From an uncultured Roseibacillus sp. (GTDB lineage Bacteria > Verrucomicrobiota > Verrucomicrobiia > Verrucomicrobiales > Akkermansiaceae), in contig CALFBF010000063.1 in assembly GCA_937949965.1 (NCBI GenBank), positions 1 to 53,070 on the forward strand: DNA of 53,070 nt, written 5' to 3'. The position numbers and the translations under genes were made by a program. The notes beneath the pieces are model-generated. The model was not told where the DNA came from, searched no databases, and saw only the letters and a list, made by a program, of their open reading frames with translations. Below are positions 1 to 53,070 of the stretch, in pieces (the first letter of the stretch is position 1; each line of letters opens with the position of its first letter).

Positions 1-107
1 CGCAGGGGCCGGCCTTCTTTTTGGCAGAGCTTTAATCGTTCCGAGAGTTCTTTTTCGGAAAGAACCTGGGCGGTGCCGGCTAAGAGGGTGCTGAGTTCGT
101 CGCTCAT
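1..107 (-). CDS. tyrS: Tyrosine--tRNA ligase, N-terminal fragment (probable)
   Basis: Only the first 35 codons lie in the window; the gene runs off its left edge. The ATG is read on the minus strand at 107-105. The visible peptide begins MSDELSTLLAGTAQVL and continues to a GRPLR motif. That is the usual lead-in of bacterial TyrRS, where a segment like 'G(T)..V.SE.EL...L..GRPLR' comes just before the first ATP-binding strand. The catalytic HIGH and KMSKS motifs fall outside, so the call rests on the N-terminal pattern alone. The gene diverges from the membrane-protein gene at 194. Confidence 0.6.
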   Translation of the reverse strand, partial: MSDELSTLLAGTAQVLSEKELSERLKLCQKEGRPL

Positions 108-193
108 GTGTAAGTGCGTTTCTAAACATGAGAGGGCAGGGGAGGCACGTTTTCTTTTTGTAAGTGGGGGTCGATTTGATAGTTTCTGAGTTA

Positions 194-805
194 ATGACCG
201 ACCCTTACACTTCGCCTAGCCCCTCTGGTCCTCCAAGTGGACCACCTGTTCTAGAACCCAAATCGCTCAAAACTTTTGGTGTTCTCCATTTGGTATTCGG
301 TATCATAGGAGTCATTGGTATCCTCTGGGGGATTGTTAGTTTGTTTCTCGGGAATTTCATGGCCAGCTTACAATCCTCTGGTGACGAAGCTCTTTTTGAA
401 CTACAGAAAGGACTGAATGAGAGTCTGTTACTAACAAATGTGATTGGACTCATTTTCTCTATAGTCGTAACTTTTTTCATCCTCAGAGCCTCTTTCAAGC
501 TCCTAAAAGGGAAAAAAGATGGCGCGAAGGCATCCATCACTTATGCGCTCGTCTCCATCGTGTTCAAGGGGCTCACCATTATTGTCTCTCTGGCAATTAC
601 CGTCCCTACCATGAATAAGTATTTCTCTAAAATACGGGACTTGAATGGGGGATCTTCTACCGATTCCTTTATCGAGGTTATGAAGACCACCACTTCGGTA
701 AGCAGCGTCGTCATGCCTATCCTGATGTGCACATACCCGATCCTCAGCTGGGTTATGCTCCGAAGAAAACCGGTGAAGGACTATTTGGAGCAATTCGGCA
801 AATAA
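194..805 (+). CDS. Hypothetical four-helix membrane protein
   Basis: A 203-residue protein of unknown function. It opens with a Pro/Ser/Gly-rich cytosolic-looking stretch of about 25 residues. Four hydrophobic segments follow, at roughly residues 31-55, 78-97, 115-137 and 171-189, and the tail is short and basic. The frame is open from a GTG at 164, but the ATG at 194 is preferred because the hydrophilic Pro-rich start then leads directly into the first membrane helix. Neither start has a clear Shine-Dalgarno sequence. The Pro-rich head plus four helices resembles small DUF4064-like membrane proteins, but no family is recognised with confidence. Confidence 0.6.
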   Translation: MTDPYTSPSPSGPPSGPPVLEPKSLKTFGVLHLVFGIIGVIGILWGIVSLFLGNFMASLQSSGDEALFELQKGLNESLLLTNVIGLIFSIVVTFFILRASFKLLKGKKDGAKASITYALVSIVFKGLTIIVSLAITVPTMNKYFSKIRDLNGGSSTDSFIEVMKTTTSVSSVVMPILMCTYPILSWVMLRRKPVKDYLEQFGK

Positions 806-876
806 CTTGCCATTCATTTGATTTTCCGCTTGAAAACGGCGTGCGAGGAACTATGAAGCCTCTCCGCTATTGAGTT

Positions 877-953
877 GGTGGCCGTAGCTCAGTTGGTAGA
901 GCCCCTGATTGTGATTCAGGTTGTCGCGGGTTCAAGTCCCGTCGGTCGCCCCA
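877..953 (+). tRNA. tRNA-His (anticodon GTG)
   Basis: A full cloverleaf can be drawn. The acceptor stem 878-884 pairs with 943-949, including G-U pairs. The D arm contains AGCTCAGTTGGTAGAGC. The anticodon arm CTGAT-TGTGATT-CAGG carries anticodon GTG, and the T arm is GCGGGTTCAAGTCCCGT. The extra 5' G at 877 faces C950, the G-1:C73 pair diagnostic of tRNA-His. CCA is encoded at 951-953. It lies 16 bp upstream of rnc. Confidence 0.97.
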
Positions 954-969
954 TCCCTTTCCTTGTATT

Positions 970-1677
970 GTGACTGTCCAAGCTAATGATGCAGTCCACC
1001 GAGTTGAAGCCAACTTAGGCTATCGGTTCAAGAATCCCTCTCTCATCCGCGAGGCTTTGACTCATCCCAGTATCGTTTGCGAGAAAAACTCGTATTCCAC
1101 TGACAATCAACGTCTTGAGTTCCTTGGCGACGCCGTTTTGCAGCTCGTTTTAACGGAAGCGCTCTACGCTCGCTTTACGGAACAAGACGAAGGAGTCCTC
1201 ACCAAGTGGCGCGCTCGGCTGGTCTCAAAGCCAGCTTTAGCAATCTTCGGGACAGAACTCGAACTCGGTCCCGCCTTTGCGATGAGTAAAGGGGAGGAAG
1301 CCCATGGAGGCCGGGAGCGCGACTCGACCTTAGCCGATGGAGTGGAAGCCGTTCTCGGGGCCGTTTACCTCGATGGTGGCTTTGAAAAAGCCAAGGAAGT
1401 GATCTTACGAATGACAAGCAATGCATTCGAGAGCGTCACCCTCAGCTCAGAAAGCGGAAACCCAAAAGGGGAGTTGCAAGAGAAGCTACAAGCGATTGCG
1501 GCGGAAAGTCCGAAATACGAAATCATCTCCTCTTCCGGTCCCGATCACCAAAAGAACTTCGTAGTCGAAGTGAGCTGGCGCGATCAACTCTTGGGCAGAG
1601 GAGAAGGAGCCAGTAAAAAACTCGCTCAGACAGCGGCAGCCGCTCACGCGCTGACTTCGGAGCGTTGGCTAAAATAA
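970..1677 (+). CDS. rnc: Ribonuclease III
   Basis: This 235-residue protein cleaves double-stranded RNA, mainly rRNA precursors. The RNase III signature RLEFLGDAV lies at residues 48-56. The second acidic pair, D123 and E126, is in the motif DGVEAVLGAVYLDGG. A C-terminal dsRNA-binding domain follows from about residue 158, opening NPKGELQEKLQ and ending in the lysine-rich helix near ASKKLAQTAA. Length and domain order are normal. The start is a GTG at 970, just after the tRNA-His gene. The next gene begins 4 bp after the stop, so the two are probably cotranscribed. Confidence 0.95.
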   Translation: MTVQANDAVHRVEANLGYRFKNPSLIREALTHPSIVCEKNSYSTDNQRLEFLGDAVLQLVLTEALYARFTEQDEGVLTKWRARLVSKPALAIFGTELELGPAFAMSKGEEAHGGRERDSTLADGVEAVLGAVYLDGGFEKAKEVILRMTSNAFESVTLSSESGNPKGELQEKLQAIAAESPKYEIISSSGPDHQKNFVVEVSWRDQLLGRGEGASKKLAQTAAAAHALTSERWLK

Positions 1678-1681
1678 CAAG

Positions 1682-2242
1682 ATGGCTGCCGATCCACAGC
1701 CTTGTCCTTTTCTTCCCAAAGTCGATCGAGTTTGGCGGGCACGCGATATGGCTCCATTCCGCCAACGTCGCGATGCCGAATTCTACTTTTCAGCCCTTTG
1801 CTACGCACAGTCACTGCTATTGGAGGGGAAACCCGCACAGGCACTGCTTCAAATTAATAAATCCTTCCTAGCGGACTTCGAGAACGGAGAATCCACAGCC
1901 ATCCTCGAAGAATGGCCTCCCTCGTATCAAGCAGTGGCTTGGATCATCGAAACCTTCCGCGATGAGGGAGAAACTTTCCTAGGGAATCCGGTCAGACATT
2001 ACCAACACCTCGCCACTCGGATGAGTGGGCCACGACGAGAAGTTCGGATTCTCCGCGCTTGGGCCTGCTTCTACATCGCAGAAGTCTTCGCGCCAGAATA
2101 CCCGCGCGACAGCGAACAAATCGAACGCGAAGAACTCATCATCCCATCCTTCAAGATCATCCAGCAAGCGATCGACCGCTTCGGCTGGGCAGGAGAAGGG
2201 AATGTTCTACGTGGAACGTTCAAACGATTCCAATCAAACTGA
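1682..2242 (+). CDS. Conserved hypothetical protein downstream of rnc
   Basis: A soluble 186-residue protein starting 4 bp after the rnc stop codon, which suggests one transcript. No family or catalytic motif is recognised. The sequence is rich in Trp and aromatic residues. A helical stretch around residues 30-60 (FYFSALCYAQSLLLEGKPAQ) resembles a single tetratricopeptide-like helix pair. There is no signal peptide or membrane segment. The last 40 bases of the gene contain a parS-like sequence (2203-2218). It is convergent with mnmG, 18 bp away. Confidence 0.65.
   Translation: MAADPQPCPFLPKVDRVWRARDMAPFRQRRDAEFYFSALCYAQSLLLEGKPAQALLQINKSFLADFENGESTAILEEWPPSYQAVAWIIETFRDEGETFLGNPVRHYQHLATRMSGPRREVRILRAWACFYIAEVFAPEYPRDSEQIEREELIIPSFKIIQQAIDRFGWAGEGNVLRGTFKRFQSN
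2203..2218. promoter_or_regulatory. parS: parS-like ParB-binding site 1
   Basis: TGTTCTACGTGGAACG differs at two positions (6 and 16) from the perfect palindrome found at 4228. It lies inside the 3' end of the coding region at 1682-2242. It is the outermost member of a four-site cluster around mnmG. Confidence 0.6.
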
Positions 2243-2260
2243 CCCGTCCTCCACGTCGAG

Positions 2261-4138
2261 TTAGCTCACCTTCTTAGCCAGTTCGAGCTTCTTGAGCCAA
2301 ACAGATAAGACTGCTACATCAGCCGGAGTGATGCCCGCAATACGACCCGCTTGACCAAGAGTCTTGGGTCTGATTTCGCCAAAACGCTGGCGAGCCTCAA
2401 TCTTCAGTCCGCTGATGGACTCGTAATCCAGATCATCTGGCAAAGCCGTATTCTCTTGCTTGGAAAGACGCTCAATCTGCTGAGCCTGTCGCTGAATGTG
2501 GCCAATGTATTTGAAGTCACTCTCGAGAATGTCCCAATGTTCCATGTGGAACTTTGCCTGCATCTCAGCAGGGAGGTTTTGCCAGTGACTCTCGTTACGT
2601 CGGAACCAGTTGGCGAGCTTGGTTCCTTCGTAAGCAGTTTCTTTGATGTAAGTCGCTCCCTCGGCAAGACGATCTCGTTTTTCTTGGAAACGACTCCATC
2701 GTTCGTCACTGATGAGTCCCTGCTCACGTGCTTGCGGAGTGAGACGCTGATCGGCGGTGTCCTGACGGAGAAGGAGGCGGTGCTCGGCGCGGCTCGTGAA
2801 GAGGCGATAGGGCTCGGTGCAACCCTTGGTGACCAAATCGTCAATCATGACCCCAATGTAGGCTTGGTCACGCCCGAGAATGAGAGGCTGTTTCCCAAGA
2901 GCTTTTGCACCTGCATTGGTCCCGGCAAGGAGACCCTGCGCGGCCGCCTCTTCGTAACCGGATGTGCCATTGATTTGACCCGCGAAGTAGAGTCCCGAAA
3001 CCAGCTTGGTCTCTAGCGTGGGGTAAAGTTGCGTTGGCGGGCAGTAATCATACTCCACCGCATAACCCGCGCGGATGATCTCAGCATTTTCTAACCCCTC
3101 AATGGAACGGATGAAATCGAGTTGCACCGAATAGGGGAGGGAAGTGGATACCCCGTTGATGTAATACTCACGAGTGTGACGCCCTTCGGGCTCTAGAAAG
3201 ACTTGATGGCGTTCCTTATCCGCGAACTTGACGACCTTGTCCTCGATGGAAGGGCAGTAGCGTGGACCCACACCCTCAATCATACCGCCATACATAGCGG
3301 AGAGATGGAGATTGTCTCTGATGATGTCGTGGGTTCCTGGATTGGTCCACGTGATCCAGCAGGGGAGTTGTTCTACGTGGAACATCCCTTCTTCTGTATA
3401 GTGGTTGAGGCTGAAGAAATCATCTTCATCACGAACCAGTTCCTCAGGATGATAGGAGAACAGTGAGGGCGGTTGGTCCCCGACTTGACGTTCGCATTTG
3501 GAGAAATCAAGGGAACGGCCATTCAGGCGGCAGGGGGTGCCGGTCTTGAAACGATCCACTTCAAAACCCAGTTCCTTGAGCGAATCGCTCACTGTAGAGA
3601 CAGCATCACCGGTGCGTCCTCCTTTTTCCGTTTCTTTCCCCACATGCATGAGCCCACGCATGAAGGTTCCTGCAGAGAGAATAAGAGTCTCGGTATTTAG
3701 TCGCAGACCAAGGTTCGTTTCCAAGCCACGAATCTCATCATTCTCGACAATCAGCCGCGTCACGTTCCCTTGATGCAGATCGAGGTTCGGGGTGGATTCG
3801 ACAATATTCTTAATGCGGAACTGATAAGCCTTCTTATCACACTGAGCGCGGGGAGCGCGCACGCTGGGGCCTTTGCCACCATTTAACATCCGCCACTGAA
3901 TCGCGGTCGCGTCGGTATTCTGCGCCATGATTCCGCCCAGAGCATCAATCTCCCGCACGACATGCCCCTTCGCCAAACCACCGATCGCGGGGTTACAGCT
4001 CATCTGCCCAATAGTATCCAGATTCTGGGTCAGCAAAGCCACCCGACAGCCCATACGGGCAGCGGCCAGCGCGGCTTCTACTCCGGCATGACCAGCGCCG
4101 ACGACCACGACCTGATAAGACTTGGGAAAGGTAAACAT
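2261..4138 (-). CDS. mnmG: tRNA uridine-5-carboxymethylaminomethyl modification enzyme MnmG (GidA)
   Basis: The FAD-dependent subunit of the MnmE-MnmG complex, which installs the cmnm5 group on the wobble uridine of several tRNAs. With the start at ATG 4138 the protein has 625 residues, normal for the family. An in-frame extension to 4228 would add 30 residues before MFTFPKSYQ and is rejected. The dinucleotide-binding motif [13 protein letters not shown] is near residue 11, and the GidA signatures GGIAKG-like ([18 protein letters not shown]) and [12 protein letters not shown] are present. The C-terminal helical domain is complete. Two parS-like sites lie inside the gene and a perfect one lies upstream. 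rsmG, parA and parB, common neighbours in other bacteria, are not next to it here. Confidence 0.96.
2538..2553. promoter_or_regulatory. parS: parS-like ParB-binding site 2
   Basis: TGTTCCATGTGGAACT, inside the 3' third of mnmG, differs from the perfect site at 4228 at positions 8 and 16. The central CG is lost, so binding may be weaker. Confidence 0.5.
3369..3384. promoter_or_regulatory. parS: parS-like ParB-binding site 3
   Basis: TGTTCTACGTGGAACA, inside mnmG, has a single mismatch (position 6) to the perfect 16-bp palindrome at 4228. Confidence 0.7.
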
Positions 4139-4227
4139 AAGCGCGCGGACCCTAGATCGAAATCCCCGTCCCGTCGAGAATGGGCTCCCTCTTTGGAGTA
4201 AAAAGTGAACAGCAAAATGAGCGCCCA

Positions 4228-4243
4228 TGTTCCACGTGGAACA
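4228..4243. promoter_or_regulatory. parS: parS ParB-binding site 4 (perfect palindrome)
   Basis: TGTTCCACGTGGAACA is a perfect 16-bp inverted repeat of the chromosomal parS type (consensus close to TGTTNCACGTGNAACA). It sits in the divergent intergenic region between mnmG (start 4138) and the membrane-protein gene at 4320. Confidence 0.85.
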
Positions 4244-4319
4244 GAAGGACGACGAATTACTATAAACCTAGTATTCCGATTTGAATTGGATTCTACAAAC
4301 ATTCTGATAAGGAACACCT

Positions 4320-4874
4320 ATGTCGCAAGGCAATCGCTCGATCATTTTCCTCACCATTATCATTGCCCTCCTCCTGCTTAGGGAAGTGGGGCAGCAATTT
4401 GGCCTTCATCACTTTCAGCCCTACATCGCGCTTTTCTTCGCGCTATCAGCTCTGAAGAAAGGCCCTTGGCTTCTCGTGCCAGCGTTAGCCTACCTCATTT
4501 CCACCATGGTCGCAGTCGGTGGTTTCCAGCTTTGGATGCTCTCACCACTCTTCGCCTTTGCGCTCATCGTAGGGTGGGGGAAGTTCTTCTCTCGTAAGGC
4601 GAGTGCCCCTCTCCTGCTTGCGGGCTCTCTTGGAGGCGCTACCATCTTCTACCTCGTGACCAATACCGTAAGCTGGGCCACCAGTGCGCTTTATGAAAAG
4701 AGCTTCGCTGGCCTCGCACAGGCACTCTGGTTGGGACTCCCGGGATACCCTCCCACATGGACATTCTTCCGCAATGATGCGGTTGCGACCCTTCTTTTCA
4801 CTGCGTTTATCTTAGTTCTCAACCGAATGACGCTAAATTCACCAGCACAACAAGCTGTTGAAGTCAGCGCCTAA
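4320..4874 (+). CDS. DUF6580-family integral membrane protein (putative transporter component)
   Basis: 184 residues with about five to six hydrophobic helices covering nearly the whole length. The pattern TNTVSWATSALYEKSF followed by a Gly/Leu segment and FFRNDAVATLLFT is characteristic of the family annotated as DUF6580, a small S-component-like or vitamin-uptake-like membrane protein. The substrate is unknown. A good AAGGA ribosome-binding site lies 6 bases upstream of the ATG. The gene diverges from mnmG and the perfect parS site lies between them. No energising ECF ATPase genes are nearby. Confidence 0.65.
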   Translation: MSQGNRSIIFLTIIIALLLLREVGQQFGLHHFQPYIALFFALSALKKGPWLLVPALAYLISTMVAVGGFQLWMLSPLFAFALIVGWGKFFSRKASAPLLLAGSLGGATIFYLVTNTVSWATSALYEKSFAGLAQALWLGLPGYPPTWTFFRNDAVATLLFTAFILVLNRMTLNSPAQQAVEVSA

Positions 4875-4876
4875 TA

Positions 4877-4891
4877 AATTGATCATCAATT
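4877..4891. other. 15-bp odd palindrome AATTGATCATCAATT
   Basis: A perfect inverted repeat around a central C, immediately after the DUF6580 stop codon and about 115 bp before pdhA. No T-tract follows, so it is a poor terminator. It could be a weak operator for the pdh genes or chance in an AT-rich spacer. Confidence 0.3.
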
Positions 4892-5005
4892 GATTGAGAG
4901 CAAATCCTTATCGTTCTCAATGACCGATAGTGGTCTCCAATTGGGCAGGACTGGTGACAACTTTCTGCCCTCGTTCTGCCGCAAAGTTAAACGCGACTTG
5001 CGCGG

Positions 5006-6124
5006 ATGGCAGGAAGCGGGTATGGCCTTGACCGCCTCATGATCTCATCACCTGAAACGAACGTCGAAGGATTGGATTTTTCCGACTCGCCCATCAACCA
5101 ATCACTCTCGGATGCCGAGAAGATCGAGCTTTACCGCACCATGATGCGGATTCGACGTTTTGAGACCATCTCACTCAAGTTTTACAATGCCGGCAAAATG
5201 GGTGGCTTCCTCCACCTATACACCGGTCAGGAAAGCATCGCTACTTCTTGTGCTTCCTTGATGGGGGACCACGACCACATGATCACCGCTTACCGTTGCC
5301 ATGGCCACTCCCTCGCTGTGGGGATGGGCATGAACGAATGCATGGCCGAGCTCTATGGTAAAGCCACGGGATGTTCTCAAGGTAAGGGTGGTTCCATGCA
5401 CTTCTTCGCTCCCGATAAAAACTACTGGGGCGGTCACGGGATCGTCGGTGGTCAGATTCCACTCGGAATCGGATTGGCCTACGGCGTGAAATACAATGGC
5501 AACCAAGGGTGCTCTCTATCCTTCATGGGTGACGGCGCGGTCAATCAGGGCTCTGTGCATGAGTCCATGAACATTGCCGCTCTCTTCGAACTCCCTGCCG
5601 TCATCATCATTGAGAACAACGGTTACTCGATGGGAACCTCTCAGAAGCGTTCATCCGCTTACCGCGATTGTCTCGCCCAACGCGCCGAAGCATACGATAT
5701 GGCTTGGGATATTATTAATGGCGAAGACATCTACGAACTGCGTGCCAAACTACACATTGCGATGGAACGCGCTCGTAAGGAGTCTCTCCCCACCGTGCTC
5801 GAAATCCAGACTTACCGCTGGTATGGCCACAGCGTCGCCGACGCCAACGCCAAGAAATACCGTACTCCGGAAGAAATTCAGAAGTATAAGGACGAGCACG
5901 ATCCCCTCATTCTTTGGGAAAAGAAATTGATCGCAGAAGGAATCCTCACTGCGGAAGAGGCAAAAGTAATCGGTAAAGAAGCGATGGCGGAAGCAAGTGC
6001 TGCTGCTGAGTTCGCCGAGAGCTCACCGCCGCCGAGCATCGAAGACATCTCCAAGCATGTTTATTGGGAAACTGATAATGATACCGAAGCCTCCAAAGTG
6101 GGTCGCCATTTCTTCAATGACTAA
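5006..6124 (+). CDS. pdhA: Pyruvate dehydrogenase E1 component, alpha subunit
   Basis: Thiamine-diphosphate-dependent decarboxylase subunit of the pyruvate dehydrogenase complex, working as an alpha2beta2 heterotetramer with the next gene product. The N-terminal LYRTMMRIRRFE motif, the GGFLHLYTGQE segment and the ThDP/Mg motif GDGAVNQG followed by ENNGYSMGT are all clear. The phosphorylation-loop-like region YRWYGHSVAD is present. Length is 372 residues from ATG 5006, or 361 from ATG 5039; neither start has a strong ribosome-binding site. The upstream leader holds a GGGCAG/CTGCCC inverted repeat near 4945-4970. pdhB follows after 55 bp. No E2 or E3 gene is adjacent. Confidence 0.95.
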   Translation: MAGSGYGLDRLMISSPETNVEGLDFSDSPINQSLSDAEKIELYRTMMRIRRFETISLKFYNAGKMGGFLHLYTGQESIATSCASLMGDHDHMITAYRCHGHSLAVGMGMNECMAELYGKATGCSQGKGGSMHFFAPDKNYWGGHGIVGGQIPLGIGLAYGVKYNGNQGCSLSFMGDGAVNQGSVHESMNIAALFELPAVIIIENNGYSMGTSQKRSSAYRDCLAQRAEAYDMAWDIINGEDIYELRAKLHIAMERARKESLPTVLEIQTYRWYGHSVADANAKKYRTPEEIQKYKDEHDPLILWEKKLIAEGILTAEEAKVIGKEAMAEASAAAEFAESSPPPSIEDISKHVYWETDNDTEASKVGRHFFND

Positions 6125-6179
6125 AGCCCTTTCGCCGAACATTCCGAATCACCTAACACGATAACTTTTCTATAATCTC

Positions 6180-7163
6180 ATGCGCGAAATCGAATACCGC
6201 GACGCCCTGAACGAAGCTTTTGACGAAGAACTGGAGCGCGACTCCAGTGTTGTTCTAATGGGTGAGGAAGTCGCTCAATACAACGGGGCCTACAAAGTAA
6301 CGAAAGGTCTTTGGGAAAAATGGGGCGACAAACGTGTCGTTGACACCCCTATTTCAGAAGCCGGCTTCATCGGCATGGGCATCGGAGCCTCCATGCTCGG
6401 GGTCCGCCCTGTCATGGAACTCATGTTCTGGTCCTTCCACTCAGTGGCCTTTGACCAACTGGTGAACAACGCCGCCTGTGTGCGCTACATGTCTGGCGGT
6501 CTCATCAACTGCCCCATCGTGATGCGTGGACCCGCTAATGGTGGCACCAACGTCGGTGCGACCCACTCGCATTGTCCCGAAGGTCTCTTTGCTGCCTTCC
6601 CTGGCTTGAAGGTTGTCGTGCCGGCTACCCCTGCCGATGCCAAGGGACTGATGAAGTCTGCCATCCGCGACAACGACCCTGTCTACGTGATGGAAAACAC
6701 TCTCCTCTACGGAAACAAGGGACCCGTTCCCGAGCCTTCCGAAGGCGACTTCACCATCCCGCTTGGAAAAGCTGACATCAAGCGCGAAGGAAGTGATATC
6801 TCACTCATCGCTCATGGTCGCAGCGTCCTGCACGCGCTCGAAGCTGCCGAAACTCTGCAAAAAGAGCACAACATCAGCGCCGAAGTCCTCGACCTGCGCA
6901 GCATTCGCCCCCTCGATCAGGAGGCGATTATTCAAACAGTCCAGAAGACGAACCGCGCCGTGCTCGTCGATGAGTCCAAGCCTTTCAATGGCGTTTCTTC
7001 GCAGATTGCGACTTTAATACAAGAACATGCCTTCGATTACTTGGATGCGCCAATCAAGCGCGTCTGCACCATCGATGCTCCAGCTATCTACTCCCCTCAC
7101 ATCGAGGATGAGCAACTACCAAACCCACGGCGAGTGGTGGAAAAGGTTCTCGAAATCGTTTAA
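6180..7163 (+). CDS. pdhB: Pyruvate dehydrogenase E1 component, beta subunit
   Basis: 327 residues, the usual length. It supplies the half-site that binds the pyrimidine ring of ThDP. Family marks are the N-terminal REIEYRDALNEAFDEEL, the motif LMGEEVAQYNGAYKVTKGL, and the region GPANGGTNVGATHSH. The C-terminal transketolase domain contains LIAHGRSV and LDLRSIRPLD. It follows pdhA on the same strand and is presumably in its operon. The ATG has no obvious Shine-Dalgarno sequence, as for several genes here. Confidence 0.95.
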   Translation: MREIEYRDALNEAFDEELERDSSVVLMGEEVAQYNGAYKVTKGLWEKWGDKRVVDTPISEAGFIGMGIGASMLGVRPVMELMFWSFHSVAFDQLVNNAACVRYMSGGLINCPIVMRGPANGGTNVGATHSHCPEGLFAAFPGLKVVVPATPADAKGLMKSAIRDNDPVYVMENTLLYGNKGPVPEPSEGDFTIPLGKADIKREGSDISLIAHGRSVLHALEAAETLQKEHNISAEVLDLRSIRPLDQEAIIQTVQKTNRAVLVDESKPFNGVSSQIATLIQEHAFDYLDAPIKRVCTIDAPAIYSPHIEDEQLPNPRRVVEKVLEIV

Positions 7164-7242
7164 TACAAATCTTACGATGCGTCTTCCGTCATAATTTGTT
7201 TGCATCCATTCAACACTTCTCATTATCTTACTTAACACACCG

Positions 7243-7692
7243 ATGAAACACCTTGCTCTTTTACTAACATCATTCGTCGCCGCGTTGATTTTCACCTCTT
7301 GTGGCACTACTAAGATCTGTGGCGGAGGTTGTCATGGATGTGGCAAGTCGCAGAAGTTCCCACACCAAGGTTGCGAAAATCAGCGTTTCGTTGAAAAGCA
7401 AATCACTGAATTCGTCGAAGAAGAAGTGGTCATCGAAGGCAAGGGCCCTAAGGGAGGCCTCACCACGGAGACCATCACTGTGCGTCGTCCTGTTGTTAAG
7501 ACCGTGCGCGAAAAAGTACATTGCACTGACTGTGGGTCCAAGTTCTGCCCACACCCCGACTGCTGCGGGATTGTTCCTAAGTCTGTTCTCAGCCGCGCCA
7601 CTGCTCAAGGAGGAACTGGTGAACCTCACCTTGGATTGATTCCTACTATGAAAGTCCTCGTGTCTGGTGCTCGCGACGCTAACGACCTCTAA
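7243..7692 (+). CDS. Cys/His-rich putative lipoprotein
   Basis: 149 residues. A short signal peptide ends in a lipobox-like FTSC with the acylatable Cys at residue 20. The mature part has two cysteine-rich clusters, CGGGCHGCG...HQGC just after the lipobox and HCTDCGSKFCPHPDCCG near residue 110. They flank a charged valine/glutamate-rich middle. The Cys/His spacing suggests metal or redox chemistry, but no named family is recognised. It starts 79 bp after pdhB and may be read from its own promoter. A hairpin-plus-T-tract downstream (7719-7747) could end its transcript. Confidence 0.65.
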   Translation: MKHLALLLTSFVAALIFTSCGTTKICGGGCHGCGKSQKFPHQGCENQRFVEKQITEFVEEEVVIEGKGPKGGLTTETITVRRPVVKTVREKVHCTDCGSKFCPHPDCCGIVPKSVLSRATAQGGTGEPHLGLIPTMKVLVSGARDANDL

Positions 7693-7703
7693 TATCTTTC
7701 CTC

Positions 7704-8039
7704 GTGAATGTTTTTTCAAAAGCCGGACTGTTGTGGTCCGGTTTTTTGGTATCAGGGATCGCCGTCGTTGGGTCCATCCTATCCTCCTGCCAAACTGCTG
7801 ACCCACCTACGTTCGCTCCAACCCCAGTGAAGAGGGTCACGAGATTGACCAACGGCCCCACACGTTCCTACCTCGGACTCACTTCCGAGAAGGCACAAGC
7901 AAAGGCCAAACAAATGGGGTTAAGAAGCCGTATCGTTCGTGAAGACGGCAAACAGTTTATCATCACCAAAGACCTACGACAGGACCGAATCAATTTCGAA
8001 GTCGACAAGGGCAGGGTCACTTTAGCGAAGATTTTCTGA
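7704..8039 (+). CDS. Putative lipoprotein with peptidase-inhibitor I78-like domain
   Basis: 111 residues from a GTG start. A hydrophobic signal sequence ends in the lipobox LSSC (Cys about residue 29). After a Pro-rich linker the C-terminal 60 residues read YLGLTSEKAQAKAKQMGL ... DRINFEVDKGRV. This matches the I78 / potato-inhibitor-I-like pattern, in which 'GLT..EA...A...G' is followed by 'R.DRINLEVD.G.V'. The likely role is periplasmic or surface inhibition of serine proteases, by family inference only. It starts 11 bp after the preceding gene. The first codons overlap a strong terminator-like hairpin, so expression may be attenuated. Confidence 0.6.
   Translation: MNVFSKAGLLWSGFLVSGIAVVGSILSSCQTADPPTFAPTPVKRVTRLTNGPTRSYLGLTSEKAQAKAKQMGLRSRIVREDGKQFIITKDLRQDRINFEVDKGRVTLAKIF
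7719..7747 (+). terminator. Intrinsic terminator-like hairpin inside a signal-peptide coding region
   Basis: CCGGAC (7723-7728), a 7-base loop, GTCCGG (7736-7741) and then six Ts (7742-7747), preceded by an A-rich run that can extend the stem. It has the form of a Rho-independent terminator for the gene ending at 7692. It lies in codons 6-15 of the next gene. Confidence 0.6.
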
Positions 8040-8098
8040 GGCGACTACTCGCTACTACTTTTCCTTGTTCACCCCCTCGCCAAGACTAGGGTCCCAGC

Positions 8099-8500
8099 AT
8101 GAGCATTAAACCTAAATTGCTGGGAAAATCCGAAAACGCATTACCAAAAGAACCTTCCCGCGATATCCTAGACCGATTCGAAAACTGTCGTCCAGGCCGC
8201 GACTACTGGGTTCATCTCGATGCTCCCGAGTTTTCATCACTCTGTCCAGTGACCGGACAACCAGACTCAGCACACCTCACAATCCGCTATCGCCCTAGCA
8301 AATGGTGTCTCGAAACCAAGTCCCTAAAATTCTACCTCGCCTCATGGCGCAATACGGCCGCCTTCAATGAAGAGGTAATCAATACCATTCTCGATGATTT
8401 TGTCGCCGTCTGCGAGCCTGAGGAAATGACTATTCAGGGAGCCTTTGGAGCACGGGGGGGAATTTCGCTGACAGTGGAAGTCCAGCATCCGACCCAGTGA
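8099..8500 (+). CDS. queF: NADPH-dependent 7-cyano-7-deazaguanine reductase (QueF, unimodular type)
   Basis: Reduces preQ0 to preQ1 in queuosine synthesis. At 133 residues it matches the short, Bacillus-type QueF. The catalytic Cys (C49) and Asp (D56) lie in LCPVTGQPD with the canonical seven-residue spacing. The NADPH/QueF motif is ETKSLKFYL (72-80). The usual FHE triad appears as F89-N90-E91, so the histidine next to the substrate-binding Glu is Asn; this may be a subfamily trait or affect rate. The C-terminal ARGGIS motif is present. No other queuosine gene is adjacent. Confidence 0.93.
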   Translation: MSIKPKLLGKSENALPKEPSRDILDRFENCRPGRDYWVHLDAPEFSSLCPVTGQPDSAHLTIRYRPSKWCLETKSLKFYLASWRNTAAFNEEVINTILDDFVAVCEPEEMTIQGAFGARGGISLTVEVQHPTQ

Positions 8501-8539
8501 CGCATTGCCATTAGAGCACCGACTCGGTAACCTTCAGGC

Positions 8540-9400
8540 ATGGAGCATCCCCCTCTTATCGATGTTGAACCAGATGACGGCGGCCGATCCAGCAAGGCTG
8601 GTTGTGGAGGATGCTTACGTAAGCTCGTCTACCTCGCTCTTATTCTCGTCGCTCTGGCTGGTGGAGTCTACTTTCTAGATCTCGGAGATGATCCTAACGC
8701 CCCTTCCGAAAAAGGAGTTTCTGGTCTGGTACAAAAGGTGAAGCAAATTCTCAAACTAGAAAAGAAGGCTAAGAACACCACTAGCAGTACCGGCAATCCC
8801 ACTCCCGTAAATCAGCAAAACGAAATTTCTACTTTGCCACAAACCGTAGAAGCCAACGCGCAAGCCCTTGACCAAGACAGCCAAACTCAGGCTCCCTCAG
8901 AAAAGACCGAAAACATCCTCAGCCCCCCGAAACCACGCCGCCAGCATCGAGGAGGAGCCTTCGGTTCCTCGACCGGTTCTCCCGTTCCAGTAGGTAATAA
9001 TAATCAATATCGCCGCTGGCGGGGTAATCTGTCTACCAGTGGCAGTGATCTCACCTTCGAAATCATTTTCCAAGAATCTGGAGGACAGTTGCAGTACCGT
9101 TGCTTCGTCCAACCCTACGATACCCAAACCGCGCAACTCTTTCGTGCTGACAAAGGTGACTTCCTACTCTCATTTGCAGATACTAGCGGCCAACGGTTAA
9201 TCCCTTTCGCAGATGAGTTAGAACTTCCCTTAACCCAAATGACCGCCTTCGAGAATCAAGGCAAAGTCGCCGGCTGGGTCACACGGGGAATGATTAGCCT
9301 AGAAGGAAAAACTTTATCCGAACTTCAGTCCGTTAAGTTAGGTTGGAATCTCGACAAAGATCTCAGCGACTGGCTCAAACACTTACCGCAAACTCGATAA
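8540..9400 (+). CDS. Hypothetical single-pass membrane-anchored protein
   Basis: 286 residues. A short cytoplasmic head contains CGGC-type cysteines (GCGGCLRK, residues 21-28). One hydrophobic helix follows at about 28-47, then a long Gln/Thr/Pro-rich linker (about 60-155). The C-terminal domain of about 130 residues begins YRRWRGNLSTSGSDLTFEI and looks beta-rich. No family is recognised. It starts 39 bp after queF on the same strand. The architecture suggests an envelope protein with a periplasmic domain on a flexible stalk. Confidence 0.6.
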   Translation: MEHPPLIDVEPDDGGRSSKAGCGGCLRKLVYLALILVALAGGVYFLDLGDDPNAPSEKGVSGLVQKVKQILKLEKKAKNTTSSTGNPTPVNQQNEISTLPQTVEANAQALDQDSQTQAPSEKTENILSPPKPRRQHRGGAFGSSTGSPVPVGNNNQYRRWRGNLSTSGSDLTFEIIFQESGGQLQYRCFVQPYDTQTAQLFRADKGDFLLSFADTSGQRLIPFADELELPLTQMTAFENQGKVAGWVTRGMISLEGKTLSELQSVKLGWNLDKDLSDWLKHLPQTR

Positions 9401-9409
9401 GCAAACCTG

Positions 9410-9496
9410 ATGAAGCAAGTGATTCCTAGCGCTGCTCTCTTCGCTATCGAGAGTGGACTTCGGATTAGAGTCGACGAAGAGAGTAGCCTCACATAG
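9410..9496 (+). CDS. Possible 28-residue small ORF
   Basis: An ATG at 9410 opens 28 codons to a TAG at 9494-9496. It fills almost the whole 105-bp gap between the hypothetical protein ending at 9400 and the DUF1080 gene at 9506. The peptide begins MKQVIPSAALF and ends in an acidic stretch. There is no clear ribosome-binding site and no recognised family. Chance is a serious alternative. Confidence 0.15.
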   Translation: MKQVIPSAALFAIESGLRIRVDEESSLT

Positions 9497-9505
9497 ACAT
9501 CCGAT

Positions 9506-10261
9506 ATGAAACGAATTTCACTCCTTCTTGGAAGTCTTGGCATCATGTCCAGCGTTGCCGAACCAGTTTCTTCTTCCGAACAGGCGCCTTGGATCCCGCT
9601 CTTTAATGGGAAAGATCTAACAGGTTGGATTCCTAAGTTTAAAGGCCACGAATTAGGCCAAAATGTGAAAGACACCTTTCGAGTCGAAGACGGTCTCTTA
9701 AAAGTCAACTACGAGAACTATCAAGAATGGGGCGACCTCTTTGGACACCTCTTCTATAAGACCGAATTTTCTCATTACAGAATCAGAGTCGAATATCGCT
9801 TTGTGGGCGAGCAAGTAGCGAAGGGCCCGGGTTGGGCTTGGCGTAACAACGGAATCATGATCCATGGGCAAAGCGCCGAAAGCATGGAACTCGACCAAGA
9901 TTTTCCGGTCAGTATCGAAGTTCAAATCTTAGGAGGAACTGACAAAAAAAAAGCAAGACCAACTGCCAATGTCTGCACTCCAGGCACTCAGATCTTCTTC
10001 GACGAGAAGGTCGACAAGCGTCACTGCATCAGTAGTGAATCCAAAACTTTCCCCGGTGATCAATGGGTCACTCTCGAAGTCGAAGTTCATGGCAGTGAAA
10101 CGATCATTCATCGCGTGAATGGCGAAAAAGTCTTCACATACAAGTATCCTCAGAAGAACGATGGTACTTTGTTAGAAAGCGGCACCATTTCTATCCAAGC
10201 AGAGAGCGCTCCTATCGAGTTTAGAAAAGTCGAGTTACAAAAGCTTACTCCCGCTCAGTAA
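9506..10261 (+). CDS. Secreted DUF1080 (3-keto-disaccharide hydrolase-like) protein
   Basis: 251 residues with an N-terminal signal peptide (KRISLLLGSLGIMSSVAEP) followed by the family opening WIPLFNGKDLTGWIPKF. The concanavalin-like fold is supported by the alternating strands, the YRIRVEYRF motif and the C-terminal 'S G T I S I Q A E S A P I E F R K V E L' pattern typical of DUF1080. Members bind or cleave glycans in the periplasm or outside the cell; some act on 3-keto sugars. The substrate here is unknown. It is an isolated gene between two unrelated ones. Confidence 0.85.
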   Translation: MKRISLLLGSLGIMSSVAEPVSSSEQAPWIPLFNGKDLTGWIPKFKGHELGQNVKDTFRVEDGLLKVNYENYQEWGDLFGHLFYKTEFSHYRIRVEYRFVGEQVAKGPGWAWRNNGIMIHGQSAESMELDQDFPVSIEVQILGGTDKKKARPTANVCTPGTQIFFDEKVDKRHCISSESKTFPGDQWVTLEVEVHGSETIIHRVNGEKVFTYKYPQKNDGTLLESGTISIQAESAPIEFRKVELQKLTPAQ

Positions 10262-10298
10262 CTTCACTCTCCTAGGAACCCTCCCCACACCCAAATCT

Positions 10299-11825
10299 AT
10301 GGAGGCAGCGAAACAGTTAGATGAGCTACTCAGCCGAGGTGTGCGCCAGTTTGTCGTATGCGGGGGAGCGCGTAACGCTCCCATTCTCACTTGGGTTGCA
10401 CAAATCGAAGGTGCTGAAGTTTATCACCACTTCGAGGAACGGAGCGCCGGCTTTTTTGCCTTAGGCCGCACTATGGTCACCGGCGAACCGTGCGCGGTTG
10501 TAGTCACCAGTGGCACTGCCGTTGCCGAACTCCTCCCGGCAGTGATTGAAGCCTATTACCAGCGCAGGCCCCTCGTGGTCCTTTCTGCCGATCGTCCAGA
10601 GCGTTTCCGAGGCACTGGTGCACCACAAGCCATCGAACAAGAAGAACTCTTTGCACCCTACACCGACAACAAACTTTCCTTTTGGGAAGGGCTTGGGCCT
10701 CTCCACCTCAACCTCCCGCTAGAGGAAGAAGAAAACTTAGGTCCTCCGTCTTGTTTGGAAGAATACATCCCAACTGTTAGTAGCTTCCAAGTTGCTACCC
10801 TTGCGCAGTGGCTCCAAAAAGGAATTTTCAGAGGACTCGTTATTCTAGTCGGTGGATTGGATGAACAAGACCGCGAAGAGGTTTTTTACTTTTGTCAAAA
10901 CCTAGCAGTTCCCGTTCTTGCTGATGCTACCAGCGGGCTACGCGAAGCGCTCGCCGATCTCAGCTTAGGTGATGCGGATTGTCTACTTTCAGAGAATCCA
11001 CCCGGTAAAGTGCTGCGTATTGGGGAGGTCCCTATCGGTCGCTTTTGGCGCGACTTGGAAACGCTCGTAGAAGTCGAAGTCTTCTCCCTTACCCGCACCG
11101 GTTTCTCAGGCCTCGCTCGCGAAAGCGAACTCGTTATTGGTTCGCCCGCGCGAGTGCTCAAGGGCCTAGGAGAAGTAGAACCTGTAGGCGATGTTCTCGA
11201 ACTTCTGCCCCTCAGCCGCCAACGAACACATCGGATCAACGAACTGTTAGAAGCTTTCCCAGATTCTGAACCCGGATTGGTGCGCGAGCTTTCTCTCTTC
11301 GCCACACAGGCGGATTCGCTATTCCTCGGGAATAGTCTTCCTATCCGTGAGTGGAATGATTTTGCGCAAAGGGAACAGCCTATGACCCTCGTTCGTGCTT
11401 GTCGAGGAGCTAACGGTATCGACGGGCAGCTTTCTACTTGGCTAGGCACCTCCGTGGAGGAAGGGGAGGCGTGGGCACTCGTGGGTGATCTCACCACTCT
11501 CTACGATCTATCCGCCCCATATTTTCTGAAGCAAGTTACCAACGAGAAACGAGTCTTGGTCGTGCTCAACAATGACGGCGGTCGTATCTTTGAGCGCGTG
11601 CCACGGCTCAGCGAGATGAACGCACAGGTGCAAACTTGGATGACAACAGCCCATGGCCGTAACCTAGCGCACTGGGCTGAGATGTGGGACCTAGGTTATC
11701 TGAAGATACGCTGTCGGGAAGAGCTTGATGCTCTCGATAATCTCAGTGACCGCATGACAGTTATCGAAGTCATCCCTGATTCTACCCAAACTGCTGACTT
11801 CTGGGCTCGCCTGAAACAGAAATAA
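10299..11825 (+). CDS. menD: SEPHCHC synthase MenD (menaquinone biosynthesis)
   Basis: 508 residues. ThDP enzyme joining isochorismate and 2-oxoglutarate on the way to menaquinone. MenD features include the N-terminal 'CGGARNAPI' where most MenDs have 'PGSRSTPL', EERSAGFFALG around the catalytic Glu, VTSGTAVAELLPAVIEA, LSADRP and GTGAPQAI. The C-terminal ThDP motif is ALVGDLTTLYD ending with VLNNDGGRIF. The pyruvate-binding-domain middle is shorter than in E. coli MenD (556 residues). No other men gene is adjacent. The organism probably respires with menaquinone. Confidence 0.92.
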   Translation: MEAAKQLDELLSRGVRQFVVCGGARNAPILTWVAQIEGAEVYHHFEERSAGFFALGRTMVTGEPCAVVVTSGTAVAELLPAVIEAYYQRRPLVVLSADRPERFRGTGAPQAIEQEELFAPYTDNKLSFWEGLGPLHLNLPLEEEENLGPPSCLEEYIPTVSSFQVATLAQWLQKGIFRGLVILVGGLDEQDREEVFYFCQNLAVPVLADATSGLREALADLSLGDADCLLSENPPGKVLRIGEVPIGRFWRDLETLVEVEVFSLTRTGFSGLARESELVIGSPARVLKGLGEVEPVGDVLELLPLSRQRTHRINELLEAFPDSEPGLVRELSLFATQADSLFLGNSLPIREWNDFAQREQPMTLVRACRGANGIDGQLSTWLGTSVEEGEAWALVGDLTTLYDLSAPYFLKQVTNEKRVLVVLNNDGGRIFERVPRLSEMNAQVQTWMTTAHGRNLAHWAEMWDLGYLKIRCREELDALDNLSDRMTVIEVIPDSTQTADFWARLKQK

Positions 11826-11870
11826 TTCTTTCGAATAGAATCTCAAAAAGAACCGTCCTTATAGGAGATG

Positions 11871-12188
11871 ATGGCACCTGTGATTCGACTTATTGCGATT
11901 AGCTGTATCGCGCTTCTTTTTTCTTCCTGCGCAAGTGGCCCCTACTATGGACATGGTGGATACCGTGGTGGCGGCAGCCACGGAGGACACGGCATCGACG
12001 CCAATAAAACCGCCGCTCTTGTCGCTGTGGCGGGAATCGCAGGCTTAGCGATCCTTGCCCACAATAAGCACAAAAAGAAATATAAACGAACCAGACGCTA
12101 CCATCACTCGGGATACAATGGTCACGCTAATCATGGCTACGGAAACCACAATTACGGCCACAGTAGCGGTAGACATAGGGGCTGGTAG
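11871..12188 (+). CDS. Small Gly/His/Tyr-rich lipoprotein
   Basis: 105 residues. The signal peptide ends in a lipobox-like FSSC (Cys 20). Next come a Gly/Tyr/His-rich segment, a short hydrophobic helix (TAALVAVAGIAGLAILAH), a basic stretch (NKHKKKYKRTRR) and a His/Gly/Asn-rich tail. Low complexity and many histidines suggest a metal-binding or surface-exposed outer-membrane lipoprotein; no family is recognised. An AGGAG lies directly before two tandem ATGs at 11868 and 11871. The second is preferred for spacing. A hairpin (CCAGT/ACTGG) in the 39-bp gap to the convergent gene lacks a T-tract. Confidence 0.6.
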   Translation: MAPVIRLIAISCIALLFSSCASGPYYGHGGYRGGGSHGGHGIDANKTAALVAVAGIAGLAILAHNKHKKKYKRTRRYHHSGYNGHANHGYGNHNYGHSSGRHRGW

Positions 12189-12227
12189 CCTAGCCCAGTC
12201 GAACAAACTGGACTAGGAGCGTGCGTC

Positions 12228-12944
12228 CTACTTCCGACGCCACTTGGTCACCAGAGCAACCGTCCACTGAAACTTGCGAGCGGTTTCTCGAATCAAAAAG
12301 GGCTCGTTGGCTTCGTGCTCTAGATCGAAATCTGCGCTCAAGGTCTCCTTCAACCACGCAAGGGTGGAGCCTTGAGGCCAATTCTCTGGAGGAGTAAACT
12401 CCGCCAGCCAAGTACATGGAGTGGCCAAGACCACCTCGCCACCGGAATGAACTAGGGAGGGAAGTCGTGCTAAAAATTTCTCCGGATGAGTCAACCGACA
12501 AATTAGATTAGCCGCTAGGATCCGATCAAAGGTGCCAAGGCCATCTCGTAAGTCCATTGCGTCTCCTTGCTCAAATTGACAACGCTCGGCGGGGGTCTCT
12601 GCGGGGAGAGAAACGGTGAGATCGGTCTGACGATGCCCTTCTTCCAGACAGGGCATCTGTTGCGGACCTTCCTTCATCTTCTCAGCCGCCTCTACAAAGG
12701 CATGCGAGTAATCTATCCCAATAACCTCCTGGCACTTACGAGCCATCTCGTAGGTGGAGCGTCCTACCGCACAACCGATATCGAGACCTCGGTCTACTTC
12801 CTGACCAGAAAAGTGTTCCGCAACGCGAACCGGATAATCTAGCGCTTCTCTTGGTCCAAATTCCCAAGGAAGGATTTCCTCTGGCTTCGCAAAATGAAAG
12901 AGTAAGTACTCTGCGATTAGTTTCTCAGTTTCGTAAATGTTCAT
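12228..12944 (-). CDS. Stand-alone 4-mercaptohistidine N1-methyltransferase-like protein (OvoA C-terminal type)
   Basis: 238 residues from ATG 12944; an upstream in-frame start at 12983 would add a Phe-rich leader over a terminator and is rejected. The N-terminal YETEKLIAEYLLFHF, the AdoMet motif LDIGCAVGRSTYE, a GIDYS motif II and the 'ANLICRLTHPEKFLARLP' segment resemble the C-terminal domain of ovothiol synthase OvoA. In classical OvoA that domain methylates 5-thiohistidine at the ring and is fused to the sulfoxide synthase. Here it is a separate polypeptide with no sulfoxide synthase in the window. Ovothiol synthesis is therefore an inference from family. Confidence 0.75.
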   Translation of the reverse strand: MNIYETEKLIAEYLLFHFAKPEEILPWEFGPREALDYPVRVAEHFSGQEVDRGLDIGCAVGRSTYEMARKCQEVIGIDYSHAFVEAAEKMKEGPQQMPCLEEGHRQTDLTVSLPAETPAERCQFEQGDAMDLRDGLGTFDRILAANLICRLTHPEKFLARLPSLVHSGGEVVLATPCTWLAEFTPPENWPQGSTLAWLKETLSADFDLEHEANEPFLIRETARKFQWTVALVTKWRRK

Positions 12945-12970
12945 AATAAAAAAGACGAAAAAAGACGAAA

Positions 12971-12998
12971 AAAGAAGGGGCAAGAATGCCCCTTCTTT
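12971..12998 (-). terminator. Intrinsic terminator downstream of the M29-like gene
   Basis: A perfect 12-bp stem (AAAGAAGGGGCA with TGCCCCTTCTTT) has a 4-base loop. Read on the minus strand it is followed by T-rich sequence. It separates the M29-like gene from the methyltransferase gene, so the two are probably not one simple operon. Confidence 0.8.
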
Positions 12999-13032
12999 TC
13001 AGGTAAAAAGTTTGTTTTCAGTTCCTAAAAAT

Positions 13033-14241
13033 TTATCCTGCAATTGCATTGATGATAAACGGGCTTGGACGGAAGTTCTCAATAATGACTTCCTGTTGTT
13101 CGCCTCGGTTCATGCGTACTTCTTTAACGTTAAAGTTCGGAGTTTTGTGAGGAGCGAAGAGGATATCGTCATGCGTCGAGTTCTCATGTTTCTTGAACAT
13201 GGTCGGCACAATATCGCCTCCTAGATGATCATCACGCCCGGTAGCGAGGTGACAAGTGCCGAGCACTTTCTCATCCTGAATATCCTGGTAAGAGACCGGG
13301 AGGACTTGGGTGCCAAAACCGAGTTCACCGAGAGTACCCGTCATGGGATCATCCGCAAGACGAGCATTGTGCTCATCGATAGTCGCTTGATTTCCTTCAA
13401 TCAGAGTGGACTTAACAACGTCACGATTAACAACGTCAAGGACGCCCAAAGTGCCGTCTTCATATTTCATCGGAAACTTGCCGTTAGCATCTTGGGGGAC
13501 GTAATAAATCTCTCCTGCCGGTAAGTTGGCAATGTCAGGAGCAGTTCCTTGACAGAGGCCGTGTGACTTCTGAGCTTCCTGCCCGCCGAGTTCCAAATTA
13601 GCAGTCAAAATAGTTCCGTCCTCAAGGGCAAAGTCGATTTCGATAGAATCAGCCTGGGTCATTGCGAGGCGGATCTTTTCGGCATCGGCAGAAACTTCTT
13701 CATAATCAACTGCGAGGCCGGAGTTGAGAATGACTTCGTTCATACCGTGCATGGTAGCGCCACGGAATCCGTATTCCTTGCACTTGGCAGTCAGAGGAGC
13801 AGTTGCAGACCAAGTGGAAATACAGAGGATGATATCGTAGTTCGGATAAATATCCTTATCGAGGGAAAGCTCGTTCCCATCCGTGTCCCAGACCTCATCC
13901 TTGAGATCGAGGTTGGAGCCATAAGTGTAGCGGTAAGCGAACATCTCGCCTCCGGTCATTCCCAACTCATCAAGAACGCCTTCTTTCAGGCCTTCGTAGA
14001 AGTAACGATAAGCATTCTTCTGAACCTCAAATTCTTTCTCTCCCAAAAAGTTGAAATCTTTGATGAGGCCCTGAGGCTCTTCAAAATCGGTTAGAATACA
14101 AACCCGGCATCCTTGCGTGGGCTTAAAAACCGTCCTGAGAAGGCGGGAAAGATCGAAAGGAGGAAATTGCCGCTTCTCGGGATTTAGGAGGATTTCTTCA
14201 GACAAATACTCCGGTAATGCGGTGGTAGATGAGTCGCTCAT
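13033..14241 (-). CDS. Putative M29-like metalloaminopeptidase (AmpS/PepS superfamily)
   Basis: 402 residues with no signal peptide. The middle 'NLPAGEIYYVP' and the later GTLGELGFGTQ, GTCHLATGRDDHLGGD and THDDILF segments correspond to the conserved ligand-bearing parts of M29 aminopeptidases (NLPAGE, E, H, HxD). That points to a di-metal exopeptidase fold. The N-terminal half (LLRTVFKPTQGCRVCILTDF) is the usual nucleotide-free alpha/beta domain. Relatives in the same fold include dioxygenases, so the activity is uncertain. The upstream 100-bp gap is followed by repeat copy A and the DUF151 gene. A strong terminator follows the gene. Confidence 0.6.
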   Translation of the reverse strand: MSDSSTTALPEYLSEEILLNPEKRQFPPFDLSRLLRTVFKPTQGCRVCILTDFEEPQGLIKDFNFLGEKEFEVQKNAYRYFYEGLKEGVLDELGMTGGEMFAYRYTYGSNLDLKDEVWDTDGNELSLDKDIYPNYDIILCISTWSATAPLTAKCKEYGFRGATMHGMNEVILNSGLAVDYEEVSADAEKIRLAMTQADSIEIDFALEDGTILTANLELGGQEAQKSHGLCQGTAPDIANLPAGEIYYVPQDANGKFPMKYEDGTLGVLDVVNRDVVKSTLIEGNQATIDEHNARLADDPMTGTLGELGFGTQVLPVSYQDIQDEKVLGTCHLATGRDDHLGGDIVPTMFKKHENSTHDDILFAPHKTPNFNVKEVRMNRGEQQEVIIENFRPSPFIINAIAG

Positions 14242-14343
14242 TGAAATCTACGGTAAAAGGATACTCCAGCCGCGCAAGGGAAGTTTTAAACCTATTGTCC
14301 GACGGGCAGAGACCAAGGCATCTAGCTCCGGAGAAAATAACTC

Positions 14344-14466
14344 TTGAGGGCACCTTCGGTAAGCTGCTTTCGAGAAAAAATGATTCCAGAATTTGCTCAA
14401 ATCAACAAAGAGTTGAGCAAATTGGGGAACACTTTCTTGGAACGAGGTTACCGGAGGCATCCTTAA
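14344..14466. repeat. Dispersed inverted-repeat element, copy A (about 123 bp)
   Basis: The right end reads, on the minus strand, TTAAGGATGCCTCCGGTAAC. The left end carries the degenerate match TTGAGGGCACCTTCGGTAA. Between them is a perfect inner inverted repeat, AATTTGCTCAA (14390-14400) with TTGAGCAAATT (14413-14423). The right end overlaps the stop codon of the DUF151 gene. Compared with copies B and D it lacks about 45 central bases. Confidence 0.75.
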
Positions 14467-14936
14467 AAAGGGACCTCTTCTCCACCATCCGACATCCCTT
14501 GTTGCCGGAGCTCTTCTAGCACATGGCTCATATCTGGTTGCTCGTCCCAGACGGACTTTACGAACATTATGGGCGCTTCCTGCCGCACGGCGAGGGCGAT
14601 GCAATCTGACGGACGAGCGTCCGCATTCACGATCTTCTTCTCCATAATCTCATTCTGAGCAGTGAGGTGGAGGTGCGCATAAAAGATATCCTCTTCGACT
14701 CTACTAATCACGACATGAGTCACGGTAGCACCGAAGGCTCCTAGGACTTGTACGAAAAGATCGTGGGTCAGTGGACGAGGAGGCTTCTGTCCGGAGAGAA
14801 CGGCATTAATCGAGGCCCCAATCGCGGGTTCAATGTAGAAGACAATCGACTTCTTCCCATCTCCGAGAAAGACCGCACAACCTGCCTGAGTAGGCAGAAG
14901 GGCAATGGGTTCAACTTGAATAAGCTCCAGTTTCAT
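14463..14936 (-). CDS. Bifunctional nuclease family protein (DUF151/BFN)
   Basis: 157 residues. The BFN pattern is visible as the opening 'LELIQVEPIALLP', CAVFLGDGKKSIVFYIEP, RPLTHDLFVQVLGAFGA and DARPSDCIALAVRQEAPI. Family members have been reported with DNase/RNase activity; the cellular role in this lineage is unknown. The C-terminus ends EEVPF, and the TAA stop is the first base triplet of repeat copy A. It is part of a minus-strand run: the gamma-carbonic-anhydrase-like gene ends 17 bp upstream. Confidence 0.88.
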   Translation of the reverse strand: MKLELIQVEPIALLPTQAGCAVFLGDGKKSIVFYIEPAIGASINAVLSGQKPPRPLTHDLFVQVLGAFGATVTHVVISRVEEDIFYAHLHLTAQNEIMEKKIVNADARPSDCIALAVRQEAPIMFVKSVWDEQPDMSHVLEELRQQGMSDGGEEVPF

Positions 14937-14953
14937 GAATTGCTAAGGCACTG

Positions 14954-15478
14954 TTAGGCCGGATCGCTCCCTCGGGCGAGAAACTTTCGGGATTGTCTCA
15001 CGTATTTGTCCGCTAAATCACGCCCCATGGTGCGCTCCTCTTCACTCAGCTCACGGACAACTTTCGCAGGGGAGCCTATCACTAGGGAATTAGGAGGAAC
15101 AATCGTACGACCAGTTACTAGTGCTCCTGCACCTATAATCGAGTTTTCCCCAATTACCGAACCATCGAGAATAATGGCACCCATTCCAACAAGTACTCCG
15201 TCCTCAATTGTTGCGGCATGAACAATCGCGGAGTGTCCCACCGTGACATAGTCTCCGATAAGGCAAGGGTGATCATCAGACAAGTGGAGAACCGCATTAT
15301 CTTGAATATTGGAACAAGCCCCTACTCGGATCTCATTAATATCTCCCCGAAGGGTTGCATTGAACCAGACACTGCTCTTTTCCGCGAGAGTCACACGGCC
15401 AATGACATCTCCACTAGAAGCGATGAAGACATCATCCGCCACCGTTGGAGAGAATTCCTCGTAAATCTCAATAGCCAT
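14954..15478 (-). CDS. Gamma-carbonic-anhydrase family hexapeptide protein
   Basis: 174 residues of left-handed beta-helix made of hexapeptide repeats, such as SVWFNATLRGD, CSNIQDNAVLHLSDDHPC and TVGHSAIVHAATIEDGVLVGMGA. The zinc-site histidines typical of the YrdA/PaaY-type gamma class are present (HLSD, GHSAIVHA). Enzymatic CO2 hydration is possible, but many members have other or unknown activity. It is followed by the DUF151 gene on the same strand with 17 bp between them. Confidence 0.88.
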   Translation of the reverse strand: MAIEIYEEFSPTVADDVFIASSGDVIGRVTLAEKSSVWFNATLRGDINEIRVGACSNIQDNAVLHLSDDHPCLIGDYVTVGHSAIVHAATIEDGVLVGMGAIILDGSVIGENSIIGAGALVTGRTIVPPNSLVIGSPAKVVRELSEEERTMGRDLADKYVRQSRKFLARGSDPA

Positions 15479-15621
15479 GACTTGAACTTGATGTTATCTT
15501 AGTAAATCGAAAAGACGATTTCTCTCCTCACTCGAAAAAAAGAAAAACCTTCCTAGACGGGATGAACTTTTGGCGGAACTATAAAGGGTTCACAAACATT
15601 GTAGTGCGTGCGCGATAGAAG

Positions 15622-16443
15622 ATGATGAAAGAAGGTTTAATCGTAGTGGCACTGATTATTTTTGCTGCAGCTTTCCGCTCCTGTCGCCAGAAGTGGTCTC
15701 GCAAGGTCGGAGCCTTCATCTTCCTTTTTGCGACCTTTACCGCCGTCTTCTTTCTCTCGAAGTGTCCTTGGTCAGGTCTCATCGCAGCCGCAGCCTGGTT
15801 TCTTCTCCCATGGTTCGAACTCTTGACTCGGGTCCGGAAAATGCGCCTTCCTCAGAAGAATCGCCTCGAACAGCCCAAACCACCCGCAGACGAATTTTTC
15901 CCCAACGCTTCCCAAGCACTGATTGCAATGTCCGACGCTCACTTCGAACACATCGGAGACGCCGCTTGGCATTGGGGCGGGATGGAGCAGTACTTCCGTC
16001 TCCACTGGAATCCTGAGGAGCGAGCTGTGGCTGCGGTTTGCCTTTGTGAGCAAGACAATGTCGCCTTCGCCTTTATCTCGATTACCTCTCGCACTGAGGA
16101 TGGAGAGGTCTTTCGAACCACCAACTTTCCCTTCTCACCCACCTTGAAGCATCCCCCGGGCTTTGCCTCTAAACACGTTCCTTGCGAGCGTAACTGTTTC
16201 CATCAGATGCTATCTGATCATCAAAATTTCTTACAAAAAAAGAAAATCACCACTGAGCAGCTGGCTCTTCCCGATCCAGATACTCTTGAGGGAGATATCG
16301 AGGCGGAGATGAAAGCACAAATCGAACATAACCTTGCCCACGGCATCATCTCTCCTACTCAAGAAGGGGATTTTCGCTATTCGGCACGAGGGCTCTTTTT
16401 CCTCTGGAAGCAATTTGCCAAAGATATGATTCGTTTGTGCTAA
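15622..16443 (+). CDS. Hypothetical protein with two N-terminal membrane segments
   Basis: 273 residues. Two hydrophobic stretches at about residues 4-18 and 27-62 are separated by a basic loop (RSCRQKWSRK), and a soluble domain of about 200 residues follows. That domain has the segments AMSDAHFEHIGDAAWHWGG and LHWNPEERAVAAVCLC, a conserved-looking FPFSPTLKHPPGFASKHVPC and the tail FLWKQFAKDMIRLC. No family is recognised. The 157-bp gap downstream shows nothing clear. An ATG two codons into the frame is an equally possible start. Confidence 0.55.
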   Translation: MMKEGLIVVALIIFAAAFRSCRQKWSRKVGAFIFLFATFTAVFFLSKCPWSGLIAAAAWFLLPWFELLTRVRKMRLPQKNRLEQPKPPADEFFPNASQALIAMSDAHFEHIGDAAWHWGGMEQYFRLHWNPEERAVAAVCLCEQDNVAFAFISITSRTEDGEVFRTTNFPFSPTLKHPPGFASKHVPCERNCFHQMLSDHQNFLQKKKITTEQLALPDPDTLEGDIEAEMKAQIEHNLAHGIISPTQEGDFRYSARGLFFLWKQFAKDMIRLC

Positions 16444-16600
16444 AGCGCTTCGATCTTCCTTCACAAACACCACATAGCCCCACTCTCAGAGGATACCTTT
16501 CACGAGACCATCCTGAAATATCAGTGACCAATCAAAGAATGCTCGTCTTCTTTGGCAAGCACTAGCCACCCTTAGCGGTCCGTGCTAACACCTCCCCTTT

Positions 16601-17281
16601 ATGAAGCCGACCACCAATGTCGCCGAAACCCATGCTCCTGATGGCGCCCACTTCCGCCTCATCGAGCACGATGGGGACTACTACCTCTACATGAATGATC
16701 GCCAGGTGATGAGCACGCGCCTGACCCTATCGGAGCGGATGTTGGCTGATATCGGTTGCGACTTCCGGCCGACTCGTAAAAAGGCGCGCGTCCTAGTCGG
16801 CGGACTTGGGCTCGGCTTCAGTCTGCGCCGTGCCCTAGAACTCGTGGGGCCAGAGGCTCAAGTCGAAGTCGCAGAATTGCTCCCCGAAGTCGTGCGTTGG
16901 AATACCGAGCTCATGAAAGGCTATAACGATGATATCCTACAAGACGACCGCACTAAGATTCTAGTAGCTGATGTCCATGATTGCATCCGTAAAGCCGCTG
17001 AGGGAGGACCACAGTACGACGCTATCCTGCTCGATGTTGATGACGGTCCCTCTTCCTTGCTCCAGCCTCAGAACTCACAACTCTATCAGAGCGAGGGACT
17101 CTCCTTACTCAAACAAGCGCTGACCCCGAATGGACGAATCGCCTTCTGGGCAGTTGAGCGCGACCCCCGTCTCTTTCGCAGCCTTAAAAAGACACGCTTC
17201 TGGGCCGAGGAATACCCCGCCGCCAAGCACGAGCGAGCCAAGCGCAAGGAGCACTACATCTATCTCGCCGAGAAACAGTGA
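16601..17281 (+). CDS. Spermidine-synthase-like methyltransferase-fold protein
   Basis: 226 residues. The Rossmann core shows RVLVGGLGLGFSLRRAL (nucleoside-binding glycine loop), VEVAELLPEVVRWN at the acidic end of strand 2, and YDAILLDVDDGPSSLL. The last is the spermidine-synthase-type catalytic Asp region. N-terminal residues 'HFRLIEHDGDYYLYMNDRQVMSTR' form the beta-hairpin expected of SpeE-like proteins. The exact substrate is unclear; some members are methyltransferases of unknown target. The stop is 7 bp from the convergent ffh. Confidence 0.75.
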   Translation: MKPTTNVAETHAPDGAHFRLIEHDGDYYLYMNDRQVMSTRLTLSERMLADIGCDFRPTRKKARVLVGGLGLGFSLRRALELVGPEAQVEVAELLPEVVRWNTELMKGYNDDILQDDRTKILVADVHDCIRKAAEGGPQYDAILLDVDDGPSSLLQPQNSQLYQSEGLSLLKQALTPNGRIAFWAVERDPRLFRSLKKTRFWAEEYPAAKHERAKRKEHYIYLAEKQ

Positions 17282-17288
17282 CCAGATG

Positions 17289-18695
17289 TTAGAACGGCAG
17301 CTTGGGACCGCCCTTGCCGCCGCCGCCTAACATGCCACCGAGGCCACCCATGCCGCCACCGTCTTCGCCGCCGAGGGCTTCCATCTGTTGCATCATCTGC
17401 TTCATCTTGGACTTGGAGCCCATCATCTTCCGCATCTGACCGAACTGCTTGATGAGCTGATTGACCTCGATGAGGGTGCGCCCGCTGCCCTTCGCAATCC
17501 GCTTGCGACGAGTGCCCTTGATAATCTCCGGACGGCGTCGTTCCTTAGGGGTCATCGAGAGCACGATCGCTTCCATGTGTTTGATACGCTTGTCATCGAG
17601 AGCACCACTCGGGAGCTGCTTTTTGATTTTATTGAACCCCGGCATCATCCCTAGGATTCCCTCCAAAGGACCAAGATTTTGAATCATCTTCATCTGATTC
17701 AGAAAGTCTTCGAAGTCGAACTTGCCCTTGGCCATGCGTTTGGCCGCTTTCTCCGCTTCCTTGTGGTCGATCTTCTCCGAGATGTTTTCGACCATGCTGA
17801 CCACGTCGCCCATCCCGAGGATGCGGTCGGCCATTCTCTCGGGGTGGAACTCGGCGAGATTCTCTAACTTCTCACCCTCACCGATATACTTAATCGGCTT
17901 GCCAGTGACTTGGCGCATCGAGAGGGCCGCCCCACCACGGGCATCACCATCGAGCTTGGTGAGAATGATTCCGCTAATCCCAACCGCATCGTCAAAGTGT
18001 TGCGCGACCGAAACAGCCTGCTGACCGGTAGCGGCATCGGCCACGAGAAGGGTCTCCTTGGGCTTGACGAACTTATGAAGCTTCTTGAGTTCCTCGACTA
18101 AGGCGTCGTCAATTTCCTGACGGCCTGCGGTGTCGAAAATAATGACGGTGGCCTGGCGAGCTTCATCCGATTTGAGCGCGCGTTTGGCAACCTTTACCAA
18201 ATCCTTCTCACCGGCTTCGGGGGTGAAGACAGGCACCTCGGCCTGCTCTCCGAGAAGAGCTAACTGCTCGATGGCAGCAGGGCGATAGAGGTCACAAGCG
18301 ACCAGGAGGGGCTTGCGACCATCTTTCTTGAGCCGTCGCGCGAGCTTAGCGGCGGTTGTCGTTTTACCAGCCCCATTCAATCCACAGAGAAGGATGTGAG
18401 CGGGGGGATTGAGGTCCAGGGGAGCCTGATCACCACCGAGAAGAACCGCCAATTCATCATGAAAGATTTTAACAATCTGCTCGCCAGGCTTAACGGACTT
18501 GAGAACGTCTTCTCCCTGTGCCTTCTCCCGCACTGTCTCGATAAAGGTCTTCGCTACCGAGAACTCGACATCCGCCTCCAGGAGGGCAAGCCGAATTTCG
18601 CGCAAAGCATCGTAGATATTCTCTTCGGTGATTTTGCCCGTTCCGGTCAGATTACGGAACGATTTGTCGAGGGCGTCAGAGAGATTGGAAAACAT
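17289..18695 (-). CDS. ffh: Signal recognition particle protein Ffh (SRP54)
   Basis: 468 residues. GTPase that delivers nascent membrane proteins to the FtsY receptor with SRP RNA. The N domain begins MFSNLSDALDKSFRNLTG. The G domain has LCGLNGAGKTTTAAKLARR (P-loop), LLVACDLYRPAAIEQL, DTAGRQEIDD and ILTKLDGDARGG. The C-terminal M domain has methionine-rich helices (MMPGF, MTPKERRRPEII, GSGRTL). The tail is unusually Gly-rich (GGGMGGLGGMLGGGGKGG). It is convergent with the spermidine-synthase-like gene. Confidence 0.97.
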   Translation of the reverse strand: MFSNLSDALDKSFRNLTGTGKITEENIYDALREIRLALLEADVEFSVAKTFIETVREKAQGEDVLKSVKPGEQIVKIFHDELAVLLGGDQAPLDLNPPAHILLCGLNGAGKTTTAAKLARRLKKDGRKPLLVACDLYRPAAIEQLALLGEQAEVPVFTPEAGEKDLVKVAKRALKSDEARQATVIIFDTAGRQEIDDALVEELKKLHKFVKPKETLLVADAATGQQAVSVAQHFDDAVGISGIILTKLDGDARGGAALSMRQVTGKPIKYIGEGEKLENLAEFHPERMADRILGMGDVVSMVENISEKIDHKEAEKAAKRMAKGKFDFEDFLNQMKMIQNLGPLEGILGMMPGFNKIKKQLPSGALDDKRIKHMEAIVLSMTPKERRRPEIIKGTRRKRIAKGSGRTLIEVNQLIKQFGQMRKMMGSKSKMKQMMQQMEALGGEDGGGMGGLGGMLGGGGKGGPKLPF

Positions 18696-18848
18696 GATCG
18701 AGGCGGAAGTTGAAGCGAAGCGAGCAATTGTTCAAGCACGAGTCCCGAGAGAATTCGCTCTCTTCTCATCCTCTTTCGCAAAATCTCCCGCTTTGGCGCT
18801 TGGCAAAGAGTAGCCCTTTCCCCAAGAACAGATGGAGACTTAGTCAGC

Positions 18849-20525
18849 ATGAAAAGAGAATCGATTGCGAAGTATCGTCCCTTCCCCAAAGTGGACTTAC
18901 CAGACCGGACCTGGCCCGACCAGGAGCTTACCGCCGCCCCTCAATGGTGTTCGGTCGATCTTCGCGATGGGAATCAGTCCCTCCCTGTCCCGATGTCAGT
19001 GGAGGAAAAGCTGGAGATGTTCGACATGTTAGTAGGAGTAGGCTTCAAGGAAATCGAGGTCGGCTTCCCGAGCGCAAGCGATACCGAATTCGAATTCCTC
19101 CGCCGTCTCATTGAAGAAAATCGCGTGCCCGCAGATGTGACCTTGCAAGTCTTGGTCCAGACTCGCCAACACCTCATCGCGCGCACCTTCGAAGCCATCA
19201 AGGGCGCGAAGCAGGTGATCGTCCATATTTACAACTCCACCAGCACCCTACAGCGGCGGGTTACCTTCTCGGATGCCAGTCAGGAATCGATTAAGCAAAT
19301 CGCGCTCGATGGCACCCGTTGGGTCAAGGAGCTAGTTCCTACTGTGCCCGGAACCGAAGTTCGCTTGCAGTATTCGCCAGAGTCTTTCTCCGACACCGAG
19401 TTAGCCTTCGCCCTAGAGGTGTGCGAGGGAGTGATGGAGATCTGGCAGCCTACCGAAGAGAACCCTATCATCCTCAACCTCCCCGCTACCGTCGAATGGT
19501 CTACCCCAAACGTCCATGCCGATCAGATTGAGTGGATGTGCCGTCATTTAAAAAATCGCAAAGCCGCTATCATCTCGCTGCACACTCACAACGACCGCGG
19601 CACCGGGGTAGCCGCGACCGAGCTCGGTCTCATGGCAGGGGCTGATCGAGTGGAGGGAACTCTCTTTGGCAACGGCGAGCGCACGGGTAATCTCGATGTC
19701 GTGATTGTGGCGCTTAATATGAATAGTCATGGCATCGCCACCGGTCTCGACTTCTCGAATCTTTCGCAACTGCGCGAAGTCTACGAACGCACTACCCGCA
19801 TGGTGGTGCCCGAGCGGCAGCCTTATGCTGGGGAACTCGTTTTCACCGCTTTCTCAGGAAGTCATCAAGACGCGATTAAGAAGGGCTTCGATCGTCGTGC
19901 TCAAGAGGGGAACGACGCCCAATGGGGAGTGCCCTACCTCACTATCGATCCCGTCGATATCGGCCGCAGCTACGAGTCTATCGTGCGCATTAACTCCCAA
20001 AGTGGAAAAGGAGGGGTCGCCTACATCCTCGATAAGGATCATGGCTTTGACCTCCCCAAAACCATGCACCCCCAAGTCGGCAAACGTATCTATGACTTAG
20101 CCGATGAAGAAGGCCGCGAGCTCACTGTGGAAGAAGTAGGCAAAGCCTTCGCCCGCGAGTTCCTCAACGTCCAAACTGAACTCATCCTTGAGGACTACGA
20201 ACTCGAACACCATGCCGGCGAACGCAACGAGGTCGGCTGCGCTGCCAAGGTCTCTCGCCAAGGTGAAAGCCTGACAATTCGCGGTCTCGGTAATGGCCCT
20301 ATCAACGCCTTTGTGCACGGCCTCGAACAACAGGGCTGGAAAGACTTTACCCTCACCGACTACCGCTCCCACGCTATCAAGGATGGTTCCGGAGCAGATG
20401 CCGCCGCCTATGTTCAGCTCCGCAAAGACGATGGCCAAATCGTCTGGGGTGCCGGAATGGATTCTTCCATCGAGATAGCTGGCGTCAAAGCCCTCGTTTG
20501 CGCGTGGAATCTACTGCGTTCTTAG
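18849..20525 (+). CDS. leuA: 2-isopropylmalate synthase (long LeuA, type 2-like)
   Basis: 558 residues. Condenses acetyl-CoA with 2-ketoisovalerate, the first committed step of leucine synthesis. The DRE-TIM opening SVDLRDGNQSLPVPMS, the HIYNSTST segment, the HTHNDRGTGVA metal-binding motif and the GNGERTGNLD loop are clear. A C-terminal regulatory domain (about 430-558) ends the protein and would mediate leucine feedback. The N-terminal extension KYRPFPKVDLPDRTWPD is typical of the long type found in actinobacteria and some others. The gene stands alone between ffh and apbE; leuB, leuC and leuD are not in the window. Confidence 0.95.
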   Translation: MKRESIAKYRPFPKVDLPDRTWPDQELTAAPQWCSVDLRDGNQSLPVPMSVEEKLEMFDMLVGVGFKEIEVGFPSASDTEFEFLRRLIEENRVPADVTLQVLVQTRQHLIARTFEAIKGAKQVIVHIYNSTSTLQRRVTFSDASQESIKQIALDGTRWVKELVPTVPGTEVRLQYSPESFSDTELAFALEVCEGVMEIWQPTEENPIILNLPATVEWSTPNVHADQIEWMCRHLKNRKAAIISLHTHNDRGTGVAATELGLMAGADRVEGTLFGNGERTGNLDVVIVALNMNSHGIATGLDFSNLSQLREVYERTTRMVVPERQPYAGELVFTAFSGSHQDAIKKGFDRRAQEGNDAQWGVPYLTIDPVDIGRSYESIVRINSQSGKGGVAYILDKDHGFDLPKTMHPQVGKRIYDLADEEGRELTVEEVGKAFAREFLNVQTELILEDYELEHHAGERNEVGCAAKVSRQGESLTIRGLGNGPINAFVHGLEQQGWKDFTLTDYRSHAIKDGSGADAAAYVQLRKDDGQIVWGAGMDSSIEIAGVKALVCAWNLLRS

Positions 20526-20550
20526 TAAAAATAGTCGAACCTCTGATCGT

Positions 20551-21612
20551 CTACTCCTGGCTCCCAATCGGAGTTAGAGGAGGAAAACCCTTTGAGACTT
20601 GCTGACTCGCAGAGCTGAGAATTCGGGAATGAACCTCCGTCGAGGGTGACAATTCACTGAACAGACTGGGATTAATACAAGCGGCCGTGGCCAAGGCATC
20701 AGCCATAAGACCATTGGAGGCCACCACGGTCGCTAACAGTGAATCGGTCATTCCCAGCCCAGTCGCAGGGTCGATGATGTGAGCATATCTTTTCCCCTCG
20801 ATTTCCACAAACTGCTCGGTATCGCCAGAGGTGGAAATAGCACAGTCTACTACCGTAATAGTAGCGGCTAAATCTTCTCCATAATCTGGCAGCCCAATCG
20901 TCCAGCCTTCCTTCTTCGGAGGAGCTTCCCCACAGCGGACATCACCGCCAATGACAACGAGGGCTTGCGGGAGGCCTCGTTGCACTAACAAGCGCAAGAT
21001 TTCTTCCGCAGCATAGCCTTTCCCTAATCCACCAAGATCAAGCCTTAGATCAGAGTGCTTTTTCCGCAATCGCTGTCCTTCGAGATCGACCTCAATCTTC
21101 TCCCAACCCGAGATCGATTGCACCTCACTGAGCGTGCTGCCACTTGGCAAGCGCCCAGCCTTACGTGTTTCCCGCCACAGATGAGACATCGCGCCGAGGG
21201 TCGGATCATAAGCTCCGTCGGTGAGCGTGGCGAGCTCGAGCCCGTAAGCCACCATTGCCAAAAAGTCCTCTGAGGCCGAGAACCAGACATCGGCCTCATT
21301 ACTATTAAAGCGGGTAAGCTCACTGTCGGGCAAATAGTCCGAGGCCACTTGATTAATAGCTTCTCCTCGCGCGAAGGCAGCGGCAAAAGCATCCTCGGCC
21401 TGCGCGGGCGATTCCGCAAAAAGCGTGATCGTAGCGAGCGTTCCCATCAAAGGCCGCTCCTCCTGGTAGCGGAAGCGCTCAGGAGCTGGCGCGAGTTCAT
21501 TAGACAAATTACCCCTCTGATAAAACCACCACCAGACCGCACCTGCGATAAGAACGAGAAGGAGAAGGACTAGCTTCACTTTTTGGGACTGAGAATGGTT
21601 CCGAGTAGACAT
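20551..21612 (-). CDS. apbE: FAD:protein FMN transferase ApbE
   Basis: 353 residues. Attaches FMN covalently to threonine residues of membrane redox proteins such as NqrB/RnfG. An N-terminal membrane anchor (LVLLLLVLIAGAVWWWFYQ) places it on the periplasmic side. The ApbE motifs MGTLATITLF, DLGGLGKGYAAEEI, VVIGGDVRCG and YAHIIDPATG are present. It is convergent with leuA, 25 bp apart. No flavinylation target gene (nqr/rnf) lies in the window. Confidence 0.93.
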   Translation of the reverse strand: MSTRNHSQSQKVKLVLLLLVLIAGAVWWWFYQRGNLSNELAPAPERFRYQEERPLMGTLATITLFAESPAQAEDAFAAAFARGEAINQVASDYLPDSELTRFNSNEADVWFSASEDFLAMVAYGLELATLTDGAYDPTLGAMSHLWRETRKAGRLPSGSTLSEVQSISGWEKIEVDLEGQRLRKKHSDLRLDLGGLGKGYAAEEILRLLVQRGLPQALVVIGGDVRCGEAPPKKEGWTIGLPDYGEDLAATITVVDCAISTSGDTEQFVEIEGKRYAHIIDPATGLGMTDSLLATVVASNGLMADALATAACINPSLFSELSPSTEVHSRILSSASQQVSKGFPPLTPIGSQE

Positions 21613-21706
21613 AGGGGGGCTCCCCCAATCTAGGCTTAATCACACGTTAGGCCAAGCAGAGGGCGCGTTCTTGCCAAAGAAGCAGCTACCATTTAAAAAA
21701 ACGGTC

Positions 21707-22015
21707 ATGGAACACCACGTCTACTTTTGGCTGAATGAGGAAAGTAAGTCAGCAGAAGCTCGCACCGCCTTCGAGGCTGGTCTCGCGGCACTCTTTGATA
21801 TCGCAGAAGTCGCTGGTGGCTCCTGGGGCACCCCCGCCAAGACCGCGGAACGCCCTGTGACCGAAAACAGCTGGGACTACGCCCTCTCGATGAAGTTCGC
21901 CTCCCAAGCCGAACACGACATCTATCAAGACCACCCAGAGCACGATCTCTTCATTGACCGCTTCAAAGCCTTCTGGGCCAAGGTGCAGGTCATGGACCTC
22001 GAAGAAGGCGCCTAG
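21707..22015 (+). CDS. Dabb-domain protein (stress-responsive A/B barrel)
   Basis: 102 residues from ATG 21707; a TTG at 21671 would add 12 residues and is less likely. The 'HHVYFWLNEE' opening, GLAALFDIAEVAGG, NSWDYALSMKFASQAEHDIYQDHPEH and FWAKVQVMDLE match the Dabb fold, a dimeric ferredoxin-like barrel of unknown biological role. Its TAG stop shares the tetranucleotide CTAG with the stop of the convergent dusB gene. Confidence 0.85.
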   Translation: MEHHVYFWLNEESKSAEARTAFEAGLAALFDIAEVAGGSWGTPAKTAERPVTENSWDYALSMKFASQAEHDIYQDHPEHDLFIDRFKAFWAKVQVMDLEEGA

Positions 22016-23019
22016 ATTCCTTCTTCCGTGAGATGCTGGGCCGCGAGATCCTCCAGTTGGACAACTGACTCCACTTGCGACAACGATCGCCGCAAGGCCT
22101 TCGACCCAGGGAACCCCTTACAATAGGCCATTAAGCGCGCGCGCATCGCCATCATAGTATGGCGCTCATCGCCGTAACGATCGGACTCGGTTGCGAGCCG
22201 GCAATGCCGTAGGATAAGCGGCCAACGCTCATCGACGGGAAGGGGAGGGAGCGTTTCGCCGGTTTTTAAGTAATGCTTGGCCTGTTGAAAAATCCATGGA
22301 TTCTGCATCGCGGCGCGTCCGATCATCACTCCCGAGACTGCGGTTTCCTCCTTTCGGCGAGCGAGAATTTCGCCACTGGTGATATCACCATTCCCCACCA
22401 CCGGGATCTTAACGGCACGAGCAGCGGCATCAATGACATCCCAATCTGCTTCACCCGAATAACCTTGCGAGCGGGTGCGACCGTGTACCGCAATGCTGGC
22501 AATTCCTTCAGATTCCAAAATTTTGCAGACCTCCTCGGCATTAATCGTCGTTAGATCCCAACCCGCGCGGATCTTGGCGGTCACTGGCACCTGATCACCG
22601 ACCGCTTTCACGATACCGCGCGCAGTTGCGGCTAACAGAGGGCAATCTCGTAGCAGGGAAGAGCCGCCATTCTTCGAAACGACTTTATTCACCGGGCAGC
22701 CGAAGTTGATGTCGATGAAGTCAGGGCGCTTCCAAGTAATAATCTTATTAGCCGCCTCGCCCATACGAATACCATCGGCTCCAAAGAGCTGGACGCCTAC
22801 TGGGCGTTGTTCATCCGTGAACTCAGTGTATTTGCGAGTACGGTGGTCGGCTTGCATAATTCCTTCCGCCGAGACGAACTCGGTAACCATGACATCAGCG
22901 CCCATTTCCTTACAAATAGTGCGGAACGTGACATCAGTCACCCCCGCCATCGGTGCTAAGAAGAGGGGAAATTGACCATCTGCAAACCAAGAGAGCATTT
23001 CGCGGTCACCAAACCGCAA
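22012..23019 (-). CDS. dusB: tRNA-dihydrouridine synthase (DusB-like)
   Basis: 335 residues. FMN-dependent reduction of specific uridines in tRNA. Motifs in order: FLAPMAGVTDVTFRTICKE, VQLFGADG, DINFGCPVNKVVSKNGGSS with the catalytic Cys, the KIRAGWD strand, VHGRTRSQGYSG and VVGNGDITS. The FMN-phosphate motif MIGRAAMQNPW follows. The helical C-terminal domain binds tRNA. The 4-bp overlap with the Dabb gene means the two stop codons share CTAG. Assignment to DusB rather than another Dus class rests on overall pattern and is less sure than the family. Confidence 0.93.
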   Translation of the reverse strand: MRFGDREMLSWFADGQFPLFLAPMAGVTDVTFRTICKEMGADVMVTEFVSAEGIMQADHRTRKYTEFTDEQRPVGVQLFGADGIRMGEAANKIITWKRPDFIDINFGCPVNKVVSKNGGSSLLRDCPLLAATARGIVKAVGDQVPVTAKIRAGWDLTTINAEEVCKILESEGIASIAVHGRTRSQGYSGEADWDVIDAAARAVKIPVVGNGDITSGEILARRKEETAVSGVMIGRAAMQNPWIFQQAKHYLKTGETLPPLPVDERWPLILRHCRLATESDRYGDERHTMMAMRARLMAYCKGFPGSKALRRSLSQVESVVQLEDLAAQHLTEEGI

Positions 23020-23183
23020 ACCCCTACTGAAAGCAACTCCTAGGTTTACGGTTCCTTTCGGCTCAAGGGCACCTCCGATAACTTCATTCCAAGAAAATGT
23101 TCACATTTTAGAGCACGATGACAAAAAAAATCTTGTTTTCAGCTAACAGATTGATATTATCACTCCGTTCACTCTCACTTTTA

Positions 23184-23678
23184 ATGAAGCCCAAAGCACT
23201 TATTCTAATTTCTTCGTTTGCTGGTATCTACTCTGCAAGTGCCTTTTCTCTCGATTTCTCAGGGTTCGCGACTGACGGTTCAGACAATTTAGGCTCACAG
23301 CTAGGCGAAGAGCTAGTTGTGAATGTTCCTGGATTTGGAGATGTTGCTTTTGGCGTTCAACAATCTGGAGCTACCGCAGTGATTAGCGAGATTGACGGTG
23401 AACCAGCAATCCAGTTTGATCCTACAAGATCTATCACCATTGATTTCTCCGACGGCGGTACCGTTCAAAACGTTGTTGTTTCTTTCGTTGGTATCGATGC
23501 AGGCGAAAACACTTCCATTACCATCCCCAATGACTCTTCTGCCCTCGTAGCATTGTCTGCTGGCACAGCTGGTATCTCAGAAGTGACCTTCGACCGTGTA
23601 GACAAGAAGATCCCAGAGCCCTCTACTGCAGTGCTCGGACTTCTCGGAGCAGTTGCTTTACTCCGTCGTCGTCGCTAA
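23184..23678 (+). CDS. Exported PEP-CTERM protein 1
   Basis: 164 residues from ATG 23184, which gives a clean signal peptide (KPKALILISSFAGIYSASAF). An upstream frame to 23118 is possible but adds a non-signal leader. The C-terminus reads VPEPST-type 'KKIPEPSTAVLGLL', a hydrophobic segment, and a terminal RRRR. This is the tripartite PEP-CTERM sorting signal processed by an exosortase. The middle part is acidic and beta-rich with no recognised domain. A terminator follows at 23707. The exosortase gene is elsewhere. Confidence 0.85.
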   Translation: MKPKALILISSFAGIYSASAFSLDFSGFATDGSDNLGSQLGEELVVNVPGFGDVAFGVQQSGATAVISEIDGEPAIQFDPTRSITIDFSDGGTVQNVVVSFVGIDAGENTSITIPNDSSALVALSAGTAGISEVTFDRVDKKIPEPSTAVLGLLGAVALLRRRR

Positions 23679-23706
23679 ATTATATCCGACTACCTTTATC
23701 TTTTCT

Positions 23707-23744
23707 CCAAAAGGCCCTCCTAACCGAGGGTCTTTTCGTTTTTA
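23707..23744 (+). terminator. Intrinsic terminator after PEP-CTERM gene 1
   Basis: CCAAAAGGCCCTC, a 6-base loop, GAGGGTCTTTT and then a T-rich run (TTCGTTTTTAG) form a stable stem, with a bulge, and a T-tract 30 bp after the stop codon. Confidence 0.8.
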
Positions 23745-23977
23745 GTCATTTCTCTATTCTATCATCGTCGTTCCCAAGGAATTATTTTTCAATGAGATCG
23801 CTTTCAATAGTCTGCATTTTTTCTTCGATGATTTTTCTATCGAACATGCAGATGTATTTAAACATGTTGATTTCGGAATCGAAAAGCTAGAATCCACGTT
23901 CGATATCACACACGAACAATCGTTGATAATGCTACTCACCTCCTCATCGACCGACGCCCATTCTAATGGGCTTCTTC
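23745..23977. other. Intergenic stretch with a gene-like but start-less reading frame
   Basis: About 230 bases of AT-rich sequence between the terminator and repeat copy B. A plus-strand frame without a start codon reads through (…FFFDDFSIEHADVFKHVD…) and continues into the repeat. The opposite strand has a 104-codon frame (23754-24068) that also crosses the repeat. Neither looks like a known protein. It may be a decayed gene or chance. Confidence 0.3.
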
Positions 23978-24143
23978 TTGAGGGTGTATCCGATAACCCG
24001 TTTTTGAGAAAAATAATTTCAGATTCTCTCAAATCGAGGCGGTTTGAAAGTCTCTTGAACAAGTTCATCAGATTTCAACCAACAAAGAGTTGAACAAATT
24101 GAGGGGCATTTTCTTAGAACAGGGCTATCGAAGGTGCGCTTAA
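23978..24143. repeat. Dispersed inverted-repeat element, copy B (about 166 bp)
   Basis: It shares with copy D the core CTCAAATCGAGGCGGTTTGAAAG and the following segment GTTCATCAG...CAACAAAGAGTTGA. It shares with A and C the terminal motif that ends TATCGAAGGTGCGCTTAA. The left end TTGAGGGTGTATCCGATAAC is the most diverged. The element sits about 50 bp past the 3' end of the ankyrin/L,D-transpeptidase gene. Confidence 0.75.
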
Positions 24144-24192
24144 AAAAGAAATTAAGCCTCTTTCTAGATTTGACTCAACGATTTGACCTAAA

Positions 24193-26106
24193 TTATGGGA
24201 CAATCTTTACCGGATCCCCTAAAGAAAGGAGTTCCCACATTCTGCGCACATTGCCACCGGGTACACGGATACAGCCATGCGATGCGGGATAGCCGGGAAC
24301 GTAACCTTGGTGGAACCCAAAGTCGCCACAGCTAAAGCGCTGGAAGTAAGGCATGGAGGAGCCGTAAATCGTGGAATTCCAATGACGATGACGGTTGGTG
24401 ATCACGAAAGTGCCCGTCTTGGTGCGGTGCCCAGATTTACCGGTAGAAACTCTAGTGCTATAGATTTCCTCATCACCATCATAAACCCATGCTTGTTGCT
24501 TCGAAAGATCAATGACCGCTCGGCGGGTGACTTGGGAAGGCTCGCGACCAAGCAAGATCTGCATCATCGGCACGTCAGCCCGACGGGCTGCCCAGCTAAT
24601 GGGATACCAATAATTGTAACGTCCTCCGCGAGTATAAATCTGAGAATCCGCACCATTGGCTAAGAGCAGGCGCGCGAGTTCAATATCTCCACTATCTGCG
24701 GCCATTCCAATGGGAGTAAAACGTCTAGTATTACGAAGAGTAGAACGCGCGATGTTCTCACTCGCAATTTGGTCGAGAAAGAGCTCCGACGGGTAATCGT
24801 AAAAGGGGACATTAGGATCTGCTCCGTGCTCCAGCATCTTCGCCACCAGCGCTCGATCCCCCTTTGCCACTGCGAGGTGGAAGGCGGTTTGCCCTTCCCG
24901 AGTCATGGCGTTAGACAGTGCACCCGCTTCCAAGAGTCGGAAGGCAGCCCAACGATTATCGGTCCGCACAGCAGCGCCTAACAAAGTATCATCGGATAGA
25001 CTACAAAGAGAGTTGGGATCTGCTCCATTCGAAATCAGAAAATCGATTAACTCTCGGTCGTTCTCAACAATGGCATCGTAAAGAGATTTTGATGGGATCA
25101 TGGCCCCATATTGAAGCAACACCGACGCGAAATCATAGTCTCTCACTTCCAATGCAAAATCCACTGGTTGGAGCCCATTCTGCCCACTTATATTCGGATC
25201 TGCTCCCAACCTCAAGAGCTCCCGGAGGCTGCCGGGATCACGACGCATGACCGCAAGATGAAGAGGAGTATTCCCATTGTGATCCTGCTGATCGAGAGAC
25301 ACACCATGACGATGAAGCGGAGCAAGAATATCAAAAGAACCACTCCCCACTGCCACATGGGCCGGATTCTCACCCGCCGCGTTCACAGCCTTCAAGTCCA
25401 TCCCCTTATCAGCCAAAATCTCAATAAGCTCAGGCTTACCAGCCTCAGCTGCAATGTGGGGGAGAAGAACTTCTTCGAAAGAGTTCTTATGAGAGGTATC
25501 TTCGAATGAAATTCCGCTCGTAATCAAATCAGTTACTAACCAGCTTTGGCCTTGGCGAGCAGCGACTTCGATCAAGGTCGTCTTATCTGCTGCTTGGGAA
25601 TACTTATCTACTCCATGTTCGAAGAGAAGTTTGGCCACAGCTAAGCGGCCCTCAGTCACACATTCCACGATGAGCGAATCGCCGGAAGGTAAAGTAACAT
25701 CAGGTGAAGCTCCTCGTTCTAAAAGCTCGCCAACCAACCAAGTTTCACCCGAACGAGCGGCATGAACGAGAGCATTCAATCCCACGCCATCTTTTGGCAG
25801 GGGGGAAGTGATTGCTTCTGGAAGTAAACTCCAAGCTACCCGCGTGCTTTCAGTCGCTGCTGCGACCATCAGAGGGGTGCGGCCACTCTCATCAACCTCA
25901 CTTTGAGGGAGAGCAGTCGCGAGAATACCCAACGCCAGCCCTTCATTCCTACTCTCTAGAGCACTGAAAAGCGCGAACTGAGATTTGGATGCTTCTTGCT
26001 GAGCCAACGCGCTCAATTCCTTATTTTTCTCCGAGACACAGCTTGTCGCGAGACAACAAGTCAGACTGAGAAGGAAAAAATTGGGGGGTTTTTTGCAGAA
26101 ATCCAT
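24193..26106 (-). CDS. Ankyrin-repeat lipoprotein with C-terminal L,D-transpeptidase (YkuD) domain
   Basis: 637 residues from ATG 26106. A signal peptide ends in a lipobox (LATSC, Cys 23), so the protein is probably anchored in an envelope membrane. Residues about 55-520 hold roughly a dozen ankyrin repeats with the usual 'G.TPL..A...G...LV..LL..GAD' rhythm (NGNTPLHLAVMRRDP; KMLEHGADPN). The last 130 residues are a YkuD domain: RAVIDLSKQQAWVYDG, YSTRVSTGKSGHRTKTGTF and the catalytic SHGCIRVPGG. It would crosslink peptidoglycan peptides or attach proteins to them. A longer start at 26148 is rejected because it breaks the signal peptide. Confidence 0.9.
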   Translation of the reverse strand: MDFCKKPPNFFLLSLTCCLATSCVSEKNKELSALAQQEASKSQFALFSALESRNEGLALGILATALPQSEVDESGRTPLMVAAATESTRVAWSLLPEAITSPLPKDGVGLNALVHAARSGETWLVGELLERGASPDVTLPSGDSLIVECVTEGRLAVAKLLFEHGVDKYSQAADKTTLIEVAARQGQSWLVTDLITSGISFEDTSHKNSFEEVLLPHIAAEAGKPELIEILADKGMDLKAVNAAGENPAHVAVGSGSFDILAPLHRHGVSLDQQDHNGNTPLHLAVMRRDPGSLRELLRLGADPNISGQNGLQPVDFALEVRDYDFASVLLQYGAMIPSKSLYDAIVENDRELIDFLISNGADPNSLCSLSDDTLLGAAVRTDNRWAAFRLLEAGALSNAMTREGQTAFHLAVAKGDRALVAKMLEHGADPNVPFYDYPSELFLDQIASENIARSTLRNTRRFTPIGMAADSGDIELARLLLANGADSQIYTRGGRYNYWYPISWAARRADVPMMQILLGREPSQVTRRAVIDLSKQQAWVYDGDEEIYSTRVSTGKSGHRTKTGTFVITNRHRHWNSTIYGSSMPYFQRFSCGDFGFHQGYVPGYPASHGCIRVPGGNVRRMWELLSLGDPVKIVP

Positions 26107-26245
26107 CGGATCAGGCTCTTTATATAGAAACTTTATGACAAACTTCAACGATTCTCGTTCAAAAACGAGAAAAATTCAAAAAACCAAGATCGGACACATT
26201 CGTCCAAGCGGCACTCGCCGCACAACTCTCATTTGGCCTGTCTAG

Positions 26246-27109
26246 CTAAGGAGTCTTTCGCAGCGAAATGAGCTGTCGAATACCCTTCAAATTCTCCCTA
26301 GCGAGTATTTCTCGCCCTTCTTCAACGCCTCCTCTAGCCTCAAAAACAAGCCATTGCCGGTAATCGATCTGATCAAGCACCTGCGCCAATTTAGGAAGGT
26401 CTGTCTGATCCTTTCCAAAATGAATATCTCCTTCGGGCTTGATATGAATTTGACAAAGAAGCGCCGAACCCATTTCTGTTAATGCGGTGAAGATGTCCTC
26501 ACCCTCCCGCATCATATTCCCAGTATCGTAATACATCTTGATCTCGTCTGGATTTCCAAGGCGTTCAAAGAGCTCCATGACCCGGCGATAAGGAATCGGG
26601 GACTCGATGCCGAGGGTCACTCCCTTTTCTTTCGCCATGGGTAGCAGCTCCTTCATAAACTCAGCCACTCCCGCAATCTTCTCCTCTCCCTGGGTGAAAT
26701 TCGAGGGGCCAAAGAAGGGAAACAAGAGAATGGGGCAATCCAAGGCCTGACAGGCCGCGAGAGATTGCTTCATGATCGCTAAACCACGCTCTCGGTCGGG
26801 ACCTTTTTGCCAAATAGTGAGCTTATTCATGCTTCCGGCACAGAGTGAGATAATCTCTACCTCATGCTCCTCGGACGCTTTGCGGAACTCTGCAAGGAGT
26901 TCGGGGTCGGAGAGAGTGAGCACGTTCTCTGCATCCAGCTTACCGGTATGAATCTGAATCCCTTGGTAGCCGGCCTTTTTCGCAAGGGCGATGCTTTCCA
27001 CCTTCCCCCGATAGCCGAACGCAGTCTCCATGACTCCAATCTTCGCCTCTTCAGCAAAGAGAGAACTTCCGAGGGACAGAGCTACAACGAAGGATTTCAA
27101 AAGAGTCAT
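26246..27109 (-). CDS. Secreted sugar phosphate isomerase/epimerase-like TIM-barrel protein
   Basis: 287 residues. The signal peptide (TLLKSFVVALSLGSSLFAEE) precedes a xylose-isomerase-like / AP-endonuclease-2 TIM barrel. Recognisable pieces are GYQGIQIHTG, IISLCAGSMNKL, ILLFPFFGPSNF, GVTLGIESP, KMYYDTGNMMREG and LVFEARGG. Family members isomerise hydroxypyruvate or other small sugars; the substrate is not identifiable. Export of such a protein is common in this phylum. It lies downstream of the TIGR01777 gene on the opposite end of a 56-bp gap, same strand. Confidence 0.85.
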   Translation of the reverse strand: MTLLKSFVVALSLGSSLFAEEAKIGVMETAFGYRGKVESIALAKKAGYQGIQIHTGKLDAENVLTLSDPELLAEFRKASEEHEVEIISLCAGSMNKLTIWQKGPDRERGLAIMKQSLAACQALDCPILLFPFFGPSNFTQGEEKIAGVAEFMKELLPMAKEKGVTLGIESPIPYRRVMELFERLGNPDEIKMYYDTGNMMREGEDIFTALTEMGSALLCQIHIKPEGDIHFGKDQTDLPKLAQVLDQIDYRQWLVFEARGGVEEGREILARENLKGIRQLISLRKTP

Positions 27110-27165
27110 GCTTTAGAATTCACAGATCTAAATGAGATGGAAAGCGTGAAGTTCAAAAGGACCAT

Positions 27166-28137
27166 CTAGGGAGCAGACCTCGGTGAACCTGCATCACCTT
27201 CTAACTTTTGTTCCAAATCAACGAGAGCATTCGCAAAGTCCGAGAACTGAAACTGAAAACCTTCGGTGAGTAATCGTGCTGGCTCCACCCGACGACTCTT
27301 TACTATCAGTTCCGTTTCGGTACGGAGAAAGAAAGCTCCAAGCTCAAGCGTCCAACGAGCAGCGGGAAGGCCAAAGCCCACTCCCACTGCCTTGCGGAGG
27401 GCAGCCATCATTTCTCTGTTAGGCAGAGGATGGGGCGCGGTGAGATTATAAATACCTTTCTTATCAGGCTGAGAAATCAACCACTCGATACTCCGGCAAA
27501 AGTCCTCCTCGTGAAGCCACGAGACAAACTGCCGTCCATGGGAGAGGGTGCCACCAAGACCACACTTCGCCAGCTTACGCAAAGTCTCATAAACCCCTCC
27601 CGGTTCCTGCCCAAAGACCATCGCGGTGCGTAAAACAAGACCACGAGTGCGGGTCTGATCAAGGCTTTGATAACTCTCTTGAAAAGCCGCTTCCCAACCA
27701 TGGGCCACTTCTAACGAGTAAGCGTCCTTTGCCTCTTGATGAGCGCCATAAGTTCCTTCCTCCTCAGTTTGAGCACGATCACAGCGGTGCCGGTAAATCG
27801 TCGCCGTGCTCGAATTCAGCCAAACCGCAGGCGGATTCTCACACTGCTTGATGGCCTCACCAATGACTCTCGTCGATTCCGTGCGAGAGGCCATCATCGC
27901 CGCTCTATTCTTGGCGTGATAGCGACAATTCACCGAGCGCCCTGCGAGATTAATCACTGCTTCGCTATCGTCGATCACTTCTGCCCATGGTCCCAAGGTC
28001 TTACCGTCCCAGAGAACCACTTCTGCATTCGTAATCGCACAAGGATCGCGGCTCAAAATAACCACTCGCCAATCACGCTGCGCAAACCAATGAGCGAGAG
28101 TGCGACCTAAGAATCCGCTCCCTCCCGGAATGACCAT
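27166..28137 (-). CDS. TIGR01777 family NAD-dependent epimerase/dehydratase (YfcH-like)
   Basis: 323 residues starting at ATG 28137, chosen because a good AAGGAG lies 5 bases upstream on the minus strand; the frame continues to 28188 without it. The Rossmann motif GGSGFLGRTLAHWF opens the protein, and YSLEVAHGWEAAFQ stands at the catalytic-loop position. The C-terminal DUF1731-like region includes LPAARWTLELGAFFLRTETELIVKSRRV. The biochemical role is unknown. It is downstream of an SRPBCC-family gene, a pairing seen in other bacteria. An 18-bp palindrome lies in the gap between them. Confidence 0.9.
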   Translation of the reverse strand: MVIPGGSGFLGRTLAHWFAQRDWRVVILSRDPCAITNAEVVLWDGKTLGPWAEVIDDSEAVINLAGRSVNCRYHAKNRAAMMASRTESTRVIGEAIKQCENPPAVWLNSSTATIYRHRCDRAQTEEEGTYGAHQEAKDAYSLEVAHGWEAAFQESYQSLDQTRTRGLVLRTAMVFGQEPGGVYETLRKLAKCGLGGTLSHGRQFVSWLHEEDFCRSIEWLISQPDKKGIYNLTAPHPLPNREMMAALRKAVGVGFGLPAARWTLELGAFFLRTETELIVKSRRVEPARLLTEGFQFQFSDFANALVDLEQKLEGDAGSPRSAP

Positions 28138-28195
28138 TGTTTTCTCCTTCACCCTTTCTGAGATACAAACCCTTTCATCAGAAAACAACTCTTTA

Positions 28196-28213
28196 TTTCA
28201 GTAATTACTGAAA
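28196..28213. promoter_or_regulatory. 18-bp perfect palindrome TTTCAGTAATTACTGAAA
   Basis: It lies about 60 bp before the start of the TIGR01777 gene and directly after the stop of the SRPBCC gene. A third half-site TTCAGT follows at 28215-28220, so the region has three alternating half-sites. The symmetry suggests a dimeric regulator's operator; an RNA hairpin is the alternative. Confidence 0.5.
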
Positions 28214-28220
28214 GTTCAGT

Positions 28221-28670
28221 TTATTTCTCTGCTTCTCTTTTGATGGCATCTAATCGCTCTACTTGTGCGCGCTGTAAAGCGGGCGTGATAAGGGTTCGCT
28301 CAATGGGCCATCCGATAGGGGCCAAGGGCAGCGAGAAGGCAAAGGTGTCTTCAAGCAGACAACCCCCCTCGCTAGCAGTAATCCGATAATGATGGGAAAA
28401 GTGAGAAAAGAGTCCTTGCACCATCTCATCCCGAAACTCATGAGGAGGGTCAACCCCCCCGACACGCATCCGCAGCCGAAAGCGAAAGCCAAAAAAGCGT
28501 GCGGAGTAAACGGTCTCGCATCCTTCACCCGCGAGCCCAGTAGTCTGACCTGCAACCGCCCGTGCCTGGATGGATTGCGCTGCTTGCAAATGAAAATCGA
28601 TGGAACGACACAGATCGAAGACCACCTCTGGCTCCGCTCGCACTTCACGCTGATAGGTTTTGCGAAACAT
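28221..28670 (-). CDS. SRPBCC-family (START-like) ligand-binding protein
   Basis: 149 residues. The helix-grip pattern begins with the N-terminal FRKTYQREVRAEPEVVFDLCRS, where many members read 'v.a.pe.vf...'. It continues with the strand pair VDPPHEFRDEMVQGLFSHFSHHYRI, TEGGCLLEDTFAFSLPLAPIG-like text, and the C-terminal long helix RAQVERLDAIKREAEK. Relatives bind small hydrophobic ligands or act in polyketide and heme chemistry. It is upstream of the TIGR01777 gene on the same strand. Starts at 28670 or a few codons later are both possible. Confidence 0.8.
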   Translation of the reverse strand: MFRKTYQREVRAEPEVVFDLCRSIDFHLQAAQSIQARAVAGQTTGLAGEGCETVYSARFFGFRFRLRMRVGGVDPPHEFRDEMVQGLFSHFSHHYRITASEGGCLLEDTFAFSLPLAPIGWPIERTLITPALQRAQVERLDAIKREAEK

Positions 28671-28692
28671 GAGAAAATAAGCTGTTAGAAAA

Positions 28693-29706
28693 TCACTGCA
28701 GCATTATCTCCAGATGATGGGCCGTCAGCTCACCCATTGTTCGGCAGTGAGAGAGGTCTGCAGTGGGATAATATTTGCCCAACTCTTTGCGGAGGGTTTG
28801 CACGTGAGCTTCGGGAGAAAGGGTGTCCTTCTTCATGACTGCAAGGAGGGAACTGATGCGAATCCGCTCCACCTTGGCACGACGCGCCATCTGAACCCGC
28901 TCTTCTTCCACGTATTGGGTAATGGTCTTGCGATTAAGCGCCCGAAAGGCGAGCCGCGTGATCGCCTTGTTCGAGTCAAAGTGATAGGAGAGATAAGTCT
29001 TACTACGGCCTTCGTAGCATTGTTGGTCAAAGTCAATAGGCCGCACTCGATACTGGATCTCTTCGAAGTCTGGCGTGATATCGACAACGTAGTTCACCGA
29101 GCGCATATCGCCTAACAGGCGAATGAAACAACGCTCGTTGAACTTGGTAAATTCCTTGGCAATTCGCACGGTATTGAGTTCCTTACTGCCGAGATAATCA
29201 CGCAGGAAGACATCACCCGGCACGCCCGCAATATGTTCCTCAATGAGGGTATTCCCATTCACGAGATAGTTGAGACGATTGGGGGAAAGAAGGTGCTCGA
29301 GCTCGAGACCATAGAGTCGGGAAGCATCCGCAGTCTTGACGTAATAGTAGTCCGAGTTCCCGTTGAAGAGGTTCTTGATACAAATCCGGAAGGGGCGGGA
29401 ATTCCCGAAGGAACCAAAGTCAATCCGATCGATCGTAAGGTGCTCCATCAGGCTGAGGTCGCCACCAATCTTGAGCATGGCATAGATTCCCGTCAGTTGT
29501 GGCACGAGAGTTTCCATAATCTCAGGCGGATACATCACTGTCAGCCACAGGGTCTCCTCCCCCTCAGGATTGATATAGGGAACCGAATCGGTGAAACGGT
29601 GAAGGTCGTCGTAAACCAAGGGGATATCGGACTGCCGACCAAAGTGGTAAAGATACTGCCGCAGGGAAGAGGAGAGAGGGTAGAGAGTTTTGCGACGGGT
29701 GATCAT
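28693..29706 (-). CDS. Hypothetical protein with a kinase-like residue pattern
   Basis: 337 residues from ATG 29706; the frame continues upstream into argB but the added leader overlaps that gene. No family was recognised. Invariant-looking residues follow the protein-kinase-like order: K124 in YYYVKTADASR, E135 or E137 in LYGLELEHLL, a hinge-like IEEHIAGVPG, GDMRSVNYVV (D200, N205; compare 'HGDxxxxNxxx') and PIDFDQQ (D225, D227; compare DFD). This is suggestive of a divergent phosphotransferase fold but is an inference from spacing alone. The C-terminal part is Arg/Lys-rich. It follows argB by 40 bp on the same strand. Confidence 0.6.
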   Translation of the reverse strand: MITRRKTLYPLSSSLRQYLYHFGRQSDIPLVYDDLHRFTDSVPYINPEGEETLWLTVMYPPEIMETLVPQLTGIYAMLKIGGDLSLMEHLTIDRIDFGSFGNSRPFRICIKNLFNGNSDYYYVKTADASRLYGLELEHLLSPNRLNYLVNGNTLIEEHIAGVPGDVFLRDYLGSKELNTVRIAKEFTKFNERCFIRLLGDMRSVNYVVDITPDFEEIQYRVRPIDFDQQCYEGRSKTYLSYHFDSNKAITRLAFRALNRKTITQYVEEERVQMARRAKVERIRISSLLAVMKKDTLSPEAHVQTLRKELGKYYPTADLSHCRTMGELTAHHLEIMLQ

Positions 29707-29746
29707 GAATCTACCATAGCGGACTCCCCCTCCAAGAGCGAGCCCA

Positions 29747-30604
29747 TCACAGCACAATCTCTGTTCCAATCCCCGTAGTTGTAAAAATCTCTAACAACAA
29801 GGAATGGGGAAGACGCCCATCGATGAAGTGAACCTTCTCCGTGCCAGCCTGCAGGGCATCGAGCGCCGAAGTGACCTTGGGAATCATTCCGCCCGCGATA
29901 GTACCATCAGCGAGATAGCCGTTGGCTTCATTTTGACTCAAAGAAGGAATCAGCGTGGTCGCATCCGAAGGATCACGCATGAGCCCGGGAACATCAGAGA
30001 GATAGACCAGCTTAGCAGGCTGCAAGGCCTTCGCGAGGGCAGCGGCAGCGAGGTCGGCATTGATATTGAGCGAAGCTCCCGTGCCCACCTCATGACCTAG
30101 GGGAGAAATCACTGGAACAATATTACTAGAAGTGGCGTAGAGAACTTCTTCCACGAGACAACTCTCCACCTCACCGACATAGCCAATGTCCTTCCCCGCC
30201 GGCTTCATACGCTGCGCTTGGAAGACCTTGGACCCGGGAATGGCGGTCGCCCGACCCCCATGCCCATTGAGCAGCTTTACCAGCTGAGGGCTGAGGGTAT
30301 GCGTGAGCGTCTTCTCCACGAGCGTGATCGCCTTTTCACAAGTAACGCGAAAACCCTCGACCCACTCTGGCTCGAGGCCCGACTCTGCCATCGCTGCCGA
30401 GATCGCTTTGCCACCCCCATGCACAAGGACGGGCTTGATGCCTGCCACCTCTAGAAAAAGGATGTCGCGCATGAAGTCGGACACCAGCTGCGGGTCCTCC
30501 ATCACCGAACCGCCAATCTTGATCAGAAAGGTCTTTCCTCGAAAGCGTTGGAGGTAGGGTAAGGCCTTGATGAGGACAGAGGCTTTCGCTTGCGGGTCAG
30601 TCAT
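29747..30604 (-). CDS. argB: Acetylglutamate kinase
   Basis: 285 residues from ATG 30604; the long frame to 30895 runs beyond into sequence upstream and is not used. Phosphorylates N-acetylglutamate in arginine synthesis. The amino-acid-kinase marks KTFLIKIGGSVMED, PVLVHGGGKAIS, TEVRLT-equivalent FRVTCEKA and NINADLAAAALAKAL plus YLSDVPGLMRD are present. The C-terminal GGMIPKVTSALDAL motif and the HFIDGRLPHSLLLE end are typical. No other arg gene is nearby. It diverges from murI, 111 bp away. Confidence 0.93.
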   Translation of the reverse strand: MTDPQAKASVLIKALPYLQRFRGKTFLIKIGGSVMEDPQLVSDFMRDILFLEVAGIKPVLVHGGGKAISAAMAESGLEPEWVEGFRVTCEKAITLVEKTLTHTLSPQLVKLLNGHGGRATAIPGSKVFQAQRMKPAGKDIGYVGEVESCLVEEVLYATSSNIVPVISPLGHEVGTGASLNINADLAAAALAKALQPAKLVYLSDVPGLMRDPSDATTLIPSLSQNEANGYLADGTIAGGMIPKVTSALDALQAGTEKVHFIDGRLPHSLLLEIFTTTGIGTEIVL

Positions 30605-30715
30605 GAGCTTGAGACAAGCAAAGGAGAGAGGGGAGGCCAGTTTTTTTTGATCGGAAGCGTCATTTCGGAACAAAGGCTTCCCAGAGACGGACTTGGTTTT
30701 TAGCTTCGCATCACG

Positions 30716-31498
30716 GTGATTGGGATTCTCGATTCTGGCGTAGGTGGGCTCTCGGTCTTGCGAGAAGTCCGCGCCCTCATCCCTACGGCAGAGATCTCTT
30801 ACGTAGGTGATTCCGCCTTTTGTCCCTACGGCACGAAGTCCACTGCAGAGCTGCGCAATCGTATTGGCACAGTAGTGGAGTCCCTCCTCGCCCAAGGAGC
30901 GCGTGTGATCGTCTTGGCCTGCAACTCAGCAACCATTCAAGCGGTGCACTGGTGCCGAGAGCAATGGCCGCAAGTTCCCTTCGTTGGGATGGAACCCGGA
31001 GTCAAGCCAGCAGTAGCAGCAACCCGCACAAAAGTAATCGGCGTCCTCGCCACCGAGGCCAGCCTAACCGGCGACATGTTCCAAGACTTGGTCAGTAAGC
31101 ACAGCCAAGACTGCCAGATCCTTACCCGTGCCTGTCCCAAGTTTGTCGAGCTCGTTGAGGAAGGGCTGTTAGAAGGGGAATCCGTCGAAGTCGCCGTAAG
31201 AGAGTATGGACAACCTCTCGTAGATGCGGGTGCCGACGTCCTCGTCTTGGGTTGCACCCATTACCCTTTTTTAAAGAACGCCATTGCCCAGATTCTCCCG
31301 AATACGGTGCTCATTGACACCGGGCCAGCAGTCGCCCGACGAGTCCATGATGTGCTCGCCCACATCGAGAACGAGCAAAGAGAAACCGCGCAATTGACCA
31401 TTTTCACCAGTGGTCCCCCAGAAACCATGACGAAACTCTTAAAAAAGCTTCTCCCCGAAATCGAAGGAACAGTACAGCACTTACCGCTATCGAGCTAA
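30716..31498 (+). CDS. murI: Glutamate racemase
   Basis: 260 residues from a GTG start. Makes D-glutamate for peptidoglycan. The substrate Asp-Ser loop is DSGVGGLSV, and the YVGDSAFCPYGTKS region is typical. The two catalytic cysteines sit in LACNSAT and GCTHYPFL. The stop codon TAA at 31496 is the first triplet of repeat copy C, so the end of the reading frame coincides with the start of the element. It diverges from argB. Confidence 0.95.
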   Translation: MIGILDSGVGGLSVLREVRALIPTAEISYVGDSAFCPYGTKSTAELRNRIGTVVESLLAQGARVIVLACNSATIQAVHWCREQWPQVPFVGMEPGVKPAVAATRTKVIGVLATEASLTGDMFQDLVSKHSQDCQILTRACPKFVELVEEGLLEGESVEVAVREYGQPLVDAGADVLVLGCTHYPFLKNAIAQILPNTVLIDTGPAVARRVHDVLAHIENEQRETAQLTIFTSGPPETMTKLLKKLLPEIEGTVQHLPLSS

Positions 31499-31578
31499 AG
31501 GATGCCTCCGGTAACCTGCTTTCGGCAAAACATGATTCCAAATTTTCTTGGAACGAGGTTATCGGAGGTGCTCCAAAG
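31496..31578. repeat. Dispersed inverted-repeat element, copy C (about 83 bp)
   Basis: The shortest copy. The left end is TAAAGGATGCCTCCGGTAAC, followed by CTGCTTTCGGCAAAACATGATTCC-like sequence. The right end TTGGAACGAGGTTATCGGAGG is the inverted counterpart. The centre of copies A, B and D is missing. Its first three bases are the murI stop codon, and its right end is 38 bp before the PhoX-like gene. Confidence 0.75.
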
Positions 31579-31614
31579 AAAGATCCACCCTTTCCAGCTT
31601 GCTTGTATCTCAAA

Positions 31615-32982
31615 ATGGAGTTCCCTTTCCCCGTGATTAAGCGGCGACAACTTCTCAAAACCGGACTGATGACCTCGGGCTTTCTCGGTCTCCAGCGAGC
31701 GCTGGGCCAAGCCACGACCACAGCGGGTCAACAAGGACGCCTCTGCGACGGATACGGTCCTTTGATTGCTGACCCCGATGGCATCATAGATTTGCCAGAA
31801 GGATTCTCTTATAAAGTGATTTCCCGCCGAGGGGCTCGCATGAGCGATGGCTTCAACGTCCCCGGACAACCCGACGGGATGGCTGCCTTCGAAGGAAAAG
31901 ACGGGCGCATCACACTAGTGCGTAACCACGAACTCGGCCTCGGCTCCAGCGCATGGGGCCCCCAACCACACGCTAAGAGCTTTCCCGATAGAGTACCCGT
32001 TTACGATGGGGGAACTGAGGAAGAAATCTGCTACCCTGGAGGAACAACTCACCTCATCTACAATCCCGAAACAGAGCTAGTGGAGAAAGAATACCTCAGC
32101 CTCGTCGGTACCGACCGCAACTGTGCCGGAGGACCAACCCCGTGGGGCTCATGGATCACCTGTGAGGAACCCGAGTTCCTAACCGAAGGGCGTGGAGTCC
32201 GGCACGGTTGGTGCTTCGAAGTGAAAGCTGATGTCGAAGGAGTGCAGGAACCGGTCCCGCTCACCGGTCTCGGCCGCTTCCGCCACGAAGCGATCGCCGT
32301 AGACCCCAACACCGGTATCGTCTTCCTAACAGAAGACCGTCACGAAGGCCTCTTCTACCGCTTCGTTCCGCTCGAAAAAGGAAACCTACAAGCAGGTGGA
32401 CAATTGCAAGCACTCGCCATCGAAGGACAAGCAAGTGTCGACTCGCGCAACTGGTTGCAGCCCACCATAGCCGAAGGCAAGCCCGTCACTGCTAAATGGA
32501 TTGACCTCGAACAACCCGAATCACCCAATGACGACCTCCGCTTCCGAGGAGCTCAGGCGGGCGCCACCCTCTTCGCTCGCGGAGAAGGTTGCTGGTGGGG
32601 TGATGGCGAAGTCTGGTTCTGCTGCACCAATGGTGGACCCAATCGACGAGGACAACTCTTCCGCCTCCGGCCCGAAGACGACGGTGGCTCGCTGGAACTC
32701 TACCTACAACCCACCGCCTCTGACCTTCTAACCAATGGCGACAACCTCACCATTGCCCACAATGGCGACGTCGTCATTGCCGAGGATCGAGGAGACCGCC
32801 AATGCTCCCTCCACGGAGTCACCAGTGAGGGTAAACTCTATAAAATCGCCTCCAACCGCCTCAACTCCTCTGAATTGGCAGGGGTTTGTTATGCCCCGGA
32901 TGGGCAGACCCTCTTTGTAAATATTCAAAATCCGGGACTCACCCTCGCGATCGTTGGTCCTTGGGGCTCTCGGAAGGGTTGA
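31615..32982 (+). CDS. PhoX/DUF839-family secreted phosphatase-like protein
   Basis: 455 residues from ATG 31615; a TTG at 31603 is possible but less likely. The N-terminus has a twin-arginine signal (IKRRQLLKTGLMTSGFLG), so the protein is exported folded by Tat. The PhoX-type beta-propeller features are VRNHELG, GGTTHLIYNPETE, WGSWITCEE, FRHEAIAVDPNTG, FLTEDRHEGLFYRF and a late GDNLTIAHNGDVVIAED. PhoX enzymes hydrolyse phosphate esters with Fe and Ca; whether this member does is unproven. It is downstream of murI, separated by repeat copy C. Confidence 0.85.
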   Translation: MEFPFPVIKRRQLLKTGLMTSGFLGLQRALGQATTTAGQQGRLCDGYGPLIADPDGIIDLPEGFSYKVISRRGARMSDGFNVPGQPDGMAAFEGKDGRITLVRNHELGLGSSAWGPQPHAKSFPDRVPVYDGGTEEEICYPGGTTHLIYNPETELVEKEYLSLVGTDRNCAGGPTPWGSWITCEEPEFLTEGRGVRHGWCFEVKADVEGVQEPVPLTGLGRFRHEAIAVDPNTGIVFLTEDRHEGLFYRFVPLEKGNLQAGGQLQALAIEGQASVDSRNWLQPTIAEGKPVTAKWIDLEQPESPNDDLRFRGAQAGATLFARGEGCWWGDGEVWFCCTNGGPNRRGQLFRLRPEDDGGSLELYLQPTASDLLTNGDNLTIAHNGDVVIAEDRGDRQCSLHGVTSEGKLYKIASNRLNSSELAGVCYAPDGQTLFVNIQNPGLTLAIVGPWGSRKG

Positions 32983-33140
32983 ACTCCGACAGGCCAGATT
33001 TCTGTGCCCTGAAAAGGAAAGAACATTGACTCAAAGCGCCTCTTCGTTTGAGCCGCTGTTAAAATTGTTAATTTTCCTTGCTTTGTCTGCTTGACGATAC
33101 CCCCGTAGGTGTGCAGCCTGCGCCCACTTTCCTCGCAAGC

Positions 33141-34187
33141 ATGGCAGCAAAAATTTATACAGAAAAAGACGCGAATCTCTCATCCGTTAAGGACAAGAAA
33201 CTCGCTGTTATTGGTTTCGGTTCTCAAGGGCACGCACATGCTCTCAATCTGAAAGACAGTGGTTGCGAGGTCATCATCGGTCTCTATCCCGGTTCTAAGT
33301 CTCGTGAAGTAGCTGAAAAACTCGGCTTCCAAGTCATGGACACCGGCGAAGCAGTCGCTGCCGCCGAAGTCATCATGGTCGCCGTGCCAGACACTGTCAT
33401 CCCAGCCGTTTATGAGAAGGACATCGCTCCTAATCTCGCGGAAGGTAAGTGCCTCCTCTTCTCACACGGTTTCGCCGTGCACTTCGAGACCATTAAAGCC
33501 CCGGAGAACGTCGACGTCATCATGGTCGCTCCTAAAGGCCCTGGTCACACTGTCCGGAGCCAGTTTGTTGAGAAAAAGGGAGTTCCTACTCTCATCGCCA
33601 TCCACACCGACTTCACTGGTAAGGCTCACGAAATCGCGCTTGGCTGGGCTCAAGGCATCGGCGGCACCCGAGCGGGCGTCTTCGAGACAAACTTCCGTGA
33701 AGAAACCGTCACTGACCTCTTTGGTGAACAAGTCGTCCTCTGCGGAGGAGCGAGCGCGCTCGTCAAGGCCGGTTTCGAAACTCTCGTGGAAGCTGGTTAC
33801 CAGCCCGAGATGGCTTACTTCGAATGTTTACACGAGCTTAAGCTCATCGTTGACCTCATGGTCGAAAGCGGTATCGCCGGCATGCGTTTCTCCATCTCCG
33901 AAACGGCGGAATATGGTGACGTCACGGTTGGTCCTAAGATTATCGACGACTCTGTTAAACAGCGCATGGCCGAGCAACTCAAGGTCATCGAAGCTGGCGA
34001 ATTTGCCAAAGAGTGGACTGAGGAGTATAATAACAAGTGTGAAAACTTTAACGCAATCCGCGCTACTGAAGCCAAGCATCCTATCGAGGAAGTTGGCGGC
34101 CAGTTGCGCAGCATGATGACCTGGTTGGGCGACAAGAAAGTTGGCGAAGGCCAAAGCCAAGCCAGTTACGTTTCTGGATCTAAGTAA
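33141..34187 (+). CDS. ilvC: Ketol-acid reductoisomerase (class I)
   Basis: 348 residues from ATG 33141; an upstream in-frame start would add 21 non-conserved residues. NAD(P)H-dependent second step of valine, leucine and isoleucine synthesis. [22 protein letters not shown] is the Rossmann loop, [12 protein letters not shown] and the C-terminal knotted domain ([30 protein letters not shown]) are class I marks. The gene has a 158-bp leader with small inverted repeats, including AAAATTGTTAATTTT at 33061. A strong terminator follows. Confidence 0.95.
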
Positions 34188-34248
34188 AGAGCAACAACGG
34201 CATTTACAAAGTTTGGGAAGTTCGGTGGGGACCGAGCTTTCCAATTCG

Positions 34249-34285
34249 AAGCCGCGCGGTGGGGGCCGCGCGGCTTTACTTTTTT
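34249..34285 (+). terminator. Strong intrinsic terminator after ilvC
   Basis: AAGCCGCGCGG (34249-34259), a 6-base G-rich loop and CCGCGCGGCTT (34266-34276) are followed by ACTTTTTTC. The eleven-base GC-rich perfect stem and the T-tract are textbook. Confidence 0.92.
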
Positions 34286-34414
34286 CGTCACCTACCGCGA
34301 ATTTTCCCGAAAACTTCTCCTCAAGTTGGCGTATGGGAAGGATTACCTTGAGCTGTCCCCAGATTGGTCCAAACTCAGCGCCAAGTTTTCTATTAAAACC
34401 ACAATACATACAAC

Positions 34415-35944
34415 ATGTCTGAAGACGGAAATATTAATGCACGGCGGCTGCTCATTGCAGGGTTCTTAGCTCTGGTAGCAGCAGGAATCGGATTTGCGGT
34501 CAGGGGAGGACTTCTAGTCACCTGGTCCGGTAAATATGGTTTCACCTTTACGGAATTGGGACAAATCACAGGCGGAGGTCTCCTCGGCTTCGGAATCGTA
34601 ATTCTCCTCACTGGCCTCATCATCGATGCTGTTGGTTATAAGAAACTGCTCCTCATCGCTTTCGTTTGTCACGTGATCTCTGCAGTAATGCTCTTTTTCG
34701 CCACTCCCGTCTTCAACTCCGCCGGTAAGGACGCTACCTATCAAATCCTCTTTTGGTCCTCCTTCATCTTCGCAGTCGGTAACGGCATTTGCGAAGGGGT
34801 TATTAACCCGCTCATCTCAGATCTGTATCCCAAGCAAAAGACTCACTACCTCAACCTCCTACACGCGGGATGGCCTGGTGGACTGGTCTTAGGTGGTCTC
34901 ATCGCTCTCTTCATCGGTAAAGGTGTTGCATGGGAGATTCTCCTCGCTCTCTACCTCGTCCCTGCCGTCATCTATGGTTACTACGCACTCGTGGAGAAGT
35001 TCCCCAAAACGGCTGCTCAGTCGGGAACCATTTCTTATGGCGGTATGTTTAAGAACTGCCTCGTGCCTTTCTTCATCTTCCTCGTCATCGTCCACGCTAT
35101 GGTCGGTTATGTCGAACTCGGAACCGATAGCTGGATTGCCAAAATCACCGGCAGTATCTTGGACAGCGAGGCCAAGGGAGTCATGCTCTTCATCTACGCG
35201 TCCACCCTCATGTTCGTTCTTCGCTTCTTTGCGGGACCGATTGTGCACCGCATCTCTTCCCTCGGTCTCCTCCTCATCAGTGCCGTGCTCGGTGCGCTCG
35301 GTCTCCTTCTCATTGGTAGCTCCAGCGGTGCTTTCATGATGATTCTCGCCGTCACTGTTTACAGTCTCGGTAAGACCTTCCTCTGGCCCACCATGCTCGG
35401 TGTTGTCGGTGAGCGCTTCCCAGCATCTGCAACCCTCGCGATGTCCATTCTCGGATTCGCCGGCATGACCTCTGCCGGATTGTTAGGTGGACCTGGCATT
35501 GGCTATAAGCAAGACCGTTTCGCTTCTGAAGCCCTGTCTGAGAAAGCTCCCGAAACTTACGAGCGCGTGAAAGCTGATGGCGAAAATGGATTCCTATTCT
35601 TCAAGCCCATCACTGGACTCAACGGACAAAAGGTCGCCGCCGTCCTCGACTACGAGAAGGCTATCGGCACCGATAAGAAAATCGCACAAGAGAACGGCAC
35701 TTGGGACAGTGACCAGTTCAAGCAACTCCGCGAGCTCGACTCTTGGTGGGACGAGAACAAGGCCTTCCAAGAAGCGGACGCAACTCCCGTAGCCGAAGCC
35801 GGTCTCGTGGGCAGCCGTTCCGCGATCAAGGTCACCGCCCTCATCCCCGCCACCATGGCGGTGTGCTTCTTGCTCATGATCTTAGGCTTCAAGGCCAAGG
35901 GAGGTTACAAGCAGGTTGAGCTCGACGAAGAACCCGCGGCCTAA
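34415..35944 (+). CDS. Major facilitator superfamily transporter (sugar:cation-like)
   Basis: 509 residues with twelve predicted membrane segments across two halves. The N-terminal half has LLIAGFLALVAAGIGFAVRGG and helix-2/3 loop GGLLGFGIVILLTGLIID. The central part is LLHAGWPGGLVLGGL. A large hydrophilic insert (about residues 370-460) separates the eleventh and last helices, which is unusual for MFS. The pattern resembles the MFS sugar transporters common in this phylum; substrate unknown. It follows the ilvC terminator and has its own terminator. Confidence 0.8.
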   Translation: MSEDGNINARRLLIAGFLALVAAGIGFAVRGGLLVTWSGKYGFTFTELGQITGGGLLGFGIVILLTGLIIDAVGYKKLLLIAFVCHVISAVMLFFATPVFNSAGKDATYQILFWSSFIFAVGNGICEGVINPLISDLYPKQKTHYLNLLHAGWPGGLVLGGLIALFIGKGVAWEILLALYLVPAVIYGYYALVEKFPKTAAQSGTISYGGMFKNCLVPFFIFLVIVHAMVGYVELGTDSWIAKITGSILDSEAKGVMLFIYASTLMFVLRFFAGPIVHRISSLGLLLISAVLGALGLLLIGSSSGAFMMILAVTVYSLGKTFLWPTMLGVVGERFPASATLAMSILGFAGMTSAGLLGGPGIGYKQDRFASEALSEKAPETYERVKADGENGFLFFKPITGLNGQKVAAVLDYEKAIGTDKKIAQENGTWDSDQFKQLRELDSWWDENKAFQEADATPVAEAGLVGSRSAIKVTALIPATMAVCFLLMILGFKAKGGYKQVELDEEPAA

Positions 35945-35972
35945 GCCCGTTCTTCCCTTTCTTCTTTAAAAT

Positions 35973-36004
35973 GAAGCCCACTCCTCACCGAGCGGGCTTT
36001 TTTC
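35973..36004 (+). terminator. Intrinsic terminator after the MFS gene
   Basis: AAGCCC (35974-35979) and GGGCTT (35994-35999), with an inner CT/AG pairing, are followed by a run of Ts. This supports starting mazG downstream at 36055 rather than at 35971. Confidence 0.75.
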
Positions 36005-36054
36005 ATTCCCTCTTCACCATTGCGGTTGTGAAAGAATCCGCTATCACAAGCCCC

Positions 36055-36882
36055 ATGACCGACGAGGAGATGATCAACTGCCAGGCCCCAGACCACCAAG
36101 TGGCGCGCCTGCGTGCCATTATGCATCGTCTCCGTGCTCCCGGCGGTTGTCCTTGGGATGCCGAGCAGACCCACGAATCCCTCCTCTCCAACCTCCTCGA
36201 AGAAGCCTACGAAGTCGTCGCCGCCATCCGATCGCAAGACTCTGAAAACCTCCAAGAAGAACTTGGCGATCTCCTTCTCCAAGTCGTCTTCCATTCCGAA
36301 CTCGCTGAGGAGAACAAGACCTTCGACTTCGACGAGGTCGCACGCGGTATTTCCGAGAAACTCATCCGCCGCCATCCGCACGTCTTCGGCGACAGCACAG
36401 CCAATGACTCCGGCGCCGTCCTCAAGCAATGGGACGAAATTAAAAAAGCCGAGAAAGGCGAAGAGGAGACTCCCTATCTCCACGGCGTTGGTCACGGCCT
36501 CCCCGCAACCCTACGCGGTTACAAGCTTCAGAAAAAAGCAGCCAAAGTCGGCTTCGACTGGGCTGACACCCACGGGATCGTTGGAAAAATCGAAGAAGAA
36601 CTCGGCGAGGTCAAAGAAGAGCTCGCCCGCCTCAAAAAAGGGGAAAAAGCCCACCGCGCCCTCGAACAAGAGATCGGCGACCTTCTCTTCGTGACTGTTA
36701 ATCTCGCTCGCAAGCTCAAGCTCGACCCCGAACTCGCCCTCGAAGGCACCAACGTCAAATTCGAAACCCGCTTCGCCTACCTCGAAGAAAAGCTGAAACA
36801 AAAGGGAATCACCCTCGACCAAGCCACCGTCGAAGAAATGAACCAGCTCTGGGACGAAGCCAAAACCGCCTGCTCGATCTAA
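36055..36882 (+). CDS. mazG: Nucleoside triphosphate pyrophosphohydrolase MazG
   Basis: 275 residues from ATG 36055; the start at 35971 would run through the MFS terminator. Hydrolyses (d)NTPs to NMPs. Two MazG domains are present: the first carries GGCPWDAEQTHESLLSNLLEEAYE and EELGDLLLQVVFHSELAEE, the second IEEELGEVKEELA and EQEIGDLLFVTVNLARKL, with the metal-binding E..ED/D pattern. The conserved bridge KQWDEIKKAEK is visible. It ends 6 bp before the convergent fic gene. Confidence 0.95.
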   Translation: MTDEEMINCQAPDHQVARLRAIMHRLRAPGGCPWDAEQTHESLLSNLLEEAYEVVAAIRSQDSENLQEELGDLLLQVVFHSELAEENKTFDFDEVARGISEKLIRRHPHVFGDSTANDSGAVLKQWDEIKKAEKGEEETPYLHGVGHGLPATLRGYKLQKKAAKVGFDWADTHGIVGKIEEELGEVKEELARLKKGEKAHRALEQEIGDLLFVTVNLARKLKLDPELALEGTNVKFETRFAYLEEKLKQKGITLDQATVEEMNQLWDEAKTACSI

Positions 36883-36888
36883 GGCCCT

Positions 36889-37779
36889 CTATCCCCGGTC
36901 AAAGCGCTCGACTCCAATTTTCCAAACCCCTTTTTCCCAGAAAGCTTCAATGGTTTGCCGTTTGGCTTTGTTCAGGAGATTCGAGTGGGACAAACCAGCG
37001 TCCTTAGCATGTTGTGACAGCGTGACGATGGTTTTCCCTTCGAGGTAAGCAAGTCTCTTATGATAGGAGCTGCAGAGAGCTTGTCCGACAATGCTCTCCA
37101 TGATCGTGGTGTCACCCTTGGCATCAAAGCTGGCGAAAGCATCATAGTAGATGCTTCGGTCAATAAACTTGATATTGATGGGCACATGGCCAGCTCTGAT
37201 GAGAAGACAATTATTCAGAACCCTTCCAATACGGCCATTCCCATCGACGAAAGGGTGAATATTTTCGAAAGTCAGATGAAAACGAGCGAGCCGCTTCATA
37301 ATGTGCTCCTGGCCCGACGCGTGATAGGTAATCAACGCTTCTTGTAGCAACCTCAAGACATCGTTTGGATCGGCCGCAATATGGCTCCCAACCCGAACCC
37401 ACTCTGTAAGACTGCGAAAACGTCCTGCGATCTCGTCTCGTATATTACTCATGAGCATCTTATGTAGGAGCAAAATCCCATCGATCGTAAGCTCTTCTCT
37501 ACTCGCTTTTTTTTCGAGGTATTCAACAACTCGCGCCAAATTCTTTGCCTCAAAAAGTTCTCGCTCAGATATAAAACGGTCCAGATTGATTTGACGCAAG
37601 ATCTTGTCTGTCTCCTCTAGAGTGAGGGTGCTATTTTCGATCGCATTAGAGTTGTAGACTTGCTCCGAAACTTCCGATTCGTAGAGGACTTGCAGTAATG
37701 ATTCTTTCCCCAGTTTAGCCTTCAAATAACGTTTCTGAAGTGCTCCGATCCGTTTGTAGATCTGGGGGACATTACTCAT
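36889..37779 (-). CDS. Fic-domain AMP-transferase-like protein (self-inhibited, N-terminal helix class)
   Basis: 296 residues. The Fic motif HPFVDGNGRIGR at 175-186 is perfect, with the catalytic His and the anion-binding loop. The inhibitory-helix motif S/TxxxEG/N appears as S44-N-A-I-E48-N49 upstream, so this is a class II Fic protein: the Glu would block ATP positioning. The C-terminal part has a helix-turn-helix-like segment (LSQHAKDAGLSHSNLLNKA), compatible with DNA binding. Target unknown. The next 5' region (37780-38180) is non-coding and contains repeat copy D, as if the locus were acquired as an accessory unit. Confidence 0.93.
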   Translation of the reverse strand: MSNVPQIYKRIGALQKRYLKAKLGKESLLQVLYESEVSEQVYNSNAIENSTLTLEETDKILRQINLDRFISERELFEAKNLARVVEYLEKKASREELTIDGILLLHKMLMSNIRDEIAGRFRSLTEWVRVGSHIAADPNDVLRLLQEALITYHASGQEHIMKRLARFHLTFENIHPFVDGNGRIGRVLNNCLLIRAGHVPINIKFIDRSIYYDAFASFDAKGDTTIMESIVGQALCSSYHKRLAYLEGKTIVTLSQHAKDAGLSHSNLLNKAKRQTIEAFWEKGVWKIGVERFDRG

Positions 37780-37900
37780 TCAGCCTTAAAATAGTCATTT
37801 TTTCACGGAAAAAAAGTCAATACCGTGAAAAAATGGCCAAATTTATCATTCATTCACGATAATAACTTGGAATTCAAAATATCGTCCTTTTTCACACTCG

Positions 37901-38067
37901 AAGAGAGCCTCCAGTAACCTGCTTTCGGGGAAAAAATGATTCCAAACTTTCTCAAATCGAGGCGGTTTGAAAGCCTGTTAAAAGAGTTCACCAGGCTTCG
38001 AACCCACAAAGAGCTGAGGAAATTGGGGCACATTTTATTGGTATGAATTATCGGAGGCGCCCCGAAG
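37901..38067. repeat. Dispersed inverted-repeat element, copy D (about 167 bp)
   Basis: The best-preserved long copy. Left end GAGCCTCCAGTAACCTGC, core TCAAATCGAGGCGGTTTGAA, a GTTCACCAG segment, AACCCACAAAGAGCTGAGG, and right end AATTATCGGAGGCGCCCC. It lies in the 400-bp gene-poor interval between the fic start and the HPF-like gene; the rest of that interval (37780-37900, 38068-38180) shows no gene. Confidence 0.75.
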
Positions 38068-38180
38068 TTATTAAAAGAGAAGGTGACCCTGACTTAGGCA
38101 ATCCGTTTGAGAGCACCAGCTGAACGACTTCGCTATCAATCCCAAGCTGGCACGGAATGTGTTTAGAGAAGAGTGAGGTT

Positions 38181-38486
38181 ATGAAAACGACTATCAATTG
38201 CACGAAGCATCTCGACAGCGAGCACACTAGGGTCTGGGATTCTACACGAGAGCTTATCGACCGTAAGCACAAGCACCTCCGCAGTGTTCATCCTGATCTC
38301 TTCAAGGCGGAACTGCACTTACGAGCCATTCATCGGCAAACCGAGGTTCATCTCCTCGTCCATGATAGCCGTCATCGTTTGATTGAGTCTCATGCGACGA
38401 CCGATAATCTCGATAAATCAATCACGCTCGCTTTCAAAAGAGCCGAGGCACAGCTCTCGAAGCCGAAACATCTTCAAAATCACTAA
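38181..38486 (+). CDS. Small HPF/RaiA-like ribosome-associated protein
   Basis: 101 residues from ATG 38181. The beta-alpha-beta-beta-beta-alpha pattern of the S30AE domain is visible. MKTTINCTKHLDSEHTRVWD leads into a helix, AELHLRAIHRQTEVHLLVHD forms two strands, and DNLDKSITLAFKRAEAQLSK is the closing helix with the usual 'D.Y.AID.A..KLE.QL.K' pattern. Members bind 30S and cause ribosome hibernation. The sequence is diverged and lacks a C-terminal dimerisation extension. It is convergent with mgtE, 18 bp away. Confidence 0.7.
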   Translation: MKTTINCTKHLDSEHTRVWDSTRELIDRKHKHLRSVHPDLFKAELHLRAIHRQTEVHLLVHDSRHRLIESHATTDNLDKSITLAFKRAEAQLSKPKHLQNH

Positions 38487-38503
38487 AGAAAAAGAGGAGC
38501 GAT

Positions 38504-39877
38504 CTACACTCCTAAGAATAAGCGTGCGGTGGTGAAATAAATCATCATCCCCGAAACATCAACAATAGTGGTAATGGCAGGGGCGGCGATGACGGCGGGG
38601 TCCAGCTTGATGGCGCGCGCGCCAATCGGTAACAACGCGCCAATGAGGGTGGAAGCTACTACTTGAATGGTCAGGGCAGAAGACACTGCTAGGGTGAAGT
38701 GGGGGAGGTTAAGACCGACCATCGAATCCGGTAACAGAAGAGGTAGCAAAAGAAGGCAAGTAGCCGCCAAGGAAAGACCGAGGATAAGGCCCTGTAGCAT
38801 CCCGAGGCGAAGCTCCTTCCAAGCGACTTGCCAGGAGTCCTTGGCTTCTAACTCACCCAACGACATCGCGCGGATAACCATCGTGGCAGCCTGTCCTCCG
38901 GTGTTACCACCGGTCGCAATCACCATCGGCAGGAAGAGGGCGAGTAAGAAAATAGAGTTCAAGACGGGCTCGAATTGGATCATCACATAACCCGAGGCAA
39001 TCGCCAAAAATCCTAATACTAACAGCCATCCCACGCGTCGGCGGAGATGAACAAGAATGCGGGTGCGGAGATAGCTTTCCTCGGACTGTTCACCAGCAAT
39101 ACCAGCCTGCTTCTCCATATCCTCCGTCGACTCCTCTTCCAGAATCTCCATAGCATCATCATAGGTGATGGCGCCGAGGAGGCGGTTGCTCTCATCTACT
39201 ACGGGGAGTGCTAACAGATCATACTTCCGCACCATGGTCGCCGCTTCCTCCTGATCTGCAGTCGCGAGAATGGTCTCTTTGACATCGAGCATGATGTCAC
39301 GCACGGGGGTGTCCCGCGACGCAAAGGCAAGATCCCGCAAACGGACAAAACCAATGGGACGTTCGCGCTCGTCGACGACGAAGATACGCGAGAGCGTTTC
39401 GGCAGAGTCTTGCAAATTTCGCAGCTCATCGAGAGCCGCTTTAACGGTCAAAGTCTCGGTTACCCGGCCGATACTAGTGGTCATGCGCCCGCCCGCAGTC
39501 TCCTCATCGTATTTGAGGAGGGTTTCGGTCAGCTCCTTCTCTTCAGTCGAGAGCAGTTCGAGGAGACTATCTTGAGTTTCCTCAGAAACATCCTGCAAGA
39601 CATCCACGCGGTCATCATCGGTGAGTGCGCTGAGTAGTTCCCGCTGCTGAGCAGGCTTGTAACGGTTAATCGCCTCTTCTCGTAGCGAATCGGGGAGTTC
39701 TGCTAAAATATCAGAGAATGTGGTGGGCGAGAGAGTCTGCACCATGAAGTCCCGATCCTCATCATCATCTAACTCGGCATAAAAATTCGCCAAATCGGCA
39801 TAATGCAACTCCTCGGCGAGAGCGAGGATCGCGGAGCCATCGCGGGACTCTAAAGCAGGCGCAAGACGATCAGGCAC
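38504..39877 (-). CDS. mgtE: Magnesium transporter MgtE
   Basis: 457 residues. The N-terminal helical MgtE_N domain (ALEHYADLANFYAEL-like, 'LSPTTFSDILAELPD') is followed by two CBS domains (GRMTTSIGRVT; PVRDIMLDV) and five membrane helices at about residues 290-457. The conserved transmembrane motif TGGNTGGQAATMVIRAMSLGE is clear. Length and order match the Thermus-type Mg2+-gated channel. It is convergent with the HPF-like gene. Confidence 0.95.
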   Translation of the reverse strand: MPDRLAPALESRDGSAILALAEELHYADLANFYAELDDDEDRDFMVQTLSPTTFSDILAELPDSLREEAINRYKPAQQRELLSALTDDDRVDVLQDVSEETQDSLLELLSTEEKELTETLLKYDEETAGGRMTTSIGRVTETLTVKAALDELRNLQDSAETLSRIFVVDERERPIGFVRLRDLAFASRDTPVRDIMLDVKETILATADQEEAATMVRKYDLLALPVVDESNRLLGAITYDDAMEILEEESTEDMEKQAGIAGEQSEESYLRTRILVHLRRRVGWLLVLGFLAIASGYVMIQFEPVLNSIFLLALFLPMVIATGGNTGGQAATMVIRAMSLGELEAKDSWQVAWKELRLGMLQGLILGLSLAATCLLLLPLLLPDSMVGLNLPHFTLAVSSALTIQVVASTLIGALLPIGARAIKLDPAVIAAPAITTIVDVSGMMIYFTTARLFLGV

Positions 39878-39926
39878 GAGGGGAGAAAAACACGCTCGGG
39901 GCCAAGGTGCAAGGTTCGGGCCACGC

Positions 39927-40703
39927 TTAAGAGCAAGCAGCGTCTCTTTGCCAGATCAAGGGAATCACCCGTTGGTCTGTGAAGTCAGGCCCGCTATCTA
40001 ACTGAGTGACTAATCGTTCATTCAAATGGGAAAACTTTCCTTTCGTTCGATAAGCCAGTTCGTCGACCGCATAGTGCAGTGCAATCGCTCGCCGAGGAGT
40101 GGAGCCAAAGTTGGGCGGATTGCCATGTACGGTATGCCAGCAAAAGAGGGCGGCATCACCGGGTTGCACTGGGGCGGGCTCAATTGCTTGGGGCTCTGGG
40201 GCCCAACCATCGGGAAGCTCAATCCAACGCCGTGACGCACTCTCCCGCGCCATCGTAATGGGCCCCATCCGAGGCACGATGACATCGAGCGGAACCCACG
40301 CCGTGACCATCAAGCGCGCTCGGCAGGTCTTCCAGCGACTACGCTCGGTATGCCAATGATAATCCACAGGGCGAGGACGCGAGACCGGGGCTTCCCAAAG
40401 CAACTGATCAAACCACAGGCGTAGCTCATCGGCTTCGGTTGCCTCTGCAATCATTGCCAACAGTCGAGGCGAACGGCTCAGGGCTGCTAGTTCACTGCGA
40501 AAGTGAGTGCTATAAGGGCTTTTCCAAGAACGGCACTGCCGCGCACGCGGAGCTGGCCAGTCAAAGGCAGGCGCACAATCAGCACGACCAGCCATGAACT
40601 CATCTTGGCCATAGCGAGCAGCCTTCAACTCGGATTCCGTGAAGACACCTTTCAAAAACTGAAAGCCGTCCTGCAAGAAAGGACTGGATGCAGTGGTTAG
40701 CAA
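39927..40703 (-). CDS. Phytanoyl-CoA dioxygenase (PhyH)-like Fe(II)/2-oxoglutarate oxygenase
   Basis: 258 residues. The double-stranded beta-helix is indicated by the H-x-E pair in YHWHTERSRW (first iron ligands, with Glu in place of the more usual Asp) and a distal HTVHGNPPNFG with a downstream Arg (RRAIALHYAVDE). WVPLDVIVPRMGPITMARES supplies the middle strands. Substrate unknown. Family members hydroxylate fatty acyl or small-molecule substrates. The gene starts upstream of an empty interval of about 380 bp. A Glu ligand would be unusual and could lower activity. Confidence 0.75.
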   Translation of the reverse strand: MLTTASSPFLQDGFQFLKGVFTESELKAARYGQDEFMAGRADCAPAFDWPAPRARQCRSWKSPYSTHFRSELAALSRSPRLLAMIAEATEADELRLWFDQLLWEAPVSRPRPVDYHWHTERSRWKTCRARLMVTAWVPLDVIVPRMGPITMARESASRRWIELPDGWAPEPQAIEPAPVQPGDAALFCWHTVHGNPPNFGSTPRRAIALHYAVDELAYRTKGKFSHLNERLVTQLDSGPDFTDQRVIPLIWQRDAACS

Positions 40704-40889
40704 GATAAGAGCCTTTAAAAGGATAAGCCCACCGGAGCAAGCCCCATCCTCTCTGCCAAACGGGGGACCAACTCAGGCCTCCCCAAGATTCCAGACCCCT
40801 GCCTTGAATCCTAGCTGCAATGACGAAAGGCTAAACGGGTGAACACTCTCTGACGCATCTTCGTGAATATTCGCCGTTATCCCTGGTGA

Positions 40890-41083
40890 GTAATAGGCGT
40901 TCTTTTGCTAACGATAGGGAGCATCATCCTCGTGCTCGTCCCTCCGCTGATGATCAAGCGCTTCTTGGACGCCGTCATTGCAGAGCAACGGTAAGATCTG
41001 ATCTAGACCACCGGAGGGCTCGTGGTAGGAGCAATCGCTCTTCGCCAAATGCCGATCACTGGACGCTCCATCCTCAATACCAC
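40890..41083 (+). pseudogene. Possible remnant of a membrane-protein gene
   Basis: A start-less plus frame reads VIGVLLLTIGSIILVLVPPL then IKRFLDAVIAEQR before a TAA at 40992. In the same frame, after a TAG at 41004, it continues GGLVVGAIALRQMPITG. The first block looks like a transmembrane helix and the second like another. Two in-frame stops and no start suggest a decayed gene. The rest of the interval 40704-40889 holds nothing clear. Confidence 0.25.
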
Positions 41084-42148
41084 CTACGCACGACGCGCTC
41101 TCACCGCTTCTGCGAGCTCGGCTAGGACAGTCTCCGTAGTCTCCCAGTTGATACAAGCATCGGTGACCGATTGCCCGTGAGTAAGCTGAGTCAAGTCACC
41201 ATCGCCAAGGCTCTGATTCCCCTCCACGAGATTGGACTCGATCATCACTGAGCTGATCGCAGAGGAACCGCCTGCAATCTGCGCTGCAAGTTCCTTCACA
41301 ACGAGAGGTTGATTACGGAAGTCTTTGCGAGAATTCCCATGCGAGCAGTCGACCATAAGGTGAGGAGGAAGATTCTGACCATTCAAGCAATCAACCGCTT
41401 CGGCGATACTATCAGCACCGTAGTTCGGGCCGTTAGATCCGCCGCGCAAGATAATATGGCAGCTATCATTCCCAGTAGTGGAAACAATGGCGGAAACTCC
41501 TTGCTTGGTCACCGAGAGAAAGTGATGAGAACCCGCAGAGGCACCAATGGCATCGAGAGCCAGCTGCACGGATCCGCCGGTGCCGTTCTTGAAGCCAACC
41601 GGCATGGAAAGTCCAGAAGCAAGCTCTCGATGAATCTGGCTCTCAGTGGTGCGGGCACCAATCGCTCCCCAAGCAATGAGGTCGGCGATGTATTGTGGGG
41701 AAATGGTATCGAGGAACTCAGTTCCTGCCGGAATGCCCATTTCCGCGAGATCTAACAAAAGCTTTCGCGCCACTCGTAAACCACGATTGATATCAAAAGA
41801 ACCATCGAGATGAGGATCATTAATGAGCCCCTTCCAGCCTACCGTGGTGCGTGGTTTTTCGAAGTAAACACGCATCACAATCTGCAGGTCAGCCGCATAC
41901 TGCTCGATGAGGGGCTGAAGCTTTTGACCATACTCGAGCGCCGCATCGGGATGGTGGATGGAGCAAGGCCCAATCACGACTAGGAGCCGATCGTCTTTGC
42001 CATGTAGAATGGCGGTAGCTTCCTCACGAGCACGGGAAACCAGCTGCGCGGCACCCTCGGTGATGGGGAGATAGTAGTTGAGAACGGCCGGCGAGATGAG
42101 GGGATTGGTCCCCTTGATCCGCAAGTCGTCAGTAGTAGGTTGGCTCAT
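41084..42148 (-). CDS. 3-deoxy-7-phosphoheptulonate synthase (class I DAHP synthase)
   Basis: 354 residues. First step of the shikimate pathway: phosphoenolpyruvate plus erythrose 4-phosphate. AroG-type marks are LLVVIGPCSIHHPDAALEY, MRVYFEKPRTTVGWKGLINDPHLDGSF, GIPAGTEFLDTISPQYIADLIAWGAIGARTTESQ in part, FKNGTGGSVQLAL and MVDCSHGNSRKDF. Which of AroF, AroG or AroH it corresponds to cannot be told. It is minus-strand, 72 bp downstream of the DUF3127 gene. Confidence 0.95.
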   Translation of the reverse strand: MSQPTTDDLRIKGTNPLISPAVLNYYLPITEGAAQLVSRAREEATAILHGKDDRLLVVIGPCSIHHPDAALEYGQKLQPLIEQYAADLQIVMRVYFEKPRTTVGWKGLINDPHLDGSFDINRGLRVARKLLLDLAEMGIPAGTEFLDTISPQYIADLIAWGAIGARTTESQIHRELASGLSMPVGFKNGTGGSVQLALDAIGASAGSHHFLSVTKQGVSAIVSTTGNDSCHIILRGGSNGPNYGADSIAEAVDCLNGQNLPPHLMVDCSHGNSRKDFRNQPLVVKELAAQIAGGSSAISSVMIESNLVEGNQSLGDGDLTQLTHGQSVTDACINWETTETVLAELAEAVRARRA

Positions 42149-42220
42149 GCCGCAGAGAGTTCAGGATGGAGTGAACAGAAACGAGGTTTTTGAGAAAAAA
42201 GAGACCAAATCTTTGAACCT

Positions 42221-42598
42221 CTAGAAGGGAGGCTCATCGTTGCTTGCGTCCATCGGGTCAGGCTCGTTATCAAAGGCCGCTTCCAGCGAGGAGAGCGCGC
42301 GATTGGTCTCCGGGTTAGGATCCCCACCGTCGCCTTTGAGAATTTTCCAAGCATGGAGGTTCACATAGTGGCGTCCTTTGTATTCCGAACCACGGAGATT
42401 GAAGTGAACCTGCACCTCATCTCCCTTAGCAATATTATCGAGGAGGCTCGTTTTGTCCTTAATGCACTCGAATTTGATTTCCTGAGGGTATTTCTCGTCA
42501 ATGGTTTCGAGAACAAACTCACGCTTGGAAAAGCCGCTCGGAAACGACTGCAGGTCGAGGATGGAGTGGATTTTGCCTTTGATTTCGAAAGCGGACAT
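42221..42598 (-). CDS. DUF3127 (single-stranded DNA-binding-like OB-fold) protein
   Basis: 125 residues. The DUF3127 block FEIKGKIHSILDLQSFPSGFSKREFVLE..., followed by KFECIKDKTSLLDNIAKGDEVQVHFNLRG, 'YKGRHYVNLHAWKI', matches a short OB-fold similar to SSB. The acidic C-terminal tail (ASNDEPPF) resembles the SSB interaction tail with its terminal Phe. It may bind ssDNA or nucleic acid; that is an inference. It is upstream of the DAHP synthase gene on the same strand. Confidence 0.85.
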   Translation of the reverse strand: MSAFEIKGKIHSILDLQSFPSGFSKREFVLETIDEKYPQEIKFECIKDKTSLLDNIAKGDEVQVHFNLRGSEYKGRHYVNLHAWKILKGDGGDPNPETNRALSSLEAAFDNEPDPMDASNDEPPF

Positions 42599-42787
42599 AG
42601 AGAGGGAGAGTTAAGAGGCGGAACGCAAGTGTCAAGGAGGGTCTTGGGAGTTCTCTTCAAAACATTCAAATGATTACAGAAAGCTCTTTCCCCTTATCAG
42701 CAAAATTGCGATTTTTGGAAATCACGCATGTTTTATGCGCAATTCCTTATATAAGTCATTTGAAATTTTACAAAAGATATACCAAGA

Positions 42788-43375
42788 ATGCACAAAAATA
42801 AATTCTTGCTAATCCTGCTGGCCATCACCGTTAGCCCATCAAGTCTTCTCGGCGCACTTTCAATTAATATTCGTGAAAGCACAATCACACCGGGAAACGC
42901 CACTTTTGAATTCTCAGGCACTGGTCAAATCATAGTCGATCCATTCACTAATACTGTGTTTAATCTAAATGCCGAAAGTGGGCAGTTTTTAGTCGGGAAT
43001 TTAGGGTTCCTGATTAGAGATGACGCTCTAGCCCCTTTGATGCTCGGAGCATCTTCAGCGAACAGCATCTTTATTACCAATATTCTGATTGATGGTGAAC
43101 TTATCTCTCGGATTGGATTGGGTGTATTCTTACCAGGGTTGACTAATGGCTCAGAGGTTTCAGATCTCAATGGTAGCTTCGAAACTTCGTTCGCATTTTC
43201 GAACTTTATCCCAGGCACTTACTCTTTAGTAACTGGCCCTGACGTTTTAAGCGATGTGGTTGGGTTCACCGATGGAGGCCCGATAACATTAACCGTCGGT
43301 CCTGTCCCTGAGCCTTCCTCAACCCTATTCCTTTTAGTCGGGAGTTTATTTCTTCTCAGGCGTCAGCGTTCTTAA
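42788..43375 (+). CDS. Exported PEP-CTERM protein 2
   Basis: 195 residues. An N-terminal signal peptide (KNKFLLILLAITVSPSSLLG) and a C-terminal VPEPSSTLFLLVGSLFLLRR tail give the PEP-CTERM sorting layout: PEP motif, hydrophobic segment, basic end. The middle is a beta-rich domain of unknown family. A hairpin CGCATGTTTTATGCG lies upstream at 42725. The last 20 bp overlap the 3' end of selB on the other strand. Confidence 0.88.
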   Translation: MHKNKFLLILLAITVSPSSLLGALSINIRESTITPGNATFEFSGTGQIIVDPFTNTVFNLNAESGQFLVGNLGFLIRDDALAPLMLGASSANSIFITNILIDGELISRIGLGVFLPGLTNGSEVSDLNGSFETSFAFSNFIPGTYSLVTGPDVLSDVVGFTDGGPITLTVGPVPEPSSTLFLLVGSLFLLRRQRS

Positions 43376-45281
43376 GTACCCGAACATCACCCTGACGTCG
43401 TGTAAGTCCCTTAACATCTAAATGCTCCAATAAGGGCATGGCCACCCGGCGTGAAGTTCCCAAAACTTGGCGTAAATCAGAAGCAGTGGCCGATTGATGC
43501 TCGGTTAGGTAGTTCCGGACAAGATCGGTAGCGTGTTCGACAGAAGCGGCATCGACCGCAGTTTTCTCGTCAAGAGAGACCACTTGGCCAACCCGTACCA
43601 AAAAGGCAAAGGCGCGCTGCGCTGCTGCATCAGGTGCCAAATCCTTCTTATTAGGTGCATTGAGTTGTTCCCTTGCCAGTGTGGCGAGAATGGCGTCTGC
43701 TTCTTTCTTCAGCTCTGGGGGAATATCGGTTTGGTGAGAGAGAGCCTTTACGAACTCGCCCTCGGCTTGGATATCCTCCGCGCGGAGCGCCTCTAGGAGA
43801 AGGTCGAAGAGGTCATGCTGAGAGAACTCTCGGGCAAAAGTATTGCGTAAAGTCTGCAAGGGGATACCGGGAAGATCGGGATTCTTTTCGTGGTAATCCG
43901 CCACCGCTTGGTTGGAACGCGCGAGCAGGTCTTGCCACCAACTGGCATCGATATGGCCTTGCGCGAGGCGAATGATCTGCTTTTGCGATGCCAGCTCACG
44001 GAGAGCATTTTTAAAAGAACGGTTCGAGAAGGGGAACTCTTGCGCAGTCGGCTTAGCCGGGAGGTATCGGTGCTTCTGGATGAGATAATTCAGAAGGGCC
44101 TCAGGGCTCTCTTTCTTGGAAAGCTCGCGCAACTGTTCTTGATGTTCGATCTTCCCAAGATGACGGCGCGAGCCATGCGCATCGAGCACGCGTGCTCCGG
44201 CGAGAGTGGCTTCCCCGGACCAGTCACGCACGACGATGCGGTCATTGGCAAAGGTGAAAAGGGGTTCGTCTAGACGGATCTGGGCGAGACCGCTCTGACC
44301 AGGGATAAGTTCACCGTCTAACAGACGCACCCGCCCATTCACGCGGCCAGAACCGTAGTGAAGGCGAATTTTCTGATTATTCTTCAGCGGGCGCTCACTA
44401 CCCGGTTGATTAGGGATGGTACGTGCGAGGCGTTCTAACACTACATTAATCGTATCGGAAGGGCTGCCTGCCTCAGCCAGGGTCAGGATTTGTCCTCGCT
44501 TCACCCCACGCTCCTTGCGGGAGTCGAGCGCGACGTCAGGAATATTAACCGCCGTCCGCATCCCTGGTCGGGCGGTTTCGACACTTTGGCTATGGTTCTG
44601 GATCGCGCGCACATGGGCAGGGAGACCCTGTGGTTGCAGCAAGACCTTGTCACCAGTCGCCAAGGAGCCTCGCGAGAGGGTGCCGGTCACGATCGTGCCC
44701 ATTCCCTTCACCGAAAAAGCGCGATCTACCGGTAAGCAGGGGACGGCGAGATCCTCAGACGGAGTGGTCTCCGAGAGGGTCTTGGCAATCGCGGCGCGGA
44801 GCTCTTCCAGCCCTTCTCCAGTGTGGGAAGAGACCGGATAAATCGGGCTTTCTTCAAAGGGGCTGCCCGCTAGTGAGTCGCGCACGAACTCGACTGAAAA
44901 CTCAGGATCCTCCGCGATATCCACCTTCGTCATCGCGATGATGGCGCGGGTCATCCCGAGATAGGAAAGAATATGAAGGTGTTCCTCTGATTGCGGCATC
45001 CAGCCATCATCAGCGGCCACTACAATGAGCGCGAGATCGAGCGCTCCCACTCCCGCCACCATGTTGTTGACGAAATCAGCATGTCCCGGCACGTCCACGA
45101 CTCCCACTTGCAGGTCTTGACCTTCAGGCCCCGAAAGGGAGAGATGTGCGAAGCCCAGCTCAATGGTCACCCCCCGCTTCTGTTCCTCTGGTAAGCGGTC
45201 GGGATTCACCCCCGTGAGAGCCTTCACGAGGGAAGACTTGCCGTGGTCAATATGGCCCGCAGTGCCGAGAATGAAATTCAT
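43356..45281 (-). CDS. selB: Selenocysteine-specific elongation factor SelB
   Basis: 641 residues. GTPase that brings Sec-tRNA to UGA codons marked by a SECIS hairpin. The EF-Tu-like part has GTAGHIDHGKSSLVKAL (P-loop), GVTIELGFAHL, VDVPGHADFV and AMTKVDIAE. Domains II and III follow, and the C-terminal third consists of winged-helix repeats (VSLDEKTAVDAA; SATASDLRQVLGTSRRVAMPLLEHLD) that bind SECIS RNA. selA, selD and the Sec tRNA are not in the window. It is convergent with, and overlaps by 20 bp, PEP-CTERM gene 2. Confidence 0.95.
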   Translation of the reverse strand: MNFILGTAGHIDHGKSSLVKALTGVNPDRLPEEQKRGVTIELGFAHLSLSGPEGQDLQVGVVDVPGHADFVNNMVAGVGALDLALIVVAADDGWMPQSEEHLHILSYLGMTRAIIAMTKVDIAEDPEFSVEFVRDSLAGSPFEESPIYPVSSHTGEGLEELRAAIAKTLSETTPSEDLAVPCLPVDRAFSVKGMGTIVTGTLSRGSLATGDKVLLQPQGLPAHVRAIQNHSQSVETARPGMRTAVNIPDVALDSRKERGVKRGQILTLAEAGSPSDTINVVLERLARTIPNQPGSERPLKNNQKIRLHYGSGRVNGRVRLLDGELIPGQSGLAQIRLDEPLFTFANDRIVVRDWSGEATLAGARVLDAHGSRRHLGKIEHQEQLRELSKKESPEALLNYLIQKHRYLPAKPTAQEFPFSNRSFKNALRELASQKQIIRLAQGHIDASWWQDLLARSNQAVADYHEKNPDLPGIPLQTLRNTFAREFSQHDLFDLLLEALRAEDIQAEGEFVKALSHQTDIPPELKKEADAILATLAREQLNAPNKKDLAPDAAAQRAFAFLVRVGQVVSLDEKTAVDAASVEHATDLVRNYLTEHQSATASDLRQVLGTSRRVAMPLLEHLDVKGLTRRQGDVRVLKNADA

Positions 45282-45373
45282 ATGCCCAAACGATCGGCGA
45301 AGAGTGCCAGCGAATCAAGGGGGATGTTCTCCTTAGTCCGGATTTCAAAAAGAATCCGTTAGACGAATCGAAG

Positions 45374-45589
45374 CTACTCCTCAATTGCGACGATCCGCGC
45401 TTTTTCGAAATCGAAAGAAGTCATCTCGACGCGCACCTTGGTCCCCGGATGCAGTTGAGGACGGAGAGGCAAACCTGCCTTCGCGAGATGGCCGAGCGTT
45501 ACCTTCCCATTCTTGAGAGCCAGATACACGGTGCGCTCATCCCGTTCTTCGGTCACAGTGGCGCTGGTTACAATCGGTTCGCTGGGCAC
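45374..45589 (-). CDS. IF-1-like small OB-fold (S1-like) protein
   Basis: 71 residues with the pattern of translation initiation factor IF-1: an N-terminal VTSATVTEERDERTVYLAL, KNGKVTLGHLAKAG, and the closing PGTKVRVEMTSFDFEKARIV, which parallels 'GDKVTVELTPYDLSKGRIV'. The sequence is diverged and extended at the N-terminus relative to typical IF-1 (about 72 residues), and the core 'G.V.A..SG' is altered. It may be a second IF-1-type protein rather than the housekeeping infA. It is 92 bp upstream of selB on the same strand. Confidence 0.75.
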   Translation of the reverse strand: MPSEPIVTSATVTEERDERTVYLALKNGKVTLGHLAKAGLPLRPQLHPGTKVRVEMTSFDFEKARIVAIEE

Positions 45590-45689
45590 GGATTGAGGAT
45601 AAGGCGACCCTCTCGCAGAGGTCGATCCTTTTACGAATTGTTCCCTTTAAAGGAACACTAGATTTTTTGGATTCGCGTGTCAAAATGGA

Positions 45690-45899
45690 ATGATGAGCGA
45701 GATTACAGAACTCCGAAACGCTTCTTCTGAGTTATCAATCCCGGAAAGGGCTGAACTCGCTGCCTTTCTTTTAGGCACTCTAGAGATAGAGCATCATTAC
45801 GTTGACGACGATGAAGTTCGCAGGCGCTCTGAAGAGATGGACTCAGGAAAAGTCCAAGGCTTAACTCGCGAAGAATTCACTCGTGCCTGTGGGCATTAG
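45690..45899 (+). CDS. Addiction-module antitoxin-like protein (TIGR02574 family)
   Basis: 69 residues. The pattern LSIPERAELAAFLLGTLE followed by an acidic DDDEVRRRSEEMDSGKVQGL and a final LTREEF segment is the signature of the TIGR02574 addiction-module component, usually paired with a ParE/RelE toxin. The frame is intact. The partner toxin frame, starting at 45891 and overlapping this stop codon, is broken. The antitoxin would therefore be an orphan. Confidence 0.85.
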   Translation: MMSEITELRNASSELSIPERAELAAFLLGTLEIEHHYVDDDEVRRRSEEMDSGKVQGLTREEFTRACGH

Positions 45900-46198
45900 G
45901 CTGATTTATAGAGTCTATTTTTCATCAACTCGCCGTTAGAGACGCTCGAAAAATTGAATCTGACTACTCTGAAGTATCGGAAGAGTTAGGTGACCGTTTT
46001 TGGAGCGAACTCAATCAAGTGATTGATGAAGTATTTTCTTAGCCGGAGCGCCATCATTTTGATCCATCTGGCTATCGGAGATGCAATTTGAAGAAATTTC
46101 CATTCCACGTTCTTTTTGAGATCCGGTTGGACTGTGTACGTATCATGGTGATCAGGCACCATAGCAGAAATCCAAATTATGGGGTCAAAAGACGTTAG
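45891..46198 (+). pseudogene. Degraded ParE/RelE-type toxin gene
   Basis: Joining two frames recovers a ParE-like sequence. It starts at GTG 45891 (GIRLIYRVYF), then after a one-base slip at the TTTTT run (45918-45922) continues HQLAVRDARKIESDYSEVSE...DRFWSELNQ. An in-frame TAG at 46040 interrupts it before PERHHFDPSGYRRCNLKKFP, FHVLFEIR and CVRIMVIRHHSRNPNYG. The last blocks are typical of RelE/ParE toxins. One extra T and one nonsense codon therefore inactivate the gene while leaving the antitoxin intact. Confidence 0.8.
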
Positions 46199-46226
46199 AA
46201 AATCACAACACGAGGAGTTCCTAACT

Positions 46227-46871
46227 TTACGCAGCCTTACGGAGACCACACTTCTCACAATTCTGGCACTTCCCTTCACAACTTTTCGCCTTCTTTTTCG
46301 GGCGCACCGATTCATCCACTCGACGTTGAAGCCCCGTGGTCCGCTGGAGAAAGCGTTCAATACGCGCAAAGAAATCGAAGCGATCGAGAACCGGATTCAA
46401 CCAATCGGTAACAGTGCAATAGCTCCGGTCCTTGGGATCGGTATGATGGGTGGCATGCCCACGTGGACTCTGCAGCAGCTTAGCCTTCTGTAAAAAAGTG
46501 ATGACTGGCCCATTCTCGCGCGGCGAACGATGGGCCCAGCAATGGATCTCATTTGTGATCGCTCCAATTACAGCCGCGAGAAGCCAGGTCCAATGAAACC
46601 AACCCAAGAGCGAGACCACTCCCAGAATACTGCCCGAAATCACCATCGTGGCGAGATTCCGCTTCCAAAAATTCGACTTCGTAAAGAAACGGGGCTCGAA
46701 GTGATGCTTGATGTTCGGCTCGATGATCCACTTCCCAACGAGTGGCCATTCGCGCCGTCCGTAGGAGTCCTCCAGCCAATGCAGGATGCCTGAGACAAAG
46801 TCCACTGCCAGAATCACAGCCATCACTTGCACCCCGATAAATCCGATTTCGAAAATAAGGTTCATATTCAT
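46227..46871 (-). CDS. Plasmanylethanolamine desaturase / CarF / TMEM189-like lipid desaturase
   Basis: 214 residues from ATG 46871 (46865 is also possible). Histidine motifs of the Kua/TMEM189/CarF fold are visible: HWLEDSYGRREWP, IKHHFEPRFF, NEIHCWAHR, GHATHHTDP and the downstream VTDWLNPVLDRF. Two to four membrane helices (about 3-25, 70-110) flank them. Known members introduce the vinyl-ether bond of plasmalogens; that activity is an inference here. The C-terminus carries a CxxxCxxCxxC cluster (SCEGKCQNCEKC), unusual for the family, maybe metal-binding. It is divergent from the M15-like gene. Confidence 0.85.
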   Translation of the reverse strand: MNMNLIFEIGFIGVQVMAVILAVDFVSGILHWLEDSYGRREWPLVGKWIIEPNIKHHFEPRFFTKSNFWKRNLATMVISGSILGVVSLLGWFHWTWLLAAVIGAITNEIHCWAHRSPRENGPVITFLQKAKLLQSPRGHATHHTDPKDRSYCTVTDWLNPVLDRFDFFARIERFLQRTTGLQRRVDESVRPKKKAKSCEGKCQNCEKCGLRKAA

Positions 46872-47003
46872 AACGAAGTAACTCTGCCTGAATCTGATTA
46901 ATTCATGAAATTGACTTTGTTTAAGTAAACATCGATTCAATCAATCATTGTGATGACCAGCGGGGGATTTGTAAAAAGGCGAGAAATCCGCTATCCCAAT
47001 GCC

Positions 47004-47570
47004 ATGAATCGGAAGTGGTCTCTCATCTTACCTCTCATCATGGGTCTCTTGATCGCGGTGGTGGTAGGCTGTTCCGCTGGTAGCAAGGGAAGAAGCTTCA
47101 TTAAGAGTTCACGGGAACGACTCGCCATCTCCTTGTTGGCTAATCCGAGAGTAGAGTTCGCCAACTACCATGTTTCTGGAAAACGAGACAATGCCACTGC
47201 TCTCGACAACCTGAAGCAAACTGCCGCTGGTGTCCCGGCAGCACGCAGCTCCTACGGCCGGGCTCCCGGGGGATTCACCCAGCTGGATCCTCAAATGCTG
47301 CGGGCGATGAAAAAGCTCGCCGATGAAGGCTATCGTTTCCACATCACCTCCATTGCAGGCAGTTCACACAGCTCCCGTTCCCGGCACTATCTCGGCGTCG
47401 CCTTCGACGTCAACAAGATCAACGGCGTCCGCGTGCGACGAGGCTCAGCCTACTGGCGTGAATTCATCCGCAAGTGCGAAGCCATGGGCGCGACCGAAAC
47501 ACTCGGACCCGGAGACCCCGGTCACAGCACCCACATCCACCTCGCGTGGCCACGCCCTCCGGGCCAATAG
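47004..47570 (+). CDS. Putative M15-like peptidase lipoprotein
   Basis: 188 residues from ATG 47004; an upstream frame to 46950 would precede the signal peptide. The signal peptide ends in a lipobox (VVGC, Cys 23). The C-terminal part has the VanY/M15-like zinc-site order: SSHSSRSRHYLGVAFDVN (H...D) and GHSTHIHLAW (H-x-H). These could cut the stem peptides of peptidoglycan as a D,D- or L,D-carboxypeptidase. Distance to the metal-site Glu is normal (CEAMGATETLG). It is followed by a 550-bp gene-free region containing repeats. Confidence 0.75.
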   Translation: MNRKWSLILPLIMGLLIAVVVGCSAGSKGRSFIKSSRERLAISLLANPRVEFANYHVSGKRDNATALDNLKQTAAGVPAARSSYGRAPGGFTQLDPQMLRAMKKLADEGYRFHITSIAGSSHSSRSRHYLGVAFDVNKINGVRVRRGSAYWREFIRKCEAMGATETLGPGDPGHSTHIHLAWPRPPGQ

Positions 47571-47728
47571 AGCTTCTCTCTGGTCTCTCTAACTTCGCCA
47601 TAAGTAACAAAAGCGATAGAGAAGAAACGACCGTCTAGACCCCGTGCCAGAAATAGTTACCGCTATTCAACTTGCCAACCTAGCAGCAGCAATGAGGTTT
47701 CGATGAAAAGTCTAGAATCGTTCCGCAG
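47571..47728. other. Intergenic stretch, no gene recognised
   Basis: About 160 bp between the M15-like gene and the tandem repeat. No open frame of interest and no hairpin with a T-tract were seen. Confidence 0.5.
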
Positions 47729-47801
47729 CTTTCTACGTCCCAACTTTCATCTCTCGGCTTTCTGTTTCTCAACTTTCTGTTTCTCAACTTTCATTTCTCA
47801 G
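47729..47801. repeat. 15-bp imperfect tandem repeat, five units
   Basis: Units CTTTCTACGTCCCAA, CTTTCATCTCTCGG, CTTTCTGTTTCTCAA (twice, identical) and CTTTCATTTCTCAG run head to tail directly into the nested inverted-repeat element that follows. Two units are 14 bp. Confidence 0.8.
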
Positions 47802-48025
47802 CTCCGTAGGAGCGCCTCGATACCAGCATAGCCCGCAGCGCAGCGCAGGGCTATGACCCTATCAGTAGAAGTCTCAAGGTCTGAAAGACCGCTGGATGCA
47901 TCTCCAAACGGTTCATTATGACTGGGGCCAAGAATCATCCTGCGGTCTTTCGGACCCCTTCATCGACACGCATTATGCAATAGCCCTGCGGACTATTCTG
48001 GTATCGGTTCGCTCCTTCAGAGCTG
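47799..48025. repeat. Nested inverted-repeat element (REP/BIME-like)
   Basis: Outer arms at 47799-47855 and 47979-48025 pair over the blocks AGCTC, GGAGCG, GATACCAG and GGGCTAT. Inner arms at 47878-47898 (GGTCTGAAAGACCGCTGGATG-like) and 47936-47957 pair through GAAAGACCGC and GGATG. The short hairpins GCTCC-GTA-GGAGC and GGTCT-gaa-AGACC stand at the outer-left and inner-left arms. The element lies between two convergent 3' ends. The form resembles REP/BIME elements mobilised by Y1 (RAYT) transposases; none is in the window. Confidence 0.75.
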
Positions 48026-48121
48026 GGCTGCCCTCATTCCTCCAAAGCTGAACTATTGACCCCGGCAGCAATGTTCTGAGATCCTTTGCCAAATATGTTC
48101 CCTACAAACAGGGCCTTATAT
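48026..48121. other. Intergenic tail of the repeat region
   Basis: About 95 bases between the nested inverted repeat and the ferredoxin stop codon. Nothing recognisable was seen. Confidence 0.4.
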
Positions 48122-48442
48122 CTAAGGTCGCGGAGGATCGATTCGTAAATCTGCTACGATGCCACCTTCTATCAAGTGTGTCTGGATAATCCGTTCCAAA
48201 TTCTCCACCGTGGCATCGCGATACCAAACCCCTTCGGGATAGATCACGACAATGGGTCCGCGTTCGCAAACGCGAAGGCAGTCGGCCTTGGAACGGTGAA
48301 CCGATAGCTTCGGCCCACCCAAGCTCAGCTCTGCGAGACGTCGCTTGAGAAACTTCCAAGAAGCTTCTCCCACTTCCGATGAACAACACTTCGCCTTCGT
48401 TGGCAAAGCACACAAAAAGAGATGACGTTCCTTGGCTACCAT
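48122..48442 (-). CDS. (2Fe-2S) ferredoxin domain protein (thioredoxin-like type)
   Basis: 106 residues. The cysteines lie in [13 protein letters not shown] (C...C type start) and in [22 protein letters not shown], the late block shared by thioredoxin-like 2Fe-2S ferredoxins such as those of cyanobacteria and azotobacters (usually CxxxxxxxC ... CxxxC). The electron-transfer partner is unknown. The ATG overlaps the TAA stop of the upstream GH63 gene in a TAATG, so translation is probably coupled. Confidence 0.82.
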
Positions 48443-51132
48443 TAGTCCCAGCTTTCACTCTCGCTAATTAATTTTTCCCGCCGTTCCCGAACAAGTCGAA
48501 TGACCAAAGAAGTCCATCCGGTCTGGTGAGAAGCGCCTAAGCCTTTACCAGTCTCCCCGTGGAAATACTCGTGAAATAACAAAAGCTCCTGCCAAGACTC
48601 ATCTTTCTCGTAGAGACTATTATCGCCGAAGCAAGGGCAACGCCCATTTTCATCTGGGAGAAAGAGAGAAATCAAGCGGTCACATAAATCAATGGCAACC
48701 TCTCGTAAGCTCACCGTATTCCCAGATCCCGTGGGATACTCCACCTGAAGGCTCTTGCCGAAGAAATAGTGATAGCGTTCCAGTGCTTCAATAATGAGGA
48801 AATTCGTCGGAAACCAGATCGGTCCTCGCCAGTTCGAATTCCCACCGAACATCCCCGTATCCGATTCTCCTGGAACATAACTCACCGTATTGGTCTGGCC
48901 ACCATACTCGAAGACGAAGGGATTCTCTTCATGGGCTTTGCTCAGAGAACGAATCCCAAAGTCCGAGAGAAACTCCTCAGGATCTAACAAACGACGCAAA
49001 GTTTTTAACAAGCGGTCCTCGGGCGGGATGGAAAGTAATACCCGCCCTGAATGAGCTTCCCCCTCAACACGACGGACATCGATATAGCGCAAAACCTCGG
49101 GACGATTGGTTAGAAACCAATCCATCCGCTTGCGAAAACCAGGCAGCGCATCAATCGTCTCTTGCTTAAGAACAGTGACCCCAATCATCGGCAAGAGGCC
49201 AACTAAAGAGCGAATCTTAAGCGGAATAGAATCCTGCTTACCAACCTTAAGATTATCGTAATAAAAGCCATCGTCTTCATCCCAGAGTCCTTCTCCTTCA
49301 AGGGAATTCATAGCATCAGTAATACTGATGAAGTGCTCTAAAAACTTAGAAGCAATGTCCTCGTATGGTGGTCGCGTAGGAGCTAGCTCCAATGCGATCG
49401 ACAACATTGTTAGGCAATAGAAACCCATCCACGCGGTGCCATCTGCCTGATGCAAGACCGTGCCACTAGGAAGGGGATGAGAGCGGTCAAAGACTCCAAT
49501 ATTATCAAGACCTAGGAAACCACCCCCAAAGACATGATTCCCTTCCTCATCCTTGCGGTTAACCCACCAGGTGAAGTTGACAAGCAGCTTCTGGAAAGCA
49601 CGCTCTAGGAAATCGAGGTCGCGCGCTCCCTTCTCGTTCGCAATCTTATACACCCGCCACACCGCCCAAGCATGCACTGGAGGGTTCACATCGGAGAAGT
49701 TCCACTCATAGGCCGGCAATTGGCCATTGGGGTGCATATACCATTCGCGTAGTAGCAGCAGTAACTGATGCTTGGTAAAAGAAGGGTCGACCTTCGCAAA
49801 AGGAATCATGTGGAAGGCGGTGTCCCAGGCCGCGAACCAAGGGTACTCCCACTTATCAGGCATAGAGAGGATATCGCGCGCGAAGAAGTGCTGCCAATCG
49901 GCATTGCGCCCCTGCAAACGCTCTTGGGGTGGGGGAGGGCCTTCTCGATCACCCTCCAACCAATCTTTGATCACATAGTAGAAAAACTGCTTAGTCCATA
50001 ACAAGCCGGCATACCCTTGACGGCAAATGCGTTCCTCTTCCTGCGAAAGCTGAGTCGGTATAATCTCTTCATAAAACTGATCGGCCTCTCGAATCCGCTC
50101 CGCAAAAGTCTCTTCAAAGTGAGCGAGGCCGACACAGTCATTACCTTCCTTCTCTTCGTGAAGGCGGCAACGAATAACCACTGACTCCCCCGGAGCAAGA
50201 GATAAGGCAAAATGGGCGGCAGCCTTGGTGCCTGTTTCCTCTGAATTAACCGCTTCTCGCTCTCCCTCCGTCACAAAGCGATGGAAGGCGTCTTTGACAT
50301 GAGCTTCCCCGCCTTCGTATTTAAAAACCTTAGGATAATTGGTTTCGTTCTCAGTGAACAACCATTGTGGTTCAGGCGCTCCCTCTCGCGCCACGTCCGC
50401 GTAAAAGGAAAACTGACCTAACAGATCGTGATTAGCGAGCAGGCGCTCTCCCCCCCGCCGAATGAAGGGCTTACTACGAGGTTCTTCGTATTCGTTTCCC
50501 CACTTCCAAGTGTTCCGAAACCAAAGCTGTGGCAAAACATGAATCTGCGCTTCCTCAGGACCATGATTCGTAACCGTCATTCGCCAAAGGATGTCCTGAG
50601 GAGAACGCTTGGCGACCTCTTGCACGACATCGAAGTAACGCCCTTCATCAAAAATTCCGGTATCCTCGATCTCGAACTCACCCTGATCGCGCCCGCGGAC
50701 CCGATTCTCATCACGCAATCTGATATAGGGAAACTCGGCCTGAGGGTATTTATAAAGAGCCTTGGTGTAGGTATGAGTCGGGGTAGAGTCGAGGTAGTAG
50801 TAGCACTCCTTGACGTCTTCGCCATGGTTGCCCTCGGGACCAGTGAGGCCGTAGAGACGTTCCTTGAGGATATCATCCTTGCCATTCCACAAGGCGGGCG
50901 CAAAGCAGAGACGGCACTGGCGATCAGACCACCCCTGGAGCCCATCCTCTCCCCAGCGATAGGCTCGGCTCCTCGCATGGTCATGCGGAAAGGCTTCCCA
51001 GCTATTCCCATCCGCCGAGTAATCCTCGCGCACCGTACCCCACTGACGTTCACTAAGGTAAGGGCCCCAGCGACGCCAATTTTTTTCGCGCGCATCATCT
51101 TCGGCAAGTCGCTTCTCTTCCGCATTCATCAA
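48442..51132 (-). CDS. GH63-family glucosidase (mannosylglycerate-hydrolase-like)
   Basis: 896 residues, cytoplasmic by appearance. The (alpha/alpha)6 barrel and N-terminal beta-domain are indicated by the N-terminal [21 protein letters not shown], the [24 protein letters not shown] segment with the catalytic Asp, [20 protein letters not shown], the [14 protein letters not shown] block and the [17 protein letters not shown] block near the C-terminus. Related enzymes act on glucosylglycerate/mannosylglycerate or on glycogen-like sugars; the substrate is unknown. It shares a TAATG overlap with the ferredoxin gene downstream and reads from a divergent start facing mlaD. Confidence 0.88.
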
Positions 51133-51252
51133 TGACAGGGCCTTAGCACGGAGAATGCCGAGAGGCGAGAGCGATTGCCTAAATGACTACAAAGACAGGC
51201 TCTCAGCCGCCACGTTGACAGGGCCGGATGGCTATGAGATCATGATGGCACG

Positions 51253-52320
51253 ATGGCAGCGAGAGAACAACGGACTACGACCTTAGTTGGGCTCTTTATT
51301 TTTGTGGGGTTAGCGGTCACCGCTTGGCTCATTCTCCAGTTCGGGCAGTTCCAAAATTCTTACGATGAAGTCTATGAGATTAAGGTGCGCTTTAGCGATG
51401 CCAGTGGCGTGATAGAGGGCACTCCGGTGCGCTTCTCGGGAGTCCACATTGGCTCGGTCTCGGACAAGCCCGTGTTAGAATCGATCTCCCCACCCCGGGT
51501 GCGCGTGCCGGTCGCGATTGATGGCAGCCGAATCTTGCCTGCGAACGCTCTTTTTCAAATTCAGAGCGCTACCATTCTAGGAGATAAGTTCATCGCGGTT
51601 ACCATTCCAAACGAACCCTCCCTGGGCGTGTTAGGCCCAAGCAGTCTCGTTGATGGAGGAGAAGTGACTGGTCTGGAATCCCTCCAAAGCGATGCCGTGG
51701 CCCTCGCAGGCGACGCTCGTCTCTTGATGGTAGACGCCCGCAGCAGTCTTCACAAGTTCGATACTGCGCTCGACGATATCAAGACCGTCACCAATCAGTT
51801 AGGAGAGACTGTCGAACAGCTCAATGAGGGATTTTTCTCCGATCGAAACCTAGCTTCATTTTCGCGAACGCTCTCCAATGTGGAGGATGCTTCTGTTGGT
51901 GTTCGCAACGCTTCTGTCGACTTCCGACCACTGCTCGTAGAGACCCGCAAAGCCATCCAACAGGTCCAGCAGCTCGCGCAACAAGCGGAGGGCACCTTTC
52001 AATCCCTCGACCAACAGCTCGGATACATCGAGCCTGCGCTACAGGAAGTGCCCGACACGATGCGCTCTCTCCAGCGCGTAGCCAATCAAGCAGAAGGAGC
52101 GGTGGGGGAAGCGGAAAAAACCTTCGCCAAAGCAGGGGAAACCTTCGATGCCATTAACAAAGGGGAAGGCTTAGTGGGCACTCTCACCAAAGATCAGGAA
52201 GTGAATGACGACACCAAAAGCTTCCTCAAAAATCTCCGTCGCCACGGCATCTTCGGCTACAAAGACGAAGAAACACCAGCTGATGATCCCCGAGAACGCT
52301 ACCGTGGGCGTAGGCGTTAA
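51253..52320 (+). CDS. MCE/MlaD-family protein
   Basis: 355 residues. An N-terminal anchor (TTTLVGLFIFVGLAVTAWLIL) precedes the MCE domain, with YEIKVRFSDASGVIEGTPVRFSGVHIGSV and DGGEVTGLES. The C-terminal half is a long coiled coil (about 130-310), rich in Gln and Leu heptads, that ends in a basic tail. MlaD subunits of the phospholipid-transport system form hexamers in the inner membrane. MlaE and MlaF partner genes are not adjacent, so this may be a separate MCE system or be served by genes elsewhere. It diverges from the GH63 gene. Confidence 0.88.
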   Translation: MAAREQRTTTLVGLFIFVGLAVTAWLILQFGQFQNSYDEVYEIKVRFSDASGVIEGTPVRFSGVHIGSVSDKPVLESISPPRVRVPVAIDGSRILPANALFQIQSATILGDKFIAVTIPNEPSLGVLGPSSLVDGGEVTGLESLQSDAVALAGDARLLMVDARSSLHKFDTALDDIKTVTNQLGETVEQLNEGFFSDRNLASFSRTLSNVEDASVGVRNASVDFRPLLVETRKAIQQVQQLAQQAEGTFQSLDQQLGYIEPALQEVPDTMRSLQRVANQAEGAVGEAEKTFAKAGETFDAINKGEGLVGTLTKDQEVNDDTKSFLKNLRRHGIFGYKDEETPADDPRERYRGRRR

Positions 52321-52372
52321 ATTTAAAAAAATCTTCTCAGAAAGCACACTCCGCAGTGTCTTCTCTCTTATC

Positions 52373-53070
52373 ATGAAAAAGTTCTTCGCACTCAGTCTTG
52401 CCGCTACCTCAGGCATGCCCCTCGCAAGCAACGCCGAAGTGGCGGTCACGATCTACAACCAAAATCTCGCCGTCGTCCGCGATAGTCTCCCCATCACTCT
52501 CCAAGCGGGTGACAACGAGATCAGCTACGACCGAGCGACTGCCCAAGTCATCCCAGACTCGGTCGTGCTCCGCGACCCAACAGGGGAGGCTTTCTTCTTT
52601 CTGCGTGAACAATCCTACCGCAACGACCCCATTTCGCAGGGGCTCCTTCTTTCTCTTTTTGAGGGGAAGGAAATTCCGTTTCAGAAAATCTACCCCGATG
52701 GCGAAGTCGAGCTCATTCCCGGCACGGTGGTGCGTTCTGGTTACCAAGCAGGGGGACGTGGTCAAAGCTCACCTGTCATCGAGACCAGTCAGGGGCTGCA
52801 ATTTTCTCTCCCCGGCGAACCCATCTTTCCCACCCTTGGCGATCATTCCATTCTCCGGCCCACTCTCTCATGGACTCTCGGTGCGGAGGCCAATGTCTCC
52901 TTCGAAGGACAGCTCTCCTACCTAAGCCGAGGTCTCAGTTGGCAAGCGTCTTACAATCTCGTCGCTCCCGAAGAAGGAGACGTCGTCACTCTGAGTGGGT
53001 GGATCACGGCGACGAACAACTCGGGAACGCTCTTCGAAAACGCGAAACTGAAGTTGGTCGCGGGCGATGT
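52373..53070 (+). CDS. DUF4139-domain secreted protein, N-terminal part
   Basis: 232 codons are in the window; the gene continues beyond it. The signal peptide (KKFFALSLAATSGMPLAS) is followed by AEVAVTIYNQNLAVVRDSLP, the opening of a DUF4139 protein, and SYLSRGLSWQASYNLV with DVVTLSGWITATNNSG later. These proteins are beta-rich and secreted, and the function is not known. The ATG at 52373 is the first in frame after the mlaD stop. Confidence 0.85.
   Translation, partial: MKKFFALSLAATSGMPLASNAEVAVTIYNQNLAVVRDSLPITLQAGDNEISYDRATAQVIPDSVVLRDPTGEAFFFLREQSYRNDPISQGLLLSLFEGKEIPFQKIYPDGEVELIPGTVVRSGYQAGGRGQSSPVIETSQGLQFSLPGEPIFPTLGDHSILRPTLSWTLGAEANVSFEGQLSYLSRGLSWQASYNLVAPEEGDVVTLSGWITATNNSGTLFENAKLKLVAGD

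Follow-up and report, generated by a model that had tools for sequence, protein, structure and literature searches.

A predicted parS centromere cluster at mnmG in a Roseibacillus-like bacterium, with in-gene copies that appear to be fixed at codon level in relatives

In many bacteria, mnmG (gidA) is an origin-proximal gene in a gidA-gidB-parAB-dnaA region, with parS sites nearby. In Pseudomonas aeruginosa, the sites parS1-4 lie close to oriC and, according to the portion of the report available to us, nine of the ten parS sites are most likely located in coding sequences (PMC4368675). A Hi-C study that included Akkermansia muciniphila YL44 describes, in its accessible part, parS matches that are mostly clustered in 12 of 12 genomes, and it used these matches together with GC skew to place ori, which was not systematically found at dnaA (PMC10197239).

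Here, we analyze a stretch of 53,070 nt (the window), which is contig C63 of a draft genome (G000, completeness 90.6%) and in which several copies of the 16-bp palindrome TGTTCCACGTGGAACA, near the parS consensus, are clustered at mnmG. The features are as follows, in window coordinates.

970..1677, + strand: rnc (RNase III), a conserved neighbour, with the same surroundings in the same-genus genomes G001 and G002
1682..2242, + strand: ORF of 186 aa without Pfam match, hosting site 1; homologues adjoin mnmG in G001 and G002
2203..2218, + strand: parS-like site 1, TGTTCTACGTGGAACG, two mismatches, in the final codons of the ORF at 1682-2242
2261..4138, - strand: mnmG (gidA), 625 aa, Pfam GIDA E 8.5e-161, matching solved MnmG structures, hosting sites 2 and 3
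2538..2553, no strand assigned: parS-like site 2, TGTTCCATGTGGAACT, two mismatches, mnmG codons F-H-M-E-H, MnmG residues 530-534
3369..3384, no strand assigned: parS-like site 3, TGTTCTACGTGGAACA, one mismatch, mnmG codons F-H-V-E-Q, MnmG residues 253-257
4228..4243, no strand assigned: parS-like site 4, perfect palindrome (0 mismatches), ~90 bp upstream of the chosen mnmG start

The mnmG start codon at 4138 was chosen because homologues align from the first residue of that start; site 4 touches the start of the gene only under the longest ORF, which adds 30 residues. Among named organisms, Roseibacillus persicicus KCTC 12988 has the closest MnmG (88% identity). Two further neighbours resemble E1 subunits of pyruvate-type dehydrogenase and are likewise neighbours in G001 and G002, and in both of these genomes a site is again present in the final codons of the gene homologous to the ORF at 1682-2242. 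We estimate, with a probability of roughly 0.88, that the four palindromes are the chromosomal parS (centromere) cluster of this Roseibacillus-like species, at which ParB would load and spread and through which ParA would segregate the region.

A sequence-only reading of the window had already proposed these palindromes as parS sites, and our scan of the window recovered them at the positions and with the mismatch counts that it gave, two of them (2538 and 3369) within mnmG and one (2203) within the neighbouring ORF at 1682-2242; no fifth match at ≤3 mismatches was found within the 53,070 nt. Its statement that four sites are more than chance would produce also held, as none of 100 dinucleotide shuffles of the window reached four matches (mean 0.15, maximum 2). 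When the scan was extended to the whole draft genome (2,729,062 bases in 166 contigs), the window's four sites were the only matches at ≤2 mismatches, i.e., the cluster at the mnmG locus is the sole one, and a uniform scatter of equally good sites was not seen. Four matches with three mismatches are scattered elsewhere in the draft genome. Since the reversed pattern, used as a control on the same genome, yields 0 matches at ≤2 mismatches and 6 at ≤3, we regard the sites with three mismatches as background level.

The proteins that would act on such a cluster are encoded on other contigs. The ParB gene, on C130, is the one TIGR00180 match in the genome (E 1.8e-58), and its product contains the motifs GERRWRA, ENLQRADLNPIEEA and GKSR. 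When aligned with Caulobacter ParB, it keeps GKSR and a Gly, the equivalents of R173 and G201 by our own count (chain index plus 10), whereas Lys stands where Caulobacter has R204, which contacts parS. Both R173 and G201 are described as absolutely conserved in ParB orthologs in the available portion of the source (PMC7383237). By these motifs and this alignment, the genome encodes a ParB that has the residues for CTP binding and for a parS-type HTH. The ParA gene is on C105, identified by its Walker motif KGGVGKTT and a PF13614 match (E 2.3e-57), and the ORF beside it reads like mreB; the DnaA gene is on C81. We did not find rsmG (gidB; PF02527) in the draft genome, which is 90.6% complete. 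Across 13 genomes, PF02527 gave weak matches in only 6, with a single one above the cut-off, and therefore loss of rsmG may be widespread in the order.

The window's letters alone had suggested that parA, parB, rsmG and dnaA are missing next to mnmG and that the par genes are elsewhere, and both suggestions were borne out: ParA, ParB, DnaA and RsmG are absent from the seven proteins scanned around the cluster, so that mnmG is not adjoined here by the genes of a gidAB-parAB-dnaA neighbourhood, and the par genes are found on the two contigs given above.

The ParB CTP clamp is a general mechanism. At this locus, ParB, encoded elsewhere, would load at the four sites, would then close as a CTP clamp and would slide or spread into mnmG and its neighbours, after which ParA would move and segregate the mnmG region. 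The ParB binding and spreading, the role as an origin and, since the genome is fragmented, where the cluster lies in it are all inferred. SMC loading may play no part in the mechanism here, since the accessible part of the Hi-C study reports no homologs of known condensins in A. muciniphila (PMC10197239).

A further expectation of the sequence-only reading, that the cluster should lie near a GC-skew switch, agrees with four of the five relatives for which long stretches were analyzed (G028, G001, G002 and G012), in which the cluster is within ~45 kb of a switch. The complete genome G028, sampled in 20-kb pieces, is negative in skew up to 500 kb and positive thence to ~2.24 Mb, and among the ten samples past ~2.24 Mb eight are negative and two slightly positive. 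In 2-kb bins, the minimum and turn of the G028 skew fall at ~496-498 kb, with sites at 484, 488 and 489 kb, dnaA at position 7 and parB at 1.99 Mb. The switch is ~10-15 kb from the sites in G002 and G012, and ~43 kb from them in G001 if the change at ribD is taken (sign changes occur at ~120 and ~144 kb). The complete genome G021 is ambiguous, as its weak skew goes locally from positive to negative at the sites, the reverse of an origin; in the window's own genome, the switch is on another contig, C159. Twelve of the window's 13 4-kb bins have negative skew, and therefore the origin is probably past the window's right end, >49 kb from the sites; most likely, the window lies on one replication arm, and its parS cluster may be >50 kb from oriC. 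Within the 53 kb, we found one match to the DnaA box TTWTNCACA, with no cluster of boxes, and no match to the origin motif described below.

Ten stretches upstream of ribD align over a block in which TTC triplets recur and a DnaA box comes after them. The layout published as DnaA box-spacer-DnaA-trio requires, in the portion of the paper available, a box, a short spacer and at least three NAN trinucleotides (PMC8287927), and the ribD upstream block fits this layout as far as its sequence goes. At C159:9660-9682 (L312), the minus strand reads TTACTCACA (2 mismatches to TTATCCACA), 5 bases and AAG-AAG-AAG-GAT, i.e., the DnaA box and DnaA-trios of a basal-unwinding oriC by the sequence criterion. 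We place the predicted oriC of this genome on C159 near 9.66 kb, upstream of ribD. Skew at the motif changes from -0.19 to +0.11 (3-kb bins), and the motif has this one match in the whole genome. In G028, which was not a source of the motif, there are two matches genome-wide (C1:497160 and 497668), at the skew switch; in G001, the match is at C8:143806.

Over all 38 genomes, the motif occurs in 12, in one place each in 11 and in two places in G028, and its reversed control gives one match. Eight of these 12 are source genomes, in which a match is expected (the source genomes G002 and G011 fail the final pattern), and the non-source matches are those in G028, G031 (~7 kb from a parS match), G008 and G009. 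Motif and sites share one contig in 8 of the 12 genomes, 2.5 to 43 kb apart, and are on different contigs in G000, G008, G009 and G014; in the window's own genome (G000), the ends of C159 and C63 have no common 19-mer. Since its skew switch and its predicted oriC are both on C159, it is from the relatives that we infer the closeness of its own cluster to the origin.

An origin motif derived from G002 and G012 alone matched just 2 of 38 genomes, which was too narrow, and the one from the ten aligned ribD upstream stretches took its place. The use of ribD itself as a universal origin marker was also rejected, as in G028 ribD is at 880 kb, whereas the switch, the motif and the parS matches are at 484-498 kb. 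We observed in addition that the C159 block upstream of ribD (L196, ~1330-1370) contains, beside DnaA boxes, two copies of a conserved repeat, GTTCCNC, similar to a parS half-site. At another locus (L178, in G032), a perfect parS is found at position 1676 inside a stretch matched as ribD, and sites may therefore move among genes of the origin region.

The four sites could be true parS but peripheral, with the main ParB-loading region elsewhere, in unassembled sequence. The division of the assembly into 166 contigs, its completeness of 90.6 and the window skew, which places the origin outside the window, all leave room for such an arrangement; however, no other site at ≤2 mismatches was found in 2.73 Mb, and in the same-genus genomes G001 and G002 every match at ≤2 mismatches genome-wide falls in one mnmG cluster. 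We therefore regard a peripheral role as improbable and retain the assignment of the four palindromes as the chromosomal parS cluster.

The association of these sites with mnmG recurs in relatives. ParB is present in 37 of 38 genomes (the window's own included), and at least one match with ≤2 mismatches in 36 of 38; at two mismatches, the background is considerable, with 108 true matches vs 52 matches of the reversed pattern summed over the 38 genomes. Two genomes, G007 and G019, have ParB and no parS match at ≤2 mismatches, and in these ParB or the site may have diverged. A pair of sites exactly 831 bp apart, the spacing of the window's two in-gene positions, is found in at least 10 genomes.

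To count by locus, we used the best 80 loci of one MnmG protein search, which comprise 26 Verrucomicrobiota loci and 54 others. A site (≤1 mismatch, C or T consensus form) is present inside mnmG in 21 of the 26 Verrucomicrobiota loci vs 2 of the 54 others. The 200 bp upstream of mnmG contain a site at ≤1 mismatch in 15 of the 26 Verrucomicrobiota loci and in 7 of the 54 others; by the latter count, a parS-like site in this upstream position is no peculiarity of the Verrucomicrobiota. When the two in-gene positions are counted separately (≤2 mismatches), the site-3 codon position is occupied in 21 of 26 Verrucomicrobiota loci and the site-2 codon position in 6 of 26, a count that the search may favour, since one of its six query peptides spans the second in-gene site. 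Both in-gene cases outside the phylum are Desulfuromonadales loci (L228 and L230), in which the site is apparently an independent gain, as judged from sequence. At offset 1583 of mnmG, these two loci have a perfect TGTTTCACGTGAAACA, at nearly the offset of the second Verrucomicrobiota position and in another reading frame.

A phylum-wide search for the FH[VMI]EQ codon pattern matched 43 of 387 genomes, 37 with parS-type codons (TTC CAY RTR GAA CAR) and 6 with other codons; the remaining 344, including all 23 genomes of genus g3, have no exact copy of the in-gene codon pattern. Outside the host's own order, parS-type codon matches, identified by pattern alone, occur in six families of the class and two others of the phylum.

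Since MnmG is a conserved enzyme and each in-gene position keeps its reading frame across Verrucomicrobiota, the in-gene copies could be a by-product of conserved MnmG peptides (FHVEQ and FHMEH) rather than sites at the DNA level. The choice among synonymous codons, which is fixed to that of the palindrome, speaks against this explanation. Over an alignment of 41 MnmG genes, no two of them >95% identical, each FHVEQ codon ranks first in uniformity among the conserved columns of the same residue (14 F, 8 H, 18 V, 22 E and 17 Q columns), and the five-codon stretch ranks first of 120 (uniformity 0.84; next best 0.54). The exact site core is present in 30 of the 34 genes that encode FHVEQ, whereas the codon usage of the individual genes would lead one to expect 2.28. 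Because 14 of these 34 genes are the window or stretches picked for containing a parS match, we counted apart the 20 genes that came from the protein search alone, and 19 of these have the exact core. The mnmG of the window has GTA instead of GTG and hence is among the four inexact FHVEQ genes. At the second in-gene position, FHVE or FHME is encoded as TTC CAC RTG GAA in each of the 11 genes that have it.

Four of the 41 genes (L207, L217, L220 and L260, all from Verrucomicrobiota) have neither the site nor the peptide, and in its place they show FQVKQ, FHARQ, FVARQ and FKLQQ; the remaining 3 of 41 read FHMEQ, among them L212, in which the site is too altered for the two-mismatch count. FHVEQ was found in 0 of 27 genes of other phyla (every second of 54 aligned), of which 22 are gapped at M-F-H, 4 are gapped at M-F and 1 has different residues. 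In addition, two more sites of the window lie outside the mnmG reading frame. As such, a peptide by-product is very unlikely, and the alignments suggest that the copies inside mnmG are held so strictly in many relatives that a short segment of MnmG appears to be fixed. The sequence-only reading had suggested that the sites "remained" with the par genes elsewhere; the sites are indeed at mnmG without par genes beside them, and the wording is too weak for an in-gene site that is conserved codon by codon.

Equally hard to credit is an operator function, with mnmG controlled through the palindromes by some other dimeric regulator, a role that one site ≤200 bp upstream of the gene in 15 of 26 Verrucomicrobiota loci would suit, given that the sequence and palindrome match parS, that the genome has a single ParB with parS-type specificity residues, that sites are also found deep in coding sequence and in the neighbouring gene, and that the clusters lie near the skew switch in 4 of 5 relatives.

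Altogether, these results support the reading of the palindromes as parS. We also find it likely, with somewhat less confidence than for the parS assignment, that the centromere has been kept in the same five mnmG codons across several families of the class of Verrucomicrobiales; that selection for ParB binding, and not enzyme function, fixed FHVEQ; that some members of the group gained the second in-gene site; and that five different contigs carry the centromere, the predicted origin and the DnaA, ParA and ParB genes here, with the centromere in relatives staying with mnmG and the origin region and not with its own protein genes. The locus is a directly testable case of a DNA-segregation site written into a conserved protein. 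In this group, dnaA and the skew switch can be far apart, and having a centromere and a predicted replication origin bears on coverage-based growth-rate estimates and on the choice of start point in these genomes.

In comparison with the gidA-gidB-parAB-dnaA region, the present draft genome has parA, parB and dnaA on other contigs and gave no match for rsmG (gidB); the two Desulfuromonadales loci, which also have parS inside mnmG, are a point of likeness to bacteria with that region. A. muciniphila probably belongs to the same family as the window's host (loci L209 and L210 carry that species name), and an origin away from dnaA is already noted in the study that includes it; the portion of that paper covered here does not mention mnmG, in-gene sites or codon constraint (PMC10197239). 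In the mostly open-access literature searched, by titles and the openings of abstracts, we found no parS in the same codons of one gene across families with a matching peptide. P. aeruginosa resembles the present case in having four parS near oriC and intragenic parS, and differs from it in that the available portion of the report states no conservation of one site, codon by codon, in a given gene of several families (PMC4368675). Intragenic parS is thus itself known from Pseudomonas, and it is the codon-level fixation in mnmG, together with the scattered layout, that appears to be new within the literature searched.
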